A stretch of DNA of 64,000 bases. Origin: Pseudarthrobacter sulfonivorans. GTDB lineage: Bacteria > Actinomycetota > Actinomycetes > Actinomycetales > Micrococcaceae. The stretch spans positions 124,001-188,000 of the forward strand of contig NZ_JACXBW010000002.1 in NCBI RefSeq assembly GCF_014712225.1, read 5' to 3'. Below are positions 1 to 64,000 of this stretch, in pieces. A model generated the notes under the pieces. It did not search any database and was not told the origin of the DNA. It was given only the letters and a program-made list of their open reading frames with translations. Each line of letters opens with the position of its first letter. Positions within the stretch are counted from its first letter, which is position 1. A program made the position numbers and the translations under genes.

Positions 1-1
1 G

Positions 2-1462
2 CTGTTCGCGGGCTTCACCAACGTGATCATGCCGCTGCAGATCGGCGCGCCTGACGTCGCGTTCCCGCGGCTGAACGCGCTGGCGTTCTGGTTCTTCCTC
101 TTCGGCTCCACCATCGCCGTGTCCGGGTTCATCACCCCCCAGGGCGCGGCGGCGTTTGGTTGGACAGCGTACGCACCATTGAACAACACCACCTTCACCC
201 CCGGAATCGGCGGGGACCTGTGGGTCTTCGGCCTGGCGCTGTCCGGTTTCGGCACCATCCTGGGTGCGGTCAACTTCATCACGACCATCATCTGCATGCG
301 TGCGCCGGGCATGACCATGTGGCGCATGCCGATCTTCACCTGGAACGCTTTTATCACTTCCGTGCTGGTCATCATGGCGTTTCCGCCGCTGGCTGCGGCC
401 CTGTTTGGCGTCGGCGCGGACCGCCGCTTCGGGGCCCACATCTATGACCCGGAAAACGGCGGCGCCATTCTCTTTCAGCACCTGTTCTGGTTCTTTGGCC
501 ACCCCGAGGTCTACATCATTGCGCTGCCGTTCTTCGGCATCGTGTCGGAGATCTTCCCGGTCTTCAGCCGCAAGCCGATCTTCGGCTACAAGGGCCTGGT
601 CTACGCCACCATCGCCATCGCCGCCCTGTCCGTGACCGTGTGGGCGCACCACATGTACGTCACCGGTTCGGTGCTGCTGCCGTTCTTCGCCTTCATGACC
701 ATGCTCATCGCGGTGCCCACCGGCGTGAAGTTCTTCAACTGGATCGGCACCATGTGGCGGGGGTCCCTGACGTTCGAAACCCCGATGCTGTGGAGCATCG
801 GCTTCCTCATCACGTTCCTCTTCGGTGGGCTGACTGGCATCATACTGGCCTCGCCGCCGCTGGACTTCCACGTCTCGGATTCCTATTTCGTGGTGGCTCA
901 CTTCCACTACGTGGTCTTCGGCACCGTGGTGTTCGCGATGTTCGCCGGCTTCTACTTCTGGTGGCCGAAGTGGACGGGCAAGATGCTCAACGAGCGCCTC
1001 GGCAAGATCCACTTCTGGATGCTGTTCCTGGGCTTCCACGGAACGTTCCTCATCCAGCACTGGCTGGGCGTCGTGGGCATGCCCCGGCGGTACGCCGACT
1101 ACCTGGTGGAGGACAACTTCATGTGGATGAACCAGTTCTCGACTATTTCCTCGTACCTGCTCGGTGCTTCACTGATCCCGTTCTTCTGGAACGTCTACAT
1201 CACCTGGCGCAGCCATGAAAAGGTTGAGGTGGATGACCCGTGGGGCTTCGGCGCCTCGCTGGAGTGGGCCACCTCGTGCCCGCCGCCGCGGCACAACTTC
1301 ACCTCGCTGCCCCGGATCCGTTCGGAACGTCCGGCCTTGGACCTGCACCACCCGGAGCTCCGCGTCCGCGAGCACGAAACCACCCACAGTCCCGCAGCCG
1401 CCGCCCTGGGCGCGGCCGATATCGGCGACAAGGACGTCCGCAGTCCAAACCCGGATGAGTGA
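2..1462 (+). CDS. ctaD: Cytochrome c oxidase subunit I (aa3-type), 5' truncated by window edge
   Basis: Catalytic subunit of the respiratory aa3 oxidase, an inner-membrane proton pump reducing O2 to water. The frame is open from base 2 and reads [21 protein letters not shown] before the first internal ATG (base 32), so the true start lies upstream of the window. Visible family signatures are [14 protein letters not shown] (CuB histidine with the cross-linked His-Tyr pair), [10 protein letters not shown] (two further CuB histidines) and [11 protein letters not shown] (heme ligands), followed by the last transmembrane helices. The C-terminal tail of roughly 60 residues after the final helix is hydrophilic, as in other actinobacterial CtaD proteins. 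A strong terminator follows at 1502-1536. Identity is certain; the first third of the protein is missing only because of the window edge. Confidence 0.97.
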
Positions 1463-1501
1463 GCAGGGTCGCGGAGACGCACAAACACAGGTGGGTTAAC
1501 G

Positions 1502-1536
1502 AAAGCAGGGCCGGTCAGAATGACCGGCCCTGCTTT
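1502..1536. terminator. Bidirectional rho-independent terminator between ctaD and csp
   Basis: Perfect 16-bp stem (1502-1517 with 1521-1536) around a 3-nt loop; A-run on the left arm and T-run on the right arm, so it can act on both strands. It sits between the convergent ctaD and cold-shock genes. Confidence 0.85.
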
Positions 1537-1574
1537 GAAATATGAAACCCTAAGGCCCCAGAATCTCTAAGGAA

Positions 1575-1778
1575 TTAGAGGGACTGGATGTTTACGGCCT
1601 GGGGACCCTTGGGGCCCTGCTCGGTTTCGAAGGAGACCTTCTGGTTCTCTTCGAGTGAGCGGAAGCCGGAGGAAGCGATCGCAGAGTAGTGTGCGAAAAC
1701 GTCCTGTGAGGAGTCATCGGGGGAAATGAAGCCGAAGCCCTTTTCAGCGTTAAACCATTTGACGGTACCAGTAGCCAT
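1575..1778 (-). CDS. cspA: Cold-shock domain protein (CspA family)
   Basis: A 67-residue single cold-shock domain, the usual length for bacterial Csp proteins that act as single-stranded nucleic-acid chaperones. It begins [18 protein letters not shown] and carries the RNP1-like KGFGFISPD and RNP2-like DVFAHYSAI motifs; the second has Ala where VFVHFSAI is commonest. The start has a good ribosome site (GAAGGA about 7 bases upstream on the minus strand). The long upstream region to 2091 is compatible with the extended 5' leader typical of csp mRNAs. Paralogues are common in this group, so the exact csp letter is not assignable. Confidence 0.95.
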
Positions 1779-2091
1779 TATTTTTGTCCTTCGTGAAGGT
1801 GGAGGAAAAGTCCCGACTTTCGGGTCCTCCGGTGTGGGGTGTTCAAAACCGCTACTTCAGAAGAACGCGGACTTTCGACCGCGCGTACTGCCTGAACTAC
1901 CAACTGCATAAACACAACAACAGGATCAACAGTACAGGAGTTTTCGGGCGTTATTTACCAACAGCAACCAACAGCCGCCCGGGGGGCCCGCAGCTGAGGC
2001 TGGCGTCGCCCGGGGGGCCCGCAGCTGAGGCTGGCGTCGCCCGGATAAATCGGCGGTTGAGGCGGCCGGCACCGAGGCGTAGCGTTCTTTC
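1779..2091. other. Gene-free region: csp leader plus tandem duplication
   Basis: About 310 bases with no convincing gene. The left part is the presumptive promoter and leader of the minus-strand csp gene. The right part holds a 31-bp tandem duplication (1978-2039) ahead of the plus-strand hydrolase gene. Confidence 0.6.
1978..2039. repeat. 31-bp perfect tandem duplication
   Basis: Two identical adjacent 31-bp units (1978-2008 and 2009-2039), each starting CCCGGGGGGCCCGCAGCTGA, followed by the first bases of a third unit. Each unit contains the GGGCCC/CAGCTG palindromes. Confidence 0.95.
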
Positions 2092-2859
2092 ATGGGACCG
2101 ATTCGGGCCATTCTTCTGCCGGGGGCCGGCCTCCCCGCTTCTGCCGCGTACGGCGAACTCATCACAGCCCTCGGGGCAGAGGTCCAGGCGGTCGCCAAGG
2201 ATCTCGAGCTCTACGCGGAGGACGGGTTGCCAGCGGACTGGAGCCTGGACACAGAGATCGACGGCGTGCTCCGCGAAGCCGATGCCCGGGGGTGGGAGCG
2301 GTTTCACTTGGCAGGCTATTCAGCTGGTGGCGCGGCGGCGCTGGCCTTCGCGGCAAAACACCCCGACAGGCTGCTCAGCCTGGCTCTGCTGGAGCCCGCC
2401 TGGGCCGGCAAGTGGGACTGGAGCCCTGCATACGCGGAGGTCCGGAAGAAGTACGAGCAGCTGGAACAACTCCCCCAGGAGCAGTTCCTGCCCGCCTTCG
2501 CGAGGCTGGGAGTCAGGCCCGACGTCGTGATTCCGCCGCCGCCGGATCCCCTGCCTTCGTGGATGGTCAACCGGCCGGCTGGCATCAAGGCGTTCCTGCG
2601 GACCTTCGAGACCTATGACCTGGAGAGAGGGCTCTTGGCTGCTTTCAGCCGGCCTGTCTTCTTCGCCCTCGGCGGCCACAGCAATCCCGACGACTTCGGC
2701 GACATCGCCACCAGGCTCTCGCGCGTGTTCTTCCCGGACTTCCACCTCGAAGTGTTCCCGAGATGCCACCATTTTGACCCGCCGCACCGGATCGAACCGG
2801 AACGGTTGGCGGGGATGCTTAGGCGGCACTGGGGTCAGGCCGAGAGCTCCGGAAGTTGA
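2092..2859 (+). CDS. Alpha/beta-fold hydrolase
   Basis: A 255-residue soluble alpha/beta hydrolase of unknown substrate. The first strand and oxyanion region read RAILLPGAGLP near residue 5. The nucleophile elbow is GYSAGG with Ser77, followed by an AALAFAAKHPDRL helix typical of the fold. The likely catalytic histidine is in RCHHFDPPHR near the C-terminus. The middle part (KWDWSPAYAEVRKKYEQL) probably forms the lid. The gene is single and precedes the toxin-antitoxin pair without obvious coupling. The family is clear; the reaction is not predictable. Confidence 0.88.
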   Translation: MGPIRAILLPGAGLPASAAYGELITALGAEVQAVAKDLELYAEDGLPADWSLDTEIDGVLREADARGWERFHLAGYSAGGAAALAFAAKHPDRLLSLALLEPAWAGKWDWSPAYAEVRKKYEQLEQLPQEQFLPAFARLGVRPDVVIPPPPDPLPSWMVNRPAGIKAFLRTFETYDLERGLLAAFSRPVFFALGGHSNPDDFGDIATRLSRVFFPDFHLEVFPRCHHFDPPHRIEPERLAGMLRRHWGQAESSGS

Positions 2860-2880
2860 GTCTGCCGCAAGCCAGCAATC

Positions 2881-2898
2881 ATTGCTACGATTGCTACG
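2881..2898 (+). promoter_or_regulatory. 9-bp direct repeat ahead of antitoxin gene
   Basis: ATTGCTACG occurs twice in tandem (2881-2889, 2890-2898) just upstream of the antitoxin ribosome site. Type II antitoxins usually autoregulate at repeats in this position, so it is a candidate operator. Confidence 0.4.
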
Positions 2899-2907
2899 GA
2901 GGCAGTC

Positions 2908-3174
2908 ATGACAACCATTCCACACCGGGAGCTGCGCAATCAGAGCAGCAAGATTCTGGAGCGCGTCAAAAAGGGCGAGACCATCGACGTGACAAACAAC
3001 GGCGAAGTCGCTGCCACGCTCATCCCACCCTCGGCGTCTCCTTTCGAACGGCTTTTGCTGGCTGGCCAGGTCCGGCCAGCCGTCACCGGGCCCATCGATT
3101 TCCTGTCTCTGCCGCGCATCAGGTCCGAAGCGAGCACCGCGGAAATCCTGGCTGACCTGCGCGGAGACCGGTGA
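2908..3174 (+). CDS. Type II antitoxin, Phd/YefM family
   Basis: An 88-residue antitoxin. The N-terminus, MTTIPHRELRNQSSKILERV, and the following KKGETIDVTNNGEVAATLIP form the DNA-binding fold of the prevent-host-death/YefM family. The C-terminal part (EASTAEILADLRGDR) is the likely toxin-wrapping helix. The stop overlaps the toxin GTG start by 4 bases, giving translational coupling. A direct repeat immediately upstream probably serves as its own operator. Confidence 0.93.
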   Translation: MTTIPHRELRNQSSKILERVKKGETIDVTNNGEVAATLIPPSASPFERLLLAGQVRPAVTGPIDFLSLPRIRSEASTAEILADLRGDR

Positions 3175-3563
3175 TCATCTACCTGGACACGTCGGCAGTC
3201 CTCAAACTCGTAGTGGAGGAAAAGGAATCCGTCAGCGCAGCTGAGTACCTCTCAGCCGCCACCGCTCAAGGCCATCATTTGGTGGCTTCGATGCTGCTGT
3301 ATACGGAGCTTCACTGTGCTGCTCACCGACGGGGGTTTCCCGGAGAGCTCGTGAACTCGGTCCTGGCAGGCATCAATCTCCTTGATGTTGTCCGCTCAGA
3401 CCTGATGTATGCAGCGGCGCTGCCCGGCAGACTACGCAGCGCCGATGCCATTCACCTGGCCGCCGCCATCCGTCTGCAGTCCGACCTCATAGTGGCTTAC
3501 GACGCAGAACTCCTGGCTGCCGCAGTCGACTCTGGCCTCAACGTCGCGTCCCCCAACGGCTGA
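3171..3563 (+). CDS. vapC: PIN-domain ribonuclease toxin (VapC-like)
   Basis: A 130-residue PIN-domain protein, the usual VapC length. The four acidic active-site positions are visible: Asp in IIYLDTSAVLKL at the N-terminus, Glu in LLYTELHCA, Asp in RSADAIHLAAAI and Asp in IVAYDAELLA. GTG start overlapping the antitoxin stop. VapC toxins cut specific RNAs, often tRNA, when the antitoxin is lost. The pair lies 77 bases ahead of the Wadjet operon on the same strand, so it may share the same defence or maintenance neighbourhood. Confidence 0.93.
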   Translation: MIIYLDTSAVLKLVVEEKESVSAAEYLSAATAQGHHLVASMLLYTELHCAAHRRGFPGELVNSVLAGINLLDVVRSDLMYAAALPGRLRSADAIHLAAAIRLQSDLIVAYDAELLAAAVDSGLNVASPNG

Positions 3564-3593
3564 GTCTTCCGGCCCCGGAATTTGTCGTTGGTC

Positions 3594-3634
3594 CCGTGTA
3601 GCTTAGGAACAACCGCACCCGCCCCGAGGACGCC
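3594..3634 (+). promoter_or_regulatory. Candidate promoter/leader of jet operon, shared with the GGDEF gene
   Basis: CCGTGTAGCTTAGG (3594-3607) followed by CCGAGGACGCC (3624-3634) just before jetA ATG. The same two blocks in the same order and nearly the same spacing precede the diguanylate cyclase gene (19180-19220). The second block contains the ribosome site GAGGA. The first could be an extended -10-like element. Confidence 0.45.
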
Positions 3635-3640
3635 ACCGCC

Positions 3641-5083
3641 ATGGACTTCTACGCCATCAACGCACTGCGTGAGAACCACGCAGGCTGGTCCCTTCTCCGC
3701 GCTCAGAACGCACCTCTGGCCGTAAGTTTCTTCGTCAGGGCCTTCACCGGCCCCAATCAGCGGGACATCGGTCGGCAGGAGCTCATCGACCACCTTGATG
3801 ACGTGCTCTTCGGCCTCCGTGAAGTCTTCGGCGAGGACAGGTTCCCGCGTCCGGCCGGCGAGTACCTCGACGAGTGGGCCGCCCCGGAACGGGCCTGGCT
3901 GCGGAAGTATTACGTGCCAGGCCAGGACGAGCCCCGCTACGACCTCACGGCTGCCGCCGAGGACGTGGTCCGCTGGGTGGAGAGTCTGAGCGGGCGGGAC
4001 TTTGTGGCCACACAGTCCCGCCTGACCAGTATTTTCGCCGTCCTGAAGGCCTTGGTCCAGCAGTCAGAAACCGATCCGGAAATCAGGCTGGCCGAGCTCC
4101 AGCGCCAGAGGGCCGGGATCGACGCCGAGATGCAGCGCATCCGCGACGGCAACATCAAAGTGATGACTGCCCCGGAAGCCTTGGACCACTTCCAGCAGCT
4201 GACCACTCTGGCCAAGGACCTGCTCTCTGATTTCCGGGAGGTGGAGCAGAACTTCCGGAAACTGGACCGGCAGGTCCGTGAGCAGATCGCCACCTGGGAC
4301 GGGACGCAGGGTGAGCTCCTGGCGAGCATCTTCGCCAATCAGCAGGACATCAGCGGTTCCCTCCAGGGGCGCACCTTCCAGGGATTCTGGGATTACCTGA
4401 TGTCCCCGCAGCTAAGCACCGAGCTCCGGGACCTGCTCCAGCGGGCCACCCGGATCGAGGCCCTTGCCAAGCTCGACAACCTGCACGCCGTAACCAACCT
4501 GCACCAGGACTGGCTGCCCGCCGTCGAGCAAACCCAGGCCACTGTCCGCCAGCTCTCGCAGCAGATGCGCCGGCTCCTGGATGACAAGGTTTTCCTTGAG
4601 AACAAGCGCATCATGCAGCTCATCAGGAGCATCGAATCCGGCGCGCTCGGCACTCGGGAGGCGCCGCCGTCGGGCGTCTTCATGGAGATCGCGGCACAGA
4701 CCGTCGACGTGGCGCTCCCCTTCGAACGGCCGCTGTACGAACCGAGCCGGCGGATCATGGTGGACGATGTGGTGGTGGCGGCAAACGATGCCGACGTGGA
4801 CGCGGGCGCCCTGTTCAGCCAGTTCCACGTGGACGCGGAACGGCTGAAATCCCACATCGACGACGTCCTGGCCGGCGCCGAGCAGGCAACCTTGGGCGAG
4901 GTGGCGGCAGCCCACCCCATCACCCAGGGACTGGCCGAGATCGTGGCCTATTATCAGCTCGCCACTGAATCGGACTGGGCCTCCATCAGCCCGGACGAGT
5001 CACAGCAATTGTCCTGGCAGCTCCCGGACAGCGGCATCCGGGAAGCCACCGTCGAACAAATCATCTTCGTGAGGCCCGCATGA
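3641..5083 (+). CDS. jetA: Wadjet protein JetA (DUF3375, MukF/kleisin-like)
   Basis: A 480-residue protein matching JetA of type I Wadjet: an N-terminal winged-helix-rich part (MDFYAINALRENHAGWSLL), a long helical middle (about residues 140-330, many EL/QL heptads such as RLAELQRQRAGIDAEM), and a C-terminal domain that in kleisins contacts the SMC head. JetA bridges the JetC ATPase heads and recruits JetB and JetD, forming the complex that extrudes and cleaves small closed-circular DNA. First gene of a tightly overlapping jetABCD operon; its stop overlaps jetB by 4 bases (ATGA). Assignment rests on size, order and partners as well as sequence character. Confidence 0.92.
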   Translation: MDFYAINALRENHAGWSLLRAQNAPLAVSFFVRAFTGPNQRDIGRQELIDHLDDVLFGLREVFGEDRFPRPAGEYLDEWAAPERAWLRKYYVPGQDEPRYDLTAAAEDVVRWVESLSGRDFVATQSRLTSIFAVLKALVQQSETDPEIRLAELQRQRAGIDAEMQRIRDGNIKVMTAPEALDHFQQLTTLAKDLLSDFREVEQNFRKLDRQVREQIATWDGTQGELLASIFANQQDISGSLQGRTFQGFWDYLMSPQLSTELRDLLQRATRIEALAKLDNLHAVTNLHQDWLPAVEQTQATVRQLSQQMRRLLDDKVFLENKRIMQLIRSIESGALGTREAPPSGVFMEIAAQTVDVALPFERPLYEPSRRIMVDDVVVAANDADVDAGALFSQFHVDAERLKSHIDDVLAGAEQATLGEVAAAHPITQGLAEIVAYYQLATESDWASISPDESQQLSWQLPDSGIREATVEQIIFVRPA

Positions 5084-5697
5084 CCCCCACCGATGCACCC
5101 GAAACACACACTCCCGAGGAACTTCCGGGCGTTGTGACCAGGCTGTTTAAAGGAGTGGTGTACGCCGAGTCGGACGAAAAAGCCTGGCAGTCGCTGCTGG
5201 GTCTGGCCTCGCATGTCCGCGACTACGTGGCTGTTCTGGGCCTTGACCTGATCCTGGACGAATCCGAGGGTTACGCCTTCCTGAAATCGCGCGAGGATCC
5301 CGACGGCACGCTGCCGCGGCTGATCCCACGCCGCCCGTTGACGTTCAACGTCAGCCTCCTCCTGGCGCTGCTGCGCGGCAGGATGCTGGAGTTCGACACC
5401 AACAGCAGCGAACTGCGGCTCATCATGACGGAGCAGGACATCGCGGACATGGTCTCTGTCTTCCTGCCGGAGTCCACCAACCAGGCGCGGATCCTTGATC
5501 AGCTCGGCACGAACATCAAGAAAGTGGTGGAGCTGGGCTTTCTTCGGAAACTGCGCGGCCAGGTGGGGACCTACGAAGTGGCGCGCATTCTGAAGGCCTA
5601 CGTGGACGCCCAGTGGCTGGAGGAATTTGAGGCGCGGCTGGCCGATTACCGTGCCTCGCTCGCCGGCACCGGCAGCACAGATAAGGACCGCGCATGA
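5080..5697 (+). CDS. jetB: Wadjet protein JetB (DUF4194, MukE/MksE-like)
   Basis: A 205-residue protein with the size and position of JetB, the KITE-like subunit that binds JetA. It has a winged-helix-like core with the DUF4194 hallmark region around YAFLKSREDPDGTLPRLIPR and PLTFNVSLLLALLRGRMLEF, followed by ELRLIMTEQDIADMVSVFLP and a late helix pair, VELGFLRKLRGQVGTYEVA. It overlaps jetA and jetC by 4 bases each, so the three proteins are probably made in fixed proportion. No catalytic function is expected. Confidence 0.9.
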   Translation: MTPTDAPETHTPEELPGVVTRLFKGVVYAESDEKAWQSLLGLASHVRDYVAVLGLDLILDESEGYAFLKSREDPDGTLPRLIPRRPLTFNVSLLLALLRGRMLEFDTNSSELRLIMTEQDIADMVSVFLPESTNQARILDQLGTNIKKVVELGFLRKLRGQVGTYEVARILKAYVDAQWLEEFEARLADYRASLAGTGSTDKDRA

Positions 5698-8600
5698 GCA
5701 CCGAGACCACCGCTGACCAGCAGGAGATGCTGTTCAGCCTGGATGAAAAAGCAGACGACGCCGGCACTCCCCCGGGCTTCCGGCTGCATCGTCTGGAACT
5801 GCTCAATTGGGGCACGTTCCACCAGGAAGTGCGCACGTTCCGGCTGGACGGTTCCAACAGTCTGCTGACCGGTGATATCGGTTCCGGAAAGTCCACGGTG
5901 GTGGATGCCATCACGACGCTCCTCTTGCCGGCCAACAGGATCGAATACAACAAGGCCGCAGGCGCGCAAAAGAAGGAACGCACCCTGATGTCTTATGTGC
6001 GGGGCTTCCACAAGAGCACCCGCAGCGCCGGCGGCGAATATTCCAAACCCGTGGCGCTGCGCGGCACGGGCAAGCTCACGGTGGTCCTGGGTGTCTTCCA
6101 CAACGCAGTCCTGGGCAAGTCGGTCACGCTGGCCATCACCCTCTGGGCCATGCAGGAAGCTGGCCAGCCCAACCGCTTCTACTCGCTGATGGAAGGCGAG
6201 CAGTCCGTCGCCGGAGACTTCGCCAACTTCGGCCAGGATCCGGCGAAGCTGAAGAAGCAACTCAAGGCCGCCGGCGCGTCCGTCCATGAAACCTTCGAGC
6301 CCTACGCGGCGGCGTTTAAGCGGCAGTTCGGCATCAGCGGCAATCAGGCCATGGAGCTCTTCCACCGCACGGTGTCCATGAAGCAGGTGGAGAACATCAC
6401 CAGCTTTGTGCGCACCAACATGCTTGAGGAGGACGACGTCGAAGCCCGGATCGGCAACCTCATCCACCACTTTGACGACCTGAAAAAAGCCCACGACGCC
6501 GTCCTTCGCGCCAAGGACCAGATCGCCCTGCTCACACCTATCACAGAGGGCGCTGCCCAGCACGCCGCCCTGAGCCGGGATGATGAGCTGGCCCGCCAGC
6601 AGCGCGACCAGCTCCACCCGTGGTTCACGGACCAGAAGCTGCAGCTGAGCCTCGAGCACCAGACGGAACTGCAGAAGACGGGACTGCGGCTGCAGGAGGA
6701 CAGCGAAAAGCTGGCCACCGAAATCACCCAGCTCCGGCTCGACCTGGCCGCCGTCAAGGAAGACATTCGCACCAACGGCGGCGGCCGGCTGGCCGCCATC
6801 GAGGCAGAGGCCGCACGGCTGGGCGAGGAGTCCCGGGCACAACGGGTGCGCTTCGAAAAGTATGCCGAAGCTGCCGCGGACCTTGGCCTTCCGGCCCCCG
6901 CAGACCGCGTCCAGTTCGATGCCAATCGGGCCCGGCTGGCCGACGTCGAAAAGGAACTCGTCGCAAGCGCCAACGAGGTCCAGGACAGCCGCACCGAACT
7001 GACCATGACGCGCACGGTGCTCACCGGCCGCGCCGGGGACATCGCGGCCGAGCTAACCAGCCTTCAGGCACGCCCCAACCTGCTGCCGCGCCCCCAGGTG
7101 GAGCTCCGCCGTCGGCTCTGCGACGCCACCGGCATCTCCGAGTCTGAGCTGCCGTACGCCGGGGAGCTGCTGCGCGTCCGCGACGGCGAAGCAACGTGGG
7201 AAGGCGCCGCCGAGCGCACACTGCGCGGCTTCGCGTTGTCCCTCCTGGTGCCGTCGGAACACTACGCAGCGGTCAGCGGCTGGGTGGACGGCAACAATCT
7301 GCGAGGACGGCTGGTGTACCTGAAGATCGGCGAATCGTACGCCCCCAAGTCGGCCGACGCGGGCACCCTGGCGGCAAAGATCGCCATCAAGCAGGGCACG
7401 CCGTTCCGCAATTTCCTGCTGGATGAGCTCAACAGCCGCTTCGACTATTTTTGCTGTGACAGCCTCGACGATTTCCGGCGCCGTTCCAAGGCCCTCACCG
7501 CCAACGGCCAGCTCAAGGGCGGCCGCGGCCGGCATGAGAAGGATGATCGGCAGGAAATTTCTGACCGGCGGAACTATGTCCTGGGGTGGGACAACATGGA
7601 CAAGATCAGCCGCTTCCGGGCCGAACAGGACGAGGTCCAGGGCCAGCTCAGCGTGGTGGCCGGCCAGTTGAAGCGTGTCACCGAATCCCTGGGCGCCATC
7701 GGCCGGCAAAACCAGCAACTCGGCACCATTGGGGCGGTATCCGACTTCGGTGAACTCAGTTGGCAGCTCACCGCACGGCGCATCGAGGAGCTTAAGGCTG
7801 AGAAGGCCCAGTTGGAGTCCACCAGCGACGTGCTGCGGCAGCTGACGGCGAAGGAAACCGAGCTCACCGGAAAGCTGGAGCGCCTGCAGACGCGGGCTGA
7901 TGACGTCCAGCGCCGGATCGGCTCCAACGACGGCGCCTCGAAGGACATCGCCGAGGCGATCGAGGACTGCCGCGCCGTTCTGATGGAGACCCCGTTGACG
8001 GACGACGGCGGCGTGCTGAGCGCCGTCGCCAAGCTCGCCGCCGCGGAACTCGGCGGCAGGCCGCTCACCTACAAGAACACCGGCACCATCGAGAGTGCAG
8101 TCAGGTCAGGGCTGACCGACACCATCGACGCGCTGTCCAAGCAGATAGCCCGGGCCGCCGAGAAGACCGTCCGGCTGATGGCAGAATTCCGGAACAAATA
8201 CCCGAACGAGACCACGGAGATCGACGCCGCCCTTGAGGCCGCCCCGGACTTCGGCAATCTGCTGGAGCAACTGGTCGGCAACGATCTTCCGCGATTCGAG
8301 GCCCACTTCAAGGACTCGCTGAACCAGAACACCATCCATGAAGTGGTGGCGTTCAATGCGTTCCTGGACAGCCGGCGGCAGGACATCGTCAACCGGATCG
8401 GCGAAATAAACCTGTCGCTTGCCGGGATTGAATACAACGCCGGCCGGCACATCCAGCTGGAGCACCAGAACAGCGGCGACCTGGACGTGCGCCAGTTCGG
8501 CATGGACCTCCGCGCATGTTCGGAAGGCAGCATCGGTGACGATGACCAGTACTCCGAACAGAAGTACCTGCAGGTGGCGCGCCTGATCGAGCGGTTCCGG

Positions 8601-9107
8601 GGCCGGGACGGCTACACCACGCTCGACGAACGCTGGACCGCAAAAGTCACTGATGTCCGGAACTGGTTCACGTTTTCCGCCTCGGAGAAATGGACCGAAA
8701 CCGGCGAGGAATTTGAACACTTCACTGACTCGGGCGGCAAGTCAGGCGGGCAGAAGGAGAAGCTTGCCTACACCATTCTCGCCGCCGCACTGGCGTTCCA
8801 GTTCGGACTGGCATCCGGCAAAGGTGGCAAAGGTACAGGCAAGAACGCCGGCAGCGGGCGCAGCTTCCGGTTTGTGGTGATCGATGAGGCGTTCGGCCGC
8901 GGCTCGGACGAGTCCGCCCGGTACGGCCTGGAGCTGTTCCAGCGGATGAAGCTGCAGTTGCTGATCGTGACGCCCCTGCAGAAGATCCACGTCATCGAGC
9001 CCTTCGTCTCCCACGTGGGCTTCGTCGCCAACACCAACGGCGACGATTCCCAACTGCGCAACATGACCATCCAGGAGTACCGCGACGAGCGGGACCGGCG
9101 TGCCTGA
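5694..9107 (+). CDS. jetC: Wadjet ATPase JetC (SMC-like, MukB/MksB family)
   Basis: An 1137-residue SMC-type ATPase, the motor of Wadjet loop extrusion. The Walker A motif GDIGSGKSTVV lies near residues 60-70, two long coiled-coil arms fill roughly 270-970 with a hinge-like central region, the ABC signature SGGKSGGQKEK is near residue 1010, and the Walker B motif FVVIDEAFGRGSDE is near 1060. The N-terminal segment (FRLHRLELLNWGTFH) is the usual first strand of the head domain. Head halves are complete and motifs intact, so the protein is predicted active. It overlaps jetB (4 bases) and jetD (8 bases). Confidence 0.95.
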   Translation: MSTETTADQQEMLFSLDEKADDAGTPPGFRLHRLELLNWGTFHQEVRTFRLDGSNSLLTGDIGSGKSTVVDAITTLLLPANRIEYNKAAGAQKKERTLMSYVRGFHKSTRSAGGEYSKPVALRGTGKLTVVLGVFHNAVLGKSVTLAITLWAMQEAGQPNRFYSLMEGEQSVAGDFANFGQDPAKLKKQLKAAGASVHETFEPYAAAFKRQFGISGNQAMELFHRTVSMKQVENITSFVRTNMLEEDDVEARIGNLIHHFDDLKKAHDAVLRAKDQIALLTPITEGAAQHAALSRDDELARQQRDQLHPWFTDQKLQLSLEHQTELQKTGLRLQEDSEKLATEITQLRLDLAAVKEDIRTNGGGRLAAIEAEAARLGEESRAQRVRFEKYAEAAADLGLPAPADRVQFDANRARLADVEKELVASANEVQDSRTELTMTRTVLTGRAGDIAAELTSLQARPNLLPRPQVELRRRLCDATGISESELPYAGELLRVRDGEATWEGAAERTLRGFALSLLVPSEHYAAVSGWVDGNNLRGRLVYLKIGESYAPKSADAGTLAAKIAIKQGTPFRNFLLDELNSRFDYFCCDSLDDFRRRSKALTANGQLKGGRGRHEKDDRQEISDRRNYVLGWDNMDKISRFRAEQDEVQGQLSVVAGQLKRVTESLGAIGRQNQQLGTIGAVSDFGELSWQLTARRIEELKAEKAQLESTSDVLRQLTAKETELTGKLERLQTRADDVQRRIGSNDGASKDIAEAIEDCRAVLMETPLTDDGGVLSAVAKLAAAELGGRPLTYKNTGTIESAVRSGLTDTIDALSKQIARAAEKTVRLMAEFRNKYPNETTEIDAALEAAPDFGNLLEQLVGNDLPRFEAHFKDSLNQNTIHEVVAFNAFLDSRRQDIVNRIGEINLSLAGIEYNAGRHIQLEHQNSGDLDVRQFGMDLRACSEGSIGDDDQYSEQKYLQVARLIERFRGRDGYTTLDERWTAKVTDVRNWFTFSASEKWTETGEEFEHFTDSGGKSGGQKEKLAYTILAAALAFQFGLASGKGGKGTGKNAGSGRSFRFVVIDEAFGRGSDESARYGLELFQRMKLQLLIVTPLQKIHVIEPFVSHVGFVANTNGDDSQLRNMTIQEYRDERDRRA

Positions 9108-10401
9108 ACCGCGTGCGGCTGCCAGTGCGCGGGCAGGCCAGGCCCAAGGCTGGACCACGCTGGCTGATCTGCGAGCGCAGTCGCTGAAGGCCTGGGGCAG
9201 CGGATCGCTGCTGCGCGAGGTGCTGGACCCCGGCGGACTGTATCCCCGCCGTCGTCCTTTAAGGCGTCCGACGGCGGCGGCGCTCCTCCGGGAATTCGCT
9301 GAGGCCCGCGCGTGGGCAGCCGAGCTGTTGGGCGCCGCCGGTCCGTTCAGTATGGAAACCTCGGAGGTGGGGCGCACCACGGTGGGGGCGAACCAGCTGC
9401 CGGCAGCGGCCGTGTTTGCCTCCGTAGAAGATGAGATCGCTTTTGTGGGCAAGGCAAAGGACGCCGCCCGGTTTGTGGAGCTTGCGAACGGACTCTGCGG
9501 CTTGGATGCTGCCTTCCGGGAGTGGGCGCTGCGGCGGCCGCTGAAGCTGCTGGAGCTGGGCACGGACGCGCTGACCGCCGGCAGGGTGGCACTGTGGCTG
9601 CAGGCCAATCCCGAGCCCCGTATCTATCTCCGGCAGTTGAGCCTTCCGGGCGTGCACACCAAGTTCGTCGAGAGCCACCGGGCTGTGATCAGCGAGCTCG
9701 CCGCCGAGCTGCGGTCCCGGCCCGACGCGGACGAAGCCGCTGAACCCCTGGCCGAATTCCCCTCGGAACCCGCAGAACCCGGTTCGATGCTGGGGCTGAC
9801 GCCCGCCCGGACGCCGGCGGCGCGTTTCGCCGCGCGGCACGCCTTCCTGCACCCGCCTGAACTGGTGCGGTTCCGCCTGCTGGATCCGGAGATTCCGCTG
9901 CTCGGCCAGGCGCGTGATCTCACCGTCACCGCAGCCGCGTTCAGCACACTGAGCCTGCCCATCACAACAGTGCTCATCACCGAAAACCTGGTCAACTTCC
10001 TGGCCCTCCCCGACCGCCCGGACACGCTGGCCATATACGGCGCCGGCTACGGGTTCTCGTCGCTGCGGGACGCCGGCTGGCTGCGGGACTGCGAGGTCCT
10101 GTATTGGGGAGACCTGGACACTCACGGGTTCCGGATCCTGGACCAGCTGCGCGCAGTGCACCCGCACGTGGTGAGCGTGTTGATGGACGAGGCCACCCTG
10201 CTGGCCCACCGCGAGGCCTGGGTCACGGAGCCTTCGCCGTCGAAGGCCTCGCTCAGCCGGCTGACGGCAGAGGAGTCAGCACTTTATGAAGGACTCCGCA
10301 CCGACGCCTTCGGGACGGCTGTCAGGCTGGAGCAGGAGCTGATCAGCTGGGACTGGGCGTTGGAACGGCTCAGTTTCGGGGACACGGAATCGGCGCGGTG
10401 A
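9100..10401 (+). CDS. jetD: Wadjet nuclease JetD (DUF3322-DUF2220, toprim-like)
   Basis: A 433-residue protein with a GTG start inside the end of jetC. JetD is the topoisomerase VI-like nuclease subunit that cuts plasmids once the JetABC motor stalls. The N-terminal part (to about 190) corresponds to DUF3322. The C-terminal toprim-like part carries the metal-binding acidic residues in VLITENLVNFLALP (Glu near residue 291) and YWGDLDTHGFRILDQL (Asp pair near 337). All expected acidic positions are present. Its stop codon sits inside the left arm of the terminator at 10386-10433. Confidence 0.93.
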   Translation: MPEPRAAASARAGQAQGWTTLADLRAQSLKAWGSGSLLREVLDPGGLYPRRRPLRRPTAAALLREFAEARAWAAELLGAAGPFSMETSEVGRTTVGANQLPAAAVFASVEDEIAFVGKAKDAARFVELANGLCGLDAAFREWALRRPLKLLELGTDALTAGRVALWLQANPEPRIYLRQLSLPGVHTKFVESHRAVISELAAELRSRPDADEAAEPLAEFPSEPAEPGSMLGLTPARTPAARFAARHAFLHPPELVRFRLLDPEIPLLGQARDLTVTAAAFSTLSLPITTVLITENLVNFLALPDRPDTLAIYGAGYGFSSLRDAGWLRDCEVLYWGDLDTHGFRILDQLRAVHPHVVSVLMDEATLLAHREAWVTEPSPSKASLSRLTAEESALYEGLRTDAFGTAVRLEQELISWDWALERLSFGDTESAR

Positions 10402-10433
10402 CACTCATTGCCTGGTGTCACCGCGCCGATTCC
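10386..10433. terminator. Bidirectional terminator overlapping the jetD stop
   Basis: Perfect 18-bp stem (10386-10403 with 10416-10433) with a 12-nt loop. It lies between convergent jetD and the ureohydrolase gene, and the jetD TGA is inside the left arm. No clear T-run follows. Confidence 0.7.
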
Positions 10434-10443
10434 GGTTCTGCAT

Positions 10444-11442
10444 TTAGACGGTGGCGACTTCGAAAGATTCGTCGCCAGCAAGGGATGCGCCCTTGGAACG
10501 GTTTACCATCAGCGCCAAAAGGTCAAAGACCAAGGTGGCCGCCGCCAGGGTGGTGATGTCTGCGTGGTCATACGCGGGGGCAACTTCGACGACGTCCGCG
10601 CCGACGATGTTGAGGCCGTTGAGGCCGCGCAGGAGAGCCAGCAGTTCGCGGGAATGCAGTCCACCCATTTCGGGTGTACCAGTTCCTGGAGCATACGAGG
10701 GATCGAGAACGTCGATGTCGATGGAGACGTAGACCGGGGTGTCGCCGATGCGGTCCTTAACCCTCTGGATAGCGGCCGGGACGCCGATGACGTCCAAGTC
10801 GGAGCAACGGATGATCTGGAATCCGAACTCGTGGTCGCGCAGGAAGTCGTTTCGGTCATACACCGGCCCGCGGATACCCACATGCATGGACTTATCTTCG
10901 ATGAGCAGCCCCTCTTCGAAGGCCCGGCGGAAGATGGTTCCGTGCGTAATTGGCTGGTCGAAGTACGTGTCCCAAGTGTCCAGGTGGGCGTCGAAGTGGA
11001 GGAGGGCAACGGGACCGTGCACCTGATTCAATGCACGCAGCATGGGCAGGGCGATGGTGTGATCCCCGCCAATGGCAATCAGCCGCTTGTCCTCACTGAT
11101 GAGGGGCCGTGCCTGCTCCTCGATTTCGCGGACTGCCCGGGTGATGTCATAGGGCGTGCAGGCAATATCGCCGGCGTCCACAACCTGGGCTTCATACACC
11201 GGCTCGACGTCGAGTTCAGGGTGGTAGCCGGGGCGCAGCAGTCGGGATGCTTCACGGACAGCGGCGGGCCCGAAGCGGGCGCCCGGGCGGAAGGAGGTGC
11301 CGCCGTCGAACGGCACTCCAACGATTGCAATGTCATAGTCGGGAACGCGGTCTATCTGCGGGAGCCGGGCGAAGGTTCCAAGCCCGGCGTACCGGGGTAC
11401 CTGAGTTGCGTCGACGGGTCCGATTGGCTTGTGGGTGGTCAT
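10444..11442 (-). CDS. speB: Ureohydrolase (agmatinase / guanidinobutyrase-like)
   Basis: A 332-residue arginase/agmatinase superfamily enzyme that hydrolyses a guanidino compound to urea plus an amine. The metal-site motifs are complete: GGDHTIALP, LHFDAHLDTWD and SIDIDVLDPSYAPGTG. N-terminal FARLP and GVPFDGGTSFRPGARFGP are typical of agmatinase-type rather than arginase-type members. It is co-transcribed with an MFS porter (4-base overlap), and a PucR-type regulator is divergent, which suggests an inducible catabolic operon for an imported guanidino compound. Agmatine, guanidinobutyrate and guanidine itself all remain possible substrates; sequence alone does not decide. Confidence 0.88.
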   Translation of the reverse strand: MTTHKPIGPVDATQVPRYAGLGTFARLPQIDRVPDYDIAIVGVPFDGGTSFRPGARFGPAAVREASRLLRPGYHPELDVEPVYEAQVVDAGDIACTPYDITRAVREIEEQARPLISEDKRLIAIGGDHTIALPMLRALNQVHGPVALLHFDAHLDTWDTYFDQPITHGTIFRRAFEEGLLIEDKSMHVGIRGPVYDRNDFLRDHEFGFQIIRCSDLDVIGVPAAIQRVKDRIGDTPVYVSIDIDVLDPSYAPGTGTPEMGGLHSRELLALLRGLNGLNIVGADVVEVAPAYDHADITTLAAATLVFDLLALMVNRSKGASLAGDESFEVATV

Positions 11443-12815
11443 ACCAGTGTTCCTTCGTTGATGGCTGCCGGGTTCGCCGGCTTCTTGTCTGTGGTGAGTT
11501 CCGAGAGAGACTTGTTGGCTGTTTCCGGGGCGAGCAGGAACGTTGCGACCAGCCCGACCAGGGAAATGATGGCGCCGATCAACAGTGAGCCGGCGGCTCC
11601 GAAGCTGAGGATGGCGACCGGCATCAGGTAGGTGCTGGCCGCAGAGCCGACGCGGCTGATGGCCGTACCGAATCCCACTGCCGTGGCCCGGACCTCCGTG
11701 GGGAAGAGCTCGTTCGGGTAGACAACTTCAAGGAAGCTGGAGGCACCGGAAGCGAGCGCAAAGACGGCCAGGGCGATGAAGAGCGGCCCAGCGGGCACGT
11801 TGGGAATAAAGGCGGGGATGGCGAGGGCCACCACAATGATCCCGAAGCTCCACAGAAGCAGCTTCCGGCGGCCAATTCTTTCAACAAGCCAAAGACCGGG
11901 AATGCCGCCTACGACGAACAGCATGGAGATCAGGAAGGAACCGCCGTAGAGATTGGCGTCGCCGGTCATGCCCATGGCCGCCAGCAGGTCGGGCGCGAAG
12001 GTGTAAACCGCGAAGAGTGGGATGACCTGGGCAGTCCAGAAGATGGAGACAAAGAGTGTGCGCTTCCATGCCTGGCCTGTGAAGATGTCTGTGAATTTGC
12101 CCTGCTTGGCAGGACCTTCACTGTCAGAGGCGATGTCTGCCAGACCGTACTGCTGCCCGTAGACCTTCTTGATGATGGTTTCGGCCTCGTCCCGGCGTCC
12201 GCGGGAGAGAAGCCAGCGCGGAGACTCGGGTGTGCCCAGCCTGCACAGCAGGGTGACTATGGCGAAGATCGCCGGGCTGGCCACCATGAACCGCCACACG
12301 TCCGGCCCCATGTCGCGGAGCAGGAATCCGACAGCGTAAGCGGCTGCGGCGCCTACCGCCCAGACCACGAAGGTGGCGCCCAAGAGACGTCCGCGGTGCT
12401 TCTTGGGCAGGAACTCGGCCAGCAGCGAGGTCGCGATCGGATAGTCCGCGCCGATGGCCATTCCCAGGAGGAATCTGCAGAGAACAACCTGCCAGACTTC
12501 GGTGGCGAAGGCGTTGAGAACGGAGAAGAGGGCGAGGGCGATGAGGTCGGCGATGTACATCTTGTGCCGGCCGATTTTGTCAGTAAGCCACCCGAAGATG
12601 GCCCCGCCGAAGAAGATGCCGACAAGACTGGCCGCACCGATCAGGCCGATTTCCGTTGTGCTCAGCTGCAGCCCGGGGCTCATCGTGATCAGGGCGATCC
12701 CGATGATGGACAGCGCGTAGCCGTCGATGAACGGGCCACCTGAAGCAAAAAAGGTCAGCTTTTTATGGAAAGTTGTAAGTGGGGCGTCATCAATGAGGTT
12801 GCTCGTTGCGCTCAT
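11439..12815 (-). CDS. MFS transporter, sugar-porter/OCT-like
   Basis: About 458 residues, 12 predicted transmembrane helices. It shows the MFS loop signature GWLTDKIGRHKMY between TM2 and TM3 and the sugar-porter motif PESPRWLLSRGR before the central loop. I prefer the internal ATG at 12815 (MSATSNLIDD) over a longer reading because GAGAGAGGG stands 6 bases upstream of it. The gene overlaps the ureohydrolase by 4 bases, so it is the probable uptake route for that enzyme's substrate. A Crp-like GTGA-N6-TCAC site lies about 60 bases upstream. Confidence 0.9.
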   Translation of the reverse strand: MSATSNLIDDAPLTTFHKKLTFFASGGPFIDGYALSIIGIALITMSPGLQLSTTEIGLIGAASLVGIFFGGAIFGWLTDKIGRHKMYIADLIALALFSVLNAFATEVWQVVLCRFLLGMAIGADYPIATSLLAEFLPKKHRGRLLGATFVVWAVGAAAAYAVGFLLRDMGPDVWRFMVASPAIFAIVTLLCRLGTPESPRWLLSRGRRDEAETIIKKVYGQQYGLADIASDSEGPAKQGKFTDIFTGQAWKRTLFVSIFWTAQVIPLFAVYTFAPDLLAAMGMTGDANLYGGSFLISMLFVVGGIPGLWLVERIGRRKLLLWSFGIIVVALAIPAFIPNVPAGPLFIALAVFALASGASSFLEVVYPNELFPTEVRATAVGFGTAISRVGSAASTYLMPVAILSFGAAGSLLIGAIISLVGLVATFLLAPETANKSLSELTTDKKPANPAAINEGTLV

Positions 12816-12875
12816 CCGAAACCCTCTCTCGTGAATGCTCTTAGGCGAGCCGGGAAGTAAGTGACTCAATCATGG

Positions 12876-12889
12876 GTGACGGGCATCAC
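12876..12889. promoter_or_regulatory. Crp/GlxR-like site ahead of the porter-ureohydrolase operon
   Basis: GTGACGGGCATCAC, a perfect GTGA-N6-TCAC inverted repeat, 61 bases from the porter start and between it and the divergent PucR gene. The motif matches Crp/GlxR half-site spacing. Confidence 0.45.
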
Positions 12890-12995
12890 TGGGGTACATT
12901 CGTCAATCGACCACAAATGACGAAATGCCCTATACATTTGTATAAAAACCAGAAATGCCTTCACTGCCCCTCCTTGAACGAAAGAGCCTCCGTAC

Positions 12996-14537
12996 GTGAT
13001 TACTGTTGCCGAGCTGATCGCTGAACCACAGCTGGGCTTGAGCCTGATCGCGGGTTCCGAAGGCCGCGGGAACGGCATCACGTGGGCGCACACGTCGGAT
13101 CTTCCGCGGCTTTGGGAGTGGGTCACCGGGGGCGAGCTGATGATGACCAATGGCCTTTCCATTCCACCGGACGCCGCCGGGCAAGTGGAACTCGCGGAAT
13201 CGTTGGTCAGGGCAGGGGCGTCCGCATTGGCCATCGGCGAGAAAATGCACGCGCCGCAGCTTCTGCCCGAGTTCCTGCGTGCTTGCGATGCCCTCCCCCT
13301 GCCAGTGATCAACGTGCCCTATCCCCTGCCGTTCATAGCGATCGCCAAGTCGGTCGCCGAGTCGTCCCTCCTGGAGGAGTCCCGGAGACTACGGCAGACG
13401 GCCCGGATATATGACCTTCTCCGGTTTGTCGGGACGGGGAACCAGTGGCAGAACCTTCTCAACGGGATAGCAGCTGAGCTGAAGTCCCGGCTGTTTGTGG
13501 TGGACCGGCGATGCCTGCACCCGTGGCGCCCGGACAGCGAGGACTTACCGGCATTCCTGGCCGACGCGCTGGGGCAGCTGAGCGGTCAAGCATCAGTGGC
13601 AACCAAGAATTTCCAGTGGCACAGGCTGGCTGGCCAACATGTACTCCTCATGGAAATTCCAACGCACGCCAATGCACTGTTGGTGGTCCTGCCTGAGTTC
13701 GAACCGCACCCGGATGCTGTGGTTCTGCTCCACGTGGCGACCGTTTTGGGCCTGGAACTGTCGCGTACCGTCCTGGGTCTGGAAAACCGGCTTCGCCGGG
13801 GCGCCGAGTTCCTGCTTCAGGCCTTTGATGGCCGGTACGGCATCAAGGACATGGAAAGCCGCCTATCTGAATTCGGTATTACCGCACAGGAGTTTCGAGT
13901 CGTCTCTGTGTCCGGCGGCAAGGAACTGACATTGGCGGAACTGCACGTCAACCTGTGGCGGCACGGCTTCCACACCGCGTGCCTGCAGAGCTCCAACCGG
14001 CTCCACTTCCTGGTGACCAAAGAATGCTCCGATGAGCTGCTGCTGCACGTCCTTCCACCCAACGTCAAAATTGGGATAAGCACCCCCACGACGGCCGCCG
14101 GCATCGAAGGCGGGCTTCAGGAGTCCCTGTGGGCGCTGGGAACCGCTGGCGCCACCACCACGCATCTGGTTCGCTACTCCGAAGGCCCCTCGTGGCTGGG
14201 CCTGACGAGCCACGAAGAAGGACAGGCGCTCGTCCAGCGCCTGCTGGGGCCGGTATTCGATTATGAACGGGGCCGTCAACCTGACCTCGTCCACACACTG
14301 AAAACTTATCTGGACATGCAACGCTCCTGGCAAAAGACGGCGGCAGCCCTGTTCACCCACCGGCAGACCGTCATTTACCGGATCAGGAAGATAGGCGAGT
14401 TGACAGGCCTGGACATGACCCAAACATCAGCACTGGCGCAGCTGTGGTTCGCCCTGCAGATCCACGAGACGATGGAGATGCGCGAGTCCCGCCCGCGAGA
14501 CATCTCTCCCCGCGACCATAAAGGACAGCAGCCCTAA
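12996..14537 (+). CDS. PucR-family transcriptional regulator
   Basis: A 513-residue regulator with a GTG start. The N-terminus, ITVAELIAEPQLGLSLIAGS through GNGITWAHTSDLPRLWEWV, is the purine-catabolism (PucR) sensory domain. The C-terminus (about 430-490: LKTYLDMQRSWQKTAAALF and HRQTVIYRIRKIGELTGLD) is the helix-turn-helix of the same family. The central part is GGDEF-like in fold in PucR proteins but has no cyclase motif here. It is divergent from the porter-ureohydrolase operon and probably controls it in response to the imported nitrogen compound. The downstream TDT transporter begins 10 bases after its stop. Confidence 0.92.
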   Translation: MITVAELIAEPQLGLSLIAGSEGRGNGITWAHTSDLPRLWEWVTGGELMMTNGLSIPPDAAGQVELAESLVRAGASALAIGEKMHAPQLLPEFLRACDALPLPVINVPYPLPFIAIAKSVAESSLLEESRRLRQTARIYDLLRFVGTGNQWQNLLNGIAAELKSRLFVVDRRCLHPWRPDSEDLPAFLADALGQLSGQASVATKNFQWHRLAGQHVLLMEIPTHANALLVVLPEFEPHPDAVVLLHVATVLGLELSRTVLGLENRLRRGAEFLLQAFDGRYGIKDMESRLSEFGITAQEFRVVSVSGGKELTLAELHVNLWRHGFHTACLQSSNRLHFLVTKECSDELLLHVLPPNVKIGISTPTTAAGIEGGLQESLWALGTAGATTTHLVRYSEGPSWLGLTSHEEGQALVQRLLGPVFDYERGRQPDLVHTLKTYLDMQRSWQKTAAALFTHRQTVIYRIRKIGELTGLDMTQTSALAQLWFALQIHETMEMRESRPRDISPRDHKGQQP

Positions 14538-14547
14538 GGTTGGGGAC

Positions 14548-15618
14548 ATGACCACGGCTGGCTCCGTTCCGGATACGTTCGGCTCCCGAGTCGCGGAGTC
14601 GGTGCAGACCCTCACGCCGGGGTATTTCGCCCTCCCCATGGCCGCCGGGATCATCTCGGTGGGGCTTGAGCTCGAAGGCTTCCACGCATTTTCTGCCGCG
14701 CTCCTGGTGATCTGCGCGGTCTCCTACGCGATGATCCTCGTCCTGAGCCTCGTGCGTCTGGCCAGGTTCCCCGCCGACATGCGGCGGGACTTCCTGGACC
14801 CTGCCCGCGCGTTCGGCTTCTTCACCTTCATCGCCGGCACGAATGTACTGGGTGTGCGGCTGGGCATGGCAGGGTGGCAGGGTACGACGGCGGCACTGCT
14901 CGCTGTTGCCGTGCTCGCCTGGGTGGTGCTCGGCTACGTCGTGCCGTGGACCGCTGTGCTCGGCCGGGACGAGCGGCCGGTGGTCAAGGACGCCAACGGC
15001 ACCTGGTTCATGTGGTGCGTGGCGAGCGAATCCGTGTCAGTGGCGGCCGCATCCGTTGAACCCCTGGCCGGGCCGGAATGGCGCCCGGCTTTGGCACTCG
15101 TGGCAGTGGTGGCCTGGTCCCTGGGGCTCATCCTGTACGCCGCCGTGGGGATCTTCGTCTCGCTGCGGCTCCTGTCCCACCCCATCCACCCCGAGGACCT
15201 CAAGCCGCAGTACTTCGTGGCCATGGGAGCCATGGCCATCAGCGTCCTCGCCGGTGCACGCATCGTCGAGATGGCCGGCGCGCCGATGGTGGACGCGACG
15301 CGGGGCCTCGTGGCCGGCTCGTCGGTGGTGTTCTGGTCCTTCGCCTCGTGGCTCTTCCCGGTGCTCCTCGCGGGCGGCTGGTGGAGGCACGTGGTCCACC
15401 GCGTACCGCTGTCCTACGAGCCGGGCCTCTGGAGCGTCATCTTCCCGCTGGGCATGTACGCCGTGGCGGGCATCTACCTGGGCCGCGCTGCGCATCTGCC
15501 CATCGTGGCCGTGATCGGACAGGGCGAACTGTGGCTGGCCGTTGCCGCATTCCTGGCCACTTTTGCCGGCATGCTCTGGCACCTCTGGACCACCCTCGCG
15601 CGGTCACGGCAAGGCTGA
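14548..15618 (+). CDS. TDT/SLAC1-family transporter (tellurite-resistance/dicarboxylate)
   Basis: A 356-residue membrane protein with about ten hydrophobic helices, the topology of the tellurite-resistance/dicarboxylate (TDT) family. The N-terminus, TPGYFALPMAAGIISVGLEL, and FTFIAGTNVLGVRL are characteristic of the family (TehA, Mae1 and SLAC1 relatives). Substrates in the family include dicarboxylates and inorganic anions; nothing here selects one. It starts 10 bases after pucR, so co-transcription is likely, and ends 7 bases before the convergent PRC-barrel gene. Confidence 0.85.
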   Translation: MTTAGSVPDTFGSRVAESVQTLTPGYFALPMAAGIISVGLELEGFHAFSAALLVICAVSYAMILVLSLVRLARFPADMRRDFLDPARAFGFFTFIAGTNVLGVRLGMAGWQGTTAALLAVAVLAWVVLGYVVPWTAVLGRDERPVVKDANGTWFMWCVASESVSVAAASVEPLAGPEWRPALALVAVVAWSLGLILYAAVGIFVSLRLLSHPIHPEDLKPQYFVAMGAMAISVLAGARIVEMAGAPMVDATRGLVAGSSVVFWSFASWLFPVLLAGGWWRHVVHRVPLSYEPGLWSVIFPLGMYAVAGIYLGRAAHLPIVAVIGQGELWLAVAAFLATFAGMLWHLWTTLARSRQG

Positions 15619-15625
15619 AGAGTTC

Positions 15626-15973
15626 CTACTCTTGCCCGGCACCATCCAGGGCCGGCGAGTAGGCAGTGAAGCCGGCCCGGAGCCGTACTGATTTTGTGCC
15701 GATCATGGCGATGTCCTCCCACAGCACCAGGAATGAGCCGCGGTGCCGCCACCGCAGCATCCGCGGCAATGGCCAGGGCTGGTCGAGCCCGGTCCGCTCA
15801 TAGCCCAGGAATGAGGACGCGCTGTGCGGGCTGACCACCAGCCCCAGCAGGCGGGCGTCGGCGAGCAGTTGCCGCGGAGGCCCGTCCACCACAAACCGCG
15901 CGTCGGCCACGCGCCCCAGGCGGGTGCCGCCGTCGTCGTAAACGTGAACGCCCAGGAGGTCACCGAGGATCAT
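15626..15973 (-). CDS. Small PRC-barrel-like protein
   Basis: About 115 residues from the ATG at 15973 (MILGDLLGVHVYDDGG). The stretch GTRLGRVADARFVVDG resembles a PRC-barrel, a small beta domain often coupled to membrane transporters. The remainder (GLVVSPHSASSFLGYERTGL, then DIAMIGTKSVRLRAGF) looks like a second half-barrel. It is the last gene of the Nramp operon and overlaps the preceding PRC-like gene by 14 bases. A longer upstream reading exists, but it would overlap more and lacks family character. Confidence 0.75.
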   Translation of the reverse strand: MILGDLLGVHVYDDGGTRLGRVADARFVVDGPPRQLLADARLLGLVVSPHSASSFLGYERTGLDQPWPLPRMLRWRHRGSFLVLWEDIAMIGTKSVRLRAGFTAYSPALDGAGQE

Positions 15974-16367
15974 GGCGGCCTCCCGGGATGCGCGCAATGA
16001 TCTTGTCCCGGATCCAGCGCTCCACCCAGCCGGCGTCGAGGTTTTCGCCGCTGACTCCAAGGCGGATGACGATTCCGACGTCGGCCACGTCCTCCCACGG
16101 GATGCGGATCAGCCGTGTCGACGGCGGCCTGCCGCCGAAGATGCGGGTGCCCAGCACCGGACCTGTCAGCAGCGCCGTCAGGACCGGGGCCGGGGCACCC
16201 GGCGGGATGTTGGTGTCAAGCTCGGGGCCGTTGAGCTCGAGGTCGTCCACGGTGGTGACCGGGACGCCGTCGTGATCCAGCACCTGCCGGTCCATCAGGT
16301 GGAGCTGCGCGTCCAGAGTGCGGCCCGCCGTCGGGGGCACCGGCGCCAGCGGTCGGTCAGTCTTCAC
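15960..16367 (-). CDS. PRC-barrel-like protein
   Basis: A 135-residue soluble protein, GTG start overlapping the Nramp stop. The region LMDRQVLDHDGVPVTTVDDLEL is a PRC-barrel-type beta segment. PPSTRLIRIPWEDVADVGIV repeats the strand pattern seen in its neighbour, so the two genes appear to be diverged tandem copies. The constant overlap in this operon points to a stoichiometric partner of the metal transporter, perhaps a cytosolic gate or sensor. That role is inference from position only. Confidence 0.75.
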   Translation of the reverse strand: MKTDRPLAPVPPTAGRTLDAQLHLMDRQVLDHDGVPVTTVDDLELNGPELDTNIPPGAPAPVLTALLTGPVLGTRIFGGRPPSTRLIRIPWEDVADVGIVIRLGVSGENLDAGWVERWIRDKIIARIPGGRHDPR

Positions 16368-17593
16368 GATCCGGCTCCTGTCACGATCATCAGCGGTATG
16401 GCGGCCAGGGAGGCCACCAGGATGATGACCAGGTAGATCATGGCCATCACGTTCACGGGCCGGCCGTTGACGTGTTCGCCCATGTATTGCGGATCGTTGG
16501 CCACGATCAGGATGGGCAGGTAGGTCAGCGGCAGCGCGATGGCGGAGAACACCACGGAGTACTCGGTCACGAGCACGGGATCCACCCCGGTGGCCAGGAC
16601 CGCCAGGCCCACCAGCAGGCAGATGATCATGGCCAGGTGGAAGCGGGCGGCCTGGGCCGGGCTGCGGAATTTACCCCAGGACCAGCCGAAGAACTGCGCC
16701 AGCGTGTAGCCGCTGGAGAGGGTGGTCTCCAGCGCGGCGCCAAACGTGGCGGCCATGACGCCCACCAGCACAAACGCCAGGCCCAGCTTCCCTGCCCCCT
16801 CCGCCACCGGGAGAATCACCTGGGACAGGGACGTCACCGCGATGCCCGCCGGCAGAAGGACGACGGCGGCGCACCCGGCGATCGCCACGGACAGCAGGCC
16901 GCCCAGCGGGAAGCCCACCAGGACGTTGATGCGGGACTGAACCAGGTCTTTGACCTTCCACCCTTCCTCCACAGCCCCGGAAGAAAAGAAGAACACCTCG
17001 TACGGGGTCATGGCGGCGCCGAACAGGGCGATGGCGTAGTACCAGTAGGTCGGCGCGGTTTCCTCCGCCGGGACCGCGGGCGCCAATGCCTGCCCGGCCA
17101 GGGATCCCCAGTCGGGTTTGAGCAGAAAGAGCGCCACGGCGAACACGATCAGGGTCAGCCCCAGCAGGCCGGTGACGTTTTCCATGATGGAGAATTTCAC
17201 CCGCCAGATCACCAGCCACACGGCGAGCGCAGCCACCGGAATCCAGAGCAGGTAGTGGACGCTGCTGGCCAGCTGGAGCGCCAGTGCCACACCACCGATT
17301 TCAGCGGTCACGGTCATCAGGTTGATCAGGAAAGAGGCGGACAGGTTGGCCAGCCCGGCACGCGGCCCCAGCCGTTCACGGATCACCTCGAACGTCGCGC
17401 GGCCGGACGCTGCCGCCACCCGGCCGGACATGTTGGCGAACAGGCAGATCCCCACCACGCCGACGACCACCACCCAGACAAGCGACATGCCGAAGCGGGA
17501 ACCGACGACGGCGTTGGTCACCAGATCGCCAATGTCCACGAACCCGCCGATCGCGGTCAGTACACCCAGTGCCACCCCCAGGAGGCGCTTCAC
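16364..17593 (-). CDS. Nramp-family divalent metal transporter
   Basis: A 409-residue, roughly 11-helix membrane protein of the Nramp/MntH superfamily, proton-linked or related divalent metal uptake. The N-terminus GVLTAIGGFVDIGDLVTNAV occupies the position of the canonical DPGN motif but reads GFVDIGD, so the usual metal-binding Asp-Pro-Gly-Asn is altered. The TM6 motif MPH is also not evident; the matching region reads MTPYEVFFFSSGAVEEGW. This suggests a non-classical member with a different metal preference (Mg-type and Al-type Nramp relatives show such changes). GTG start. It is the second gene of a four-gene overlapping operon with a lipoprotein and two PRC-like proteins. Confidence 0.85.
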   Translation of the reverse strand: MKRLLGVALGVLTAIGGFVDIGDLVTNAVVGSRFGMSLVWVVVVGVVGICLFANMSGRVAAASGRATFEVIRERLGPRAGLANLSASFLINLMTVTAEIGGVALALQLASSVHYLLWIPVAALAVWLVIWRVKFSIMENVTGLLGLTLIVFAVALFLLKPDWGSLAGQALAPAVPAEETAPTYWYYAIALFGAAMTPYEVFFFSSGAVEEGWKVKDLVQSRINVLVGFPLGGLLSVAIAGCAAVVLLPAGIAVTSLSQVILPVAEGAGKLGLAFVLVGVMAATFGAALETTLSSGYTLAQFFGWSWGKFRSPAQAARFHLAMIICLLVGLAVLATGVDPVLVTEYSVVFSAIALPLTYLPILIVANDPQYMGEHVNGRPVNVMAMIYLVIILVASLAAIPLMIVTGAGS

Positions 17594-18072
17594 TTCCCGC
17601 CGTCCTTCGCGCTCAGTTCGGCGAGGCGGTCCGCGGCTGTTGCCAGTGCCTGGCTGCCGTCGGCGATGGCGGGGGTGCCGTCGGCGCTGGCCACCGCGTT
17701 CCGGGCCGTAGTGAGGCCTGCGGCGCAGCCGTCCAGGACGTCGAGCGCTTCAGCGACGGCGTCGCGGCCTTCCGGCGTGGCGGGTGACAGTTTCGCCACG
17801 GTGTCCCGGCTGGTCTGGAGTTCTTTCAGGGCGTCGTCGAGCGTGGTGGCAGTGGCTGCCTGGGTGAGCTTGCCGTCAGTGATCTGGGTGAGCGCCAGCC
17901 GCGCGGTGGCGATGGCGGACGAGCTGTCCTCCACAGCCGTGGTGACGGAATCTTGGACGCCGCCGCTGCATCCTGCGAGGACGCAGGAGGTCAGGAGGGC
18001 GAGCGCCGCACGGCAGGCGGCGATCAGCGGTTTTCCGGCGGTGACACGGTCCGTGGCTGGCCACTTCCGCAC
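17590..18072 (-). CDS. Small lipoprotein preceding the Nramp gene
   Basis: A 160-residue protein with GTG start, an N-terminal hydrophobic stretch (AALALLTSCVLAGC) and a lipobox cysteine at about residue 35. The mature part is Ala/Thr/Asp-rich and mostly helical (TARLALTQITDGKLTQAA, DALKELQTSRDTVAKL), without a recognised domain. It overlaps the Nramp start by 4 bases, which suggests an extracytoplasmic metal-capture or assembly role for that transporter. Function unknown. Confidence 0.8.
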   Translation of the reverse strand: MRKWPATDRVTAGKPLIAACRAALALLTSCVLAGCSGGVQDSVTTAVEDSSSAIATARLALTQITDGKLTQAATATTLDDALKELQTSRDTVAKLSPATPEGRDAVAEALDVLDGCAAGLTTARNAVASADGTPAIADGSQALATAADRLAELSAKDGGK

Positions 18073-18603
18073 CTTTGCCTCCAGCCTCCGGGCAGGCCCG
18101 GCCCGGTCCGGATCGCCGGGTGTGCCGGCAGACCGACATTTAGTTGCCTAAGGTTAGGTATAGCACTTCCCCGGCACCGGCGGCAGGGGTTAAATGTCAG
18201 CCGGCTTCCATCTGGAACTGTTCCCGAAGCGGAACAGGCGAACACCGCATTTCAACGGCAACGCGGGGCAGTCAAGGCCCCAATGCCGGGAATTATTGGG
18301 CGATACAGGTGTTCGTCGACGGGCGCCCGACCGACGAGGTGCTCAGCCCCAAGTAGCGCACGCCGCCGGCCGATCACCCAAGACCAACGTGTCCGAACGG
18401 TCCACCTGCCAACGCAACCGACGTGGGACGCGGGGTCACACAAATGGCCCGGGCCGCAGCTTCCGCTGCCGCCCGGGCCGTTGCTGTTCCAATCCCGTGG
18501 CGGGGGGTCGTCGGAGACCGGCTCGTCCGATCCCGGTGCTGGCGGGCGTACGTAGCGCCAGTACGGCAGGCCAGGAGTGGACGCGCGGTCCGAATCCCGG
18601 GTC
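18073..18603. other. Gene-free region upstream of the Nramp operon
   Basis: About 530 bases with several open frames but none with a good start, ribosome site or family resemblance. One short plus-strand stretch ending near 18356 reads GNYWAIQVFVDGRPTDEVL before a stop and could be the tail of a degraded gene. A CCTAA/TTAGG inverted repeat lies at 18145-18160. Bases near 18580-18605 resemble a tRNA T-arm, but no tRNA can be folded. Confidence 0.5.
18145..18160. promoter_or_regulatory. Candidate DtxR/MntR-type operator
   Basis: CCTAA-GG-TTAGG inverted repeat (core 18147-18158) about 75 bases upstream of the lipoprotein-Nramp operon. It resembles half-sites recognised by DtxR/IdeR/MntR metalloregulators, which often control Nramp transporters. 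Confidence 0.4.
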
Positions 18604-18966
18604 TCAGCGTTTGGCGTAGTCGGCGAACCCCTGCCAATCGATTACCACGCAGGGCTCATCTCCGACTACCCAGGCGTCGTGTCCCGGGGCCATGGTGGCG
18701 AAGTCGCCGGGCCCGTATTCCATCTCTTCGCCGTCGTCCATGACCACCTTCATCCGGCCGGACACGAAGTACCCCATGTGGGATGCCTGGCAGCTCTCCG
18801 TTTTGGCGATCGGCTTGACGTGTTCGGACCAACGCCATCCGGGCAGGAACGTGGCGCGGCCAACGGCGCCCTTTTCCATGTTGACGAGTTGCAGCTGGCC
18901 GGTGTCACCTTCGAAGGGTCGGGTCTCCTCGGGCGAATCCAGGCTCATGCGAACTAGATTTGGCAT
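18604..18966 (-). CDS. Cupin-domain protein
   Basis: About 120 residues from the ATG at 18966 (MPNLVRMSLDSPEETRPFE), chosen because AGGAG lies 6 bases upstream; a longer reading adds an unlikely leader. A single cupin barrel: FLPGWRWSEHVKPIAKTESC matches the first cupin motif with one His, and GYFVSGRMKVVMDDGEEME-YGPGDFATMAPGHDAWVVG the second. A monocistronic gene of unknown substrate. Such small cupins often bind a metal and act as isomerases or sensors, but the metal set here is incomplete by eye. Confidence 0.88.
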   Translation of the reverse strand: MPNLVRMSLDSPEETRPFEGDTGQLQLVNMEKGAVGRATFLPGWRWSEHVKPIAKTESCQASHMGYFVSGRMKVVMDDGEEMEYGPGDFATMAPGHDAWVVGDEPCVVIDWQGFADYAKR

Positions 18967-19179
18967 TTCATCTCCTACGCTCGGTGTTTTGCTGAACTCC
19001 GGCGAGGCCTCGATGCCCACGGCGGGGAAGGAGATGGAACCCCGCCAGTGAGGCCATTCTCCGCCTGCACATGGACCCCCGCAAGGGCAGTTTTGGAGGA
19101 CGTCCGCCTGGAAGACAGGCCTGGTTTTGCCTCGTGCTGTTGCACCCAGCGGTCCCCACCCCCGATTCCGGGCGGGTGC

Positions 19180-19220
19180 CGTGTAACTTAGGCATTACAT
19201 CTCCCCTGTCCGAGGACGCC
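19180..19220 (+). promoter_or_regulatory. Candidate promoter/leader of the GGDEF gene (shared with jetA)
   Basis: CCGTGTAACTTAGG (19180-19193) and CCGAGGACGCC (19210-19220), matching the block ahead of jetA. The second block ends 1 base before the ATG at 19222, which supports that codon as the ancestral start. Confidence 0.45.
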
Positions 19221-19290
19221 CATGACTAACGCCCCCACCACGCCGCGCTCGTACAGCCTCCAGCGCGAATGATCCCGGGCTTTCACGCTG

Positions 19291-20538
19291 ATGCTGCTGA
19301 CCCTGCTGGTCGGCGCCGTGGTCACCATCGTCGGTGTCCGGTTTGTGGTGAACGAGTTGGAAGGCGCTGCCCGCCACCTGAAGGTCGAGTACGGCAGCGT
19401 TGACGAACTGACCGGTGCCCTCGAGGCCCACGAGCAGCTGGGACACCAACTGCTCGAGGCACACGCCGTGGACAGGCGGGCCCTTGTCGGCGCGCAGGAA
19501 GCCGTTGAAGAACTGTTCAAAGCAGCCGCCGCCGCCGATGGTGGAAATGCCGACCGGAGCACCGCGCTGGACCAGGCACGCCACGACTGGCAAGCAAGCC
19601 TCGAGCGGAGCGGTCTCTGGAGCGGGCAGGCGCCGGACCCGACGGGGAGCCACTCCGCTGACGCAACGGCTTTTATTGAAGGCAGCTCGAGCGTACGGCA
19701 GCAGTTGGCGGCCATCCAGGTGTCCTCCGTGGACGCGCTCGGGCGCGGCCTGGTGGACACGAGCTTCTTCGAGGACCTCCTGTTCGTGGCCAGGTGGGCG
19801 CTCCTGTTCGCGGCGGTGGGCGGCACACTGTATCTCCGCCGTCGGATGGTCAAGGACCTCATCCGCCCGCTCAACAGCCTCCGCCGCGGAGTCCAAAACC
19901 TCGAGGCCGGGGACTACAGCCACCGCCTGGACGTGGCCCGTCGCGACGAGCTCGGCGAGGTGGCTGTCGCGTTTAACGGGATGGCCGCCGCGCTTCAGGA
20001 CAGCCACGAGATCCTGACCTACCGGGCCACCCATGATGACCTCACCGGACTGGCCAACCGCGCGGCTCTCGCCGAGCGGCTGGCGGCGTCGTTCAATCAG
20101 GGCGAGGGCACTCGGATCCGGAATGAGGGCCTGCTGTTCATCGACATCGATGATTTCAAGGACGTCAACGATTCGCTGGGCCATGAGGGCGGCGACGCGC
20201 TGCTGGTCCAGCTGGCGGAGCGGATCCGCGCAAGCGTCCGCAGCCAGGACCTGGTGGCCCGGCTGGGAGGCGACGAGTTCGCCGTCGTCGTCATGAATAA
20301 CGACGACGGCACTCCCGCCACGGCGCCCGTCGCCGAACGAATCCACGAGGCGCTGAGCGAGCCGTTCGTGATCGGCGGGCAGCCGCTGCGCGTCTCGCTG
20401 AGCATCGGCGCCGCGCATCGGACGCCGGACACCGCGGACGTCCGGGAACTGCTGCGGCAGGCGGACTCGGCGATGTACCGGGCGAAGCACGGCGGCAAGG
20501 CCAGGTACGAGGCCTTCGATGCCCACGGGTTGAGCTAG
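19291..20538 (+). CDS. Membrane HAMP-GGDEF diguanylate cyclase, original 5' end cut by an in-frame TGA
   Basis: Makes the second messenger c-di-GMP from two GTP. Visible parts, counted from this start: TM1 at residues 1-20, an extracytoplasmic helical sensor to about 165, TM2 (LLFVARWALLFAAVGGTLYL), a HAMP linker (RPLNSLRRGVQNLEAGDYS), then the GGDEF domain with DDLTGLANRAAL and an intact RLGGDEF active site. RSQD five residues before GGDEF forms an inhibitory I-site. The natural start is ATG 19222 with its own GAGGA ribosome site, but codon 17 (19270-19272) is TGA, where Trp (TGG) would give REWSRAF. The reading given here begins at the next in-frame ATG and would still contain both membrane helices. 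It may be a pseudogene, a sequencing error or a re-initiated protein. Confidence 0.8.
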   Translation: MLLTLLVGAVVTIVGVRFVVNELEGAARHLKVEYGSVDELTGALEAHEQLGHQLLEAHAVDRRALVGAQEAVEELFKAAAAADGGNADRSTALDQARHDWQASLERSGLWSGQAPDPTGSHSADATAFIEGSSSVRQQLAAIQVSSVDALGRGLVDTSFFEDLLFVARWALLFAAVGGTLYLRRRMVKDLIRPLNSLRRGVQNLEAGDYSHRLDVARRDELGEVAVAFNGMAAALQDSHEILTYRATHDDLTGLANRAALAERLAASFNQGEGTRIRNEGLLFIDIDDFKDVNDSLGHEGGDALLVQLAERIRASVRSQDLVARLGGDEFAVVVMNNDDGTPATAPVAERIHEALSEPFVIGGQPLRVSLSIGAAHRTPDTADVRELLRQADSAMYRAKHGGKARYEAFDAHGLS

Positions 20539-20633
20539 CCAAACCCCGGGTCCCGCCGGACGGCCTCCGTCCGCCGAAGTTCCGGTGTCCCCAAGGACGG
20601 CGGCCTGGGATGGCCTCCTTGAAGGTTCCAGAT

Positions 20634-21554
20634 TCAAACAGCGGCGGGCGCCAGGACGACGTCGAAGCGGGAGCGGGCCCAGGCCTGGTTGCCCAGCTCG
20701 CGTCCGTCCGGGGTTGGTGTGCGGGCGGGCTGCGGTTCGAAGCGTTTGATGAGGGAGTCTTTGACGCCGAAGACGGAGTCGCCGATCCCGATCTGCGGGT
20801 CGCCTTCGACGAAGATGTGCGTCACGAGGGTCCGCAAGTTCTCGGCGGTGACCATGAAGTGCAGGTGTGAAGCGCGGACCGGTGACCGGCTGACGGATTC
20901 GAGCATCTTGCCGACGGGCCCGTCATGCGGGATGGGGTACGGGGTGGGGGTGAGTCCCCAGAACGCGTACTTACCGTTGGCGTCGGCGAACAGGTGGGCC
21001 CGGCCGGCGACGCGGTTGTCCGTGTATTGGACGTCGTAGAACCCTTCCTCGTCGGCTTCCCAGACTTCGATCCGGGCGCCGGGGACGGGGTTCCCGTCGG
21101 TGTCGGTGATGGTGCCTTCAACCCAGCAGGGCTGGCCGTGGGCACCGCCGGCGATGTCTCCGCCGATAGGGATTTCGGGGGCGTCGGCGATGAAGAAGGG
21201 CCCGAAGACGGTAGCCTCGGTGGCGCCTTTAAAGGCCTGGTTGTTGATGGCGATGGTCTGCATGGACGCGCCCAGGACGTCGGAGAGGAGCACGAATTCC
21301 TGGCGTTTGTCGTCGGTGATATGGCCGGCGGCGGTGAGGAACTCGATCGCCGCGTTCCATTCGTCCTCGGTGAGGCGGACCTCGCGGAGGAAGTTGTGCA
21401 GGTGCCTGGTCAGGGACTGCATGAGTTGCTTCAGGCGCGGGTCTTCGGTCTTGTCGAAGGACGCGACGACGGTGTCCACGAGTTCCTGTTCGACGGCGGC
21501 CTGTTCGGGGCTGATGGTGACCCCGGCGGCCGCGGGATGGGTGGTTTCGGACAT
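20634..21554 (-). CDS. rolD: Hydroxyquinol 1,2-dioxygenase
   Basis: A 306-residue intradiol dioxygenase that opens hydroxyquinol (1,2,4-trihydroxybenzene) to maleylacetate. The N-terminal helical linker ([20 protein letters not shown]) and [20 protein letters not shown] are typical of hydroxyquinol rather than catechol enzymes. Fe(III) ligands are visible as Tyr in EGFYDVQY, Tyr in [10 protein letters not shown] and the two His of RASHLHFMV. It is the third gene of a rolH-rolM-rolD operon, 49 bases after rolM. Catechol dioxygenase is the alternative, but the maleylacetate reductase next door favours hydroxyquinol. Confidence 0.93.
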
Positions 21555-21603
21555 GCTGTACTCCTCGAATCTGTGGGTGGTGGGGGTCCTGGGAGGCGCC
21601 GGG

Positions 21604-22680
21604 TCAGCGACTGAGCAGTACCGCGGGGTCTTCGCCGGTGAGGGCTGCCTGGAGGAGGCGGGTGAGGTTTTGGGTGGTGGCCGGGTATGGGTTGGATGCC
21701 GGCACGGCGGGGAGGATGATTTCGACCGCCTTCGCGATCCCGTCGGCGGTGAAGCCGTAGTCGGCCAGGGCTTTGGGTGCGTCGAGGCGTTTGCGCAGGT
21801 CCTGCAGGCCGGTGAGGGCGTCCGCGGTGCCGAAGGCTGCGGCGATCCGGGCTGCGGCTTCGGGCGCGGCGGGGGCGTTGAAGGCCAGGACGTACGGGAG
21901 GACGGTGGCGTGGGTCTGGGCGTGCGGGAGGTTGAAGGTCCCGCCGAGGACGTGGCAGATCTTGTGGTGGATCCCGGACCCGGCGGAGGCGAACGCGACC
22001 GCGGACAGGTACGCGCCGTAGAGGGCCTGCTCGCGTCCGTCGGTCCCGGAGGGGTCGGCGGTGATCAGGGGAAGGCCCTGGCTGAGGGCGCGGATGCCTT
22101 CGGCGCCGAGGGCTTGATTGATCGGGTCAACCCGGGGGCCCCACATCGAGTCGATGCAGTGGGCCATGCCGTTCAGGCCGGACGCGACGGACATCTCCAC
22201 GGGCAGGGAGAGTGTGAGGGCGGCGTCGTAGATGACGGTGACGGGCAGGACGGCGTCGTCCACGCCGGTGGTCTTCCGGGATGCCTCGGTCAGGCCCCAC
22301 ACGTTGGTCGCCTCGGATCCGGCGTAGGTGGTGGGCACGGCGATGATGGGCAGGCGTGAGGTCATCCCGACCGCCTTGGCCAGGCCCGTCGTCGAGCCCC
22401 CGCCGACACAGACCAGCAGGTCGATGCCGGACTCAGCGGCTGCGGCGCGGGCCTTGTCGGCCACCTCGATCGGCACGTGCATGACGACGTCGTGGTGCCA
22501 CAAAGCCACGTCAATGTCCGCCGCGACGGCGCGGGCCATCTCGGTCTCGAAGTCAGACGCGATCACCATCACACGCTGGGCACCCAGCCGGGCGACTTCC
22601 GCGGCGAGGTTGGCGGCGGCCGCGCCGGTGCCGAAGAGGACGCGCTGGCCGAGGGTTATGTGGTCAAAAGTCAGGCTCAT
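21604..22680 (-). CDS. rolM: Maleylacetate reductase
   Basis: A 358-residue iron-type alcohol dehydrogenase family protein that reduces maleylacetate to 3-oxoadipate with NAD(P)H. Signature segments are [15 protein letters not shown] (nucleotide binding), [32 protein letters not shown] and [17 protein letters not shown], with the conserved His residues near the metal or substrate site. Its place between the FAD hydroxylase and the ring-cleavage dioxygenase fits the hydroxyquinol route that feeds the 3-oxoadipate pathway. It starts 14 bases after rolH stops. Confidence 0.94.
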
Positions 22681-22694
22681 TGCAGGGGGTTCCT

Positions 22695-24356
22695 TTACTT
22701 CGTTGTAGCTAGGAGGAGGGGCAGTTCAAACGTGCCCAGGTGGAGGCCATCAATCAGTGCATCCAGGGAATCCCGCAGGCCTGCGGGGTCGGCGGCCGTT
22801 GCCGCCACGTAGAAGTCCGGACGCACGACGACGAAATTGATGCCGAGGTCATCGAACCATTTGGTGTAGGTCCCTTCCGCGTCGATGACGTCGCAGTCGG
22901 TTCCCGGGGCGCCGATGCGGACGCAGTGACCACCCAGGGACTCCAGCTGTTCGCGCTGGCGCTCGGTGAGCATTTCCGCCGGGGAGATCCCGCGGCCCAG
23001 CACGGTCCAGCCCCGGCCGACGACGTCGTCGAACCGTCCTCGTGCGCCGTTGGCTTCCACGATGCCCTGGACGGAGAGCTCACCGGCGTGGGCGTCGCCC
23101 GCACGCCAGAGGCCGGGGCCCAAAGAGGCGATGTCGGTGTCCACCGGAACACCGTCGGAGGCAGCGTGTTCGGCGATCATGCGGCGGTCGCGTTCGGCTG
23201 CTTCCTGGGGATCGGCAATGCAGATGACCTTGCCCAGTTCGAGGGAGAAGTCGATGTAGTGCCGGACGTGGCCTTTGCGCTCCTCACCGTAGGAATCCAG
23301 CAGCGCGTCGCTGGCCCTGTCGGAGAGGATGAGGTCCAGCCGCCAGGCAAGCGCGACCGAGTCGCGCAGGCCCGCGCACATGCCCTCGCCGGCGAAGGGC
23401 GGCATGAGGTGGGCGGCGTCACCGGCGATCAGCCCGCGCCCGGAGCGCCAGTTTTCGGCCCAGCGGGCCTGGAACGTGTACACCGCGGAGCGTTCCAGCT
23501 CGGCATCGTCCGGAGTGACTCCCCACGGCTCCAGCAGCCGCCACGCGGATTCAGGTGAGCTAAGCTCCTCCGGGGATTCGCCCGGAAGGACCATGAATTC
23601 CCAGCGACGGCGGCCGGGACCGCCGGGCACGATCGTGGTCGGGCGGGCGGGGTCGCACAGCTGCCACGCCGAGGGTGAGAAGTGCATGGGCTTCTTGGGG
23701 ATCATGTCCAGGATCAGCCAGTCGAAGGAGAAGCCGTGGTCATCGAAGTCCAGTCCAAGGGACTTGCGGACGAAGCTGTTGGCACCGTCGGCGCCCACCA
23801 CGTACCGGGCGCTGATCTGTTCGGCCACGACGTTCCCCTCGGGGGTCCGGGCAGTTCCGCTGAGGAGGATGCCATCCTCCTTCTCCTCCAGCCCGGTGGC
23901 TTCCCAACCGCGGCGCAGCTCGACGGTGGGCAGCGCTGCCGCGATCTCGCGCAGGCGCTTTTCGAGGTCGGGCTGGGAGAACCAGTACCGGGTGCGCCAG
24001 CCGGACGCTGCCATGCTCGCCCAGTCGACTTCGAGAAGGGTCTGGCCGGCCGCGTTTTTCCAGAAGTAGATGTCATCGTGGACGCCGATCGCCGGATCGT
24101 TCTCTGAATCAATGCCCAGACTGGAAAGGATGCGCGCGATCTCATGGTCGAAGGTCACTGCCCTGGGCTGGGCATAAAATTCCGGCCACTTCTCCACGAT
24201 GGTGACGCGATACCCCTTCTGCCCGAGGAGCAGAGCCAGGAGGGTGCCCACCGGGCCACCGCCCACGATGGCGACGTCGGCGTCGAACTCTTCGTTGCTG
24301 GATGTCCTGCGGATGTCTTCGGCATGCGGTGCCGGTGGTGTGCTCAACGCTGTCAT
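22695..24356 (-). CDS. rolH: FAD-dependent aromatic hydroxylase (resorcinol hydroxylase-like)
   Basis: About 553 residues from ATG 24356 ([10 protein letters not shown]), chosen for the GAGGAAG ribosome site; a longer open frame continues upstream without family character. Class A flavoprotein monooxygenase: [18 protein letters not shown] (FAD dinucleotide fold), [17 protein letters not shown] (DG motif), [20 protein letters not shown] (GD motif) and a C-terminal thioredoxin-like domain as in the PheA/MhpA group. With rolM and rolD it should hydroxylate resorcinol (or a close phenol) to hydroxyquinol. Order and divergent TetR regulator match the rolRHMD set of Corynebacterium glutamicum. The exact phenol is inferred. 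Confidence 0.9.
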
Positions 24357-24374
24357 GGTGTCTTCCTCGGTGAA

Positions 24375-24388
24375 GTGACCTGGGTCAT
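24375..24388. promoter_or_regulatory. Crp-like site in the rolH-rolR divergent region
   Basis: GTGACCTGGGTCAT (one mismatch to GTGA-N6-TCAC), only about 19 bases before the rolH start, so it may block rather than assist transcription. A small CTCA-AAAA-TGAG repeat at 24417-24428 is a further candidate for RolR binding. Confidence 0.35.
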
Positions 24389-24498
24389 AACGGATTAGAT
24401 TGATAGTGACAGAGTTCTCAAAAATGAGCAAGTCCTCAGTTATTAGTTTTCGGCGGTTGGCTTGTGCATTGCCCGAGCGCCTGACGTACGGTTTTGAA

Positions 24499-25152
24499 AT
24501 GGCCTCCATGGATTCACTCCCCTCCACCACCGCCCCCGGCGGGCGCCAGCAGCGACGACGCGAGCAGACGCGCGCCCGGCTGATCGCGGCGGCGCGGTCA
24601 CTGATGGCCGAACGGGGCGTCGACGCGGTGGGGCTGACGGAAATTACCGATGCCGCCGATTTGGGCGCGGGTACGTTTTACAACTACTTCCAGTCCCGCG
24701 ACGACATTGTGGAGGCGGTCGCCGAGGCGTCGGTGGAGTCCTTTGGGGCGTCGCTGGATGCGCTGACGGCCAACATGGAGGACGACGCCGAGGTCTTTGC
24801 CGCCTCGCTGCGGCACCTTGTCCGGAAAGCCGTCACCGATCCCCTGTGGGGCTGGTTCGTGGTCCGGCTGGGGGTGGCCCACCCTCAGCTCATTGCGATC
24901 CTGGGGCCGCGCGCCGCGCGCGACCTCCGCAAAGGCGTCGACTCGGGACGTTTCACCATTCCGGATATTGACGTCGCGACGTCGTGCACGTTCGGCGCAC
25001 TCCTGGCTACGCTGCACCTGGTCCTGTCCACCAAGCCGGAGGCGCACGCTGACGAACTGTTTGCGCAGACCATGCTGTGCATGGTGGGTGTGCCGGCGTC
25101 CGAGGCCCACAAGGTGGCAACCCGCGCACTGCCTCCGCTGCCGGAGGGCTGA
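24499..25152 (+). CDS. rolR: TetR-family regulator of the resorcinol cluster
   Basis: About 217 residues from ATG 24499 ([10 protein letters not shown]). The N-terminal TetR helix-turn-helix is plain: [20 protein letters not shown], then [20 protein letters not shown] and SRDDIVEAV. The C-terminal part is the variable ligand domain. It is divergent from rolH with a 142-base gap, as rolR is in Corynebacterium, where it represses the operon until resorcinol binds. A strong hairpin terminator follows at 25211-25240. The upstream reading from 24400 is less likely because it runs through the promoter region. Confidence 0.9.
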
Positions 25153-25187
25153 TGGCCGGGCGAAAGCCAGGCTGAAGTTCAGGCACT

Positions 25188-25221
25188 AAACACAGAACCC
25201 CGCGAAACACAGAACCCCGCG
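25188..25221. repeat. 17-bp tandem repeat duplicating a terminator arm
   Basis: AAACACAGAACCCCGCG occurs twice in tandem (25188-25204, 25205-25221). The second copy runs into the left arm of the terminator at 25211-25240. Confidence 0.9.
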
Positions 25222-25240
25222 CCGGACGGCGCGGGGTTCT
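25211..25240 (+). terminator. Terminator after rolR
   Basis: 13-bp perfect stem (25211-25223 with 25228-25240), loop GGAC. No strong T-run. Confidence 0.65.
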
Positions 25241-25282
25241 CTGTTCCCCCGGAAAATTGCCTCTTGCTTAATGTTGAGACTC

Positions 25283-25298
25283 ACCTCACACTTGAGGT
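25283..25298. promoter_or_regulatory. Inverted repeat ahead of the aromatic-acid porter gene
   Basis: ACCTCA-CACT-TGAGGT, flanked by outer GACT/AGTC arms, about 95 bases upstream of the porter start. It is a candidate operator for the cluster regulator. Confidence 0.35.
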
Positions 25299-25393
25299 TC
25301 AAGTCACTTTTGATGCTTGATTCATCCACTCCCCCCGGCGAAGGCCTCCGCACCGTTGCGGATCCCGCCGGCGAGTCAACAAAGGAAGACCCC

Positions 25394-26674
25394 ATGAACC
25401 CCACTTTCACGCAGGAGACGTCTCAGCGCCGAGGCTCCCTCCGGCCGCTGCTGTCCAACAACGCGGTTATTGCACTGTGCATGGTGGTGACCCTGATGGA
25501 GGGTTACAACCTGATCGTTTTTGGTTCCGTGGTTCCACTCCTGCTGCAGGACCAGTCCCTCACGCTGGACGAGGCCACGGCCGGCCTGATTGGCGGAATC
25601 GTCTACGCCGGCGCACTGATCGGCGTCCTCGGCGGCACCGCACTGGCCGACCGGATTGGCCGGCCGCGGGTGATGGCGCTTGCCGCCGCGGTCTTCGCGC
25701 TGGGCTCGGCATTCGCCGCCGTGGCGCCGACGCCCGAGTTCCTTGGGGCCGCCCGCATGCTGACTGGCGTGGGGGTCGGCGCGGCATTGACCACCGCCAT
25801 GACGCTGGCCAGAAACCATGCACCGGAAGGACGCGGCAGCCTGGTCATCACCATTGCGATGGCGGGAGTACCGATGGGCGGGACCATCGCCGCTCTGGTG
25901 GGCATCTTCCTGATGCCGCTGTGGGGCTGGCGCTCAATGTTCTGGCTCGGCACTGCCATGACGGCCGTGATCCTCGTCATCCTGCTGTCCTGCCGCATCA
26001 CCGAGCCGGCCGACGTGCGTGAGGCGGGCCTGACCCCGGTGCAAAAGTTCGTAGGCCTGTTCACCGGCCGCGGCTACATTTTCGTCGGCCTGGTCGCCCT
26101 GGCCGCCATCACCAACATGACCACCTGGCTGGGCCTGAACGTCTGGCTGGCCGAATCGATGAAAAGCCTGGGTTTCAGCCTCACCGAGGCGCTGATCTTC
26201 GCCTTCGCCCTGACCGGGGCCTCGGTCATCGGGTCGTGGTTCACGGCCAACGCGGCGGACAAGCACGGCTCCGCCAAAGTGGGAATCGTGTGTACGGCAC
26301 TCACCCTCGCAGGGCTCCTGGGACTGCTGCTGGGCCCGGTCTCGCTGGTCTTCTCGCTGGTCTGCGTCGCGCTGATGGGAATCGGCGGACACTCGGCGCA
26401 GAACCTCATCAACGCCACGGCCACCGGCGCCGTCGCTCCACATTCCCGGGGCACCATTCTGGGACTCACCAACACCATGGCGTTCATCGGATCGTTCATG
26501 GGACCGTTCTTCGGCGGCCTGGCGTTCGCATCCGACGGCGCTCCCGGCCTCTTCACGCTCTACGCCGGTTCGGCGGTCCTGTGCGTCGTGATCAGCGTGG
26601 GCCTCTACTACGCGCACCGCCGGTCGGCGCATCAGCCCATTACAGGGGCCGTCCCTGTCCTCGTGGAAAGCTGA
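25394..26674 (+). CDS. MFS transporter, aromatic acid:H+ symporter-like
   Basis: About 426 residues from ATG 25394 (MNPTFTQETS) with AAAGGAAG just upstream; twelve hydrophobic helices. The start of TM1 (VVTLMEGYNLIVFGSVVPLL) has the acidic residue seen in AAHS porters (normally DGxD; here EGYN). The loop 2-3 motif ADRIGRPR and the mid-protein GWRSMFWLG are family features. Its position after rolR and next to the hydroxyquinol genes suggests uptake of resorcinol, a resorcylate or a related aromatic. The substrate is inferred from context only. Confidence 0.88.
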   Translation: MNPTFTQETSQRRGSLRPLLSNNAVIALCMVVTLMEGYNLIVFGSVVPLLLQDQSLTLDEATAGLIGGIVYAGALIGVLGGTALADRIGRPRVMALAAAVFALGSAFAAVAPTPEFLGAARMLTGVGVGAALTTAMTLARNHAPEGRGSLVITIAMAGVPMGGTIAALVGIFLMPLWGWRSMFWLGTAMTAVILVILLSCRITEPADVREAGLTPVQKFVGLFTGRGYIFVGLVALAAITNMTTWLGLNVWLAESMKSLGFSLTEALIFAFALTGASVIGSWFTANAADKHGSAKVGIVCTALTLAGLLGLLLGPVSLVFSLVCVALMGIGGHSAQNLINATATGAVAPHSRGTILGLTNTMAFIGSFMGPFFGGLAFASDGAPGLFTLYAGSAVLCVVISVGLYYAHRRSAHQPITGAVPVLVES

Positions 26675-26810
26675 CAACGCCCCGACCTCGCAGGAGTGGC
26701 CGGGAGGTCGTCCACATGGACACCTCCCGGCCACCGTCAGGATAGGAGCCGTTCGCGCCCTGAGCTCCGGTAGTCAGCGAAAACCCCAAATCAACAGTTC
26801 GTGTCACGCA

Positions 26811-26832
26811 GTTAACCGCCCATTCACATCCC
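26811..26832 (+). promoter_or_regulatory. Candidate PHO box ahead of phoD
   Basis: Two adjacent 11-bp units, GTTAACCGCCC and ATTCACATCCC, match the spacing and the GTTCACC core of actinobacterial PhoP boxes. They lie about 40 bases before the PhoD-like phosphatase gene. Confidence 0.45.
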
Positions 26833-26872
26833 CCTAAGAACCTGTCCAACCGGCCACCCTACGGTCGGATCC

Positions 26873-28459
26873 ATGGATAACATTTCACGCAGATCCCTTC
26901 TTTCCGCCGGCCTCGGGGCCGGGCTCGTCGCAGCCCTGCCGGGTGCCGCGTTCGCCACGTCGACCGCCGACGACGCCGGCCTCCGCACCGATCCGTTCAT
27001 GCTCGGTATCGCCTCCGGCGAGCCGTGGCCGGACGGCTTCGTGATCTGGACCCGCCTGGCCGTTGACCCCGTGGCCGATGACGGCCTGGGCGGCATGCCC
27101 GCCCGCAACGTCGCAGTGCGCTGGGAAGTGGCCGAGGACGCGAGCATGCGCAAAGTAGTAGCCCGCGGCGTCGAGCATGCACGGATCGAAACCGCCCACT
27201 CGGTGCACGTGGAGCTGAAGGGACTGCGGCCGGGGCGCGAGTACTTCTACCGGTTCCGCACCGGCAGGCACATCAGCCCGGTGGGCCGCACCCTGACCAG
27301 TCCGGCACCCCACGAGACGCCGGCGGCGCTGGCCATGGCGTTCGCCAGCTGCGCGCAGTACGAGCACGGCTACTTCACCGCCTACTCACGGCTGGCGCAG
27401 GACCACCCGGACCTGGTGCTGCACCTGGGCGACTACCTGTACGAATACAAGAAGGACAGCTACGTCATCGGTGGGGGCAACCCGCGCGACCACGCCGGTC
27501 CGGAGACCGTCAGCCTGGCCGGTTACCGCCAGCGGCACGCACAGTACAAGGCCGACGCCGATCTGCAGGCCGCGCACGCGATCGCGCCCTGGCTGGTGGT
27601 CTGGGATGACCACGAAGTGGACAACAACTGGGCGGACGAGGTCCCGGAAAACCAGGACGCCGGGCAGCTGAACGACACCACCGAGCACTTCCGGCAGCGC
27701 CGGTCCGCCGCGTTCCAGGCGTACTACGAGAACATGCCGCTGCGGGCCTCGTCCGTGCCGGCCGGGTTTGATATGAAGATCTACCGCACCATCCAGTGGG
27801 GCCAGCTCGCCAACTTCCACATGATGGACACCCGGCAGTACCGCGATGACCAGCTCGCCGGCGACGGCTGGAAGAAGAACGTGGCCGAACGCCTGGCCGA
27901 GGACCGCACCATCACCGGCGCCGAGCAGGAGAAGTGGCTGCTGGACGGGTTCAAGAACTCCACGCAGCGCTGGGACATCCTGGGCCAGCAGGTTTTTTAC
28001 ACCGAGCGGGACCGCAACGCCGCGCCCGGGATCGACGACGTGTCCATGGACGGGTGGGACGGCTACGCCGCCTCCCGCCGCCGCATCACCCAGGGCTGGG
28101 TGGACGCGAACGTCCGCAACGCCGTCGTACTCACCGGCGACGTGCACCGCAACTGGGCCAACGACGTCAAGGTCGACTACAAGGACCCCGCCTCCCCCGT
28201 GGTCGGCTCCGAACTCGTGTGCACGTCCATCACCTCCACCGGCAACGGCAACGGCTCAACGGCCGACCCCGTGATGGCCTGGAACCCGCACCTGAAGTTC
28301 TACAACGACAACCGCGGCTACGTGAACACGCGCATTACGAAGGACGCGATGACTGCCGACTTCCGGACGCTGGACTACGTCACGACACCGGGTGCTCCCG
28401 TTTCGACGAAGGCCTCCTTCTCGATCCAGGACGGAGTGCCGGGACTGCAGGCACGGTAG
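26873..28459 (+). CDS. phoD: PhoD-like alkaline phosphatase, Tat-exported
   Basis: A 528-residue secreted phosphodiesterase/alkaline phosphatase of the PhoD family. Tat signal SRRSLLSAG at residues 5-13 followed by a hydrophobic stretch and cleavage near AFA-TS. An N-terminal beta domain (DPFMLGIASGEPWPDGFVIW) precedes the metallophosphatase core, with ASCAQYEHGYF, LHLGDYLYEY, VWDDHEVDNNW and VLTGDVHRNW supplying metal ligands. Expected to release phosphate from organic esters outside the cell when phosphate is scarce. A PHO-box-like repeat upstream supports PhoP control. A strong convergent terminator follows. Confidence 0.95.
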   Translation: MDNISRRSLLSAGLGAGLVAALPGAAFATSTADDAGLRTDPFMLGIASGEPWPDGFVIWTRLAVDPVADDGLGGMPARNVAVRWEVAEDASMRKVVARGVEHARIETAHSVHVELKGLRPGREYFYRFRTGRHISPVGRTLTSPAPHETPAALAMAFASCAQYEHGYFTAYSRLAQDHPDLVLHLGDYLYEYKKDSYVIGGGNPRDHAGPETVSLAGYRQRHAQYKADADLQAAHAIAPWLVVWDDHEVDNNWADEVPENQDAGQLNDTTEHFRQRRSAAFQAYYENMPLRASSVPAGFDMKIYRTIQWGQLANFHMMDTRQYRDDQLAGDGWKKNVAERLAEDRTITGAEQEKWLLDGFKNSTQRWDILGQQVFYTERDRNAAPGIDDVSMDGWDGYAASRRRITQGWVDANVRNAVVLTGDVHRNWANDVKVDYKDPASPVVGSELVCTSITSTGNGNGSTADPVMAWNPHLKFYNDNRGYVNTRITKDAMTADFRTLDYVTTPGAPVSTKASFSIQDGVPGLQAR

Positions 28460-28484
28460 CCGAAGAACCCCTGCGCCAAGGGGG

Positions 28485-28518
28485 CGGACGACGGCGGGCG
28501 CGCACCCGCCGTCGTCCG
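28485..28518. terminator. Convergent terminator (ACGACGGCGG type) between phoD and asnC-type gene
   Basis: 14-bp perfect stem (28485-28498 with 28505-28518), loop of 6. It is one of four hairpins in the window built on the same ACGACGGCGG word. Confidence 0.75.
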
Positions 28519-28540
28519 TTGCGCGTAGCGGCGGGAGCGA

Positions 28541-29545
28541 TCAACTGGCCTTGCTGGCTTCGTCTCCGGGCTGCGGGAGCTTCCCATCGCGGTAGGCAAC
28601 CGTGCTGCGCTTGAAGATCCCGGCGACGAGCGAGAGGTCCACGCCGGTCACGCCGGGGTGCGCCGCGATTCCGTCCATCATCCCGCGCAGCTCGGCGAGG
28701 CTGCGGGTCGCGGTCTGGACGAGGATGCGGCCCGAGACGTTGGCAGCCCAGCGTGTCCCCGGAAGGTCCGCGATGTACCGTCCGGCGGCCTCCAGTGCGC
28801 GGGCCTCGGCGCGTACGGTCAGCAGGCCCTCGACGGGATACCCGAGCGAAGCCGGGTCGAGGACCGCGCGCACGTACACGGCACCGTCGGCGATGAGTGC
28901 CTCGAGCCGCCGGCTCGCGGTCGCCTTGGACACGCCCAGGCCGGCGGCCAGCTCCTCGATGGTAATCCGGCCATTGGTGCGCAGGAGTTCGGCGAAGACA
29001 CGGTTCGGCTCGTCGAGGCGCGACTTCCCCAATTCCGCGTACCGGGTGGCGAAATGCGGGAGCTCGGAGGGGCTGAGCGCCTCGTACTGCTCCGCGGTGA
29101 GGACGTCCGGCCGCCAGCCGGAGACCGTGCGGTAGTACTCGAAGATCGGCTCGAGCGAGAGGTCCCGCACGCCCTCGAGCGCGGCGAGTTCGCCGTACAG
29201 GAACGGGCCCACGGCTTCCTGTTCGAGGAACAGCTCCACGATGCACTCGCTCGCCCCGGACAGCGCGCTGATCCAGTGCGTGTCGGGCCGCTCGGCGAGC
29301 CAGGTCCCGATCGTCGAAACGGCGGACGGCACGGCGGTGACGCGGAGCATGTAGAGGTCCACGGGCGCAAGCGCCGCGGGGCTCGGGAACGACTGCACGC
29401 GCACTTCCCCGGACGCGAGGAGCCTGTTGCCACGGCGGGCCACGGTGCGCTCCTGCTGCCCCAGCACCTCGGCAATAAGCCGCCACGGCGCCCTGCCATT
29501 GCGGATGAGGGCTGCCGCGATCTGGCGGTCGAGGTCGTCGAGCAT
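28541..29545 (-). CDS. Lrp/AsnC-type regulator with two tandem units
   Basis: A 334-residue protein, twice the usual Lrp length. Two helix-turn-helix domains are visible: residues 1-45 (LDDLDRQIAAALIRNG, LIAEVLGQQERTVARRG) and about 180-225 (AELLRTNGRITIEELAAG, LGVSKATASRRLEALI). Each is followed by an AsnC ligand-type alpha/beta segment. It is downstream of, and same strand as, the M20 amidohydrolase and two membrane proteins, but separated from them by a hairpin (29610-29637), so it probably has its own promoter. Likely senses an amino acid or the amidohydrolase product. Confidence 0.9.
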   Translation of the reverse strand: MLDDLDRQIAAALIRNGRAPWRLIAEVLGQQERTVARRGNRLLASGEVRVQSFPSPAALAPVDLYMLRVTAVPSAVSTIGTWLAERPDTHWISALSGASECIVELFLEQEAVGPFLYGELAALEGVRDLSLEPIFEYYRTVSGWRPDVLTAEQYEALSPSELPHFATRYAELGKSRLDEPNRVFAELLRTNGRITIEELAAGLGVSKATASRRLEALIADGAVYVRAVLDPASLGYPVEGLLTVRAEARALEAAGRYIADLPGTRWAANVSGRILVQTATRSLAELRGMMDGIAAHPGVTGVDLSLVAGIFKRSTVAYRDGKLPQPGDEASKAS

Positions 29546-29609
29546 GCGCTTTATCCTTCCATCCCCGGTGGCCTCGCCCCCGGGCAGCCTCCCAGTCTAA
29601 GGCGAACGC

Positions 29610-29637
29610 ACGACGGCGGGTGGGAGCCCGCCGTCGT
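29610..29637 (-). terminator. Hairpin between M20 amidohydrolase and asnC-type gene
   Basis: 11-bp perfect stem (29610-29620 with 29627-29637), loop of 6, again with ACGACGGCGG in the arm. Confidence 0.65.
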
Positions 29638-29644
29638 ACGTTGA

Positions 29645-30892
29645 CTATTTGCCCAGGTACTCGAGCAGCACCGCGAGCGCGGCGCCGGTGCCGTTGACCA
29701 CGGCGAGCTCGGCGTCGGGAGCGAAATGCGGTGAGTGGTTGCCGGCGGGCGCGGCGCCGTCGGCAAACGCCGCGGCGGGGAACGCGCCGAAGGCCCAGAA
29801 GACCACGGGAACGCCGATCGCGTCGCCGAGCCAGCCGGCGTCCTCCGAGCCCATGCCGAGCGGCGCCTCGACGACGGCGTCGGTGCCGAAACCGGCCATC
29901 AGCGCGGCGTTGGCGCGCGCGGTGTGCCCGGCGTCGTTGAAGAGGCGCGGGAACCGGTTGATCTCCACGATCGCGGGCTCGTCGATGCCGGAAGCGGCGG
30001 CCTCGGCGGCGACAATGCGGCGGATCGAGCCCAGGACGTGCGTGCGGACATCCTCATCGGGCGTGCGGACGTTGACGGAGAACTCCGCGGTCTCCGGGAT
30101 GATGTTCTCCTTCAGGCCGGCGTGGAACGTGCCGACCGTCACCACGGCGGGGGTGATCGGCGCGAGTTCGCGCGAGACGATCGTCTGGAGGCGCAGGACC
30201 ATCGAGGCCGCGGCGACGATCGGGTCGAGGGACTTCTCCGGCTGGGACCCGTGGGCCTGGCGGCCGCGGACCGTGATCCGCCACGAGTCGGCGAGGCTCG
30301 CCATGTTCCCGGCGCGCAGCCAGAACTTTCCGGCCTCGACGGGCATGACGTGCTGGGCGAGTACCACCTCGGGGCGCGGCGCGCGGTCCCACAGGCCGTC
30401 GTCGACCATTGCCTTGGCGCCCCACGCCGTCTCCTCGCCGGGCTGGAAGAGAAGCACAACGGTCCCGCGCCACGTGTCCCGGTTCGCCGTGAGGTATGCG
30501 GCCGCGGCGAGGGCGGCCGTGATGTGGGTGTCGTGGCCGCAGCCGTGCATCGTGGGCGCCTCGTTGCCGTCGGGCAGCGTGCCGGTGGCGGTGCTCGCGT
30601 AGTCGAGGCCGGTGTCCTCTGCGATGGGCAGGCCGTCCGTGTCCGCGCGGAAGCCGACCACGGGGCCCTCACCGTTGGTCAGGAGACCGACAACGCCGGT
30701 CCCGCCCGAGCGGAAGTGCTCAATGCCCAGCTCGCTCAGCCTGGCCTCGATCGCTTCGGCGGTCCCGTGCTCGGCCGAGGACAGCTCCGGGGCTCGGTGG
30801 TAGCCCTTGTACATCTCGACGTGCTCGGCGACGAAGCCCGTGGGGACCTCGATGCCTTTGGCGAGGGTGACGGTGGTGGCAGTGTCAGTCAT
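29645..30892 (-). CDS. M20-family amidohydrolase (N-acyl amino acid or peptide hydrolase)
   Basis: A 415-residue zinc-type amidohydrolase of the IAA-amino-acid hydrolase/hippuricase group. The metal site is seen in TMHGCGHDTHITAAL, FQPGEETAWGAKAMVDDG (catalytic Glu) and the C-terminal GNHSPHFAPDAEL. The central dimerisation domain includes GRQAHGSQPEKSLDPI. It is the last gene of an operon that starts with two integral membrane proteins (31681-32415, 30938-31666), so its substrate is probably an imported N-acylated compound. Exact substrate unknown. Confidence 0.93.
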   Translation of the reverse strand: MTDTATTVTLAKGIEVPTGFVAEHVEMYKGYHRAPELSSAEHGTAEAIEARLSELGIEHFRSGGTGVVGLLTNGEGPVVGFRADTDGLPIAEDTGLDYASTATGTLPDGNEAPTMHGCGHDTHITAALAAAAYLTANRDTWRGTVVLLFQPGEETAWGAKAMVDDGLWDRAPRPEVVLAQHVMPVEAGKFWLRAGNMASLADSWRITVRGRQAHGSQPEKSLDPIVAAASMVLRLQTIVSRELAPITPAVVTVGTFHAGLKENIIPETAEFSVNVRTPDEDVRTHVLGSIRRIVAAEAAASGIDEPAIVEINRFPRLFNDAGHTARANAALMAGFGTDAVVEAPLGMGSEDAGWLGDAIGVPVVFWAFGAFPAAAFADGAAPAGNHSPHFAPDAELAVVNGTGAALAVLLEYLGK

Positions 30893-30937
30893 GGTTGCCT
30901 TTCGTGTCAGTCGGGTTCGGGTTCGGTTCGCGGGGGC

Positions 30938-31666
30938 TCAGTGTCCGATGGACGACGGCGCGCCCGCCGCGGACGCGTCGGTGCGCTTCCGCGCGTACCA
31001 CGCGACGATGATCACGGTGACGACCGAGATTGCGGTCGCGTAGTTGGTGAGTGCCGGCGCGACCCGGATCACGCCAAAGACCACGATGGCCGAAATCACC
31101 GCGGCGATGATGGTGGTCCGCACGTTCTTCATCGCCACGACGGCCTGGACCGTCACGGCACCAAAGACGGCCGAGAGGATGTAGAGGCGGGCCACCGCGA
31201 TGAGCCCCGCCGGCAGGAGGCCCAGAAGCCACGTGCCGAGGAAGCCCACGAGGATGATGAGGGTGATGATGTGGACCAACGCCGCACCGATGATCGCGGC
31301 GCCCGCGATGAGTTCGGCCCGGCGCGTGCCCGGCTTCTCCCCGAGATCGGTCTGGGCGATGAGCGCGGACGGGAGCAGCTTGTTGGCGATGTTGCCGATC
31401 ATGAACGCCTGGTACATCGCGGAGCGTCCGAGGATCGGGTAGTACGAGATCGGTTCGACAACGGCGATGATGCCGAACGTCGCGAAGACGATGCCGAACG
31501 AGGTCCACACCTCCTGGCCCGTGATGCCGAGGCCCGTGCCGAATGCGGTGAAGAGCGCGGCGGCGAGGGAGACGAGGAAGCCGAGTCCGAGGGTAATGGG
31601 GCCCCAGATGGACGTGGTGCGCTCGAACTGGGCGAGCCCGTCGAGGGATGCGGTCTTAGAGGACAT
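30938..31666 (-). CDS. Uncharacterised membrane protein, partner of the next gene upstream
   Basis: About 242 residues from ATG 31666 (MSSKTASLDGLAQFERTTSI), with around six hydrophobic helices (for example LGFLVSLAAALFTAFGTGLG, VWTSFGIVFATFGIIAVVEP, GLLPAGLIAVARLYILSAVF). The soluble loop after ANKLLPSALIAQTDLGEKPG is conserved-looking but I do not recognise a named domain. It lies 14 bases after the DUF5058-like gene and 45 bases before the M20 amidohydrolase, so the two membrane proteins probably form one complex. A secondary transporter pair is my inference. Confidence 0.75.
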   Translation of the reverse strand: MSSKTASLDGLAQFERTTSIWGPITLGLGFLVSLAAALFTAFGTGLGITGQEVWTSFGIVFATFGIIAVVEPISYYPILGRSAMYQAFMIGNIANKLLPSALIAQTDLGEKPGTRRAELIAGAAIIGAALVHIITLIILVGFLGTWLLGLLPAGLIAVARLYILSAVFGAVTVQAVVAMKNVRTTIIAAVISAIVVFGVIRVAPALTNYATAISVVTVIIVAWYARKRTDASAAGAPSSIGH

Positions 31667-31680
31667 GCGATTCTCCTGGG

Positions 31681-32415
31681 CTACTTGGCTGTGACAAGGA
31701 AGGCGGCGGCGAGGGCCACGAAGATCGCGATGCCGAGGCCCCACTCCCGCAGCCAGGGCTTGTCGAAGAACTTCGCGGCGGCGATGCACAGGCCCATCAC
31801 TACCGCCGAGACGAGCAGCGTGAGGACATGGACCCCGGACTTGGTGGTCTCAGTGAGCGCGAGTGTGAAGAACGCGGCGAGGATCGCCGCCGTCGGGACC
31901 ACGGTCATGACTGCCGGGTTGACCTTGCGCAGCGTCTTGTCGCCCTTGGCCAGGATGGGGGTGAGGATGAGCGCCGTGAGCATCCACACGAGGCCGCCGA
32001 GGGTCATCGCGGCGAAGCCGATGGCGAAGACCTTCTGGGTGTAGGTGGGGCCGCCGAGCTGCGCGCCCTGCGACTGGGCTGCCAGACCCGCCGCGGCGAC
32101 GTCGAACGCCGCGGAGCCGACGAGGCCGATGCGGGTCAGGACGGCCGGCGTGCTGAAGAGCGGCAGGAGCGAGATCGCGACGAGGGCGACGGCGAGCGAG
32201 GGGCCGATCGCCGCGATGCCGCCGCGGCGGACCGAGCCCAGGACCTGCTGGTCCGTGAGGTTGACCGAGCCGGCGGCCTTGCGGATGGCCCGCAGGTAGA
32301 TGACGGACTGGAGCACGATGACCGCGAAGACGGCCGCCGCGCAGATCCAGAGGACGGGGTGGAAAGACACTGGGCTGATGTCGGTCGAACCCGGGTCGAC
32401 GGCGAAGCGGTGCAT
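31681..32415 (-). CDS. DUF5058-like membrane protein
   Basis: About 244 residues; start taken as ATG 32415 (MHRFAVDPGSTDIS) because AAAGGAG stands about 5 bases before it, whereas a GTG two codons earlier is too close to that site. Around six helices: one near 20-42 (VLWICAAAVFAVIVLQSVIY), then GIAAIGPSLAVALVAISLLP and others. From memory the sequence resembles the family named DUF5058. The first gene of a three-gene operon with a second membrane protein and an M20 amidohydrolase, which suggests uptake of the amidohydrolase substrate by an uncharacterised two-component carrier. Confidence 0.75.
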   Translation of the reverse strand: MHRFAVDPGSTDISPVSFHPVLWICAAAVFAVIVLQSVIYLRAIRKAAGSVNLTDQQVLGSVRRGGIAAIGPSLAVALVAISLLPLFSTPAVLTRIGLVGSAAFDVAAAGLAAQSQGAQLGGPTYTQKVFAIGFAAMTLGGLVWMLTALILTPILAKGDKTLRKVNPAVMTVVPTAAILAAFFTLALTETTKSGVHVLTLLVSAVVMGLCIAAAKFFDKPWLREWGLGIAIFVALAAAFLVTAK

Positions 32416-32473
32416 CCGCACTCCTTTGGGGCTTCATCTCATGGTTCAGGTGTGATGCCGATCTAACCTTGCT

Positions 32474-32487
32474 GTGATCTGCATCAT
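32474..32487. promoter_or_regulatory. Crp-like site ahead of the DUF5058 operon
   Basis: GTGATCTGCATCAT, one mismatch to GTGA-N6-TCAC, 59 bases before the DUF5058-like start. Confidence 0.4.
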
Positions 32488-32900
32488 TGCTGATTTCCTC
32501 CATGGAACGGCATGAGGTGTCCAAAAGTCAAGTATTTTTCTGTTCTTTTGTCGATAAAGACGAAGGGGTGGCTATCTTTCGGCCGGCCGTTCCGTCTTCT
32601 GCGCGGGACGTGGGCTGGCTCCGCCCGAATTACCCGCTGCCCGGCCGACGGGCCAAACGCGCTTCATCAACCGATTTACTTTACGCTTCAATGGACAGGG
32701 TGTAGCATCCGTTCTACGGGCAAAGATGCCCTGACGCTATTGGGGGAAGCGATCATGTCATTCCAACGCTTTCAGCGTGCCGCTTGCCGCTCCTGCGGAC
32801 GGCGCTCCAGGCCCGGTTGCCCTCATTCGGCGTCCATCACCGCACCCACCACGAACGCTTCGCATCGCTCGCTGGTCAGGTGTCCCCTGAAAGGACTCTC
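32488..32900. other. Gene-free stretch between divergent operons
   Basis: About 410 bases. Short open frames exist (for example from the ATG near 32755), but no ribosome site plus family resemblance was seen. It probably holds the promoters of the DUF5058 operon (left) and the TM2-Ltp gene (right). Confidence 0.5.
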
Positions 32901-33827
32901 ATGAGCCAAAACCCCTATGTCGCTCCCCATCCTCCAGCCCCCGGCTACGGGCAAGCGAAGCAGGGCAACAAGTCGTTCGTCGTGACATGGCTGTTGTCCC
33001 TCCTCCTCGGCGTCTTAGGCGTGGACCGGTTCTACCTGGGCAAAGTCGGAACGGGCATTCTCAAGCTCGTCACCCTGGGTGGCATCGGCATCTGGGCCCT
33101 CATCGACCTGATCCTCGTGCTGACCAACAAAACCCGCGATAAACAGGGACTGCCGCTGGAGGGCTACGACAGGCATAAGAAAGTGGCCCTGATCGTTACA
33201 GGCGTGGTCATTCTTCTGAGCATCGTCGTCAACTCAGCCCGTGCCGGTTCAGCTCCCTCGGTTGCGCCCGCTCCTTCCACTCCAAAGGCCTCCGCGACGA
33301 CTCCGAGCGCCACTCCTTCGGCAACACCCACAAAGGATCCTGCCGTTGCAGCGGCTGAGGCAAAAGCCAAAGCTGACGCCGATGCCAAAACCAAGGCAGA
33401 CGCCGATGCTGCCGCCAAAGCCAAGGCCGAAGCGGACGCAGCTGCCAAGGCGAAGGCTGATGCAGATGCGGCTGCGAAGGCTGCGGCAGACGCCGCGGCA
33501 AAGGCTGCTGCTGAGGCCGACGCCGCCGCCAAGAGGGGGACGGTCAGCCAGCAGAATGCCCTGCGGAAAGCTGGTGACTACCTTAAATACACCGCCTTCT
33601 CACGCCCCGGGCTGATCGGACAGCTGGAGTACGAGAAGTATTCAACCGGTGATGCCACCTGGGCGGTGGACCGCGTAGCCGTCGATTGGAACGAGCAGGC
33701 AGCCAAGAAGGCCCAGTCGTATCTCGAGTACAGTTCCTTCTCCCGTTCCGGGCTGGTCGACCAGCTGCTCTTCGAGGGTTATACCCCGGAGCAGGCCGAG
33801 TACGGAGTGAGCAAGACGGGTCTCTAG
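32901..33827 (+). CDS. TM2-domain protein with Ala/Lys/Asp repeat stalk and Ltp-like C-terminal repeats
   Basis: 308 residues from ATG 32901 (MSQNPYVAPHPPAPGYGQ), with GAAAGGAC just upstream. Residues about 25-85 form a TM2 domain (SFVVTWLLSLLLGVLGVDRF-YLGKVGTG-ILKLVTLGGIGIWALIDLI). A further helix at about 95-115 (VALIVTGVVILLSIVVNSA) leads to a Ser/Pro/Thr linker and a strongly repetitive AKADADAAAKAKAEAD stalk (about 145-213). The C-terminus carries two copies of a roughly 45-residue unit, SYLEYSSFSRSGLVDQLLFE being the second. This matches the Ltp/host-surface lipoprotein repeat (PF07553 type) known from superinfection-exclusion lipoproteins. The repeats probably face outward. Confidence 0.88.
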   Translation: MSQNPYVAPHPPAPGYGQAKQGNKSFVVTWLLSLLLGVLGVDRFYLGKVGTGILKLVTLGGIGIWALIDLILVLTNKTRDKQGLPLEGYDRHKKVALIVTGVVILLSIVVNSARAGSAPSVAPAPSTPKASATTPSATPSATPTKDPAVAAAEAKAKADADAKTKADADAAAKAKAEADAAAKAKADADAAAKAAADAAAKAAAEADAAAKRGTVSQQNALRKAGDYLKYTAFSRPGLIGQLEYEKYSTGDATWAVDRVAVDWNEQAAKKAQSYLEYSSFSRSGLVDQLLFEGYTPEQAEYGVSKTGL

Positions 33828-33924
33828 CGGTCGGGTTCGCTCCCATGGGTTGGCAGCGCCGAGCCTCGGCGCCGCCATCCTATCCAGCAATATTCCGCAT
33901 ATTCACACAGTTGAAGGAAATCCC

Positions 33925-34299
33925 TTGGAAGCAGCAGCCGTAACCACCTGGATGTTCGTAGCCGAATGTCCCATTCCCAGCGATGTCGCCGAGCTGATGG
34001 TCCCCGGCGAGCAGCCGGTGGCCGCTTACAAAACCTTTCGCGATAGCGCCATCTTCACGACCAAACGGTTGATTGTGCGTGATGCCCAGGGAATGACCGG
34101 CAAGAAGGTGGAGATCTACTCCCTGCCATACTCCGCCATCAACATGTGGTCCTCGGAGAATGCCGGGACGTTCGACCTTGACGCCGAATTGGAGCTGTGG
34201 ACACGGGCCGGCCACATCAAGATCAAGGTGGGCAAAAAGACGGACATTCGGCGCCTGGACATGCTGATTGCCCATTCGGTACTGGGCACTCTCCACTGA
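33925..34299 (+). CDS. Bacterial PH-domain protein
   Basis: About 124 residues from a TTG at 33925, chosen because GAAGGAAA sits 4 bases before it; earlier in-frame ATGs have no ribosome site. The whole protein matches the bacterial pleckstrin-homology fold (bPH_6 type): AYKTFRDSAIFTTKRLIVRD, then VEIYSLPYSAINMWSSENAG and AELELWTRAGHIKIKVGKKT. Members are soluble ring-forming proteins of unknown role. It lies between the TM2-Ltp gene (97 bases away) and the membrane HNH gene (13 bases away), all on one strand. Confidence 0.85.
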   Translation: MEAAAVTTWMFVAECPIPSDVAELMVPGEQPVAAYKTFRDSAIFTTKRLIVRDAQGMTGKKVEIYSLPYSAINMWSSENAGTFDLDAELELWTRAGHIKIKVGKKTDIRRLDMLIAHSVLGTLH

Positions 34300-34312
34300 T
34301 CGGAATAGGGCA

Positions 34313-34891
34313 ATGCTTGAACTGAAGCGCATCTACTGGACGAGGCAGGCAATCAAATCAGCCTACTTGGCCGCGACAGTCTGGCTCCTCGCGTCAGCCA
34401 TTATGGCGCTGATGCCGGACAAGGGCGCCGCCGTCGAAGGTCAGGGCATTTCCGTGGTCACCGCGACATTGTGGGGAATGTTCGATCGGGTCCTGGGTGC
34501 CGTTGCCGTGCCGGGCGTGTTCGTGGCGGTCCTAGCGATCGTGGCGGTGGTTCTCCGTACCCGGGACCTTCGACGCCGCGACCCGGTCCGCCGTTTCACC
34601 CGCCAGCAGCGCCGCGAGGGCATGAACCGCGCCGGCGGGCAGTGTGAAATGGAAGCAGGTTTCCGCGGGCGGTGTTCCCGCCCCGCCGAGCACGGGGATC
34701 ATTTCTATCCATGGTCCAAGGGCGGGTCCACCAGCCTGCAGAACTTCGTCGCCGCCTGCGCCCGGTGTAATCGGGCGAAGGGCGCCCGGCTTCCTTCGCC
34801 CGGCCAGCAAGCGCGGATAGAACGACGACGGCGGAACTACGTCGCGCCCGACGGTTCGGTTAGCGTCGGCGAACGGCAGCCGCTGCGCTGA
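34313..34891 (+). CDS. Membrane-anchored HNH endonuclease-like protein
   Basis: About 192 residues from ATG 34313 (MLELKRIYWTRQAIKSAYLA). Two N-terminal transmembrane helices (about 17-35 and 63-82, AVPGVFVAVLAIVAVVLRTR) precede a basic linker and an HNH nuclease domain: GGQCEMEAGFRGRCSRPAE, GDHFYPWSKGGSTSLQNFVA, ACARCNRAKGARLPS. The zinc-type cysteines and the catalytic His (EHGDHFYPW) are present. A membrane-tethered DNase is unusual; such a layout suits degradation of entering DNA or envelope-linked DNA processing. The role is inferred. Confidence 0.88.
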   Translation: MLELKRIYWTRQAIKSAYLAATVWLLASAIMALMPDKGAAVEGQGISVVTATLWGMFDRVLGAVAVPGVFVAVLAIVAVVLRTRDLRRRDPVRRFTRQQRREGMNRAGGQCEMEAGFRGRCSRPAEHGDHFYPWSKGGSTSLQNFVAACARCNRAKGARLPSPGQQARIERRRRNYVAPDGSVSVGERQPLR

Positions 34892-35028
34892 CCGCCCCGC
34901 TGCCACCGCGCCGCACGCTTGAACTCTTCCGTGCGGGCGTCCTGCACCCACATCTGAAACTGCCGAAGGCCACGCTCGCGCATTGCGATCCTGTGCCGTG
35001 CAACGCGACCCCTAACACCCATAGTCAA
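34837..35028 (-). pseudogene. Truncated MazE-like antitoxin (DUF3018 type)
   Basis: A 63-codon reading whose first ~43 residues (34900-35028: RGRVARHRIAMRERGLRQFQ, WVQDARTEEFKRAARWQ) match the N-terminal DNA-binding half of DUF3018 MazE-family antitoxins. After that the frame runs into sequence antisense to the end of the HNH gene and loses all similarity. No toxin gene follows on the minus strand. It looks like the stump of a toxin-antitoxin pair lost when the neighbouring gene was joined. Confidence 0.65.
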
Positions 35029-35081
35029 GTGTTACAGGCAACGGCGGAGGTCGCACCGAAGTGTCGTCGGGCATCCCTCGA

Positions 35082-35156
35082 GTGAGAAAGCGTTCCCCGA
35101 AAAGCCGCATTAAGTGAGAGAGCGTCCGGGGAAAACCCGCATTAAGTGAGAGAGTG
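35082..35156. repeat. Array of 32-bp units (GTGAGAGAGCGT...CGCATTAA)
   Basis: Two full 32-bp units (35082-35113, 35114-35145) and the first part of a third from 35146. Each runs from GTGAGA(A/G)AGCGT through an A-rich centre to CGCATTAA. The same unit occurs at 63641-63672, so it is a dispersed element of this genome. Confidence 0.88.
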
Positions 35157-35197
35157 TTCTCCGGGGTTCGACGGGCTCAACCATTGGCACCGGACCG

Positions 35198-35875
35198 TTA
35201 GAGGGAGGCGCCGCCGCAGATGACGTAGTTCTGGCCCGTGATGGACTTGCCGTGCGGGCCCAGGAGGAAGGCGGCCAGGGCGGCGACGTCGTCGGGATCC
35301 ACCAGGGCGCCCAGGGCCGGCATGCGCACCGGAGTGGCCGCACGGCCGGGGTCGTTCAGCATGGGGGTGTCGGTCGGGCCCGGGGAGAGCACGTTGACCG
35401 TGATCCCCCGCGGCGCGAGCTCCTGCGCCCAGGTCCGGCCCAGCCCCATCAGCGCAGCCTTGGTGGCGGCGTACTGGCTCTTGCCCGGCGACCCCGTGGA
35501 GGTGCGGCTGCCCAGCAGGACGATCCTGCCGCCGTCGGGCATGGCCGGCAGCAAAGCATTGGCCAGCACGGACGCCGCCGCCACGTGGACGGCGAACATT
35601 CCGGCCAAAGCGGACGGGTCCAGCTCCCCCAGCGGTGCCGTCCGCTGGAATCCGGCGGCGTGCACCAGCGCATGGGCCGGCTGCAAGCCCGCCACAGCAG
35701 AGGCCAGAGACTCGGGCTCGGAGAGGTCAGCCTGGAGCCACTCGAACTTCCCGTCGAGCGACGTTGCGCTCCGGCTCAGGCCGGTCACGGCCCACCCGTC
35801 GGCCAGCAGCCGGCGGGTTATGGCCAGGCCGATCCCCGAACTGCACCCTGTCACGACTGCATGCTGCTCAGTCAT
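35198..35875 (-). CDS. Short-chain dehydrogenase/reductase
   Basis: A 225-residue NAD(P)-dependent SDR. The cofactor motif TGCSSGIGLAI is at residues 9-19. The catalytic Ser is in GRIVLLGSRTSTG, and Tyr and Lys are in SQYAATKAALM. LSPGPTDTPM is the usual substrate-loop segment. It is the last gene of the nine-gene minus-strand operon and overlaps the sialidase-like gene by 8 bases, so it probably acts on a sugar-derived alcohol or ketone in the same pathway. Substrate unknown. Confidence 0.93.
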   Translation of the reverse strand: MTEQHAVVTGCSSGIGLAITRRLLADGWAVTGLSRSATSLDGKFEWLQADLSEPESLASAVAGLQPAHALVHAAGFQRTAPLGELDPSALAGMFAVHVAAASVLANALLPAMPDGGRIVLLGSRTSTGSPGKSQYAATKAALMGLGRTWAQELAPRGITVNVLSPGPTDTPMLNDPGRAATPVRMPALGALVDPDDVAALAAFLLGPHGKSITGQNYVICGGASL

Positions 35876-37133
35876 TGATCGAGCCGTCCTCCAGTCCGCC
35901 CGGCGTCTGCGTGCCCTCGTACGCCCACTGCGGGTCCACCCGGACGAACTTGATGGCCTGCCGGAAGTACGTGTACGCGATGTTCAGGGCGCCGTCCGGG
36001 CCCTGGTGGATGGACGGGTAGGAGTATTCGCGGTTGAGCCCGTCGCGGGAGTTGTTGGACAGGCAGTACCCGTCCCCCACGTCCAGGTTCCGGCGGATTG
36101 GCCAGGTGCGGCCCGAGTCCTCGGAGATCGCCAGGGTCATCGGAGACCGCGGCGTGCCCCAGAAGGCGCCGCGGGCGCCGCCCTCGCCCAAAGAAGCAGC
36201 GCCCGGCACGGGCTCGGCCACCTGCCCCTGTTCCTCGGCCAGGCCGTCGTCGTCGATCTCGTCGTACAGCGACAGCCGCCGCTCAGTGGAAGCCTCGGCC
36301 CGGCTGTGGTTGTAGACGAGGGCCAGGCGGCCGTCGGCGAGCGCAACAAACTGGATGGAGGAGTTGTTGTTGGGCAGCTCGGTGGGGACCGGCTCGCTCC
36401 AGGTGGTGCCGTCGTCCGTGGACCGGGATTCGTAGATCGAGTCGGCCCAGCGGCTGCGGAACAGGGCCAGCAGGGAGCCGTCGGCCACGGGCTGGATGTT
36501 CATGTGGACGCAGCCCAGGCTGCCGGGCAGGACGGTTTCGGTCCAGGTGGCGCCGGCGTCGTCCGAAATCATCACGGCGCTGTCGTCGCTGTTGCCCACC
36601 CATTTCTCCCCCGGCGTGGTGATGCAGCGGAAGATCGGCACGATCAGGCGGCCGGACGGCAGCACCACCGGCAGCTGGCGGACGAACACGCCGCCCGTTT
36701 CGTTCGCGGCGAAGAGTGTTTCCACCTCGCCCCAGGTGCGGCCGCTGTCGATGGAAATACGACGGCGGACCTCGGCGGTGTCCTGGTTGCCCGCCTTCTG
36801 CGCGGTGTAGAGCAGCCAGAGCGAAGTGTCCGGCGCGGTGAACAGGATGGGGTTCTGCTCGGAGCGGGTGGAGTCGTCGGAGAGCTGCGCCGGCTCGGAC
36901 CACTGGCTGCTGCCGGGCTCCAGGGTGGAGAACCAGATGGAGATGTCCGGCACGCCTTCCTGGGTGCCGCCGAACCACACGCAGCCCAGCCGGCCGTCCG
37001 GCAGGGTGAGCAGGTTGGCGGCGTGGCTCTGCACGGTGGGCGCCGGGAGGTAGGCGAAGTCCGCGCCGTCCGCCCGCTTCACGGTCCCGTCCGGGGTGAT
37101 GGTGCTGTACGCGTCGGTGGTGGTGTTCTGCAC
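35868..37133 (-). CDS. BNR/sialidase-family protein, cytosolic
   Basis: 421 residues of six-bladed propeller type. Four Asp-box motifs (S-x-D-x-G-x-T-W) are visible: SIDSGRTWGEV, SDDAGATWTET, STDDGTTWSEP and SEDSGRTWPI. Arg-rich strands typical of sialidases occur (GRLIVPIFRC, FRSRWADSIYESR). There is no signal peptide, so it works in the cytoplasm, which is uncommon for true sialidases. It sits in an operon with a Dpp-type importer and an HpcH/HpaI aldolase, so it probably cleaves an imported glycoside or lyase-type substrate. Sialic acid itself is doubtful because no NanA-type aldolase is present. Confidence 0.85.
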   Translation of the reverse strand: MQNTTTDAYSTITPDGTVKRADGADFAYLPAPTVQSHAANLLTLPDGRLGCVWFGGTQEGVPDISIWFSTLEPGSSQWSEPAQLSDDSTRSEQNPILFTAPDTSLWLLYTAQKAGNQDTAEVRRRISIDSGRTWGEVETLFAANETGGVFVRQLPVVLPSGRLIVPIFRCITTPGEKWVGNSDDSAVMISDDAGATWTETVLPGSLGCVHMNIQPVADGSLLALFRSRWADSIYESRSTDDGTTWSEPVPTELPNNNSSIQFVALADGRLALVYNHSRAEASTERRLSLYDEIDDDGLAEEQGQVAEPVPGAASLGEGGARGAFWGTPRSPMTLAISEDSGRTWPIRRNLDVGDGYCLSNNSRDGLNREYSYPSIHQGPDGALNIAYTYFRQAIKFVRVDPQWAYEGTQTPGGLEDGSIND

Positions 37134-37138
37134 GTAAA

Positions 37139-37927
37139 TCAGTCCTTGGTGGTAGCGGCGCTGGTGGCGGCCTCGAGGTGGGACTTGGCGATCTGTTCCA
37201 GGTGGGTGAGGTCGGAGGCCACCGTGGTGAAGGTGTAGCCCTGCTTCAGCCGTTGCGCGGCCACCGTCCCCGCGGGGGTGTGGATGCCGGCGGCGATGCC
37301 CGCGGAGGCCGCGGCTTCGGCGACGGTCTCCAGGGCTGCATTGAATTCGGTTTCGACGGCGAGATCCCCGGGGTACGCCGCGCCCACGGCGATGGCGAGG
37401 TCAGACGGCCCCACGTAGATGCCGTCCAGGCCCGGAGTGCCGCAGATTTCCTTCACGTTGGCCAGCCCCTCCGGCGTCTCGATCATGGCGAACACCAGCG
37501 TGGTGGCGTTGGCGTCGGCGGGCTTGGGCCCGATCCGCAGGGCGGAGCGCATCGGTCCGTAGGAGCGGCCGCCCAGCGGCGGGTACTTCGCGGCGGCAAC
37601 CGCGGCGGCGGCGTCCTCGGCGTTGTTGACGAGCGGGACGATGACGCCCACGGCGCCGGCGTCGAGCGCCTTGCCGATCGCGGTGAAGTCGTTGGCCTCC
37701 ACCCGCACCATGCCGACGGCGGTGTGCCCGGCGTCGATCGCCATCAGCCCGTTGAGGACCCCCGAGTAGCCGAGCAGGCCGTGCTGCGCGTCGAGGGCCA
37801 CGTAGTCGTAGCCGAGCCGGCCGATGCGTTCGGTGGCCACGGGCGCGTCCAGCACCGCCCAGTAGCCCACCGCCTGCTCACGGGCACGGATCTTGCGGGC
37901 GAATTCGAGGGCCAGTTCGGAGGTCAT
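37139..37927 (-). CDS. HpcH/HpaI-family aldolase
   Basis: A 262-residue class II pyruvate-type aldolase. Family motifs: YVALDAQHGLLGYSGV (base His in the QHG motif), VGMVRVEANDFTAIGKALDA, AMIETPEGLANVKEI (metal-binding Glu) and DGIYVGPSDLAIAVG (metal-binding Asp). It cleaves 2-keto-3-deoxy acids to pyruvate plus an aldehyde. Here it follows an aldo/keto reductase and precedes the sialidase-like gene, fitting a sugar-acid degradation route. Exact substrate unknown; the HpcH name would overstate it. Confidence 0.93.
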   Translation of the reverse strand: MTSELALEFARKIRAREQAVGYWAVLDAPVATERIGRLGYDYVALDAQHGLLGYSGVLNGLMAIDAGHTAVGMVRVEANDFTAIGKALDAGAVGVIVPLVNNAEDAAAAVAAAKYPPLGGRSYGPMRSALRIGPKPADANATTLVFAMIETPEGLANVKEICGTPGLDGIYVGPSDLAIAVGAAYPGDLAVETEFNAALETVAEAAASAGIAAGIHTPAGTVAAQRLKQGYTFTTVASDLTHLEQIAKSHLEAATSAATTKD

Positions 37928-37984
37928 GAGAGTCCTTCAGTGTCGGTTCAGGAAAGAAGTTGGTTCAGTCGGGAAAGAAGTGGG

Positions 37985-38974
37985 TCAGCGGTTGTAGGCG
38001 GGCATCGGTCCGCGCAGCGAGGTGCCGACGGCGTCGCAGACTTCCACGACGTCGGCCGGCAGCGGGCCGTTGGCCACGGCGGCGATGTTGGCCCGGAGCT
38101 GTTCCACCTTGGACCCGCCCAGCAGCATGGAGCCCACGCCGTCACGGTAGGCCAGCCAGCGCAGGGACAGCTCGGCCAGTGTGATATCCGCGTCGGAAGC
38201 GATGCGGGAAAGCTCCCCGATCGCGTCGAACAGTTGCTTGTCCCAGTAGCGCTGGGTGTACATGGCGGCCAGTTTGGAGTCGCCGTAGCGGCCTTCGGTG
38301 GGCTTGGCATCGAAGCTGTGCTTGCCGGTAAGCAGGCCGCCGCCCAGCGGGTTGTAGACCATGGTGTGCACGTGGTGGGTGGCCGCGAATTCGAGGTATT
38401 CCTCCTCCAGCCGGCGTGCCACCAGGTTGTAGAGCTGCTGCGCGACGACGGGCTGCGGCGCGCCCACTTCACGCGCCGTGTGGATCACGTCGGCGATCTG
38501 CCAGGCGGCGAAGTTGGACACGCCCAGCGCGCCGATCTTCCCTTCGGCCGCCAGCTCGGCCACGGTCGAAAGCGTCGAAGCCAAAGGCGTGGCCCGGTCT
38601 GGCTGGTGCAGGTAGAACAGGTCGATGCTGTCCACGCCCAGCCGGCGCAGGCTCCCCTCCACGCTGGCACGCAGCCCCGCGGGCGACAGGGGCGAATGGG
38701 AGCCGTGGTCCGCGTGCGGCATGCCGGCCTTGGAAGCCAGGATGACGCCGTCGCGCTTTCCCTTCAGAAGCCGGGCGAGCATCTCCTCGGTGGTTCCCCC
38801 GACGTAGGCGTTGGCGGTGTCGATGGTGGTGATGCCGGCCTCGAGCGCTGCCTCCACCATCCGTCCCGCGGTGGCCTCGTCGACGGTGTCGCCGAACGTC
38901 ATGGTTCCCAGGACCAGCCGGGAGATGGGGAGTTTCAGGCCGTCCACCTGGGCGCCTTCGGGCTGCTTGCTCAT
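37985..38974 (-). CDS. Aldo/keto reductase
   Basis: A 329-residue NADPH-dependent reductase with the (beta/alpha)8 AKR signatures: GTMTFGDTVDEATAGRMV, TTIDTANAYVGGTTEEMLA (catalytic Asp and Tyr), GVILASKAGM (Lys) and IDLFYLHQPDRATPL (His). Cofactor-binding residues lie near LLGGSKVEQLRANI. It shares the operon with the ABC importer upstream and the aldolase downstream, so it may oxidise or reduce the imported sugar derivative. No closer assignment is possible. Confidence 0.93.
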   Translation of the reverse strand: MSKQPEGAQVDGLKLPISRLVLGTMTFGDTVDEATAGRMVEAALEAGITTIDTANAYVGGTTEEMLARLLKGKRDGVILASKAGMPHADHGSHSPLSPAGLRASVEGSLRRLGVDSIDLFYLHQPDRATPLASTLSTVAELAAEGKIGALGVSNFAAWQIADVIHTAREVGAPQPVVAQQLYNLVARRLEEEYLEFAATHHVHTMVYNPLGGGLLTGKHSFDAKPTEGRYGDSKLAAMYTQRYWDKQLFDAIGELSRIASDADITLAELSLRWLAYRDGVGSMLLGGSKVEQLRANIAAVANGPLPADVVEVCDAVGTSLRGPMPAYNR

Positions 38975-39017
38975 GCGTTGATTCCTCGTGGTTGCGTCAT
39001 TGTCAGGACGTAAAGGC

Positions 39018-39848
39018 TCAGGCCTGGTTGGAGAGCGCCAGGGACCGGACCAGATGCCGCGGTTTCAGGCCAACCATGGTGGCGGGGTCCAGCGCGGCGC
39101 GGCGGAGCTTGCGGGTGTAGTCCTCCTTGGGGGCGGTCAGGACGGACGCGGTGGTGCCGTGTTCCACCAGCTTGCCCTTCTGCATCACCATGACGCTATC
39201 GCTGATTTCCTGCACCACGCCAAGGTTGTGCGAGATGAACACGTAGGTGATGCCGGTTTCGTCCTGGATGGATTTGAGCAGCCGCAGCACCTGCGCCTGG
39301 ACGGACACGTCCAGGGCGCTGGTGGCCTCGTCGCAGACCAGGAGTTCGGGCTTGGAGGCGAGCGCCCGGGCGATCCCGATCCGCTGGCGCTGGCCGCCGG
39401 AGAACTCGGCCGGGTGCCTGTCCAGGGACCTGACGGGCAGGCCCACCTGGTCGATCAGCTTGGCGGCGGCCTTGTGCCGTTCGGCCTTGGACCGGACGCC
39501 CTGCAGCTTCAGCGGCTCGGCCACGATCTCCTGGGCGGTCATGTGCGGGTCCAGCGAGCCGTACGGGTCCTGGAACACCATCTGGAACCTGGAGCGCATG
39601 GGCCGCAGCTTGGCCTCGCTCATGGACGCGATGTCCGTCCCGTCCAGGTCGATCCGCCCGCTGGTGGGGGTGACCAGCCGCATCAGCGCTTTGGCGATGG
39701 TGGACTTGCCGCAGCCGGATTCACCCACGACGGCGATCGTCTTGCCTTTGTCCACGGAGAACGAGACGTCGTCGACGGCCCGGAAGGTCCCGCCGGGGAC
39801 GTGGTAGTCCACCACCAGGTTTTCGACGGCGAGGAACGGCTTAGTCAT
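39018..39848 (-). CDS. Oligopeptide/opine-type ABC importer, ATP-binding protein (DppF-like)
   Basis: A 276-residue ATPase. Walker A GESGCGKSTIAK, ABC signature EFSGGQRQRIGIARAL, Walker B LLVCDEATSALDVS and the H-loop FISHNLGVVQ are all intact. The C-terminal DppF extension is short. It overlaps the DppD-like gene by 8 bases. With DppD it powers uptake by the DppBC permease pair. Substrate set by the binding protein at 42697-44271. Confidence 0.96.
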   Translation of the reverse strand: MTKPFLAVENLVVDYHVPGGTFRAVDDVSFSVDKGKTIAVVGESGCGKSTIAKALMRLVTPTSGRIDLDGTDIASMSEAKLRPMRSRFQMVFQDPYGSLDPHMTAQEIVAEPLKLQGVRSKAERHKAAAKLIDQVGLPVRSLDRHPAEFSGGQRQRIGIARALASKPELLVCDEATSALDVSVQAQVLRLLKSIQDETGITYVFISHNLGVVQEISDSVMVMQKGKLVEHGTTASVLTAPKEDYTRKLRRAALDPATMVGLKPRHLVRSLALSNQA

Positions 39849-40839
39849 GGCTTGCTCCGGTCTGGGTCAGGGCTGGGTCAGTGGTGGAGGCGGTGCCGCC
39901 AGTGGAGCCGGCGCCTCCAGTGGAGGCGGTGCCGCCGGCGGCCGGGGTGCCGGCGGCGTGGGCAGCGCGGCGGCCCGGGGTAGCAGCGGGGGTTTCATCC
40001 CACGGCCCCAGCACCGGCACCGCGGCCAGCAGGGCCCGGGTGTATTCGGTGGCGGGGTGGTCCACGATCTGCTGGACCTCGCCGGACTCCACAAACGAGC
40101 CGTCCTTCATCACGTGGATGCGGTCCGAGATCAGCCGGGCCACGCCGAGGTCGTGCGTGATCATCAGGATGCCGATGCCGCGCTGTTCCTGCAGTTCCAG
40201 CAGCAGGTCCAGGATGCCGCCCTGCACGGTGACGTCCAGGGCCGACGTCGGCTCGTCCGCCACGAGCAGCTGCGGCTCGCTGGCCAGGGCAATGGCGATC
40301 AGCACACGCTGCAGCATGCCGCCGGAGAGCTGGTGCGGGTACTTCTTGAGCTGCTTCTCCGGGGTGGGGATGTGCACCTGCTCCAGCAGCCGGACTGCCC
40401 GGGCCTGCAGCGCGCCCTTGTCCTTGGCGGAGGCGGCACCGGCGATCCGGATGGCCTCGAAGAGCTGGTTCCCGATCGAGTGGACCGGGCTCAGCGCCGT
40501 CATGGGGTCCTGCGGGATCAGGGCGAGGGTCTTGCCGCGCACCTTGTTGATGGCCTTGGGATCGGCGCTGATGTCGACGCCGTCAATCAGCACGGTGCCG
40601 GAAAGCACCGCCAGATCTTCCGGCAGCAGGCGCAGGATGCCCATCGCCGTCGTCGATTTGCCGGAACCGGACTCACCGATGATGGTGACCGTCTCGCCCC
40701 GGTGGATGCTGAAGCTGACGGAATCCACGGCGCGGATGATGCCGGCGTCGGTGATCAGTTCCACCTGGAAGTCGCGGACCTCCAGGAGGGGCTGCTCGCT
40801 GAACGCAGGGGTAGCGGGTTGTGCAGTCATGTCAGGCAC
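39841..40839 (-). CDS. Oligopeptide/opine-type ABC importer, ATP-binding protein (DppD-like) with low-complexity tail
   Basis: A 332-residue ATPase. Walker A GESGSGKSTTAMG, signature QLSGGMLQRVLIAIAL (Leu where Arg is usual after GGM), Walker B LLVADEPTSALDVT and ITHDLGVAR. After the conserved domain (to about 280) the last 45-50 residues are a Gly/Ala/Thr/Ser repeat tail (TAAGGTASTGGAGSTGGTAS-like), longer than normal for DppD. The DNA under this tail (39880-39950) is itself repetitive. Partner of the DppF-like gene downstream. Confidence 0.95.
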   Translation of the reverse strand: MPDMTAQPATPAFSEQPLLEVRDFQVELITDAGIIRAVDSVSFSIHRGETVTIIGESGSGKSTTAMGILRLLPEDLAVLSGTVLIDGVDISADPKAINKVRGKTLALIPQDPMTALSPVHSIGNQLFEAIRIAGAASAKDKGALQARAVRLLEQVHIPTPEKQLKKYPHQLSGGMLQRVLIAIALASEPQLLVADEPTSALDVTVQGGILDLLLELQEQRGIGILMITHDLGVARLISDRIHVMKDGSFVESGEVQQIVDHPATEYTRALLAAVPVLGPWDETPAATPGRRAAHAAGTPAAGGTASTGGAGSTGGTASTTDPALTQTGASHD

Positions 40840-41761
40840 CCTTCTTCTTGCGGCGGGGACGGTCGCGCAGGCCGTCGCCCAGCAGGTTCACGCCCACCAC
40901 CATGAGCACGATCACCAGGCCGGGCAGGGTGACCATCCACCAGGAGGTGGTGATGTAGTCCTGGCCGTCGGAGATGATCCGGCCCCAGGTGGCGAAGGGG
41001 CGCTGCGGGCCGGCGCCGAGGAAGCTGAGCGCGGACTCGAGCAGCACGGCCTGGGCCAGCAGGAGCAGGACCACCAGGGTGGCCTGCTTGATGACGTTGG
41101 GGATGATGTGCTGGATGAGGATCTGGATCCGGTGCAGGCCCAGGATCCTAGCCGCGGAGACGTACGGCTTTTCGCGTTCCACCAGCACCATGGAGCGGGT
41201 GAGGCGGGCGACTTCGGGCCATTGGGCGATGGCGATCACGAAGGTGATCACCGGGATGGAGGGGCCGAACAGCGCCACCACGAGCAGCAGCATCATGAGC
41301 AGCGGCAGCGACATCTGGGCCTCGAGGACGCGGGAGACGATGGTGTCCACCCAGCCGCCGAAGTAGCCGGCGGCCGAGCCGAGGATGATGCCGATGGCGC
41401 CGGAGACCAGCACGGCCAGCAGGCCGATGGTCAGCGAGACCTGGCCGCCATGCAGCACGCGGGAGAGGAGGTCGCGGCCCAGCTGGTCGGTGCCGAACAG
41501 GTGCCCGTCGGTGAACGGCGGCAGGCGCCGGGCGGAGAGGTCCTGGAAGTTGGCGTCCGGCAGCGGGAGCACGTTGGCCAGGATGATGGGGATGATCACC
41601 AGCAGGGTGCAGACGGCGCCCACGATGAGCTTGGTCTTCGCGGCCTTACGACGGCGGGTGGCGCCTGCTGCGGCGATGTCCGCCTTGGTGACGGCGCTGG
41701 GGCTCGGCTGCCGGGCCGGCTGCGCTGCGGGGGTTCCGGCGGTTGCCGTATCGAGGCTCAT
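40832..41761 (-). CDS. ABC importer permease (DppC-like)
   Basis: A 309-residue permease with about six helices and the binding-protein-dependent transport EAA loop near RSMVLVEREKPYVSAARILGL. The N-terminal tail (about 45 residues, Ala/Pro-rich) and LFGTDQLGRDLLSRVLHGG are typical of DppC/OppC proteins. It overlaps both neighbours by 4-8 bases in the operon. Confidence 0.96.
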   Translation of the reverse strand: MSLDTATAGTPAAQPARQPSPSAVTKADIAAAGATRRRKAAKTKLIVGAVCTLLVIIPIILANVLPLPDANFQDLSARRLPPFTDGHLFGTDQLGRDLLSRVLHGGQVSLTIGLLAVLVSGAIGIILGSAAGYFGGWVDTIVSRVLEAQMSLPLLMMLLLVVALFGPSIPVITFVIAIAQWPEVARLTRSMVLVEREKPYVSAARILGLHRIQILIQHIIPNVIKQATLVVLLLLAQAVLLESALSFLGAGPQRPFATWGRIISDGQDYITTSWWMVTLPGLVIVLMVVGVNLLGDGLRDRPRRKKKGA

Positions 41762-42693
41762 GCTGTTGCCGCCTTTCCAAGACGAACGCGGGGATCAAGA
41801 AGCGGGTAGGCGAGGTCGATGAGTAGCTGCACACCCACGGCCAGGAGTGCGGTGAGGAGGACCGTGGCCTGGATGAGGGGGTAGTCGCGGGTCTCCAGGG
41901 CCCGCACGATCAGGGAGCCGACGCCGGGCCAGGCGAACACCACCTCGACGACGACCACGCCGTTGAGCATGGCGGCGAACCGGGTGCCCAGGGCGGTGAA
42001 GACCGGGATGGCCGAGTTGCCCATGGCGTAGCGCCACGTGAGCACGGAGTTCCGGACACCGCGGGAGCGGGCCACCGTGAGGTATGGGGCGGCGAAGTTG
42101 GCGGTCATTTCGCGCCGGACCATCCGGGAGATCAGGGCGATCTGCAGGATGGCGATGGTGATGGTCGGCAGGACCAGCCCGCCCCAGGTGGCGAACCCGG
42201 AGGCCGGGAAGACAGGAATCAGCACGGCGAAGCCGGTGAGGAGCATGATGCCGGTCCAGAAGTCGGGCATGGACTGACCGGCGATGGTGAGCACGTTGAC
42301 GCCGAATTCGCGGCCGGTGTCCGGGCGGCGGGACATCCACACGCCCAGCGGGATGGCCACCACGGCGGTCAGGAGGATGGACGCCGTCGCCAGGGTCAGC
42401 GTGTACGGCATCCGCTCGGCCACCACCTGCATGGCGGGGGCCTGGAAGGAGTAGGACGTGCCCAGGTTGCCGGTCAGCAGCTGCTGCAGGAAGATCCAGT
42501 ACTGCTCCAGCAGGGACTTGTTCAGGCCGAACTGTTCGCGGACGTTGTCCAGCTGCTCGGTGGTGGCCAGCGGTCCGGCGTAGGACACGGCCGGATCGCC
42601 CGGGGCCATGCGGATCAGGATGAACACGGTGGACACCGTCAGGAACACGGTCAGCAGGCCCTGTCCCAGGCGCTTCAGGATGTAGTTCGTCAT
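41758..42693 (-). CDS. ABC importer permease (DppB-like)
   Basis: A 311-residue permease. The N-terminus NYILKRLGQGLLTVFLTVST-VFILIRMAPGDP is the DppB/OppB hallmark. The EAA loop lies at NFAAPYLTVARSRGVRNSVL, and ALGTRFAAMLNGVVVVEVVF-AWPGVGSLIV near the end is family-typical. It starts 3 bases after the binding protein gene. Confidence 0.96.
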   Translation of the reverse strand: MTNYILKRLGQGLLTVFLTVSTVFILIRMAPGDPAVSYAGPLATTEQLDNVREQFGLNKSLLEQYWIFLQQLLTGNLGTSYSFQAPAMQVVAERMPYTLTLATASILLTAVVAIPLGVWMSRRPDTGREFGVNVLTIAGQSMPDFWTGIMLLTGFAVLIPVFPASGFATWGGLVLPTITIAILQIALISRMVRREMTANFAAPYLTVARSRGVRNSVLTWRYAMGNSAIPVFTALGTRFAAMLNGVVVVEVVFAWPGVGSLIVRALETRDYPLIQATVLLTALLAVGVQLLIDLAYPLLDPRVRLGKAATA

Positions 42694-42696
42694 GGC

Positions 42697-44271
42697 TTAG
42701 GCCTCCAGCCGTGCATCAACGAGCGGGTAGGAGTTGGTGGGAGCCAGGCTGATGCCGGACACCCGCTGGCGGTGGGCGAGGACGGACTTGGGCACAAACG
42801 CCCAGGCGCAGGGCCAGGTGTCCCAGATGGCCTGCTGTGCCACGGCGAGCAGTTCCTGCCGGCGCGTGGCGTCCACCTCGGAGGAGGCAGCCTGGATCTT
42901 GGCCTGCACCTCCGGGAAGACGTAGCCCTGGTAGGTGTCGCGGGTGGCTTCCTTTTCGGGGGTGCCCGCGTACATGCCCTGCATCATGGTGATGGCCAGG
43001 CCGGTGGGGCTGCTGAAGCCGTTGCCCAGCAGGTCCCAGTCGCCCTGCTTGCCCTGGCGCCAGGCCAGGATGTTGCCGCCGGGTTCGAACTGCTGCAGCT
43101 CGGTCTTTACGCCGATGGCGCCGAACATCTCCACCAGGGCCTCCATCACGGAGGTGTCGGAGGCGAACTCGCCGGTTTCCCAGATGATCTTCAGGGTGAG
43201 GTCCTTGACGCCGAGCTCGGCGAGCCGGGCCTTGGCCTTCGCCGGATCGTAGGTGTAGGTGCCGGTCTTGTGGTACCCGGTGAGGCTGCCCGGCGTGACG
43301 CCCTCGGCCGCGCTGACGGAGTCCACCAGCACGTCCTTCACCAGCGCGTTGCCGTCGATCGCCCAGCTGAGGGCTTCGCGGACGCGGACGTCGGCGAGCG
43401 GGTGGCCGGCGGGCTTGCGGAAGTTGTAGAAGATCTGGTTCAGGCGGAGGCTGGATGCCTCTTCGAGCTCGACGCCGGGGAGTCCGGCGAGCTGTTCGCG
43501 CGAATCGGGCGTGATGGAGTCGATGATGTCCACCTCGCCGCTGCGCAGCGCGATGACGCGGCTGGATTCCTCGGGGAGGAACCGGACTTCCACGTTCTCC
43601 ACCTCGGGCGTGGGGCCCCAGTAGTTCTCGTTGCGGGCCAGGCTGTAGGTGCCGGCGCCGCGGTTGAACTTGGTGACGACGTACGGGCCGGTGCCCACGC
43701 CTTCCTGCAGTTCCTCCGGCTTGTTCTGCGCGGCCGGGGTAATCAGGATCATGCTCATGAGCGAGTCCAGGATGGGGACGGGCTTCTTGGACACCATCTT
43801 GAAGGTGCGCTCGTCCACCGGCACCACCTCGGGGAACTCGGGGAAGAAGCCTGCCACGAAGGAGCCCTGCACCTGCTTGTACATCTTCAGCGCCGTGGCC
43901 ACGTCCTCGATCCTGACGGGGCTGCCGTCCGAGTAGCGGATGCCTTCGCGGAGCGTGACGGTCCACTCGGTGGGGCCGGTCATCTCGAAGCGTTCGGCCA
44001 GGACCAGGACGGGCTTGGTTTCGGGGCCGATGGCGGTGAGGCCCTGGCGGACCGAGCGCTGCACGGTGACGGCGGCGTCGAACTGGTTGAGCTTGTTGTC
44101 CAGGCTGACCAGGGACCGGTTGAGGGCCAGGGTCAGGGTGCTGGGTCCCGGCAGGCCGGTGGGGCCGGCACAGCCTGCGAGGCTGCCGGTGCCCAGGAGA
44201 AACCCGGCGGCGGCGCCAAACTGCAGCAGGCTGCGGCGGGAAATCTCACGTCCTTGAGGAAGAACGGTCAT
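42697..44271 (-). CDS. Peptide/opine-type ABC substrate-binding lipoprotein
   Basis: A 524-residue family 5 extracellular solute-binding protein. The N-terminus has a Tat motif (SRRSLLQFG, residues 11-19) followed by a lipobox ending at Cys34 (GSLAGC), so it is probably a Tat-exported lipoprotein. Core motifs are LSVNEREAL-like blocks: DVRVREALSWAIDGNALVKD and VTPGSLTGYHKTGTYTYDPA. This is the first gene of the nine-gene operon and decides its substrate. Family 5 proteins bind peptides, opines, glycosides and sugar acids, so the ligand is open. Palindrome TGCGCAAATTGCGCA lies 80 bases upstream. Confidence 0.95.
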   Translation of the reverse strand: MTVLPQGREISRRSLLQFGAAAGFLLGTGSLAGCAGPTGLPGPSTLTLALNRSLVSLDNKLNQFDAAVTVQRSVRQGLTAIGPETKPVLVLAERFEMTGPTEWTVTLREGIRYSDGSPVRIEDVATALKMYKQVQGSFVAGFFPEFPEVVPVDERTFKMVSKKPVPILDSLMSMILITPAAQNKPEELQEGVGTGPYVVTKFNRGAGTYSLARNENYWGPTPEVENVEVRFLPEESSRVIALRSGEVDIIDSITPDSREQLAGLPGVELEEASSLRLNQIFYNFRKPAGHPLADVRVREALSWAIDGNALVKDVLVDSVSAAEGVTPGSLTGYHKTGTYTYDPAKAKARLAELGVKDLTLKIIWETGEFASDTSVMEALVEMFGAIGVKTELQQFEPGGNILAWRQGKQGDWDLLGNGFSSPTGLAITMMQGMYAGTPEKEATRDTYQGYVFPEVQAKIQAASSEVDATRRQELLAVAQQAIWDTWPCAWAFVPKSVLAHRQRVSGISLAPTNSYPLVDARLEA

Positions 44272-44350
44272 CGTTGACCTCTCGGTTGATCGGGGTCGGC
44301 GGCCGGCCGGTTGGCTGCGCCGAATGTTGTGTCCATCACTTTGCCACTCC

Positions 44351-44365
44351 TGCGCAAATTGCGCA
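44351..44365. promoter_or_regulatory. 15-bp perfect palindrome in the divergent promoter region
   Basis: TGCGCAAATTGCGCA between the ABC operon (left) and the kinase-PdxA2 gene (right). A further GCGCAA half-site lies at 44384-44389. The same GCGCAA word recurs inside the kinase gene near 45216-45232. Candidate operator for the adjacent DeoR-type regulator. Confidence 0.55.
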
Positions 44366-44461
44366 ACCCCTCTAGCGTGATTCGCGCAACCGTGTCATGA
44401 TGTTGGAAAGCATCCCGCTGTCCGGCGGGGTCCCAGCCAACAATGACGCGAGAGGAGCAAT

Positions 44462-46864
44462 GTGGCTTCCGTATTTGTGCAGGCCGACGATTTCTCCGGC
44501 GCCGCCGAGGTTGGCTACTGCTTTGTGCAGCACGGGCTGTCCACGCACGTACTGCTTGGAACGCACGTTCTTCCGGGACCGGCCGTTCTTCCGGGAACGC
44601 ACGACGGCGGCGCCTCCTTTGCCGGGCACGTCACCGACGTGGTGGTGGCCGATACGCATTCGCGCGGGCTTGCCGAGTCGGCCGCGGAAGCGCTGGCCAC
44701 AGAAGCTTTCTCCGGTGCCGCGGCGTCGGGTGCACAGGTCCTCTTCAAGAAGATCGACTCGCTCTGGCGCGGGAACGTCCGCGCGGAAGTTGCCGCGCTG
44801 ACTGGCCTGGGATTCCATGCCGTTGTTGCCGGGGCACTCCCCCAGCTGCAGCGCACGGTCCAGAATGGCAGGCCGTTCGCTGCCGGAGTTGCCCTGGCGG
44901 AGACCGAGCTGTGGCAGGCCGAACTGTCGGCCCCGCCGGCAGATATTCCTTCCCTGCTTTGCCCTGAGGATGGGGCCTCGGTGCAGACCTTGAGCCTGGC
45001 CGACGTCCGGTCCGGCTCGCTGCCCATGACGCTGGCAGGGTTCCTGGAATCCGACCAGCCCACCCTGGTGGTGGCCGACGGCGAAACGGTCCAGGACCTG
45101 GAGTCCGTGGTCGACGCCCTGCTGGAGCTGAACTTCGAAATCGGAGGTCGCCGCATTGTGCTGGTCGGCACCGGCGGAACCGCGGACGTCCTCGCGCAGC
45201 GCCTCGCCGCACAAGTTGCGCGAAGTGCGCAAGTTGGTGTTAGAGCTCAAGCAAGCACCGCGGAACCGCAGGGAGCCGCCAAGCCGGTGCTCGCCGTCGT
45301 CGGCTCCGCCTCCGGCACGGCGCAGGCGCAATTGGCCCAGCTGGAAACGCAGGGCTTCACCGTCATCAGGCTGCACCCGCAGTACGCCGGCGCAACCGGA
45401 GCCTACGGGCCGCAGCTCGAGGAAACGAAGCAGGCGCTGAGGGCGGGCACCAACGTGGCCGTCACCCTGGCCGCAGGCAAAGTGGACCCCGCAAGAGCAG
45501 CGAGCATCGTCCAGGCCCTGTCCACCTTCGCCGCCGAGGCAGCAAAGGCAACAACAACTGACCTGATCCTCACCGGCGGCGAGACGGCCCGGGAAGTCCT
45601 GGACGCCGTCGGCCGCCACAGCCTGGTGCCGCTCGCGGCCGTGCAGCACGGGGCGGTGCTCAGCCGCGCCAATGACGGGACGCTGGTGGGCACCAAGCCC
45701 GGCAGCTTCGGCGACGACCTGGCCCTCCTGCAGCTTTACGACGCAATCCGGGAGCGCCGCGGCCAGTCCGCGCAGGCTCCCGCCACCACCCTCCCCAGCA
45801 AGACTTCCGAACGATCTGGAGCAGACATGACCACCGAAGCAGCAAGCACAGCCGACCAGAAGAGCCTCCCCTACGTGGCCGTGACCATGGGCGACGGCGC
45901 CGGGGTGGGGCCGGAGGTGGTGGTGGCCGCCGTGCTGGATCCGCAGAGCAACGCCGAGTGCCGGCCCGTGGTGATCGGCGACGCGCTGCGCCTGCGCCAG
46001 GCCGCGGACATCCTGGGCATCGAGGCGGACATCCAGAGCATTGAGAACGTGGAGGACGCGGTGTTCACGCCGGGGCGGGTGAACGTGATCGACCTGGCGC
46101 TGCTGCCGGAGGACTTGGTCTGGGGCCAGCTCTCCCCCGTGGCCGGGCACGCCGCGTACGAATACATCCGGGTGGCCAGCGAGCTGGCGATGGCCGGGAA
46201 GGTGCAGGCCATCTGCACGGCGCCGCTGAACAAGGAGGCACTGCACTCGGCCGGGCACATTTTCCCCGGGCACACCGAACTGCTGGCGCACCTGACGGGC
46301 ACGGAGGAAGTGTCCATGATGCTCTCCACGCCCAAGATCCGGGTGATCCACGTGACCACGCACATCGGGCTGATGGACGCCATCCGCAAGATCAACCCGG
46401 ACCTGGTGGAGCGCACCATCCGCCGCGGCCACGAGGCCCTGGTCCGGGCCGGCATCCCGAACCCGAAGATCGGCGTCTGCGCCATCAACCCGCACGCCGG
46501 CGAGAACGGCCTGTTCGGCCAGGGCGAGGAAGCGGAAAAGATCGAACCCGGTGTGAAGGCTGCACAGGCGGACGGCATCGACGTGACCGGCCCGCTGCCG
46601 GCGGACACCCTGTTCTTCCTGGCCGGCCGCGGGGATTACGACCTGGTGGTGGCCATGTACCACGACCAGGGGCACGGCCCGGTGAAGGTGCTAGGCATCG
46701 AGGCCGGCGTGAACATCACGGTGGGCCTGCCGGTGATCCGCACATCCGTGGACCACGGCACCGCCTTCGACATCGCGGGCAAGGCAATCGCCGATTCGCG
46801 GTCCATGGTGGAGGCGCTGCACCAGGCGGCGGAGATGGCCACCCGGCCCGCCGTGGCCGTGTAG
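44462..46864 (+). CDS. Four-carbon acid-sugar kinase fused to PdxA2-type dehydrogenase
   Basis: An 800-residue two-domain enzyme. Residues 1-450 are a DUF1537 kinase: ADDFSGAAEVGYCFVQHG at the N-terminus, FKKIDSLWRGNVRAEVAAL (normally KKTDSTLRGN) and LILTGGETAREVLDAVG in the nucleotide domain. Residues 456-800 are PdxA-like: VAVTMGDGAGVGPEVVVAAV, CTAPLNKEALHSAGHIFPGH, MYHDQGHGPVKV. In the known D-threonate/erythronate routes these two activities run in succession: phosphorylation, then oxidation with decarboxylation to dihydroxyacetone phosphate. Fusion should channel the intermediate. GTG start. A GGAG ribosome-like site precedes the internal Met456 (ATG 45827), so a separate PdxA chain is also possible. 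Confidence 0.9.
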   Translation: MASVFVQADDFSGAAEVGYCFVQHGLSTHVLLGTHVLPGPAVLPGTHDGGASFAGHVTDVVVADTHSRGLAESAAEALATEAFSGAAASGAQVLFKKIDSLWRGNVRAEVAALTGLGFHAVVAGALPQLQRTVQNGRPFAAGVALAETELWQAELSAPPADIPSLLCPEDGASVQTLSLADVRSGSLPMTLAGFLESDQPTLVVADGETVQDLESVVDALLELNFEIGGRRIVLVGTGGTADVLAQRLAAQVARSAQVGVRAQASTAEPQGAAKPVLAVVGSASGTAQAQLAQLETQGFTVIRLHPQYAGATGAYGPQLEETKQALRAGTNVAVTLAAGKVDPARAASIVQALSTFAAEAAKATTTDLILTGGETAREVLDAVGRHSLVPLAAVQHGAVLSRANDGTLVGTKPGSFGDDLALLQLYDAIRERRGQSAQAPATTLPSKTSERSGADMTTEAASTADQKSLPYVAVTMGDGAGVGPEVVVAAVLDPQSNAECRPVVIGDALRLRQAADILGIEADIQSIENVEDAVFTPGRVNVIDLALLPEDLVWGQLSPVAGHAAYEYIRVASELAMAGKVQAICTAPLNKEALHSAGHIFPGHTELLAHLTGTEEVSMMLSTPKIRVIHVTTHIGLMDAIRKINPDLVERTIRRGHEALVRAGIPNPKIGVCAINPHAGENGLFGQGEEAEKIEPGVKAAQADGIDVTGPLPADTLFFLAGRGDYDLVVAMYHDQGHGPVKVLGIEAGVNITVGLPVIRTSVDHGTAFDIAGKAIADSRSMVEALHQAAEMATRPAVAV

Positions 46865-46928
46865 CGGCACTGTTTTACCGGGGGCCGGAACTAGCATGGT
46901 AACCACGCCCACGCGAAGGAGACCGGGA

Positions 46929-47708
46929 ATGCTGAGCGCAAACGCGCGGCGCGAGGAGATCTACCACCTTGCCGTGACCACCGGCCTGGCCTCCGTGGAG
47001 GAACTGTCCGCCCGGTTCGAGGTGACGGCCTCCACCATCCGCCGCGACCTGGCGCTGCTGAACGGGCAGGGCCGGCTGGCCCGCACCTACGGCGGCGCCA
47101 TGGCCCTGGGCGCGCACCCGGAGGCCTCGCTGCGGCAGCGCACCGGCGAGGCGTTTGAGCAGAAGCATGCGATCGCCCGCTGGGCGGCGTCCGTGATCGT
47201 GCCCGGGGAGAACATCCTGCTCGACGCCGGCTCCACCGTCGGTGCCTTGGCCCACGAGCTGCGCGGGTTCGATCGGTTGTCGGTGACCACGCCGGGCATC
47301 AACACCATGCAGGAACTGGCCGAGTCCGAGGGCATCGAGGTGGACTGCCTGGGCGGCCGGCTGCGGAGCGTTTCGCAGAGTTTTGTGGGGCCGCTGGCCG
47401 AGGCGGCGCTGGAGCGGATGAGCTTTGACCGGGTGTTCCTGGGCGCCGACGCCGTCACCGCCGAGGACGGCATCTGCGAGGCCGACCACGCCCAGACCCG
47501 GCTCAAGGAGCTGATGGCCCGGCGCGGGACGGCTGTTTATGTCCTGGCTGACTCGTCGAAGCTCGGGCTGCGGCCTTTTCATGCCTGGGCCCGTTTGGCT
47601 TTGCCGTGGACCTTGGTGACGGACGACGGCGCCGATCCCGAGCAGGTGCAGAAGTTCAGGGATGCGGGGGTTGAGGTTGAGGTGGCTGCGGTTTCGTCCG
47701 TCGGCTGA
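46929..47708 (+). CDS. DeoR/GlpR-family regulator
   Basis: 259 residues from ATG 46929 (MLSANARREEIYHLAVTTG), supported by GAAGGAGA upstream. The N-terminal winged helix reads ASVEELSARFEVTASTIRRD and LALLNGQGRLARTYGGAM. The C-terminal DeoR sensor domain (LLDAGSTVGALAHELRG; VFLGADAVTAEDGICEAD) binds phosphorylated sugars in this family. It follows the kinase-PdxA2 gene by 64 bases and probably controls both that gene and the divergent ABC operon via the palindrome at 44351. A degraded copy of its 3' end lies at 56467-56610. Confidence 0.93.
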   Translation: MLSANARREEIYHLAVTTGLASVEELSARFEVTASTIRRDLALLNGQGRLARTYGGAMALGAHPEASLRQRTGEAFEQKHAIARWAASVIVPGENILLDAGSTVGALAHELRGFDRLSVTTPGINTMQELAESEGIEVDCLGGRLRSVSQSFVGPLAEAALERMSFDRVFLGADAVTAEDGICEADHAQTRLKELMARRGTAVYVLADSSKLGLRPFHAWARLALPWTLVTDDGADPEQVQKFRDAGVEVEVAAVSSVG

Positions 47709-47964
47709 GTCCGGCCTGGACAAAGGCGGACACTCCCGCCGAAATAATCACTGAAAACGCACGGCTAACGCGGCCCGCCTCCCGGGCTTTCCAAGGCGGT
47801 TTTGAGGGCAACCAAAATCTTCAACACGAACGGTTGACTTGAACATGCGTCCATGTAATTCTTGTCACAGCAAGTGATCCACCTCACGATGAAGCGAAGT
47901 GGCTGTACCCATCGGAGCGTGTGTCTTGACGATGATTTCCGGACTCAGAGGAAACGGTGTAGCC
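47709..47964. other. Promoter region of the first cupin operon
   Basis: About 255 gene-free bases. The only clear element is the Crp-like site at 47874-47887. Confidence 0.5.
47874..47887. promoter_or_regulatory. Crp-like site ahead of the cupin operon
   Basis: GTGATCCACCTCAC, perfect GTGA-N6-TCAC, 78 bases before the cupin start. The paralogous cupin gene has GTGATTCACATCAC at nearly the same distance (52388-52401). Confidence 0.5.
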
Positions 47965-48375
47965 ATGGGTGCAGTCATAGAGCAGACCCCGGCAGTGACG
48001 ACGGGCAACGCAATCGATTTTTGTGCGGCGCAGCCCCTGAAGGCCCTGGGCGGCGAATGGGGGCGGCTGCAGTGCCGGTTCATCAATGCCCATCCGGTGG
48101 GCGCCTGGGATGACTTTATCCTCTCGGAATGGACGCTGGATTCCCGTGCCTGGGAGGACTTCCACCCGCACAGCGAGACCGCGTTCGTGCTGGAAGGCGA
48201 GCTCCACATTGAGAGCCAGGGCAAGACGGTCATCCTGCGGCCGGGCGACTCGGCCCGGGTCAATCCCGGCGGGGTGGGCCGGTACTGGGCACCCGTCTAC
48301 GCCCGGATGGTCACCATCTACGGACCCAACCCCGAAGGCCTGGAATCCCACTCCTTCCGCTACTCCGAACTCTGA
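47965..48375 (+). CDS. Small cupin protein A1
   Basis: 137 residues from ATG 47965 (MGAVIEQTPAVTTGNAIDF); earlier in-frame ATGs exist, but this one aligns with the start of its paralogue at 52474. Single cupin barrel: SRAWEDFHPHSETAFVLEGE is motif 1 with two His and a Glu, TVILRPGDSARVNPGG is motif 2. It is about two-thirds identical by eye to the protein at 52474-52881, so the locus holds a duplicated pair. First of three consecutive cupin genes. Metal binding is likely; substrate unknown. Context suggests a role in amine catabolism with the monooxygenase at 50129. Confidence 0.9.
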   Translation: MGAVIEQTPAVTTGNAIDFCAAQPLKALGGEWGRLQCRFINAHPVGAWDDFILSEWTLDSRAWEDFHPHSETAFVLEGELHIESQGKTVILRPGDSARVNPGGVGRYWAPVYARMVTIYGPNPEGLESHSFRYSEL

Positions 48376-48474
48376 GCACTTAGCTCCGAGCACTGAGCAC
48401 TGAGCTCTGGGCTCTGAACTCTGGGCTCTGGGCTCTGGGCTCTGGGCTCTGGGCTCTGGGCTCTGGGCTCTGGG
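48376..48474. repeat. Heptanucleotide tandem array (CTCTGGG)
   Basis: Eight perfect CTCTGGG units in tandem (48419-48474) preceded by about six degenerate units of the same 7-base phase (from about 48376), lying directly after the first cupin stop and before the second cupin gene. Slippage here would change intergenic spacing, not reading frame. Confidence 0.95.
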
Positions 48475-48536
48475 CTCCACCAAACCCCGCACAGACCTGC
48501 CGGTCCAAACGGCAACCCCTCACGAAAGGCACCACC

Positions 48537-48896
48537 ATGACCGCAACAGCTTCCATCACCGCCAGCCTCATCCGCGACGCGGCCAACATCACGGACCTCG
48601 ATGACTGGGGCCCCTGCCCCGAAGCCACCGGACCGCAGATGGACACCCGCGGCAACTACCTCTGGAAAGAGGACAACGGAACCGAATCCGGCATCTGGGA
48701 ATGCACCGCAGGACCTTCCCGCTGGGTTCTGGAAACCAACGAGTTCGTCCACGTGCTCTCAGGCTCCATGACCATCACTGCCGATGGCGGCGAGCCCCAG
48801 TTCATCGGCCCCGGCGACACCATCTTTATCCCCCGCGGCTGGAGCGGCAACTGGGAAATCCACGAGACCCTGCGCAAGCTCTACGTCATCTTCTAA
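48537..48896 (+). CDS. Small cupin protein B
   Basis: 119 residues, start supported by GAAAGG upstream. The cupin barrel includes GIWECTAGPSRWVLETNEFV, HVLSGSMTITADGGEPQFIG and PGDTIFIPRGWSGNWEIHET, the pattern of the ethanolamine/ureidoglycolate-like DUF861 cupins. The metal-ligand set is reduced (one obvious Glu and His), so it may be a binding protein or isomerase rather than an oxygenase. It lies between cupins A1 and C on one mRNA, after the heptamer array. Confidence 0.88.
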   Translation: MTATASITASLIRDAANITDLDDWGPCPEATGPQMDTRGNYLWKEDNGTESGIWECTAGPSRWVLETNEFVHVLSGSMTITADGGEPQFIGPGDTIFIPRGWSGNWEIHETLRKLYVIF

Positions 48897-48944
48897 GCCA
48901 CCCGTCAGACCATCACCACATCACCCTCACCCAAAGGAGAAACC

Positions 48945-49322
48945 ATGGAAGCCCTCACAGTAGGAACACTCAGCAAGGCCGGCGCGATCTACAAAGTAGA
49001 AAACGGCTACCTCGGACTGCCGTCCATGAACGTCCCCGGCTGCGACGCCGCAATCGCCGACTCCCTCACCCACCCCGAGGGTTCCGTCATGAGCTCCGGG
49101 TTCTTCGAGCTCAAAGCCTCCGAACCCTTGGTCTACACCTACAGCTGCGATGAAATGAAAGTCGTGGTCAAGGGCGAGTTCATCCTCACCGACCGTAAAA
49201 CCGGCGAAGTGACCCGCGCCAAGGAACGCGACGTGCTGTTCTTCCCCAAGGGATCAGAAATCACCTTCGAAACCCCCGACTACGGCCTGGGCTTCTTCAC
49301 CGCCCACGGCTCCATGTCCTAG
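48945..49322 (+). CDS. Small cupin protein C1 (EutQ-like)
   Basis: 125 residues, AAAGGAGA upstream of the ATG. Segments LGLPSMNVPGCDAAIADSL, SSGFFELKASEPLVYTYSCD and EMKVVVKGEFILTDRKTGE followed by ERDVLFFPKGSEITFET match the EutQ-like cupin family. A near twin (51597-51977) lies on the other strand beside the monooxygenase. The C-terminus FETPDYGLGFF is shared by both. Its operon with cupins A1 and B ends at a strong hairpin (49338-49383). Confidence 0.9.
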   Translation: MEALTVGTLSKAGAIYKVENGYLGLPSMNVPGCDAAIADSLTHPEGSVMSSGFFELKASEPLVYTYSCDEMKVVVKGEFILTDRKTGEVTRAKERDVLFFPKGSEITFETPDYGLGFFTAHGSMS

Positions 49323-49337
49323 GCAAGCCCACAGCAG

Positions 49338-49383
49338 CCTTGGTTCGTAGCCGCCGCACCAAGGCGGCGGCTACCAACCAAGG
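49338..49383. terminator. Convergent terminator after the cupin operon
   Basis: 20-bp stem with one mismatch (49338-49357 with 49364-49383), 6-nt loop, between convergent cupin and tetR genes. Confidence 0.75.
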
Positions 49384-49429
49384 GCAACCACGGCAACCAG
49401 GGCAGCCGTGGGAAAAAGTCCCCGAGCGC

Positions 49430-50017
49430 CTAAACGCCGGCTTTGGCCAGGAGGGCATCAACCATCATGAAGAACTGCGTGCTGTAGTCCGCAGCGTTCG
49501 GGTCGGTCATGTACTGGAGGGCGGCGCCGTCGTAAATCATCAGGAAGGCCCTCACCAGTCTCGGGAAGCTAATGAGGCACTGCTCCCCGTTGCCCTGGGC
49601 GGCGGAGGAAAAAATGCGGCCCAGCTCCACTTCGTAGGCGGGGTAGATCTTCCCGGCCAGCGGGCTGGCGGCGGCGTTGCGTGTGGCCCAGAGGATGAGT
49701 TCGATCTCGGCAAGAATGCTGGCCGGTTCCTCCTCCAGTGCGCGCCAGTACCCTTCGGCAAGCTGCTCCACGGCCTTGCGCAGACCCAGGTGAACCGGGA
49801 CGTCACTGGAGAAGCGGCTCAGGTTCTTCAGCCAGGCCTCGGCGGCCTTGTCCATGAGTTCGTCTTTATCACTAAAGCAATAGTGGGCCGTGGCCAATGG
49901 AGCGCGGGCTTCCTTGGCAATGGCCCGCATGGTCACCGATTGAATGCCCTCTCGGCGCATTAGTTCAACGGTGGCAGCAATCAGCTGTTCTTTTCTTTCC
50001 CCGGAGGATATCCGCAT
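49430..50017 (-). CDS. TetR-family regulator
   Basis: 195 residues from ATG 50017 (MRISSGERKEQLIAATVELM), with AAAGGGGGAG 6 bases upstream; a longer reading would need a TTG inside that site. Helix-turn-helix QSVTMRAIAKEARAPLATAH-YCFSDKDELMDKAA is BetI/TetR-like. Ligand domain to the end. It lies between the cupin operon and the monooxygenase gene, with terminators on both sides, so it has its own promoter and is the likely local regulator of the amine-oxidation locus. Confidence 0.92.
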   Translation of the reverse strand: MRISSGERKEQLIAATVELMRREGIQSVTMRAIAKEARAPLATAHYCFSDKDELMDKAAEAWLKNLSRFSSDVPVHLGLRKAVEQLAEGYWRALEEEPASILAEIELILWATRNAAASPLAGKIYPAYEVELGRIFSSAAQGNGEQCLISFPRLVRAFLMIYDGAALQYMTDPNAADYSTQFFMMVDALLAKAGV

Positions 50018-50049
50018 AACCACTCCCCCTTTCAACGGTTACCGGCGGA

Positions 50050-50090
50050 CCGCCCCAATGGTCCAACGGGTTGTTGGACCATTGGGGCGG
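50050..50090. terminator. Terminator between the monooxygenase and tetR genes
   Basis: Perfect 18-bp stem (50050-50067 with 50073-50090), loop GGGTT. It ends the minus-strand cupin-monooxygenase operon before tetR. Confidence 0.8.
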
Positions 50091-50128
50091 CTCGCATCGG
50101 GACGGCCGGCGGCCGTTTTGGTTTGCAG

Positions 50129-51526
50129 TTAGACCGCGGCTGCGGTCTCGGTGAGGATGTCGGGCGTAGTGTCGAGGTCCTGGGAGGGGCCGTTAAGGTA
50201 CCGCTCCATGGAGTCGTCCATGGCGTTGATCCACCGCGTATGGTGCTTGGTGGCCATGGTGCCGGTGACTACTGAGCGGTGCAGCATGTCGCGGTAGCCC
50301 AGGATGTCATCGTGCTTGTGGCGCATCCAGTCCTTGAACAGCTGGCAGACTGCGTCCAGGTCGAAGGGCGGGTAGTCAGTGGAGTCAATGAGTTCCCGCA
50401 GGTAGTCGGTCTGGAAGTCCGCTTCGGCGTCGTGGTCAGGCAGCGCGGCCTGGCGTTCGAGCCACAGCTGGATGTCCGCCTCGCGTTCGGCGAGGGACGG
50501 GAGCGTGATCTTGCCGGTCATGACGTCGCGGGCGAACCAGGCCTGGGCGTCGAACATGTTGAAGGTGTAGTACTGGTCCTGCGCGCCAAGATAGAAGAGG
50601 TTGGTGTTCTGCTGCCAAACCACGCCCTTGTAGAGGTTGCCCGGGTAGAGGACGTTCGGGGATTTCAGGGACAGTTCGCTGGGCAGGTACGGGTACTTGT
50701 GCTGGTATCCGGTGCAGAGCACGACGGCGTCAAAGTCGTCATGGGTGCCGTCACTGAAGTAGGCGGTGCTGCCTTCGAAGCGGGTCACCAGCGGGCGTTC
50801 GGTGGTGTTTTCCGGCCAGTGGTAGGCCATGGGGGTGCTGCGGAAGCTGAGGGTGATGGATGCCGCGCCCATCTTGTGGGACTGCATGCCGATGTCCTCG
50901 GCGGAGTAGCTGCTGCCGATCATGAGCAGCTTCTTGCCGTAGAAGCGCTCGGCCCCGCGGAAATCGTGGGCGTGCATCACTTCGCCGGGGAAGGTTTTGA
51001 TGCCCTTGAATTCCGGCACGGCAGGGACGTGGAAGTGGCCGGTGGCCACCACCAGTTTGTCGAACACGTGGGTTTCCGTCAGGCCCGTCTTGAGGTCCTC
51101 CACCGTCACCGTGAATTCCTGGGTGTCCTGGTTGTAGCTGGTGTGGCGGGCAACGGTGTTGAACCTGACGTACTGGCGGACGTCGGACTTTTCCACGCGG
51201 CCCTTGATGTAGTCGAAGAGGACTTCCCGGGGCGGGAAGGAGGAAATCGGGCGGCCGAAGTGCTCATCGAAGGAGTAGTCGGAGAATTCCAGGCACTCCT
51301 TGGGCCCGTTGGACCATAGGTGGCGATACATGCTGGAGTGGACCGGCTCACCGTATCCGTCCAGCCCGATCCGCCAGCTGTTGTTCCACTGGCCGCCCCA
51401 GTCGTCCTGCTTTTCAAAGCACAGGATCTCGGGGATTTCCGCGCCTTTCTGGCGTGCCGATTCAAAAGCCCGCAGTTGTGCCAGGCCGCTGGGTCCCGCA
51501 CCGATGATTCCGACTCGTAAAGTCAT
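50129..51526 (-). CDS. Flavin-containing monooxygenase, trimethylamine monooxygenase (Tmm)-like
   Basis: A 465-residue FAD/NADPH monooxygenase. FAD motif GIIGAGPSGLAQLRAF (residues 6-21), FMO fingerprint FPGEVMHAHDF, NADPH motif MIGSSYSAEDIG. Long stretches follow the bacterial trimethylamine monooxygenase pattern: DDWGGQWNNSWRIGLDGYGE, SSMYRHLWSNGPKECLEFSD, YYTFNMFDAQAWFARDVMTG and TMATKHHTRWINAMDDS. Tmm enzymes oxidise trimethylamine and related tertiary amines or sulfides to N- or S-oxides. The gene has a strong ribosome site (AAAGGAGAG), follows cupin C2 and is near an APC permease. Oxidation of a methylated amine is likely; the substrate is not proven. Confidence 0.9.
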   Translation of the reverse strand: MTLRVGIIGAGPSGLAQLRAFESARQKGAEIPEILCFEKQDDWGGQWNNSWRIGLDGYGEPVHSSMYRHLWSNGPKECLEFSDYSFDEHFGRPISSFPPREVLFDYIKGRVEKSDVRQYVRFNTVARHTSYNQDTQEFTVTVEDLKTGLTETHVFDKLVVATGHFHVPAVPEFKGIKTFPGEVMHAHDFRGAERFYGKKLLMIGSSYSAEDIGMQSHKMGAASITLSFRSTPMAYHWPENTTERPLVTRFEGSTAYFSDGTHDDFDAVVLCTGYQHKYPYLPSELSLKSPNVLYPGNLYKGVVWQQNTNLFYLGAQDQYYTFNMFDAQAWFARDVMTGKITLPSLAEREADIQLWLERQAALPDHDAEADFQTDYLRELIDSTDYPPFDLDAVCQLFKDWMRHKHDDILGYRDMLHRSVVTGTMATKHHTRWINAMDDSMERYLNGPSQDLDTTPDILTETAAAV

Positions 51527-51596
51527 GCTGCTCTCCTTTTCAAAAATTATGGTTCACCTTGAAAGGCGTAGTGGTTGGGGTTGCGCCGCTGGGTGC

Positions 51597-51977
51597 TTAG
51601 GGTGCGAAGGTGCGGTCGCCGGCGAAGAAGCCCAGGCCGTATTCGGGGGTCTCGAATTTGACGGTGGTGCCCTTCGGGAAGAACAGCACATCGCGTTCCT
51701 TGGCGTGTGTTACTTCGCCCGTGGTCTGGTCCGTGAGGATGAATTCACCGGCGATGACCACTTTCATTTCGTCGTACGTGTAGGTGTAAACCAGCGGCTC
51801 GGAGGCCTTCAGTTCGAAAAAGCCGGAGCACATGACGGAACCGGCGGGGTTGTGGAGGGAGTCGCCGATTGCGGCTGCCGTGCCGGGCTCGTTCATCGAC
51901 GGCAGTCCGATGTAGCCGTTTTCCACCTTGTGGATGGAGCCGGCTTTGGTGAGTGTTCCTACGAGGGTGGTTTCCAT
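51597..51977 (-). CDS. Small cupin protein C2 (EutQ-like), upstream of the monooxygenase
   Basis: 126 residues, AAGGAGAA before the start. Near twin of cupin C1 (48945-49322): IHKVENGYIGLPSMNEPGTA, FFELKASEPLVYTYTYDEMK, AKERDVLFFPKGTTVKFETP. It is 70 bases upstream of the Tmm-like gene on the same strand, so the two are probably co-transcribed. This linkage is the strongest hint that the cupins act on an amine or amine-oxide intermediate rather than being incidental. Confidence 0.9.
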   Translation of the reverse strand: METTLVGTLTKAGSIHKVENGYIGLPSMNEPGTAAAIGDSLHNPAGSVMCSGFFELKASEPLVYTYTYDEMKVVIAGEFILTDQTTGEVTHAKERDVLFFPKGTTVKFETPEYGLGFFAGDRTFAP

Positions 51978-52473
51978 GGTTTCTCCTTGAATTGGGCACG
52001 GATTTTGAAAGGGTAAAAATCTCTTGGGGACTGTTCATGAAGGCATGTACAGGCAGGGGTAATTGCCCTTTTGGCGCGGTAGGGAATGCATTGAAGGGTG
52101 GCCTCTGCAACCGGGTTATGGGTCGGGGAGGGATTGCGGTAGAACCGATATTCGTGATTTACAACGGACCAGCTGAGCTCCTCTTTGAGCTCTGCGGTGT
52201 GAAGTGAATCACGTTTGCCTGTTCACCGACTTTTACATGAACGGCCGTGCAAGTCAATCGTTCAGAACAATATTTTTGGGATTACTTTTGAGACCGGACG
52301 CTCAGGCCCGGAAGGTAAGGGACCTTCTAGATTCCTTGTCATAGACCCTTGACTGGGACGGCCGTCAATGTCAAAGTTTTCAAATCCGTGATTCACATCA
52401 CGTCGATGTAAGTGATTCTGATTCACCGACATGTTCCGCAAGCAGCTTTTCGACTGAAGAACGGTGAAAGACA
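51978..52473. other. Divergent control region of the two cupin arms
   Basis: About 495 gene-free bases. It holds GTGAATCACG (52206-52215), GTGATTCACATCAC (52388-52401) and GTGATT-CTG-ATTCAC (52412-52426), all variants of one inverted-repeat word, spread between divergent genes. The density suggests several operator copies for one regulator. Confidence 0.5.
52388..52401. promoter_or_regulatory. Crp-like site ahead of cupin A2
   Basis: GTGATTCACATCAC, perfect GTGA-N6-TCAC, 73 bases before the cupin A2 start; counterpart of 47874-47887. Confidence 0.5.
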
Positions 52474-52881
52474 ATGTCCACAGCCATCCAGGCCCCGTCA
52501 CTGACGACGGGGGCAGCTCTCGACTTCTGGTCAGCGAAGTCCATGACGGTCATGAAGGACGAATGGCCGCGCCTCCGCTGCCGTTTTATCAACGCAAATC
52601 CCGTAGGCCCATGGGAGGATTTCCGGCTCTCCGAATGGGAATTGGAGGCCTGCGGCTGGGAAGATTTCCACCCTCACAGCGAGACGAACTTCGTGGTGGA
52701 AGGCGAGCTTTACATCGAGTCCGAGGGCAAGACCGTCACCCTCAGGCCAGGTGACTCCGCACGCGTCAACCCCGGACAACTGGGCCGGTACTGGGCCCCC
52801 GTCTATGCCCGGATGGTCACCGTCTACGGCCCCAACCCGGAGGGCGCGGAGTCGCATTCCTTCCGGTACTACGAACTCTAG
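52474..52881 (+). CDS. Small cupin protein A2
   Basis: 135 residues, paralogue of cupin A1. Shared blocks: FINANPVGPWEDFRLSEWEL, GWEDFHPHSETNFVVEGELY, TVTLRPGDSARVNPGQLGRY. Both copies keep the same His/Glu cupin motif. It is followed 443 bases later by the APC permease on the same strand. The A1/A2 and C1/C2 pairs, split over two transcription units, suggest an inverted duplication of a cupin module. Confidence 0.9.
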   Translation: MSTAIQAPSLTTGAALDFWSAKSMTVMKDEWPRLRCRFINANPVGPWEDFRLSEWELEACGWEDFHPHSETNFVVEGELYIESEGKTVTLRPGDSARVNPGQLGRYWAPVYARMVTVYGPNPEGAESHSFRYYEL

Positions 52882-53324
52882 GTCTCACGCCCCCCTCCCC
52901 CGCGTTCGCTGCGAGGCAAGGCGAGTCGTAGAAGATTCGCCGGCATCCCCAGGATTTATCGCCGGCTCAAGCACGCCATCAGAGCTTCCGCATTTCGGCA
53001 CATCGCGTTCATTCCGGGCGCCAGGCACGATCCCATTCGCCCCTCCATGCTCCGGAATTCCGGTCCAGGCTGAGATCACTGCCCAGATATAAACGCGCCT
53101 CAATTCCTATTTTCGGGCAGTAATTCAATGCAATTGCAGACCGCAGTTGCAGGTTTGGCTGAGCCGAAAAACTCTGCTTATACCAACGTTTGACCTGCCC
53201 CTCCGCACGCACGGATTGGACGAATTTCGTGTCCGCAGGAGTTTTTCCAAACGTCATAGATATTCAAACTGAGTTATTCAAATTAAATGACCTGACGACA
53301 CTGAAGTCGTCTAAGGAGAGTGTT
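52882..53324. other. Leader region of the APC permease gene
   Basis: About 440 bases, AT-richer than the surroundings, with no gene. A small hairpin GACGAC-ACTGAA-GTCGTC (53294-53311) ends 1 base before the AAGGAGAG ribosome site of the permease gene and could affect its translation. Confidence 0.5.
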
Positions 53325-54821
53325 ATGAGTAAAAATCTTTCGGAGGGTGTTGGCCACCTGGAAAGGTCGATCAACTGGAAACAGGGCTTGGCCATCGCAC
53401 TGGGCGTCCCCCTGTTGATTCTGCCGTCCCTGGGCTATCTGCCCATGTACATGGCTGCCGCCGCAATCCTGATCTGGGGGCTGTCGGTGATTCAGGGGTT
53501 CATCCAGAACGCTGCCTACGCTGAACTGGCCACCACCTTTCCCAAGGCCTCCGGCCTGCCGGGCTTCGCCCAGCATGTGTTCCGCACGGAGAACTACAAA
53601 GGGAAGTATGACAAGGGCAAGCTGATCGGCGGCTTCTCCGCCTGGAGCTACTGGTTTGCCTGGAACCCGGTCCTGGCGATCTTCGCCATCCTGGTGGGCG
53701 GCTACCTGCATGGATTGTTCCCCGCCCTTGCCGAGACCTTCACCGAGTATCAGCTCTCACTGATTTCGGGCCTGGTGATCTTCGCGGGACTCTTCCTGGT
53801 CAACTGGTTCGGCCTGAAGGACGGCGCCATCCTGGGCTACATCCTGGCGGCGGTTTCGCTGATCCCGCTGGTCATCCTGACGGTGGCGCCGTTTGCCACC
53901 GGACATGTGGACTTCGCCAACATCACCGGCAACTGGTGGCCCGCCGACTGGACCTGGGACATGCACCACGTCCTGATTCTCTTCGGCATCTTTGCCATTG
54001 CGCAGTGGAGCGCCTGCGGCTGGGAAACCGCCGCCATCTACGCCCCCGAATACAAGAACCCGTCCAAGGATGTCCCGAAGGCACTGTTTGCCTGCGGCGC
54101 CATCTGCTTCCTCTCGTACGTGCTGGTGCAGGCCGCGGTGATCGGCGTGCTCGGTGTTGACGGTGTGATGGCAGAGCCCGTCTCGCCCCTGATTCCTGTG
54201 GCGCAGGCTGTCTTTGGCCAGGCCGGCTCCGTGATCACCATCATCATGCTGATCGCGGCCATGATCCTGATCATCCAGACGGCTTACCTGGGTTCATCCC
54301 GCGCCATGCACTCCATGACCACCGAAGGCAACCTGCCCAGGGTCTTCGGCAAAACGAACCGCCACGGGACTCCCTTTGTTGCACTGCTGGTCACCGCGGC
54401 GTTCAACATGGCACTGATTTCCATGGGGTCCCTCTCGGCAATTCTCGCGGCCGCCGCCATTGGCTACACCTGCGCCAACGGCATCAGCTTGTTCGCCTAC
54501 GTCAAAGCCAAGAAGCACCCCGCCTTCGCCACCCTGGAACGGCCCTTCAAGGCCCCCAAGGGCTGGAAGCATGTGGCCCTGACGTTCGGCCTGTTCAATC
54601 TTCCGCTGTGCCTGATCGGCGTGGTCTACCTGAACAGCCAGGAAATCGGCTGGACCTCAACCTGGCTCGGCTTCCTCGTCCTCTCGCTCTACATCCCAAT
54701 TTGGTTCTATTCGCAGCGCGAATCGAACCGTTCGGACACCGAAGTTGTCACTTCCGACTCTTGGGACGACGACCTGGATAACGATCCCCGGGACCTGGAA
54801 AGGGTTCCATCACCCAGCTGA
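53325..54821 (+). CDS. APC-superfamily amino acid/amine permease
   Basis: About 498 residues from ATG 53325 (MSKNLSEGVGHLERSINWKQ), AAGGAGAG just upstream. Twelve helices of the amino acid-polyamine-organocation type. TM1 region INWKQGLAIALGVPLLILPS corresponds to the usual substrate loop. TYLGSSRAMHSMTTEGNLP-like segment (AYLGSSRAMHSMTTEGNLPR) in the middle is family-typical. It is the likely uptake route for the substrate of the Tmm-like monooxygenase and cupins. The gene ends 19 bases before a 36-bp palindrome. Confidence 0.9.
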   Translation: MSKNLSEGVGHLERSINWKQGLAIALGVPLLILPSLGYLPMYMAAAAILIWGLSVIQGFIQNAAYAELATTFPKASGLPGFAQHVFRTENYKGKYDKGKLIGGFSAWSYWFAWNPVLAIFAILVGGYLHGLFPALAETFTEYQLSLISGLVIFAGLFLVNWFGLKDGAILGYILAAVSLIPLVILTVAPFATGHVDFANITGNWWPADWTWDMHHVLILFGIFAIAQWSACGWETAAIYAPEYKNPSKDVPKALFACGAICFLSYVLVQAAVIGVLGVDGVMAEPVSPLIPVAQAVFGQAGSVITIIMLIAAMILIIQTAYLGSSRAMHSMTTEGNLPRVFGKTNRHGTPFVALLVTAAFNMALISMGSLSAILAAAAIGYTCANGISLFAYVKAKKHPAFATLERPFKAPKGWKHVALTFGLFNLPLCLIGVVYLNSQEIGWTSTWLGFLVLSLYIPIWFYSQRESNRSDTEVVTSDSWDDDLDNDPRDLERVPSPS

Positions 54822-54839
54822 TCCCGGCTGCACAGGAGG

Positions 54840-54875
54840 AGCGCCGCCGTCGTAATTAATTACGACGGCGGCGCT
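54840..54875. terminator. 36-bp perfect palindrome, convergent terminator
   Basis: Arms AGCGCCGCCGTCGTAA (16 bp) around TTAA, perfectly symmetrical over 36 bases, so it can pair as an 18-bp hairpin or cruciform. It lies between the APC gene and a broken hydrolase gene. Confidence 0.8.
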
Positions 54876-54969
54876 CCCGTGCCGGGGCACGTCACCTGTG
54901 GCGGCGGGTGAGCAGAGCGGGTATGGGGGCTTCAGCAGCTGAGTCCTTGCCATTGCCGGATCCTGCCAA

Positions 54970-55830
54970 CTATCCGCGCGCCGTCGTGCGCCCATGCTCT
55001 TCCTCGAAGAACCGCAGTGCCCTGGCTGCAGTCTGCCCGGGGCGGTGGTCCACGAAGTGCCCCGCACCGGGCAGGGTCTCCGTGGTGATGTTGCGGCCGC
55101 GGCCGGGGTGGTGCCCCATCCCCTGCAGCGTTCCGGACGGGTCCGCCGCCCCGACAATCACCAGAGTCCGGACGGAGAAATTCCGTTTGGCGTAGGCGCC
55201 GGTGATGATGGCCATAAACGCCGGAACGAGCATTGTGCGGTAGAGGGCCGGCGCCGGCGCTGCCCTTTCAGGCGGTGCCATCGCCGCACGGTAGAACCGA
55301 TGTCCGCCTCGGTCACCCCGCCGGGTGGGTCGAAAGCCATAAAAAGGTGACGCATCAGCTTCCGGCTCTTGATGAGGCGGGCACCGATACCCGGTGCCGC
55401 CAGCCCGAAGACATGCCACAGCTTGGGGAACACCCGCAGCAGCTGGGTGTTTGGCTTGATGTGCACGTCCGGGGCGCCGGTGACAACCAGCGCCTCAACC
55501 AGATCGGGCCGTTCCATGGCCAGCAACTGGGCCACCACGGCGCCCCAGTCGTGTGTGAGGAAGCGCGCCCGCGGGATGTTCTATTCGACCATGAGCTGGA
55601 CAATGTCCTCCACCAGGGTGTGGGCGTCGAAGCCACGCTTTGGTGCAGCGGTCCAGCCGAAGCCGCGCTGGTCCACGGCGATCACCCGGTAGTGCTTGGC
55701 CAGGCTGGGGATGGCGCGTGCCATTCCCACCAGTTCTGCGGAAATCCGTGGAGCAGGATCAGCGGCTCCCCGCGCCGGCCTCCGCAATGTGCATCCGCAA
55801 CCCGCGGACATCGATCCACCGCTGGGTCAC
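54970..55830 (-). pseudogene. Broken alpha/beta hydrolase (haloalkane dehalogenase/epoxide hydrolase-like)
   Basis: Homologous pieces lie in order but in changing frames: TQRWIDVRGLRMHIAEAGAG (about 55765-55827), then GEPLILLHGFPQNWWEW after a frame shift, then AIPSLAKHYRVIAVDQRGFG after another shift. An in-frame TAG follows (55581-55583, after QLMVE). The next piece, ARFLTHDWGAVVAQLLAMER, includes the nucleophile-elbow Asp. The last part (PALYRTMLVPAFMAIITGAY, ENITTETLPGAGHFV-like end) is again shifted. At least three frameshifts and one nonsense codon make it non-functional. Confidence 0.9.
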
Positions 55831-55888
55831 ACACCCTCAAGGTGTGGCATGGCGGTTCCGTCGACAACGCTGTCTGTCTCGTCCCTGG

Positions 55889-56224
55889 GTTGGAACGGAC
55901 GAAGCTTCAGCAATCGCCGCCACTCTGTGGGATCAGATCTCGCAGCCGGGCCAAACAGTTCTGCTTCACTTGATACAAGCGACCAGTGACAAGACTGAGC
56001 ATTTCCGTCCAGAGGAGATCGCCGAGGCCATCTCGCACCCGAAAGGCACGTCGGGCGTGGCAGGCATACTCGGCGGGATGGGCAAGGCCATCCGTCGCGC
56101 AGGCCTTCCGATGTACACCACGCCAAGGGGTAATTCCTGGCACTACATCTGGGACTGGGACGGCGAGCGCTACTCCATGACCCCGGAGGTCGCCCGGCTC
56201 TTGCGCGCGGCCTCACGCCACTGA
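55889..56224 (+). pseudogene. Truncated winged-helix-like protein (possibly DUF6416 type), no start
   Basis: An open reading with real protein character from GTDEASAIAATLWDQI: FRPEEIAEAISHPKGTSGVA followed by GILGGMGKAIRRAGLPMYTT and YIWDWDGERYSMTPEVARLL. No plausible start with ribosome site exists, and its upstream part overlaps the broken hydrolase, so the 5' end appears lost. It resembles small DNA-binding-like proteins of DUF6416 type from memory. Probably a remnant. Confidence 0.6.
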
Positions 56225-56250
56225 CGGCAAGTCTCCCCGCACCTGGACCA

Positions 56251-56283
56251 CGACGGCGGCACCCGGCCGAGGTGCCGCCGTCG
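56251..56283. terminator. Hairpin after the truncated gene (ACGACGGCGG type)
   Basis: 13-bp perfect stem (56251-56263 with 56271-56283), 7-nt loop; shares the CGACGGCGG word with three other hairpins. Confidence 0.65.
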
Positions 56284-56303
56284 CGGTCTTTGAGCGCGCG
56301 CCG

Positions 56304-56466
56304 CTAGGCAGCGGTGTATCCGCCGTCCACGTTGACGATGGATCCTGTCATGGCCGACGACCCGTCCCCCGCGAGGAACAGGAAAACATCGGCGATCTCC
56401 TCCGGCCGGAGCAACCGGCCGATGGGCTGCCTGGAGACCATGTGGGAGCGCGTCTCCTCCGGCAAC
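56304..56466 (-). pseudogene. C-terminal fragment of a short-chain dehydrogenase
   Basis: Only the last ~53 residues of an SDR remain: SRQPIGRLLRPEEIADVFLF-LAGDGSSAMTGSIVNVDGGY. The Rossmann and catalytic parts are missing. Its 5' side abuts a DeoR fragment on the opposite strand. Confidence 0.8.
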
Positions 56467-56610
56467 TGCTCCAGCCTGCGGCCGTTCACTGCTTGGGCCT
56501 GCTTTGGCGCACCCCTGGACCTGGTGACGGACGACGGCGCAGACCCCGAGCAGGTGCAGAAGTTTAGGGATGCCGGGGTTGAGGTTGAGGTGGCTGCGAC
56601 AGCGCCTTGA
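56467..56610 (+). pseudogene. 3' fragment of a DeoR-type regulator, copy of the gene at 46929
   Basis: Encodes LRPFTAWACFGAPLDLVTDD-GADPEQVQKFRDAGVEVEVA, nearly the same as the C-terminus of the intact DeoR protein ending at 47708. The similarity starts at the LRPF codons (about 56470) and stops with the gene. It is the mark of a past recombination or a lost paralogue. Confidence 0.85.
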
Positions 56611-56799
56611 CCTACCCTGCTGGCGAGTCCGTTTTCGACGGTTAGGGGCTTGGTACGCGCGTAACCCTAATCTCCGAATGTGGGTAGGGGCTACTCGTGT
56701 TGGCACGGCAGCCGCCGCATAAGCTCCAAGTCCTTGCAGTCAGGGACTTGTCCCGTTCCGGGGGAATTTCAGTCAGAAGCTACAACGGAGAGTACTTCA

Positions 56800-57309
56800 A
56801 TGAAAAAATGGCCCACTCGCATCACTATGCCCGTTACCGTCGCAGCCGCAGCCGCATTCGCATTCGCCGGAGTGGCCGGCCCTGCCGCCGCCGCACCACC
56901 TGTTCCAAATCCCACAGGATCTTTCCTACTTCAGGATGCCTTCGGAAACGACTGTCCGGGCTTCGACGTGACCGCCACACTGACTGGAAAATTTAAGGAA
57001 ATCCCCCTAAGCGGCAATCGGAAAATTCAAATCGCTCCCGCCACCACGATTACCCTGTCAGCCAACGGCAAGACCTTGAAGTACGTGATTACGGGGGCTA
57101 CCCATATACAGCTTCTGCCCAACGGCACGGAAGAAGTGAAGTCGACGGGGAGGAACCTGCTAATTGTTCCCGACGTTCCGGGTCAACATGTAGAGGGGCT
57201 CTTCCTCACGACCGGCAACGTCAACTACGCCCGGACTACCACTGGAGGGGAAATAAGAACGTTCTCTGGCACAGGTCAAGTGGTGGACGTCTGCGCGTTA
57301 CTCAAGTAG
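56800..57309 (+). CDS. Small secreted protein
   Basis: 169 residues from ATG 56800 (MKKWPTRITM), with GGAGAG about 7 bases upstream. A classic signal peptide (PVTVAAAAAFAFAGVAGPAA) cuts near AAA-PPV. The mature part is beta-rich with two cysteines (NDCPGFDV and VVDVCALL) probably bonded, and no known family is recognised. Strong terminator follows. The AT-richer start of the gene and the isolated location suggest a recently acquired or fast-evolving cell-surface gene. Confidence 0.85.
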   Translation: MKKWPTRITMPVTVAAAAAFAFAGVAGPAAAAPPVPNPTGSFLLQDAFGNDCPGFDVTATLTGKFKEIPLSGNRKIQIAPATTITLSANGKTLKYVITGATHIQLLPNGTEEVKSTGRNLLIVPDVPGQHVEGLFLTTGNVNYARTTTGGEIRTFSGTGQVVDVCALLK

Positions 57310-57322
57310 GGCTCCAACAGTC

Positions 57323-57362
57323 CGACAAGGCGCTTCCGGCAATACCCGGAAGCGCCTTGTCG
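57323..57362 (+). terminator. Terminator after the secreted-protein gene
   Basis: 17-bp perfect stem (57323-57339 with 57346-57362), 6-nt loop. Confidence 0.75.
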
Positions 57363-57648
57363 CCGTTAAGGCCATGTTGGCCTTAGTCTCCGTGGCCCAA
57401 CCACAGACTGTCCTCTTGGACCCGCGGTCTGGCATCTTATGCCCGCAGCCCTGAATTCCTGGCGTCTTCCTTCTGCACTAGGGAAACTTCGCTGTCCACA
57501 CACATTCCGGTACCGCCCTGAAGACTTGGGTCGGCAGCACCCGTAACGGAGTTCCCTTGGTCTCGTCCATATGGACCGAGGACAGTCCGCCAGGCAGGAG
57601 CAGTTCAACGCCCTGAGCCAACACAGGTTGTAACCGTGAGCGGCGTTC
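57363..57648. other. Gene-free region between convergent genes
   Basis: About 285 bases holding no recognisable gene or repeat. Confidence 0.5.
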
Positions 57649-58158
57649 TCATTCCGGCCGGGAATAGGAAGACCCCGATGCGGTCCTCTCCAGCAGCCCG
57701 AAGTCGACAAGGTAGCGGCGCAGCAGCACCACGTCGTCCGTGTAGCTCAGCAGCCGCTCGTTGACCTGCCTCTCGGTGAGGTCCTCCCCCGGCTGGATGG
57801 CTTGGTCCACGATCCAGGCCAGGAGCTCGCGCCGGTCCGCCGCACTGGCCGGGTACCTGTCGATCCGGCCCAGGCGCAGGAACCGGTCCACCCCGGTTTT
57901 CGGCTGGCGCTTTGGCTGCTGGGACAGGAGAGAGCGGAAGATCGTCTCCGAGGCCTGATAAGCGTTGCTTCCCGCCTTCTCCACCAGCCCGGCCTCCAAC
58001 AGGATGGTGATTGCCCCGTGACGGCGCTGCTCCTTCGCATCGGACAGGACTCCCGCACCGAGCACAATCTGCGCGTAAGCGGTCCGCGCATCCCGGTTGG
58101 CGAGCGCTGCCATCACCCTGCGCCAGTGCGGTCCACTTTGGGCGGCCGGTCCGTTCAC
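57649..58158 (-). CDS. DUF2087-domain protein
   Basis: 169 residues, GTG start with GGTGGAAG upstream. The C-terminal half is a DUF2087 domain: FLRLGRIDRYPASAADRREL, then LTERQVNERLLSYTDDVVLL and RRYLVDFGLLERTASGSSYS. The N-terminal half (WRRVMAALANRDARTAYAQI) looks like a winged-helix segment. Together these suggest a small DNA-binding regulator. It follows the Asp/Glu racemase by 37 bases on the same strand. Confidence 0.85.
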   Translation of the reverse strand: MNGPAAQSGPHWRRVMAALANRDARTAYAQIVLGAGVLSDAKEQRRHGAITILLEAGLVEKAGSNAYQASETIFRSLLSQQPKRQPKTGVDRFLRLGRIDRYPASAADRRELLAWIVDQAIQPGEDLTERQVNERLLSYTDDVVLLRRYLVDFGLLERTASGSSYSRPE

Positions 58159-58195
58159 TTGCTTCCACCCCTAACTGCTGTTCGGAGCCGCCCCG

Positions 58196-58870
58196 TCAGC
58201 GGGACGGGACGACCGCTGCCACCGCCTCGACGGCGGACCGGGGGCTCGTCACGACGTGGATCGTGAGCCCGGCCAGCAGGGCGGCAGCGGGCTCCATGCT
58301 CGCCTGGGCGAGGACGACGACGTCGCAGCGGCTTGAGAGCGCGAGGGCCGCCTCCGCGATGCGGGAGCGGTAGTCCGCCGCATCTCCGCTGAGGAAGGCG
58401 TCCCATGCGCCGTCCACGACGCTCACCTCAACGGAAACGTCAGCTCCCGCGTCCGCAGCCTCCTCGGCAAGGACGCGTGCGGTCGGCTCGACGGTGCTGG
58501 CGAGCGCCGCGAGGACACCGATCCGCGGGCCGAGGGTGACGGCCCGGCGAAGCATCGGCCGGTCGATCCGGATCACCTTGAGACCCTCTCCTGACAGTTG
58601 TTCCGCGATCTCGCCGAGCGTTGAGCAGGTGCAGAGGATGACCTCGCATCCGGCTTCCCGGAGTTCCGAAAGGTGGCCGGCGACGACGGCGCGGACGCGC
58701 TCCCCTGTTCCGTCCTGTCTGGCAAGCTCCAGAGCTTCGGGATCCACCCGGTGGACCGTGCGGGCAGAGGACATGAGCTCCCGGGACAGGGCCTCGAACG
58801 TAGCCACGTGGACCTGTGCCGTGTGGAAGAAGCCGACCGTGCCGGGAACATCGGGACGGAGTTCGATCAT
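58196..58870 (-). CDS. Asp/Glu/hydantoin racemase family protein
   Basis: A 224-residue cofactor-independent racemase-type protein. The two catalytic cysteines of the family are expected near the C-T-C motif ILCTCSTLGEIAE and in the second half. The second region reads VVVLAQASMEP, with Ala where Cys is usual, so racemase activity is doubtful and it may act as a related decarboxylase or isomerase. The N-terminus GTVGFFHTAQVHVATFEAL is typical. Start ATG 58870. Context gives no substrate. Confidence 0.85.
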   Translation of the reverse strand: MIELRPDVPGTVGFFHTAQVHVATFEALSRELMSSARTVHRVDPEALELARQDGTGERVRAVVAGHLSELREAGCEVILCTCSTLGEIAEQLSGEGLKVIRIDRPMLRRAVTLGPRIGVLAALASTVEPTARVLAEEAADAGADVSVEVSVVDGAWDAFLSGDAADYRSRIAEAALALSSRCDVVVLAQASMEPAAALLAGLTIHVVTSPRSAVEAVAAVVPSR

Positions 58871-58947
58871 GGGGCCTGACTGTAACAGAGTAGGCCGGCG
58901 AAGGCACCGACTTTGACCCGCGGCCGGTACTTCCGCCGTACGTGGAA

Positions 58948-60195
58948 CTACTTGACCGCGTTGAACGCGTTGACGCGGCCATAGGCCCAGTAGGTCCCCT
59001 GGCCGGTCTTCTTCTCGGAGGTCGTTTCGACCTTAGCGCGCACTGAAGTGGCTGTGGCACCGGGAGTGGAACTCCAGACCAGCGCGGCCGTGGCAGCGAC
59101 GATGGCCGAGGACATCGAGGTGCCGTTGCCGACGTCGTATCCCTGGGACCGGTTGTTCGGTTTCTCAAGGGCGAACGGGTGGTTCGGGAACGTGGAGTAC
59201 ACGTTCACTCCGGGCGCTGCGACGTCAACCCAGCTGGCTCCGTAGGTTGAGAATGCTGCTTTGGCGTCTTTGTTGTCTGTCGCGCCGACGGCAATGACTT
59301 TGGCATACGCGCCCGGGTAGATCTTGGCCTGGTTACCGCCGTTGCCTGCGGCGGCCACGAGGACCACCCCGTTACTCCATGCATTGTTGACGGCAGTTTC
59401 GAGGGTACGTGATGCCGGCACGCCGATGCTCATGTTGATCACCTTGGCCCCGTTGCTGACGGCCCAGTTGATGCCGTTCGCAACGCTCGAGGACGATCCG
59501 ACTCCGCTGTCGTTGAGGACTTTGCCTGCCAGGATGGTGCAGCCCGGGCACACACCCGCCACGCCCTCCGTATTGTGGGTGGCGGCGATGATGCCTGCCA
59601 CGTGGGTACCGTGGCCGTAAATGTCTTCATTGGTTGTCGCGCCGCTGAAATTGGCGCGGGCAACAACCTTCGGGTTGATGTCGGGGTTGTCGCTTGCGAC
59701 ACCTGAATCGAGAACAGCAACTTTGATGCCGCTGCCGGTGGTGACGCCCCAGGCCTCGACGGCGTCCACGTCAGCGTCCGGGGTGCCGGCGGCTATCTGT
59801 ACATCGCCACGCGTGTTGGTAAACGGCTGGCCATCGTTCTGCAGGGAGTACTGGCGGCCGAAGTACGGGTCGGCTGTGGCGGAGGTAGCCGCCTGGTCCG
59901 GCTCGGCGTATTCAACCGCAGGGTTGCGGCTCAACGCCTCGATGAGCTGCAGCTCCTTGCCGGCTGGCACCGTGATGAGGTGCGCGCCGGTGTCCCCAAC
60001 GTCCGTGCCCGCGCCGAGGCCATGCCGGCGCAGCACGCCGGCCGCAGCGCCGCCGTCCCGGAACTTGACCAGGATCTGCCCCGCCACCCGGGATGGATCG
60101 GTGGCCGCGTTGCTCACACCCGCCGAGTTGACGCCGCCGAACGCCAACAATGCCGCTGCGAAACCGGCCATCACGATTCGTTTCATGGAGGTCAT
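58948..60195 (-). CDS. Secreted subtilisin-like serine protease (S8, thermitase-like)
   Basis: 415 residues: a Sec signal peptide (IVMAGFAAALLAFGGVNSAG), an I9-type propeptide (SRVAGQILVKFRDGGAAAGV), then the S8 catalytic domain. The triad is intact: Asp in GIKVAVLDSGVASDNPD, His in YGHGTHVAGIIAATHN, Ser in NGTSMSSAIVAATAALV. Two Cys in GVCPGCTILAG suggest a disulfide. An extracellular protease of the usual length for thermitase-type enzymes. Monocistronic; start ATG 60195 has GGAGCAGG upstream. Confidence 0.97.
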   Translation of the reverse strand: MTSMKRIVMAGFAAALLAFGGVNSAGVSNAATDPSRVAGQILVKFRDGGAAAGVLRRHGLGAGTDVGDTGAHLITVPAGKELQLIEALSRNPAVEYAEPDQAATSATADPYFGRQYSLQNDGQPFTNTRGDVQIAAGTPDADVDAVEAWGVTTGSGIKVAVLDSGVASDNPDINPKVVARANFSGATTNEDIYGHGTHVAGIIAATHNTEGVAGVCPGCTILAGKVLNDSGVGSSSSVANGINWAVSNGAKVINMSIGVPASRTLETAVNNAWSNGVVLVAAAGNGGNQAKIYPGAYAKVIAVGATDNKDAKAAFSTYGASWVDVAAPGVNVYSTFPNHPFALEKPNNRSQGYDVGNGTSMSSAIVAATAALVWSSTPGATATSVRAKVETTSEKKTGQGTYWAYGRVNAFNAVK

Positions 60196-60304
60196 CCTGC
60201 TCCAACGTGCACCAGCTGGAAAGTGCTGCCAGCTGGTTCGCCCTACCTAATCACGTTGGTGCCGGGTTGCAGGCACCAGGGATAACCACGAGCGCGGGGG
60301 TCGG

Positions 60305-61301
<997 letters not shown>

Positions 61302-61305
<4 letters not shown>

Positions 61306-62201
61306 CCGCCGCCCTGCTCCTGGTCCTCGCCCTGTCGGTGGTCATCGGGCTCTCGCTCGGCGTCCTGGGCGGCGGCGGATCCATCCTGACCGTCCCCATC
61401 CTGGTCTACGTGGCCGGCTTCGAGGCCAAGGAAGCCATCGCCGCCTCGCTCTTCGTCGTCGGCGTCACCTCCGCGGTCAGCGTGCTCAGCCATGCCCGCG
61501 GCGGCAGGGTGATGTGGCGGACCGGCCTGATCTTCGGCGCGGCCGGCATGGCAGGCGCGTTCGTGGGCGGACTCCTGGGCGGGCACATCCCGGGCCAGAT
61601 CCTGCTGATCGCCTTCGCGGTCATGATGGTGGCCACCTCCGTGGCCATGCTCCGCGGCCGCAAGAGGAAGAACGACGACGACGCCAGCCCCGTCATGCGC
61701 GAGCTTCCCCTGGGCAGGGTGCTGCTGGACGGCGCCGTCGTCGGGCTTGTCACCGGACTGGTTGGCGCGGGCGGCGGCTTCCTCGTGGTCCCGGCCCTGG
61801 CGCTCCTGGGCGGCCTGCCGATGTCCGTCGCGGTGGGCACCTCCCTGGTGGTCATCGCCATGAAGTCTTTCGCAGGGCTGGCCGGATACCTCACCACCGT
61901 CCAGCTCGACTGGGGCCTCACCCTCGGCGTGACGTCCGCAGCCATCGCGGGCTCACTCATCGGCGCCAAACTCGCCGGCCGCATCCCGGAAGCCGCCCTG
62001 CGCAAGGCCTTCGGCTGGTTCGTCCTGGGCATGGGGACCTTCGTCCTCATCCAGCAGGCCCCGGCAGAGCTGCGGTGGTTCATCGCCGCCAGCGTCGCAG
62101 CCCTCACGGCGGCCACGGCCGGAGTCTGCTGGTTCTTCATCAGCTCCTGCCCGCTGCGCACCCGGAGCAGCAACCGGAGCAGCGTCCCCTCACCCGCCTG
62201 A
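61302..62201 (+). CDS. TauE/SafE-family sulfite/anion exporter
   Basis: 299 residues with about eight helices of the TauE/SafE type. Two halves show the repeated GGG motif: SLGVLGGGGSILTVPILVYV and VGAGGGFLVVPALALLGG. Members export sulfite or other sulfur anions. It is translationally coupled to the rhodanese gene and is followed by the MBL-rhodanese gene, so it probably removes the sulfite or thiosulfate made by persulfide oxidation. Confidence 0.93.
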
Positions 62202-62259
62202 GCCGCCCGCCCGCACGCAATACAAAACTTATTCCCCCGCCTTACCGAAGGAGAGCACC

Positions 62260-63672
62260 ATGCTTATTGAGCGCATTTACGATGAAGACCTTGCCCAGGC
62301 CAGCTACCTGATCGGCTGCCAGGCCAGGGGGGAAGCCATCGTGGTGGACGGCCGCCGCGACATTGCGGTCTACCAGGAGCTGGCCAGGCAGAACGGCATG
62401 AGGATCGTGGCTGTCACCGAAACCCACATCCATGCCGACTACCTCTCCGGCACCCGCGAACTGGCGGCCGCCACCGGGTCCACGATCTACGTCTCCGGCG
62501 AGGGCGGCCCGGACTGGCAGTACGAATTCGACGGCGAAAGGCTCTATGACGGCAGCACCATCACCCTGGGCAACATCACCATCACGGCGGTGCACACGCC
62601 CGGCCACACCCCGGAGCACCTGTCCTTCCTGGTGACCGACGGCGCGTTCAGCGACCAGCCCGGCTACCTGCTTTCCGGTGACTTCGTCTTCTCCGGCGAC
62701 CTGGGCCGCCCGGACCTGCTGGACGAGGCAGCAGGCGGCGTCGACACCCGCTTTGAAGGCGCCAAGCAGCTCTTCGCCAGCCTGCGGGACAAGTTCCTGA
62801 CGCTGCCGGATTACGTCCAGGTGCATCCGGGGCACGGCGCCGGCAGCGCCTGCGGCAAGGCCCTCGGGGCGATCCCGTCCTCCACGGTCGGCTACGAACG
62901 CCGCTACGCCTGGTGGGGACCCTACCTCGCCGCCAATGACGAGCAGGGCTTCGTCGCTGAACTCCTCGAGGGCCAGCCCGACGCCCATGCCTACTTCGGC
63001 CGGATGAAGCGCGAAAACCGCCAGGGCCCGGCCGTCATGGGCCGCCGTGCGCCCCTGGCGGAACTGGACACCGCGGACGTCGCCCATGATCTGGCGGCGG
63101 ATAAGGTCACTTTCATCGACACCCGCTCCAACAGTGAAGTCCACCGGGGCACGGTAGCCCGGTCCCTGAACATCCCGGCCGGCAAGTCTGTGGCCAGCTA
63201 CGGCGCCTGGGTGGTCAACCCGGAAACGGACAACAACCCGCTGGTGCTGCTGACCCGGGACCAGGAGCAGGCCCAGGACATGCGGGACCACCTGGTGCGT
63301 GTGGGCATCGATAACGTTGCCGGGTACCTCACCAGCATCGACGGGCTGCCGGCCACCACGCCGAAGCTGATCCGGCCGGAGGAGCTCGAGGGCTTCGACG
63401 CGGCCATGGTGCTGGATGTCCGCAACAGGACCGAGCACGCCGCCGGGCACATCCCGGGTTCGCACCAGCTCAGCGGCGGCCGGCTCATGTGGCACCTGGA
63501 CGAACTTCCCGCCGGCGGCACCATCGTGACCTACTGCCAGTCCGGTGTCCGGAACTCCGTGGCGGCCAGCGCGCTGCGCCGCGCCGGGTACAGCGTCGTC
63601 GAACTCGACGGCAGCTACGCCGCCTGGACCGCCTCGCGGAGTGCGAGAGCGTCCGTGGAAAACGCACATTAA
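62260..63672 (+). CDS. MBL-fold persulfide dioxygenase with two rhodanese domains (CstB-like)
   Basis: 470 residues. Metallo-beta-lactamase domain at 1-250 with the iron-ligand motif THIHADYLSGTRELA and further ligands in PGHTPEHLSFL, LLSGDFVFSGDLGRPD and VHPGHGAGSACGK. The first rhodanese-like domain (about 265-360) lacks the active Cys (VLLTRDQEQA). The second (about 375-465) has it in IVTYCQSGVRNSVAAS. This is the layout of CstB, which oxidises low-molecular-weight persulfides to thiosulfate. AAGGAGAG precedes the start. The last nine codons lie in a copy of the 32-bp repeat (63641-63672), which supplies the stop codon. Confidence 0.93.
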   Translation: MLIERIYDEDLAQASYLIGCQARGEAIVVDGRRDIAVYQELARQNGMRIVAVTETHIHADYLSGTRELAAATGSTIYVSGEGGPDWQYEFDGERLYDGSTITLGNITITAVHTPGHTPEHLSFLVTDGAFSDQPGYLLSGDFVFSGDLGRPDLLDEAAGGVDTRFEGAKQLFASLRDKFLTLPDYVQVHPGHGAGSACGKALGAIPSSTVGYERRYAWWGPYLAANDEQGFVAELLEGQPDAHAYFGRMKRENRQGPAVMGRRAPLAELDTADVAHDLAADKVTFIDTRSNSEVHRGTVARSLNIPAGKSVASYGAWVVNPETDNNPLVLLTRDQEQAQDMRDHLVRVGIDNVAGYLTSIDGLPATTPKLIRPEELEGFDAAMVLDVRNRTEHAAGHIPGSHQLSGGRLMWHLDELPAGGTIVTYCQSGVRNSVAASALRRAGYSVVELDGSYAAWTASRSARASVENAH

Positions 63673-63690
63673 GTGAGAGAGCGTTTGGAA
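63641..63690. repeat. 32-bp repeat copy overlapping the end of the MBL-rhodanese gene
   Basis: 63641-63672 matches the 32-bp units at 35082-35145 (GTGCGAGAGCGTCC... to ...CACATTAA), followed by a partial second unit. The TAA at the end of the full unit is the stop codon of the gene. Confidence 0.85.
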
Positions 63691-63703
63691 GGTGGACGAC
63701 GGC

Positions 63704-63743
63704 GGACTGCCGGGGTTGGGTGCGTACCCAACCCCGGCAGTCC
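63704..63743. terminator. Convergent terminator at right end of sulfide operon
   Basis: Perfect 18-bp stem (63704-63721 with 63726-63743), loop GCGT. Confidence 0.8.
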
Positions 63744-63764
63744 TAACCGCCTCACGGTTCAGCG

Positions 63765-64000
63765 TCAGCGGGTGTGGTGCGTCGGCTGCAGTTCGTAGAC
63801 CGGCGTCTCCAGGCCCTCCATCCGGGCCTTGAGCTGCAGGGCCAGGTAGGACGAGTAGTGCCGGCTCTGGTGCAGGTTGCCGCCGTGGATCCAGAGGTTG
63901 GGCACGTTGGTGGGCTTCCACATGTTGCGCAGCTCCCCTTCCCAGGGGCCCGGGTCCTTCGGGGTGTCTGAGCCGTAGCCCCAGCACTTGCCCACGCGAT
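63765..64000 (-). CDS. Flavin-containing/Baeyer-Villiger-type monooxygenase, C-terminal part only
   Basis: The final ~78 residues of a flavin monooxygenase; the rest lies beyond the window. The visible segment, WKPTNVPNLWIHGGNLHQSR, followed by HYSSYLALQLKARMEGLETP, is the typical end of BVMO/FMO-type enzymes in Arthrobacter relatives. The ATG at 63995 is internal, since the frame stays open to the edge. Confidence 0.75.
   Translation of the reverse strand, partial: RVGKCWGYGSDTPKDPGPWEGELRNMWKPTNVPNLWIHGGNLHQSRHYSSYLALQLKARMEGLETPVYELQPTHHTR

Follow-up and report, generated by a model that had tools for sequence, protein, structure and literature searches.

What do five small cupin genes do beside an enzyme for trimethylamine, the smell of rotting fish? 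The original prediction for this locus in Pseudarthrobacter sulfonivorans had seen in it a candidate undescribed amine pathway. We analysed the whole surrounding stretch of 64,000 nucleotides (here the window). Our reading, which we hold at a probability of about 0.75, is that the locus is a trimethylamine module of a known pathway, the actinobacterial methylated-amine pathway of ribulose-monophosphate (RuMP) type, together with part of a second cupin module.

Gene content and probable regulation of the locus

The positions predicted for the five cupin genes, the TetR regulator, the flavoprotein, the APC permease and three GTGA-N6-TCAC sites were all confirmed, with open reading frames and the expected domains (Table 1). 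For A1, the ATG at 47965 is a more likely start than the GTG at 47899, where the frame opens. The gap between the end of C2 and tmm is 70 bp.

Table 1 Features of the cupin locus and its borders in the 64-kb window.
Feature	Position	Strand	Remarks
77-nt direct repeat, left copy (3' end of deoR-type gene)	47614..47690	+	95% identical to 56522-56598
GTGA-N6-TCAC (Crp-like) putative site	47874..47887	no strand	91 bp 5' of A1
Cupin A1, 136 aa from ATG	47965..48375	+	Cupin_2/Cupin_3; 71% identical to A2
Cupin B, Cupin_3, EutQ-like domain	48537..48896	+	Pfam PF05899 1.3e-21
Cupin C1, EutQ-like	48945..49322	+	PF06249 7.2e-9
TetR-family regulator	49430..50035	-	PF00440 5.5e-9; orthologues adjoin Tmm or A in other loci
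Perfect 18-bp inverted repeat, 5-nt loop	50050..50090	no strand	between tmm stop and tetR start; read from sequence
Trimethylamine monooxygenase (Tmm)	50129..51526	-	NF058570; 6kbw match
Cupin C2, EutQ-like	51597..51977	-	PF06249 1.9e-7
GTGA-N6-TCAC putative site	52199..52212	no strand	222 bp 5' of C2
GTGA-N6-TCAC putative site	52388..52401	no strand	86 bp 5' of A2
Cupin A2	52474..52881	+	PF05899 1.3e-9
APC permease, probable amine importer	53325..54821	+	AA_permease_2 6.6e-48
77-nt direct repeat, right copy	56522..56598	+	the two copies flank the island on both sides

The flavoprotein had been predicted to be a Tmm-like monooxygenase. It proved to be a genuine Tmm-type enzyme by sequence: it passed the NCBIfam equivalog model NF058570 (740.5 bits over residues 4-445; cut-off 675) and matched the solved trimethylamine monooxygenase 6kbw with 638.1 bits. 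It would be expected to oxidise trimethylamine to its N-oxide (TMAO). Cupin-linked Tmm proteins formed one clade with a support of 99/98 (26 rows, i.e., 25 labelled plus L021, in which C is cut). The permease scored best against the TMAO permease model NF053774 (214.6 bits, below the cut-off of 690), and contig C26 of this genome encodes an 82% identical paralogue next to the dmm genes. Its proposed role as an amine transporter is plausible. The type of transporter varies between loci (APC, PF02133 type or BetT).

The GTGA-N6-TCAC motif was found four times in the window, whereas 20 first-order shuffles gave an expected mean of 1.2. Three of these sites sit 5' of A1, C2 and A2. Matching Crp-like sites had been predicted from the window, and they recur in related loci: 29/44 A promoters and 28/54 C promoters carried the motif as compared with 9/613 other genes, and in A promoters it was mostly located 85-98 bp upstream. 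The TetR regulator and the Crp-like site probably control the genes of the locus. The island as a whole looks horizontally acquired. Searches with its right-flank sequence in the other 24 genomes drawn of the genus returned only short matches of 30-40 bases, confined to 2 genomes, and an empty insertion site was not demonstrated.

The probable remainder of the pathway in the same genome

It had also been noted that no TMAO demethylase or C1 genes are visible at the locus. With regard to C1 genes, this held for the window but not for the genome. Contig C26 (locus L091) carries genes for a GntR/FCD regulator, a PDC sensor, an APC permease, cupin C, DmmA, a reductase, the PF11927 haem subunit (224.2 bits) and the start of Mao, and this dmm set is divergent from HxlB, HxlA and G6PD. 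HxlA and HxlB exceeded their cut-offs (TIGR03128, 254.2 bits, cut-off 200; TIGR03127, 234 bits, cut-off 160). A similar layout was found in Arthrobacter sp. 35W (L095) and in a further genome (G270, L093), and the PF11927 orthologue of 35W matched the solved haem-dependent oxidative N-demethylase/dimethylamine monooxygenase 5lte (2.5e-84). On its 3' side, the L091 operon is truncated by the contig end, which cuts Mao after its first ~50 codons (84% identical to Mao of 35W); the copper amine oxidase profile PF01179 had no match in this genome.

For a demethylase of Tdm type, the statement held genome-wide. Tdm, the TMAO demethylase, has a DUF1989 domain, and Tdm-type DUF1989 returned no match at 1e-5 in the genome (99.9% complete), for which a draft gap or a different enzyme are possible reasons; none of its six GCV_T matches is accompanied by DUF1989. 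The TMAO step therefore lacks an assigned gene. A GcvT-type dmmD was likewise not seen beside the dmm genes, with no GcvT match in L091, as far as the contig end, or in L095; in both, cupin C stands first.

We infer the substrates and all reactions in this strain, like all cupin roles and the regulation. The APC protein would import trimethylamine or its N-oxide, and Tmm would convert trimethylamine to TMAO, from which some further enzyme would release dimethylamine and formaldehyde. Dimethylamine would then be turned into methylamine and formaldehyde by the haem-dependent monooxygenase encoded on C26, a methylamine oxidase would produce formaldehyde and ammonia, and HxlA and HxlB would fix the formaldehyde. 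With no TMAO demethylase identified, the chain has a gap, which counts against our reading.

Identity and modules of the cupins

A1 and A2 were 71% identical (96/135 residues) and C1 and C2 73% (91/125), in line with the claim that they are clear paralogues. C1, C2 and B passed the gathering score of the EutQ-type cupin domain (PF06249; 36, 31.4 and 24.2 bits versus 21), but C1 and C2 did not reach the EutQ equivalog (NF012001; 36.8 and 35.6 bits versus a cut-off of 193). In metal-dependent cupins, the ligands are His and Glu residues of two motifs. Cupin C has Y64, Y66 and E70 in motif 1, i.e., tyrosines at the His places of metal cupins with the Glu kept. Cupin A has D64, H66 and E70 in motif 1 and no His at the place of motif 2, and D64, H66, H68, E70 and H128 were invariant in 22 aligned rows. 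A is the better candidate for metal-assisted chemistry. The predicted model of A (mean pLDDT 40.4) was unusable for its site. That of C was of moderate quality (mean pLDDT 73.1), and its fold matches were cupins of many kinds, a list in which the lack of any one family carries no meaning.

The original prediction had proposed that a cupin module was duplicated and split over both arms. A local event of this kind is not favoured by our comparisons: C1 was 86% identical to C of an A-B-C triple on contig C11 of the same genome, and at the DNA level C1 and A1 were closer to this triple (85.1% and 84.2%) than to C2 and A2 (78.4% and 74.6%, respectively). Together with the existence of A-B-C-BetT modules (L094, L097, L098, L135 and L137), this suggests that the arms represent distinct modules. 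Cupin B is the partner of A and C in these BetT modules, and in L089 of the same genome the A-B-C triple is oriented divergently to BetT. The other modules combine A with C-Tmm, or C with dmm. Of the 80 Tmm loci retrieved, 22 had cupin A; in L125-L127, which lack Tmm, A adjoins genes for an ABC importer and for an aldehyde dehydrogenase. Some genomes hold up to four identical cupin copies.

Cupin C and the dimethylamine demethylase

Cupin C was detected in 13/295 genomes of the family, and all 13 also encoded PF11927 (p 5.9e-14), including G056, where a contig end truncates this gene; G264, whose C is cut by a contig end (L106) and was missed by the search, was counted as C-negative. Searches for A and C used a threshold of 1e-20, at which diverged copies may be missed. 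In an order-wide draw, C was found in 2/278 genomes, both with PF11927. None of the 51 Tmm genomes without PF11927 had C, and an explanation of the cupins by Tmm only was therefore rejected. Cupin C follows the dimethylamine demethylase more strictly than it follows Tmm. Cupins and the flavin monooxygenase nonetheless occur together in many strains rather than only in this one, and on that count the original prediction stands.

Among the 36 PF11927 places surveyed in 34 genomes (7 were left unread), C lay within a few kb in 14 and 9.5 kb away in one, one was cut by a contig end, two had GcvT instead of C, and 11 had neither. Since such C-less loci exist, C is not required by the PF11927 enzyme family. 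We also rejected a general tie of cupin C to RuMP: HxlA exceeded its cut-off in only 6/13 C genomes (G000, G098, G113, G182, G239, G270), stayed below it in G056 and had no match at 1e-20 in G034, G055, G188, G209, G219 and G245. Seven genomes held both A and C; all had Tmm and PF11927, none had a DUF1989 match, and HxlA exceeded the cut-off in six.

Remnants in related strains suggest how C came to stand beside Tmm. The C gene ends 9 bp ahead of dmmA, and on a Mycobacterium plasmid a relative with 52% identity lies directly 5' of dmmA. PH39-S1 and B2a2-09 have pieces of both dmmA and the haem-subunit gene between C and Tmm, and 35W has pieces of dmmA alone; in one copy in PH39-S1 (L028), C is followed by the dmm genes and these by Tmm. 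In 4/7 BetT loci, reductase gene fragments lie 5' of BetT. Judging from these broken dmm remnants in several strains, the C gene next to Tmm appears to be what heads a dmm operon that has shrunk. As evidence to the contrary, the stretch between C2 and Tmm in the window contained no dmm fragment, and the same was true of most of the other Tmm loci that were checked. C would be an accessory of demethylation that originally headed a dmm operon. Next to Tmm and within BetT modules it would have outlasted the loss of the dmm genes, yet it stays intact. Cupins A and B accompany Tmm and BetT modules, and A some other amine operons as well.

Possible roles of the cupins

We consider it most probable that cupin C deals with the formaldehyde that is set free, or with an adduct of amine and aldehyde, and does so in an EutQ-type pocket without metal. 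The cupins may also, as the original prediction had it, act on the N-oxide or some other unstable product. It is unlikely that the cupins are not enzymes but sensors or regulators, as ligand-binding partners of TetR or Crp-type regulators. This would be consistent with the TetR gene that adjoins A in many contexts, including operons without Tmm, and with the conserved upstream site common to A and C, but none of A, B and C showed a DNA-binding domain in the domain search, C sits within the dmm operon just ahead of dmmA, and the identical copies in some genomes better fit a protein that acts in a dose-dependent manner. We consider it highly improbable that the locus serves an undescribed pathway for a non-methylated amine. 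Tmm-type enzymes are promiscuous and the transporters vary; against this stand the Tmm model that was passed, the dimethylamine-demethylase gene that accompanies C in every C genome of the family, and the RuMP genes of the same genome.

The GcvT domain is thought to take over formaldehyde in Tdm and DmmD. It is quite doubtful, though in keeping with several observations, that A and C jointly replace the bifunctional Tdm, with A demethylating TMAO and C taking over formaldehyde like the GcvT domain. The genome lacks a DUF1989 match, A has its set of invariant residues, and fused DUF1989 reading frames (796-799 aa, GcvT similarity nearby) were present in 4 of the 73 genomes searched, all 4 belonging to one genus and none having A. 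Cupin C often comes first in the operon, where two genomes (G049, G125) have GcvT and where the cluster outlined in PMC5520151 has the GcvT-type dmmD in Ruegeria. The evidence to the contrary is as follows: Tmm and C are present in G209, G219 and G245, but neither A (1e-20) nor fused DUF1989; in G209, G219 and G188, C comes after the dmm genes and not at their head; A occurs in the Tmm-less importer operons; C is without metal ligands; the dmm remnants can explain why C adjoins Tmm, and no part in the TMAO step needs to be assumed; and the site of A is not visible in its model. That C is an unrecognised Dmm partner replacing the folate-binding DmmD, and that A (with B) and C replace both halves of the TMAO demethylase, seems to us similarly speculative and rather improbable.

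Comparison with known systems and implications

The preferred reading of a known trimethylamine pathway agrees with the methylated-amine clusters of Arthrobacter 31Y, 35W and MA-N2 and Mycobacterium 141 and 155 described by McTaggart et al. 2015 (PMC5023230); 35W and MA-N2 are isolates reported to grow on methylated amines. EutQ-like cupins beside Tmm and Mao were already reported there (section 3.3.1; for 35W, the tables list Tmo 3598 and EutQ 3597). Given this report and the dmm and RuMP genes of the present genome, the claim of an undescribed amine pathway was not upheld. Judged by the cluster descriptions, the window genome shares with those clusters Tmm with an adjacent EutQ-like cupin C (C2 is 92, 90 and 85% identical to C beside Tmm in 35W, MA-N2 and 141) and HxlA/HxlB; Mao, which those clusters have, is seen here as a start cut by the contig end. 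The genome differs by the extra A-B-C arm; A and B are undiscussed in sections 3.1, 3.3.1 and 3.4 of that paper, whose available sections report no dimethylamine monooxygenase as an enzyme of its own. Going by the gene order in L095, the paper's 'Tmd' candidate is the putative reductase of the dmm operon: in 35W it is gene 3579, flanked by Mao 3577 and EutQ 3581.

With the proteobacterial tmm-tdm-dmmDABC system (Ruegeria, Methylocella, Paracoccus), as outlined in PMC5520151 and PMC4543880, the genome shares Tmm, the DmmA family, the reductase and the PF11927 haem subunit. In that system, the TMAO demethylase Tdm has a GcvT domain (PMC5520151). Unlike it, the window genome has no DUF1989 match and no GcvT-type dmmD seen beside the dmm genes, C heads the operon, and an oxidase for methylamine and RuMP for formaldehyde are probably used. 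To EutQ (2pyt, 4axo), C is related by sequence profile (2e-10 and 4.1e-5) and, for its predicted model, by fold (4axo; Z 9.0, rmsd 3.8, 88 aligned). As in EutQ, whose structure paper, in the part available, calls the pocket metal-independent (PMC3483176), the His ligands are replaced by aromatic or hydrophobic residues with the Glu kept; unlike EutQ, C is single-domain, far below the equivalog cut-off and found in a methylated-amine context, not in a eut operon.

In the largely open-access literature searched, no link of EutQ-like cupins to methylamine genes was found besides PMC5023230, although one may be in print elsewhere. New here are the cupin modules, the tie of C to the dimethylamine-demethylase gene, the dmm remnants and the common upstream site. 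For Gram-positive trimethylamine users, the 2015 survey, in its available sections, had only a guessed gene for removing the first methyl group from TMAO (PMC5023230), a gap that is sharpened by the genomes with A and C that have Tmm and PF11927 without DUF1989. If the cupins are passive accessories, the finding is an ordinary one. If they do stand in for DmmD and the TMAO demethylase, a folate-dependent system of demethylases would be replaced by a set of cupins, chiefly in bacteria in which the RuMP cycle fixes the formaldehyde. As short, expressible proteins, the cupins are candidates for the handling of TMAO or formaldehyde.

Cupins beside trimethylamine monooxygenase

All eight genes of the cupin/Tmm locus, originally read as five cupins with a TetR regulator, a monooxygenase and a permease, were present and open. 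Pfam and NCBIfam assigned A1, B, C1, and C2 to the cupins (A2 by Pfam alone) and gave TetR, FMO-like, and AA_permease_2 domains for the other three genes. The proposed paralogy also held, with 96/135 identical residues for A1/A2 and 91/125 for C1/C2; likeness between families A, B, and C was 20–25% (three pairs compared). Judging from its sequence, the flavoprotein is a predicted trimethylamine monooxygenase (Tmm): it scored 740.5 bits on the equivalog model, above the cut-off of 675, and solved bacterial FMOs, including the trimethylamine monooxygenase 6kbw (638.1 bits), aligned with it across 446–449 residues.

In the best 80 of 553 confirmed Tmm loci (L009 and L010 being overlapping stretches from one strain), cupin C was found in 26, including L021 with a fragment beside N, cupin A in 22, and neither in 53. 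A tree of the 80 Tmm rows placed 25 labelled cupin-linked and L021 in a single clade of 26 (support 99/98) from Micrococcaceae, Cryobacterium, and Mycobacteriaceae; one cupin-linked row (L055) fell outside. Most of loci L033–L052 hold close Tmm homologues (75–85%), nearly all from Micrococcaceae, that lack both cupins as neighbours and showed no dmm operon in their vicinity.

The matching promoter sites were likewise borne out, GTGA-N6-TCAC occurring four times in 64 kb (vs. 1.2 expected), three of them at cupin promoters. Within 250 bp upstream, counting promoters alike in the last 120 bases once and with related loci not being independent, the site was present in 29/44 A promoters (mostly 85–98 bp upstream) and 28/54 C promoters (mostly 174–235 bp), in none of 12 B, 12 B2, 83 Tmm, or 6 BetT promoters, and upstream of 9/613 other genes in the same loci; 2.5% of random 250-bp windows contained it.

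Table. Coordinates of features in the window and in one compared genome
Feature	Location	Coordinates	Description
Kinase–dehydrogenase ORF	window	44462-46864	single 800-aa ORF resembling a sugar-acid kinase fused to a PdxA-type dehydrogenase (identified by eye)
Direct repeat, left copy	window	47614-47690	77 nt
Cupin/Tmm island	window	47691-56521	GC 54–63% over most of it vs. 66–70% leftward
Tandem array	window	48363-48477	A1–B gap; period 7/14/21, CTCTGAG-like
Direct repeat, right copy	window	56522-56598	77 nt
Broken Tmm gene	G188, contig C1	621964-622823	in-frame stops; adjoins cupin C and dmm genes

Cupin C and dimethylamine demethylation

In 295 genomes of the family, Tmm exceeded its cut-off in 70, the haem subunit of dimethylamine monooxygenase (PF11927) was found in 34, C in 13, and A in 12. 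PF11927 was present in 13/13 C genomes (Fisher p 5.9e-14), Tmm in 11/13 (p 3.6e-6), and C in 7/12 A genomes (p 3.5e-8), p-values that overstate independence, as these genomes are akin to each other. C occurred in 11/19 genomes with both Tmm and PF11927, 2/15 with PF11927 but without Tmm, and 0/51 with Tmm but without PF11927. In an order-wide draw of 278 genomes, which includes the window's genome and some of the family set, PF11927 was found in 10, and the only two genomes with C were among these. A C relative (52% identical) lies directly 5' of dmmA on a Candidatus Mycobacterium methanotrophicum plasmid. Among 29 PF11927 surroundings read (of 36 places in 34 genomes), C was close by in 14 and at 9.5 kb in one, GcvT was present in two (G049, G125), 11 had neither, and one was cut by a contig end. 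This counts against a strict rule that PF11927 is accompanied by C.

The genome of the window strain spans 4.93 Mb in 58 contigs, is 99.9% complete, and has five copies each of C and A. On its contig C26 (L091), an APC permease and cupin C stand with a DmmA-family protein (NF041259, 98.2 bits, cut-off 60), a ferredoxin reductase, PF11927, and the first codons of methylamine oxidase (Mao); the RuMP genes HxlB and HxlA and G6PD run divergently from this set. In Arthrobacter sp. 35W the order is similar and the copper amine oxidase complete. On contig C11 (L089), a BetT-type choline transporter (769.1 bits, cut-off 695) accompanies an A-B-C triple and a further A and C, and C10 (L092) holds TetR, A, and B.

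Three modules recur: T (A, TetR, C, Tmm, in many with an APC or PF02133 permease), D (APC, C, DmmA, reductase, PF11927, Mao), and A-B-C-BetT with TetR nearby (L094, L097, L098, L135, L137). In the window, a T module is joined to an A1-B-C1 arm that resembles the third module but has no BetT. In Paenarthrobacter PH39-S1 (L028 = L128), C is followed by dmmA, an interrupted reductase gene, the haem-subunit gene, and then Tmm. Between C and Tmm, B2a2-09 (L035) and another PH39-S1 locus (L026/L130) retain small pieces of dmmA and the haem-subunit gene 3' end, and 35W (L027/L096) retains dmmA pieces. Reductase-gene pieces precede BetT in 4/7 BetT loci (L089, L098, L132, L137; absent in L094, L097, L135) and follow C in L131, at a contig end. 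No dmm pieces were found in the window, nor in most other Tmm loci checked. Given such pieces beside Tmm and BetT, the C-bearing T and BetT modules appear to be what is left of dmm operons, in keeping with cupin C having started out as a dmm gene. Its reading frame nonetheless stays open beside Tmm, an argument for some continuing role there.

The missing TMAO demethylase

A domain search of the window's genome gave no match to DUF1989, which we take to be the first domain of the TMAO demethylase Tdm. DUF1989 was found in 18/73 genomes searched, but as ORFs of 796–799 aa in only four of one genus (G034, G060, G102, G119), where similarity to GcvT was also seen; A was in none of these and C in G034. 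It is unlikely that cupins A and C replace the bifunctional Tdm: in G209, G219, and G245 neither A nor the fused DUF1989 gene accompanies Tmm and C, which counts against A as a general substitute, and dmm remnants beside C reduce the odds. The same remnants lower those of a joint reading, with C standing in for DmmD, the GcvT-type folate-binding protein of proteobacterial dmmDABC, and A (with B) plus C for both TMAO demethylase halves; we put this at roughly one chance in eight.

Cupin C has Y64 and Y66 at the metal-His positions of motif 1 and retains E70. Portions of the EutQ structure paper (PMC3483176) describe aromatic/hydrophobic residues in place of His with Glu retained, and a metal-independent pocket without a known ligand. 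In cupin A, D64, H66, H68, E70, and H128 are invariant over 22 rows. Relatives of A (50–63%) occur in L125–L127, all three lacking Tmm; by names read off the sequences, each has TetR, a ribose-type ABC importer, and an aldehyde-dehydrogenase-like gene, to which L125 and L126 add an aminotransferase-like gene that is absent from the part of L127 read.

Concerted evolution of C and possible transfer of the island

C copies show ORF-sized concerted evolution in several genera. Their ORFs share 99.2–100% DNA identity in 35W, G270, MA-N2, Cryobacterium Y29 and PH31-O1, and Mycolicibacterium CBMA 234, with mostly unrelated flanks (35W, G270, MA-N2, and Y29 compared; two pairs share one); in G113, 3/4 copies are 96–99% alike. 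Near-identity is absent in the window's genome (75–86%), G098 (77–87%), and G182 (77%). By locus, within-genome identity of 99–100% was seen for L095, L096, L097, L093, L094, L010, L023, L031, and L053. A passage in McTaggart et al. (PMC5023230) remarks on 'almost identical copies'.

The cupin/Tmm island is flanked on either side by a deoR-type regulator gene 3' end, the two copies being 95% identical; the pair looks like an insertion footprint. Among the 24 genus genomes listed in the draw, only the window's own has Tmm over the cut-off; comparing the flank with the other genus genomes drawn, we found no empty insertion site.

The locus had been put forward as a candidate undescribed amine pathway; the pathway type is known, and a cupin companion of Tmm has already been noted in the literature. 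Bench tests would be worthwhile on the modules with several cupins, on the link between C and dimethylamine demethylation, on the promoter site that A and C have in common, and on the gap left by the TMAO demethylase.
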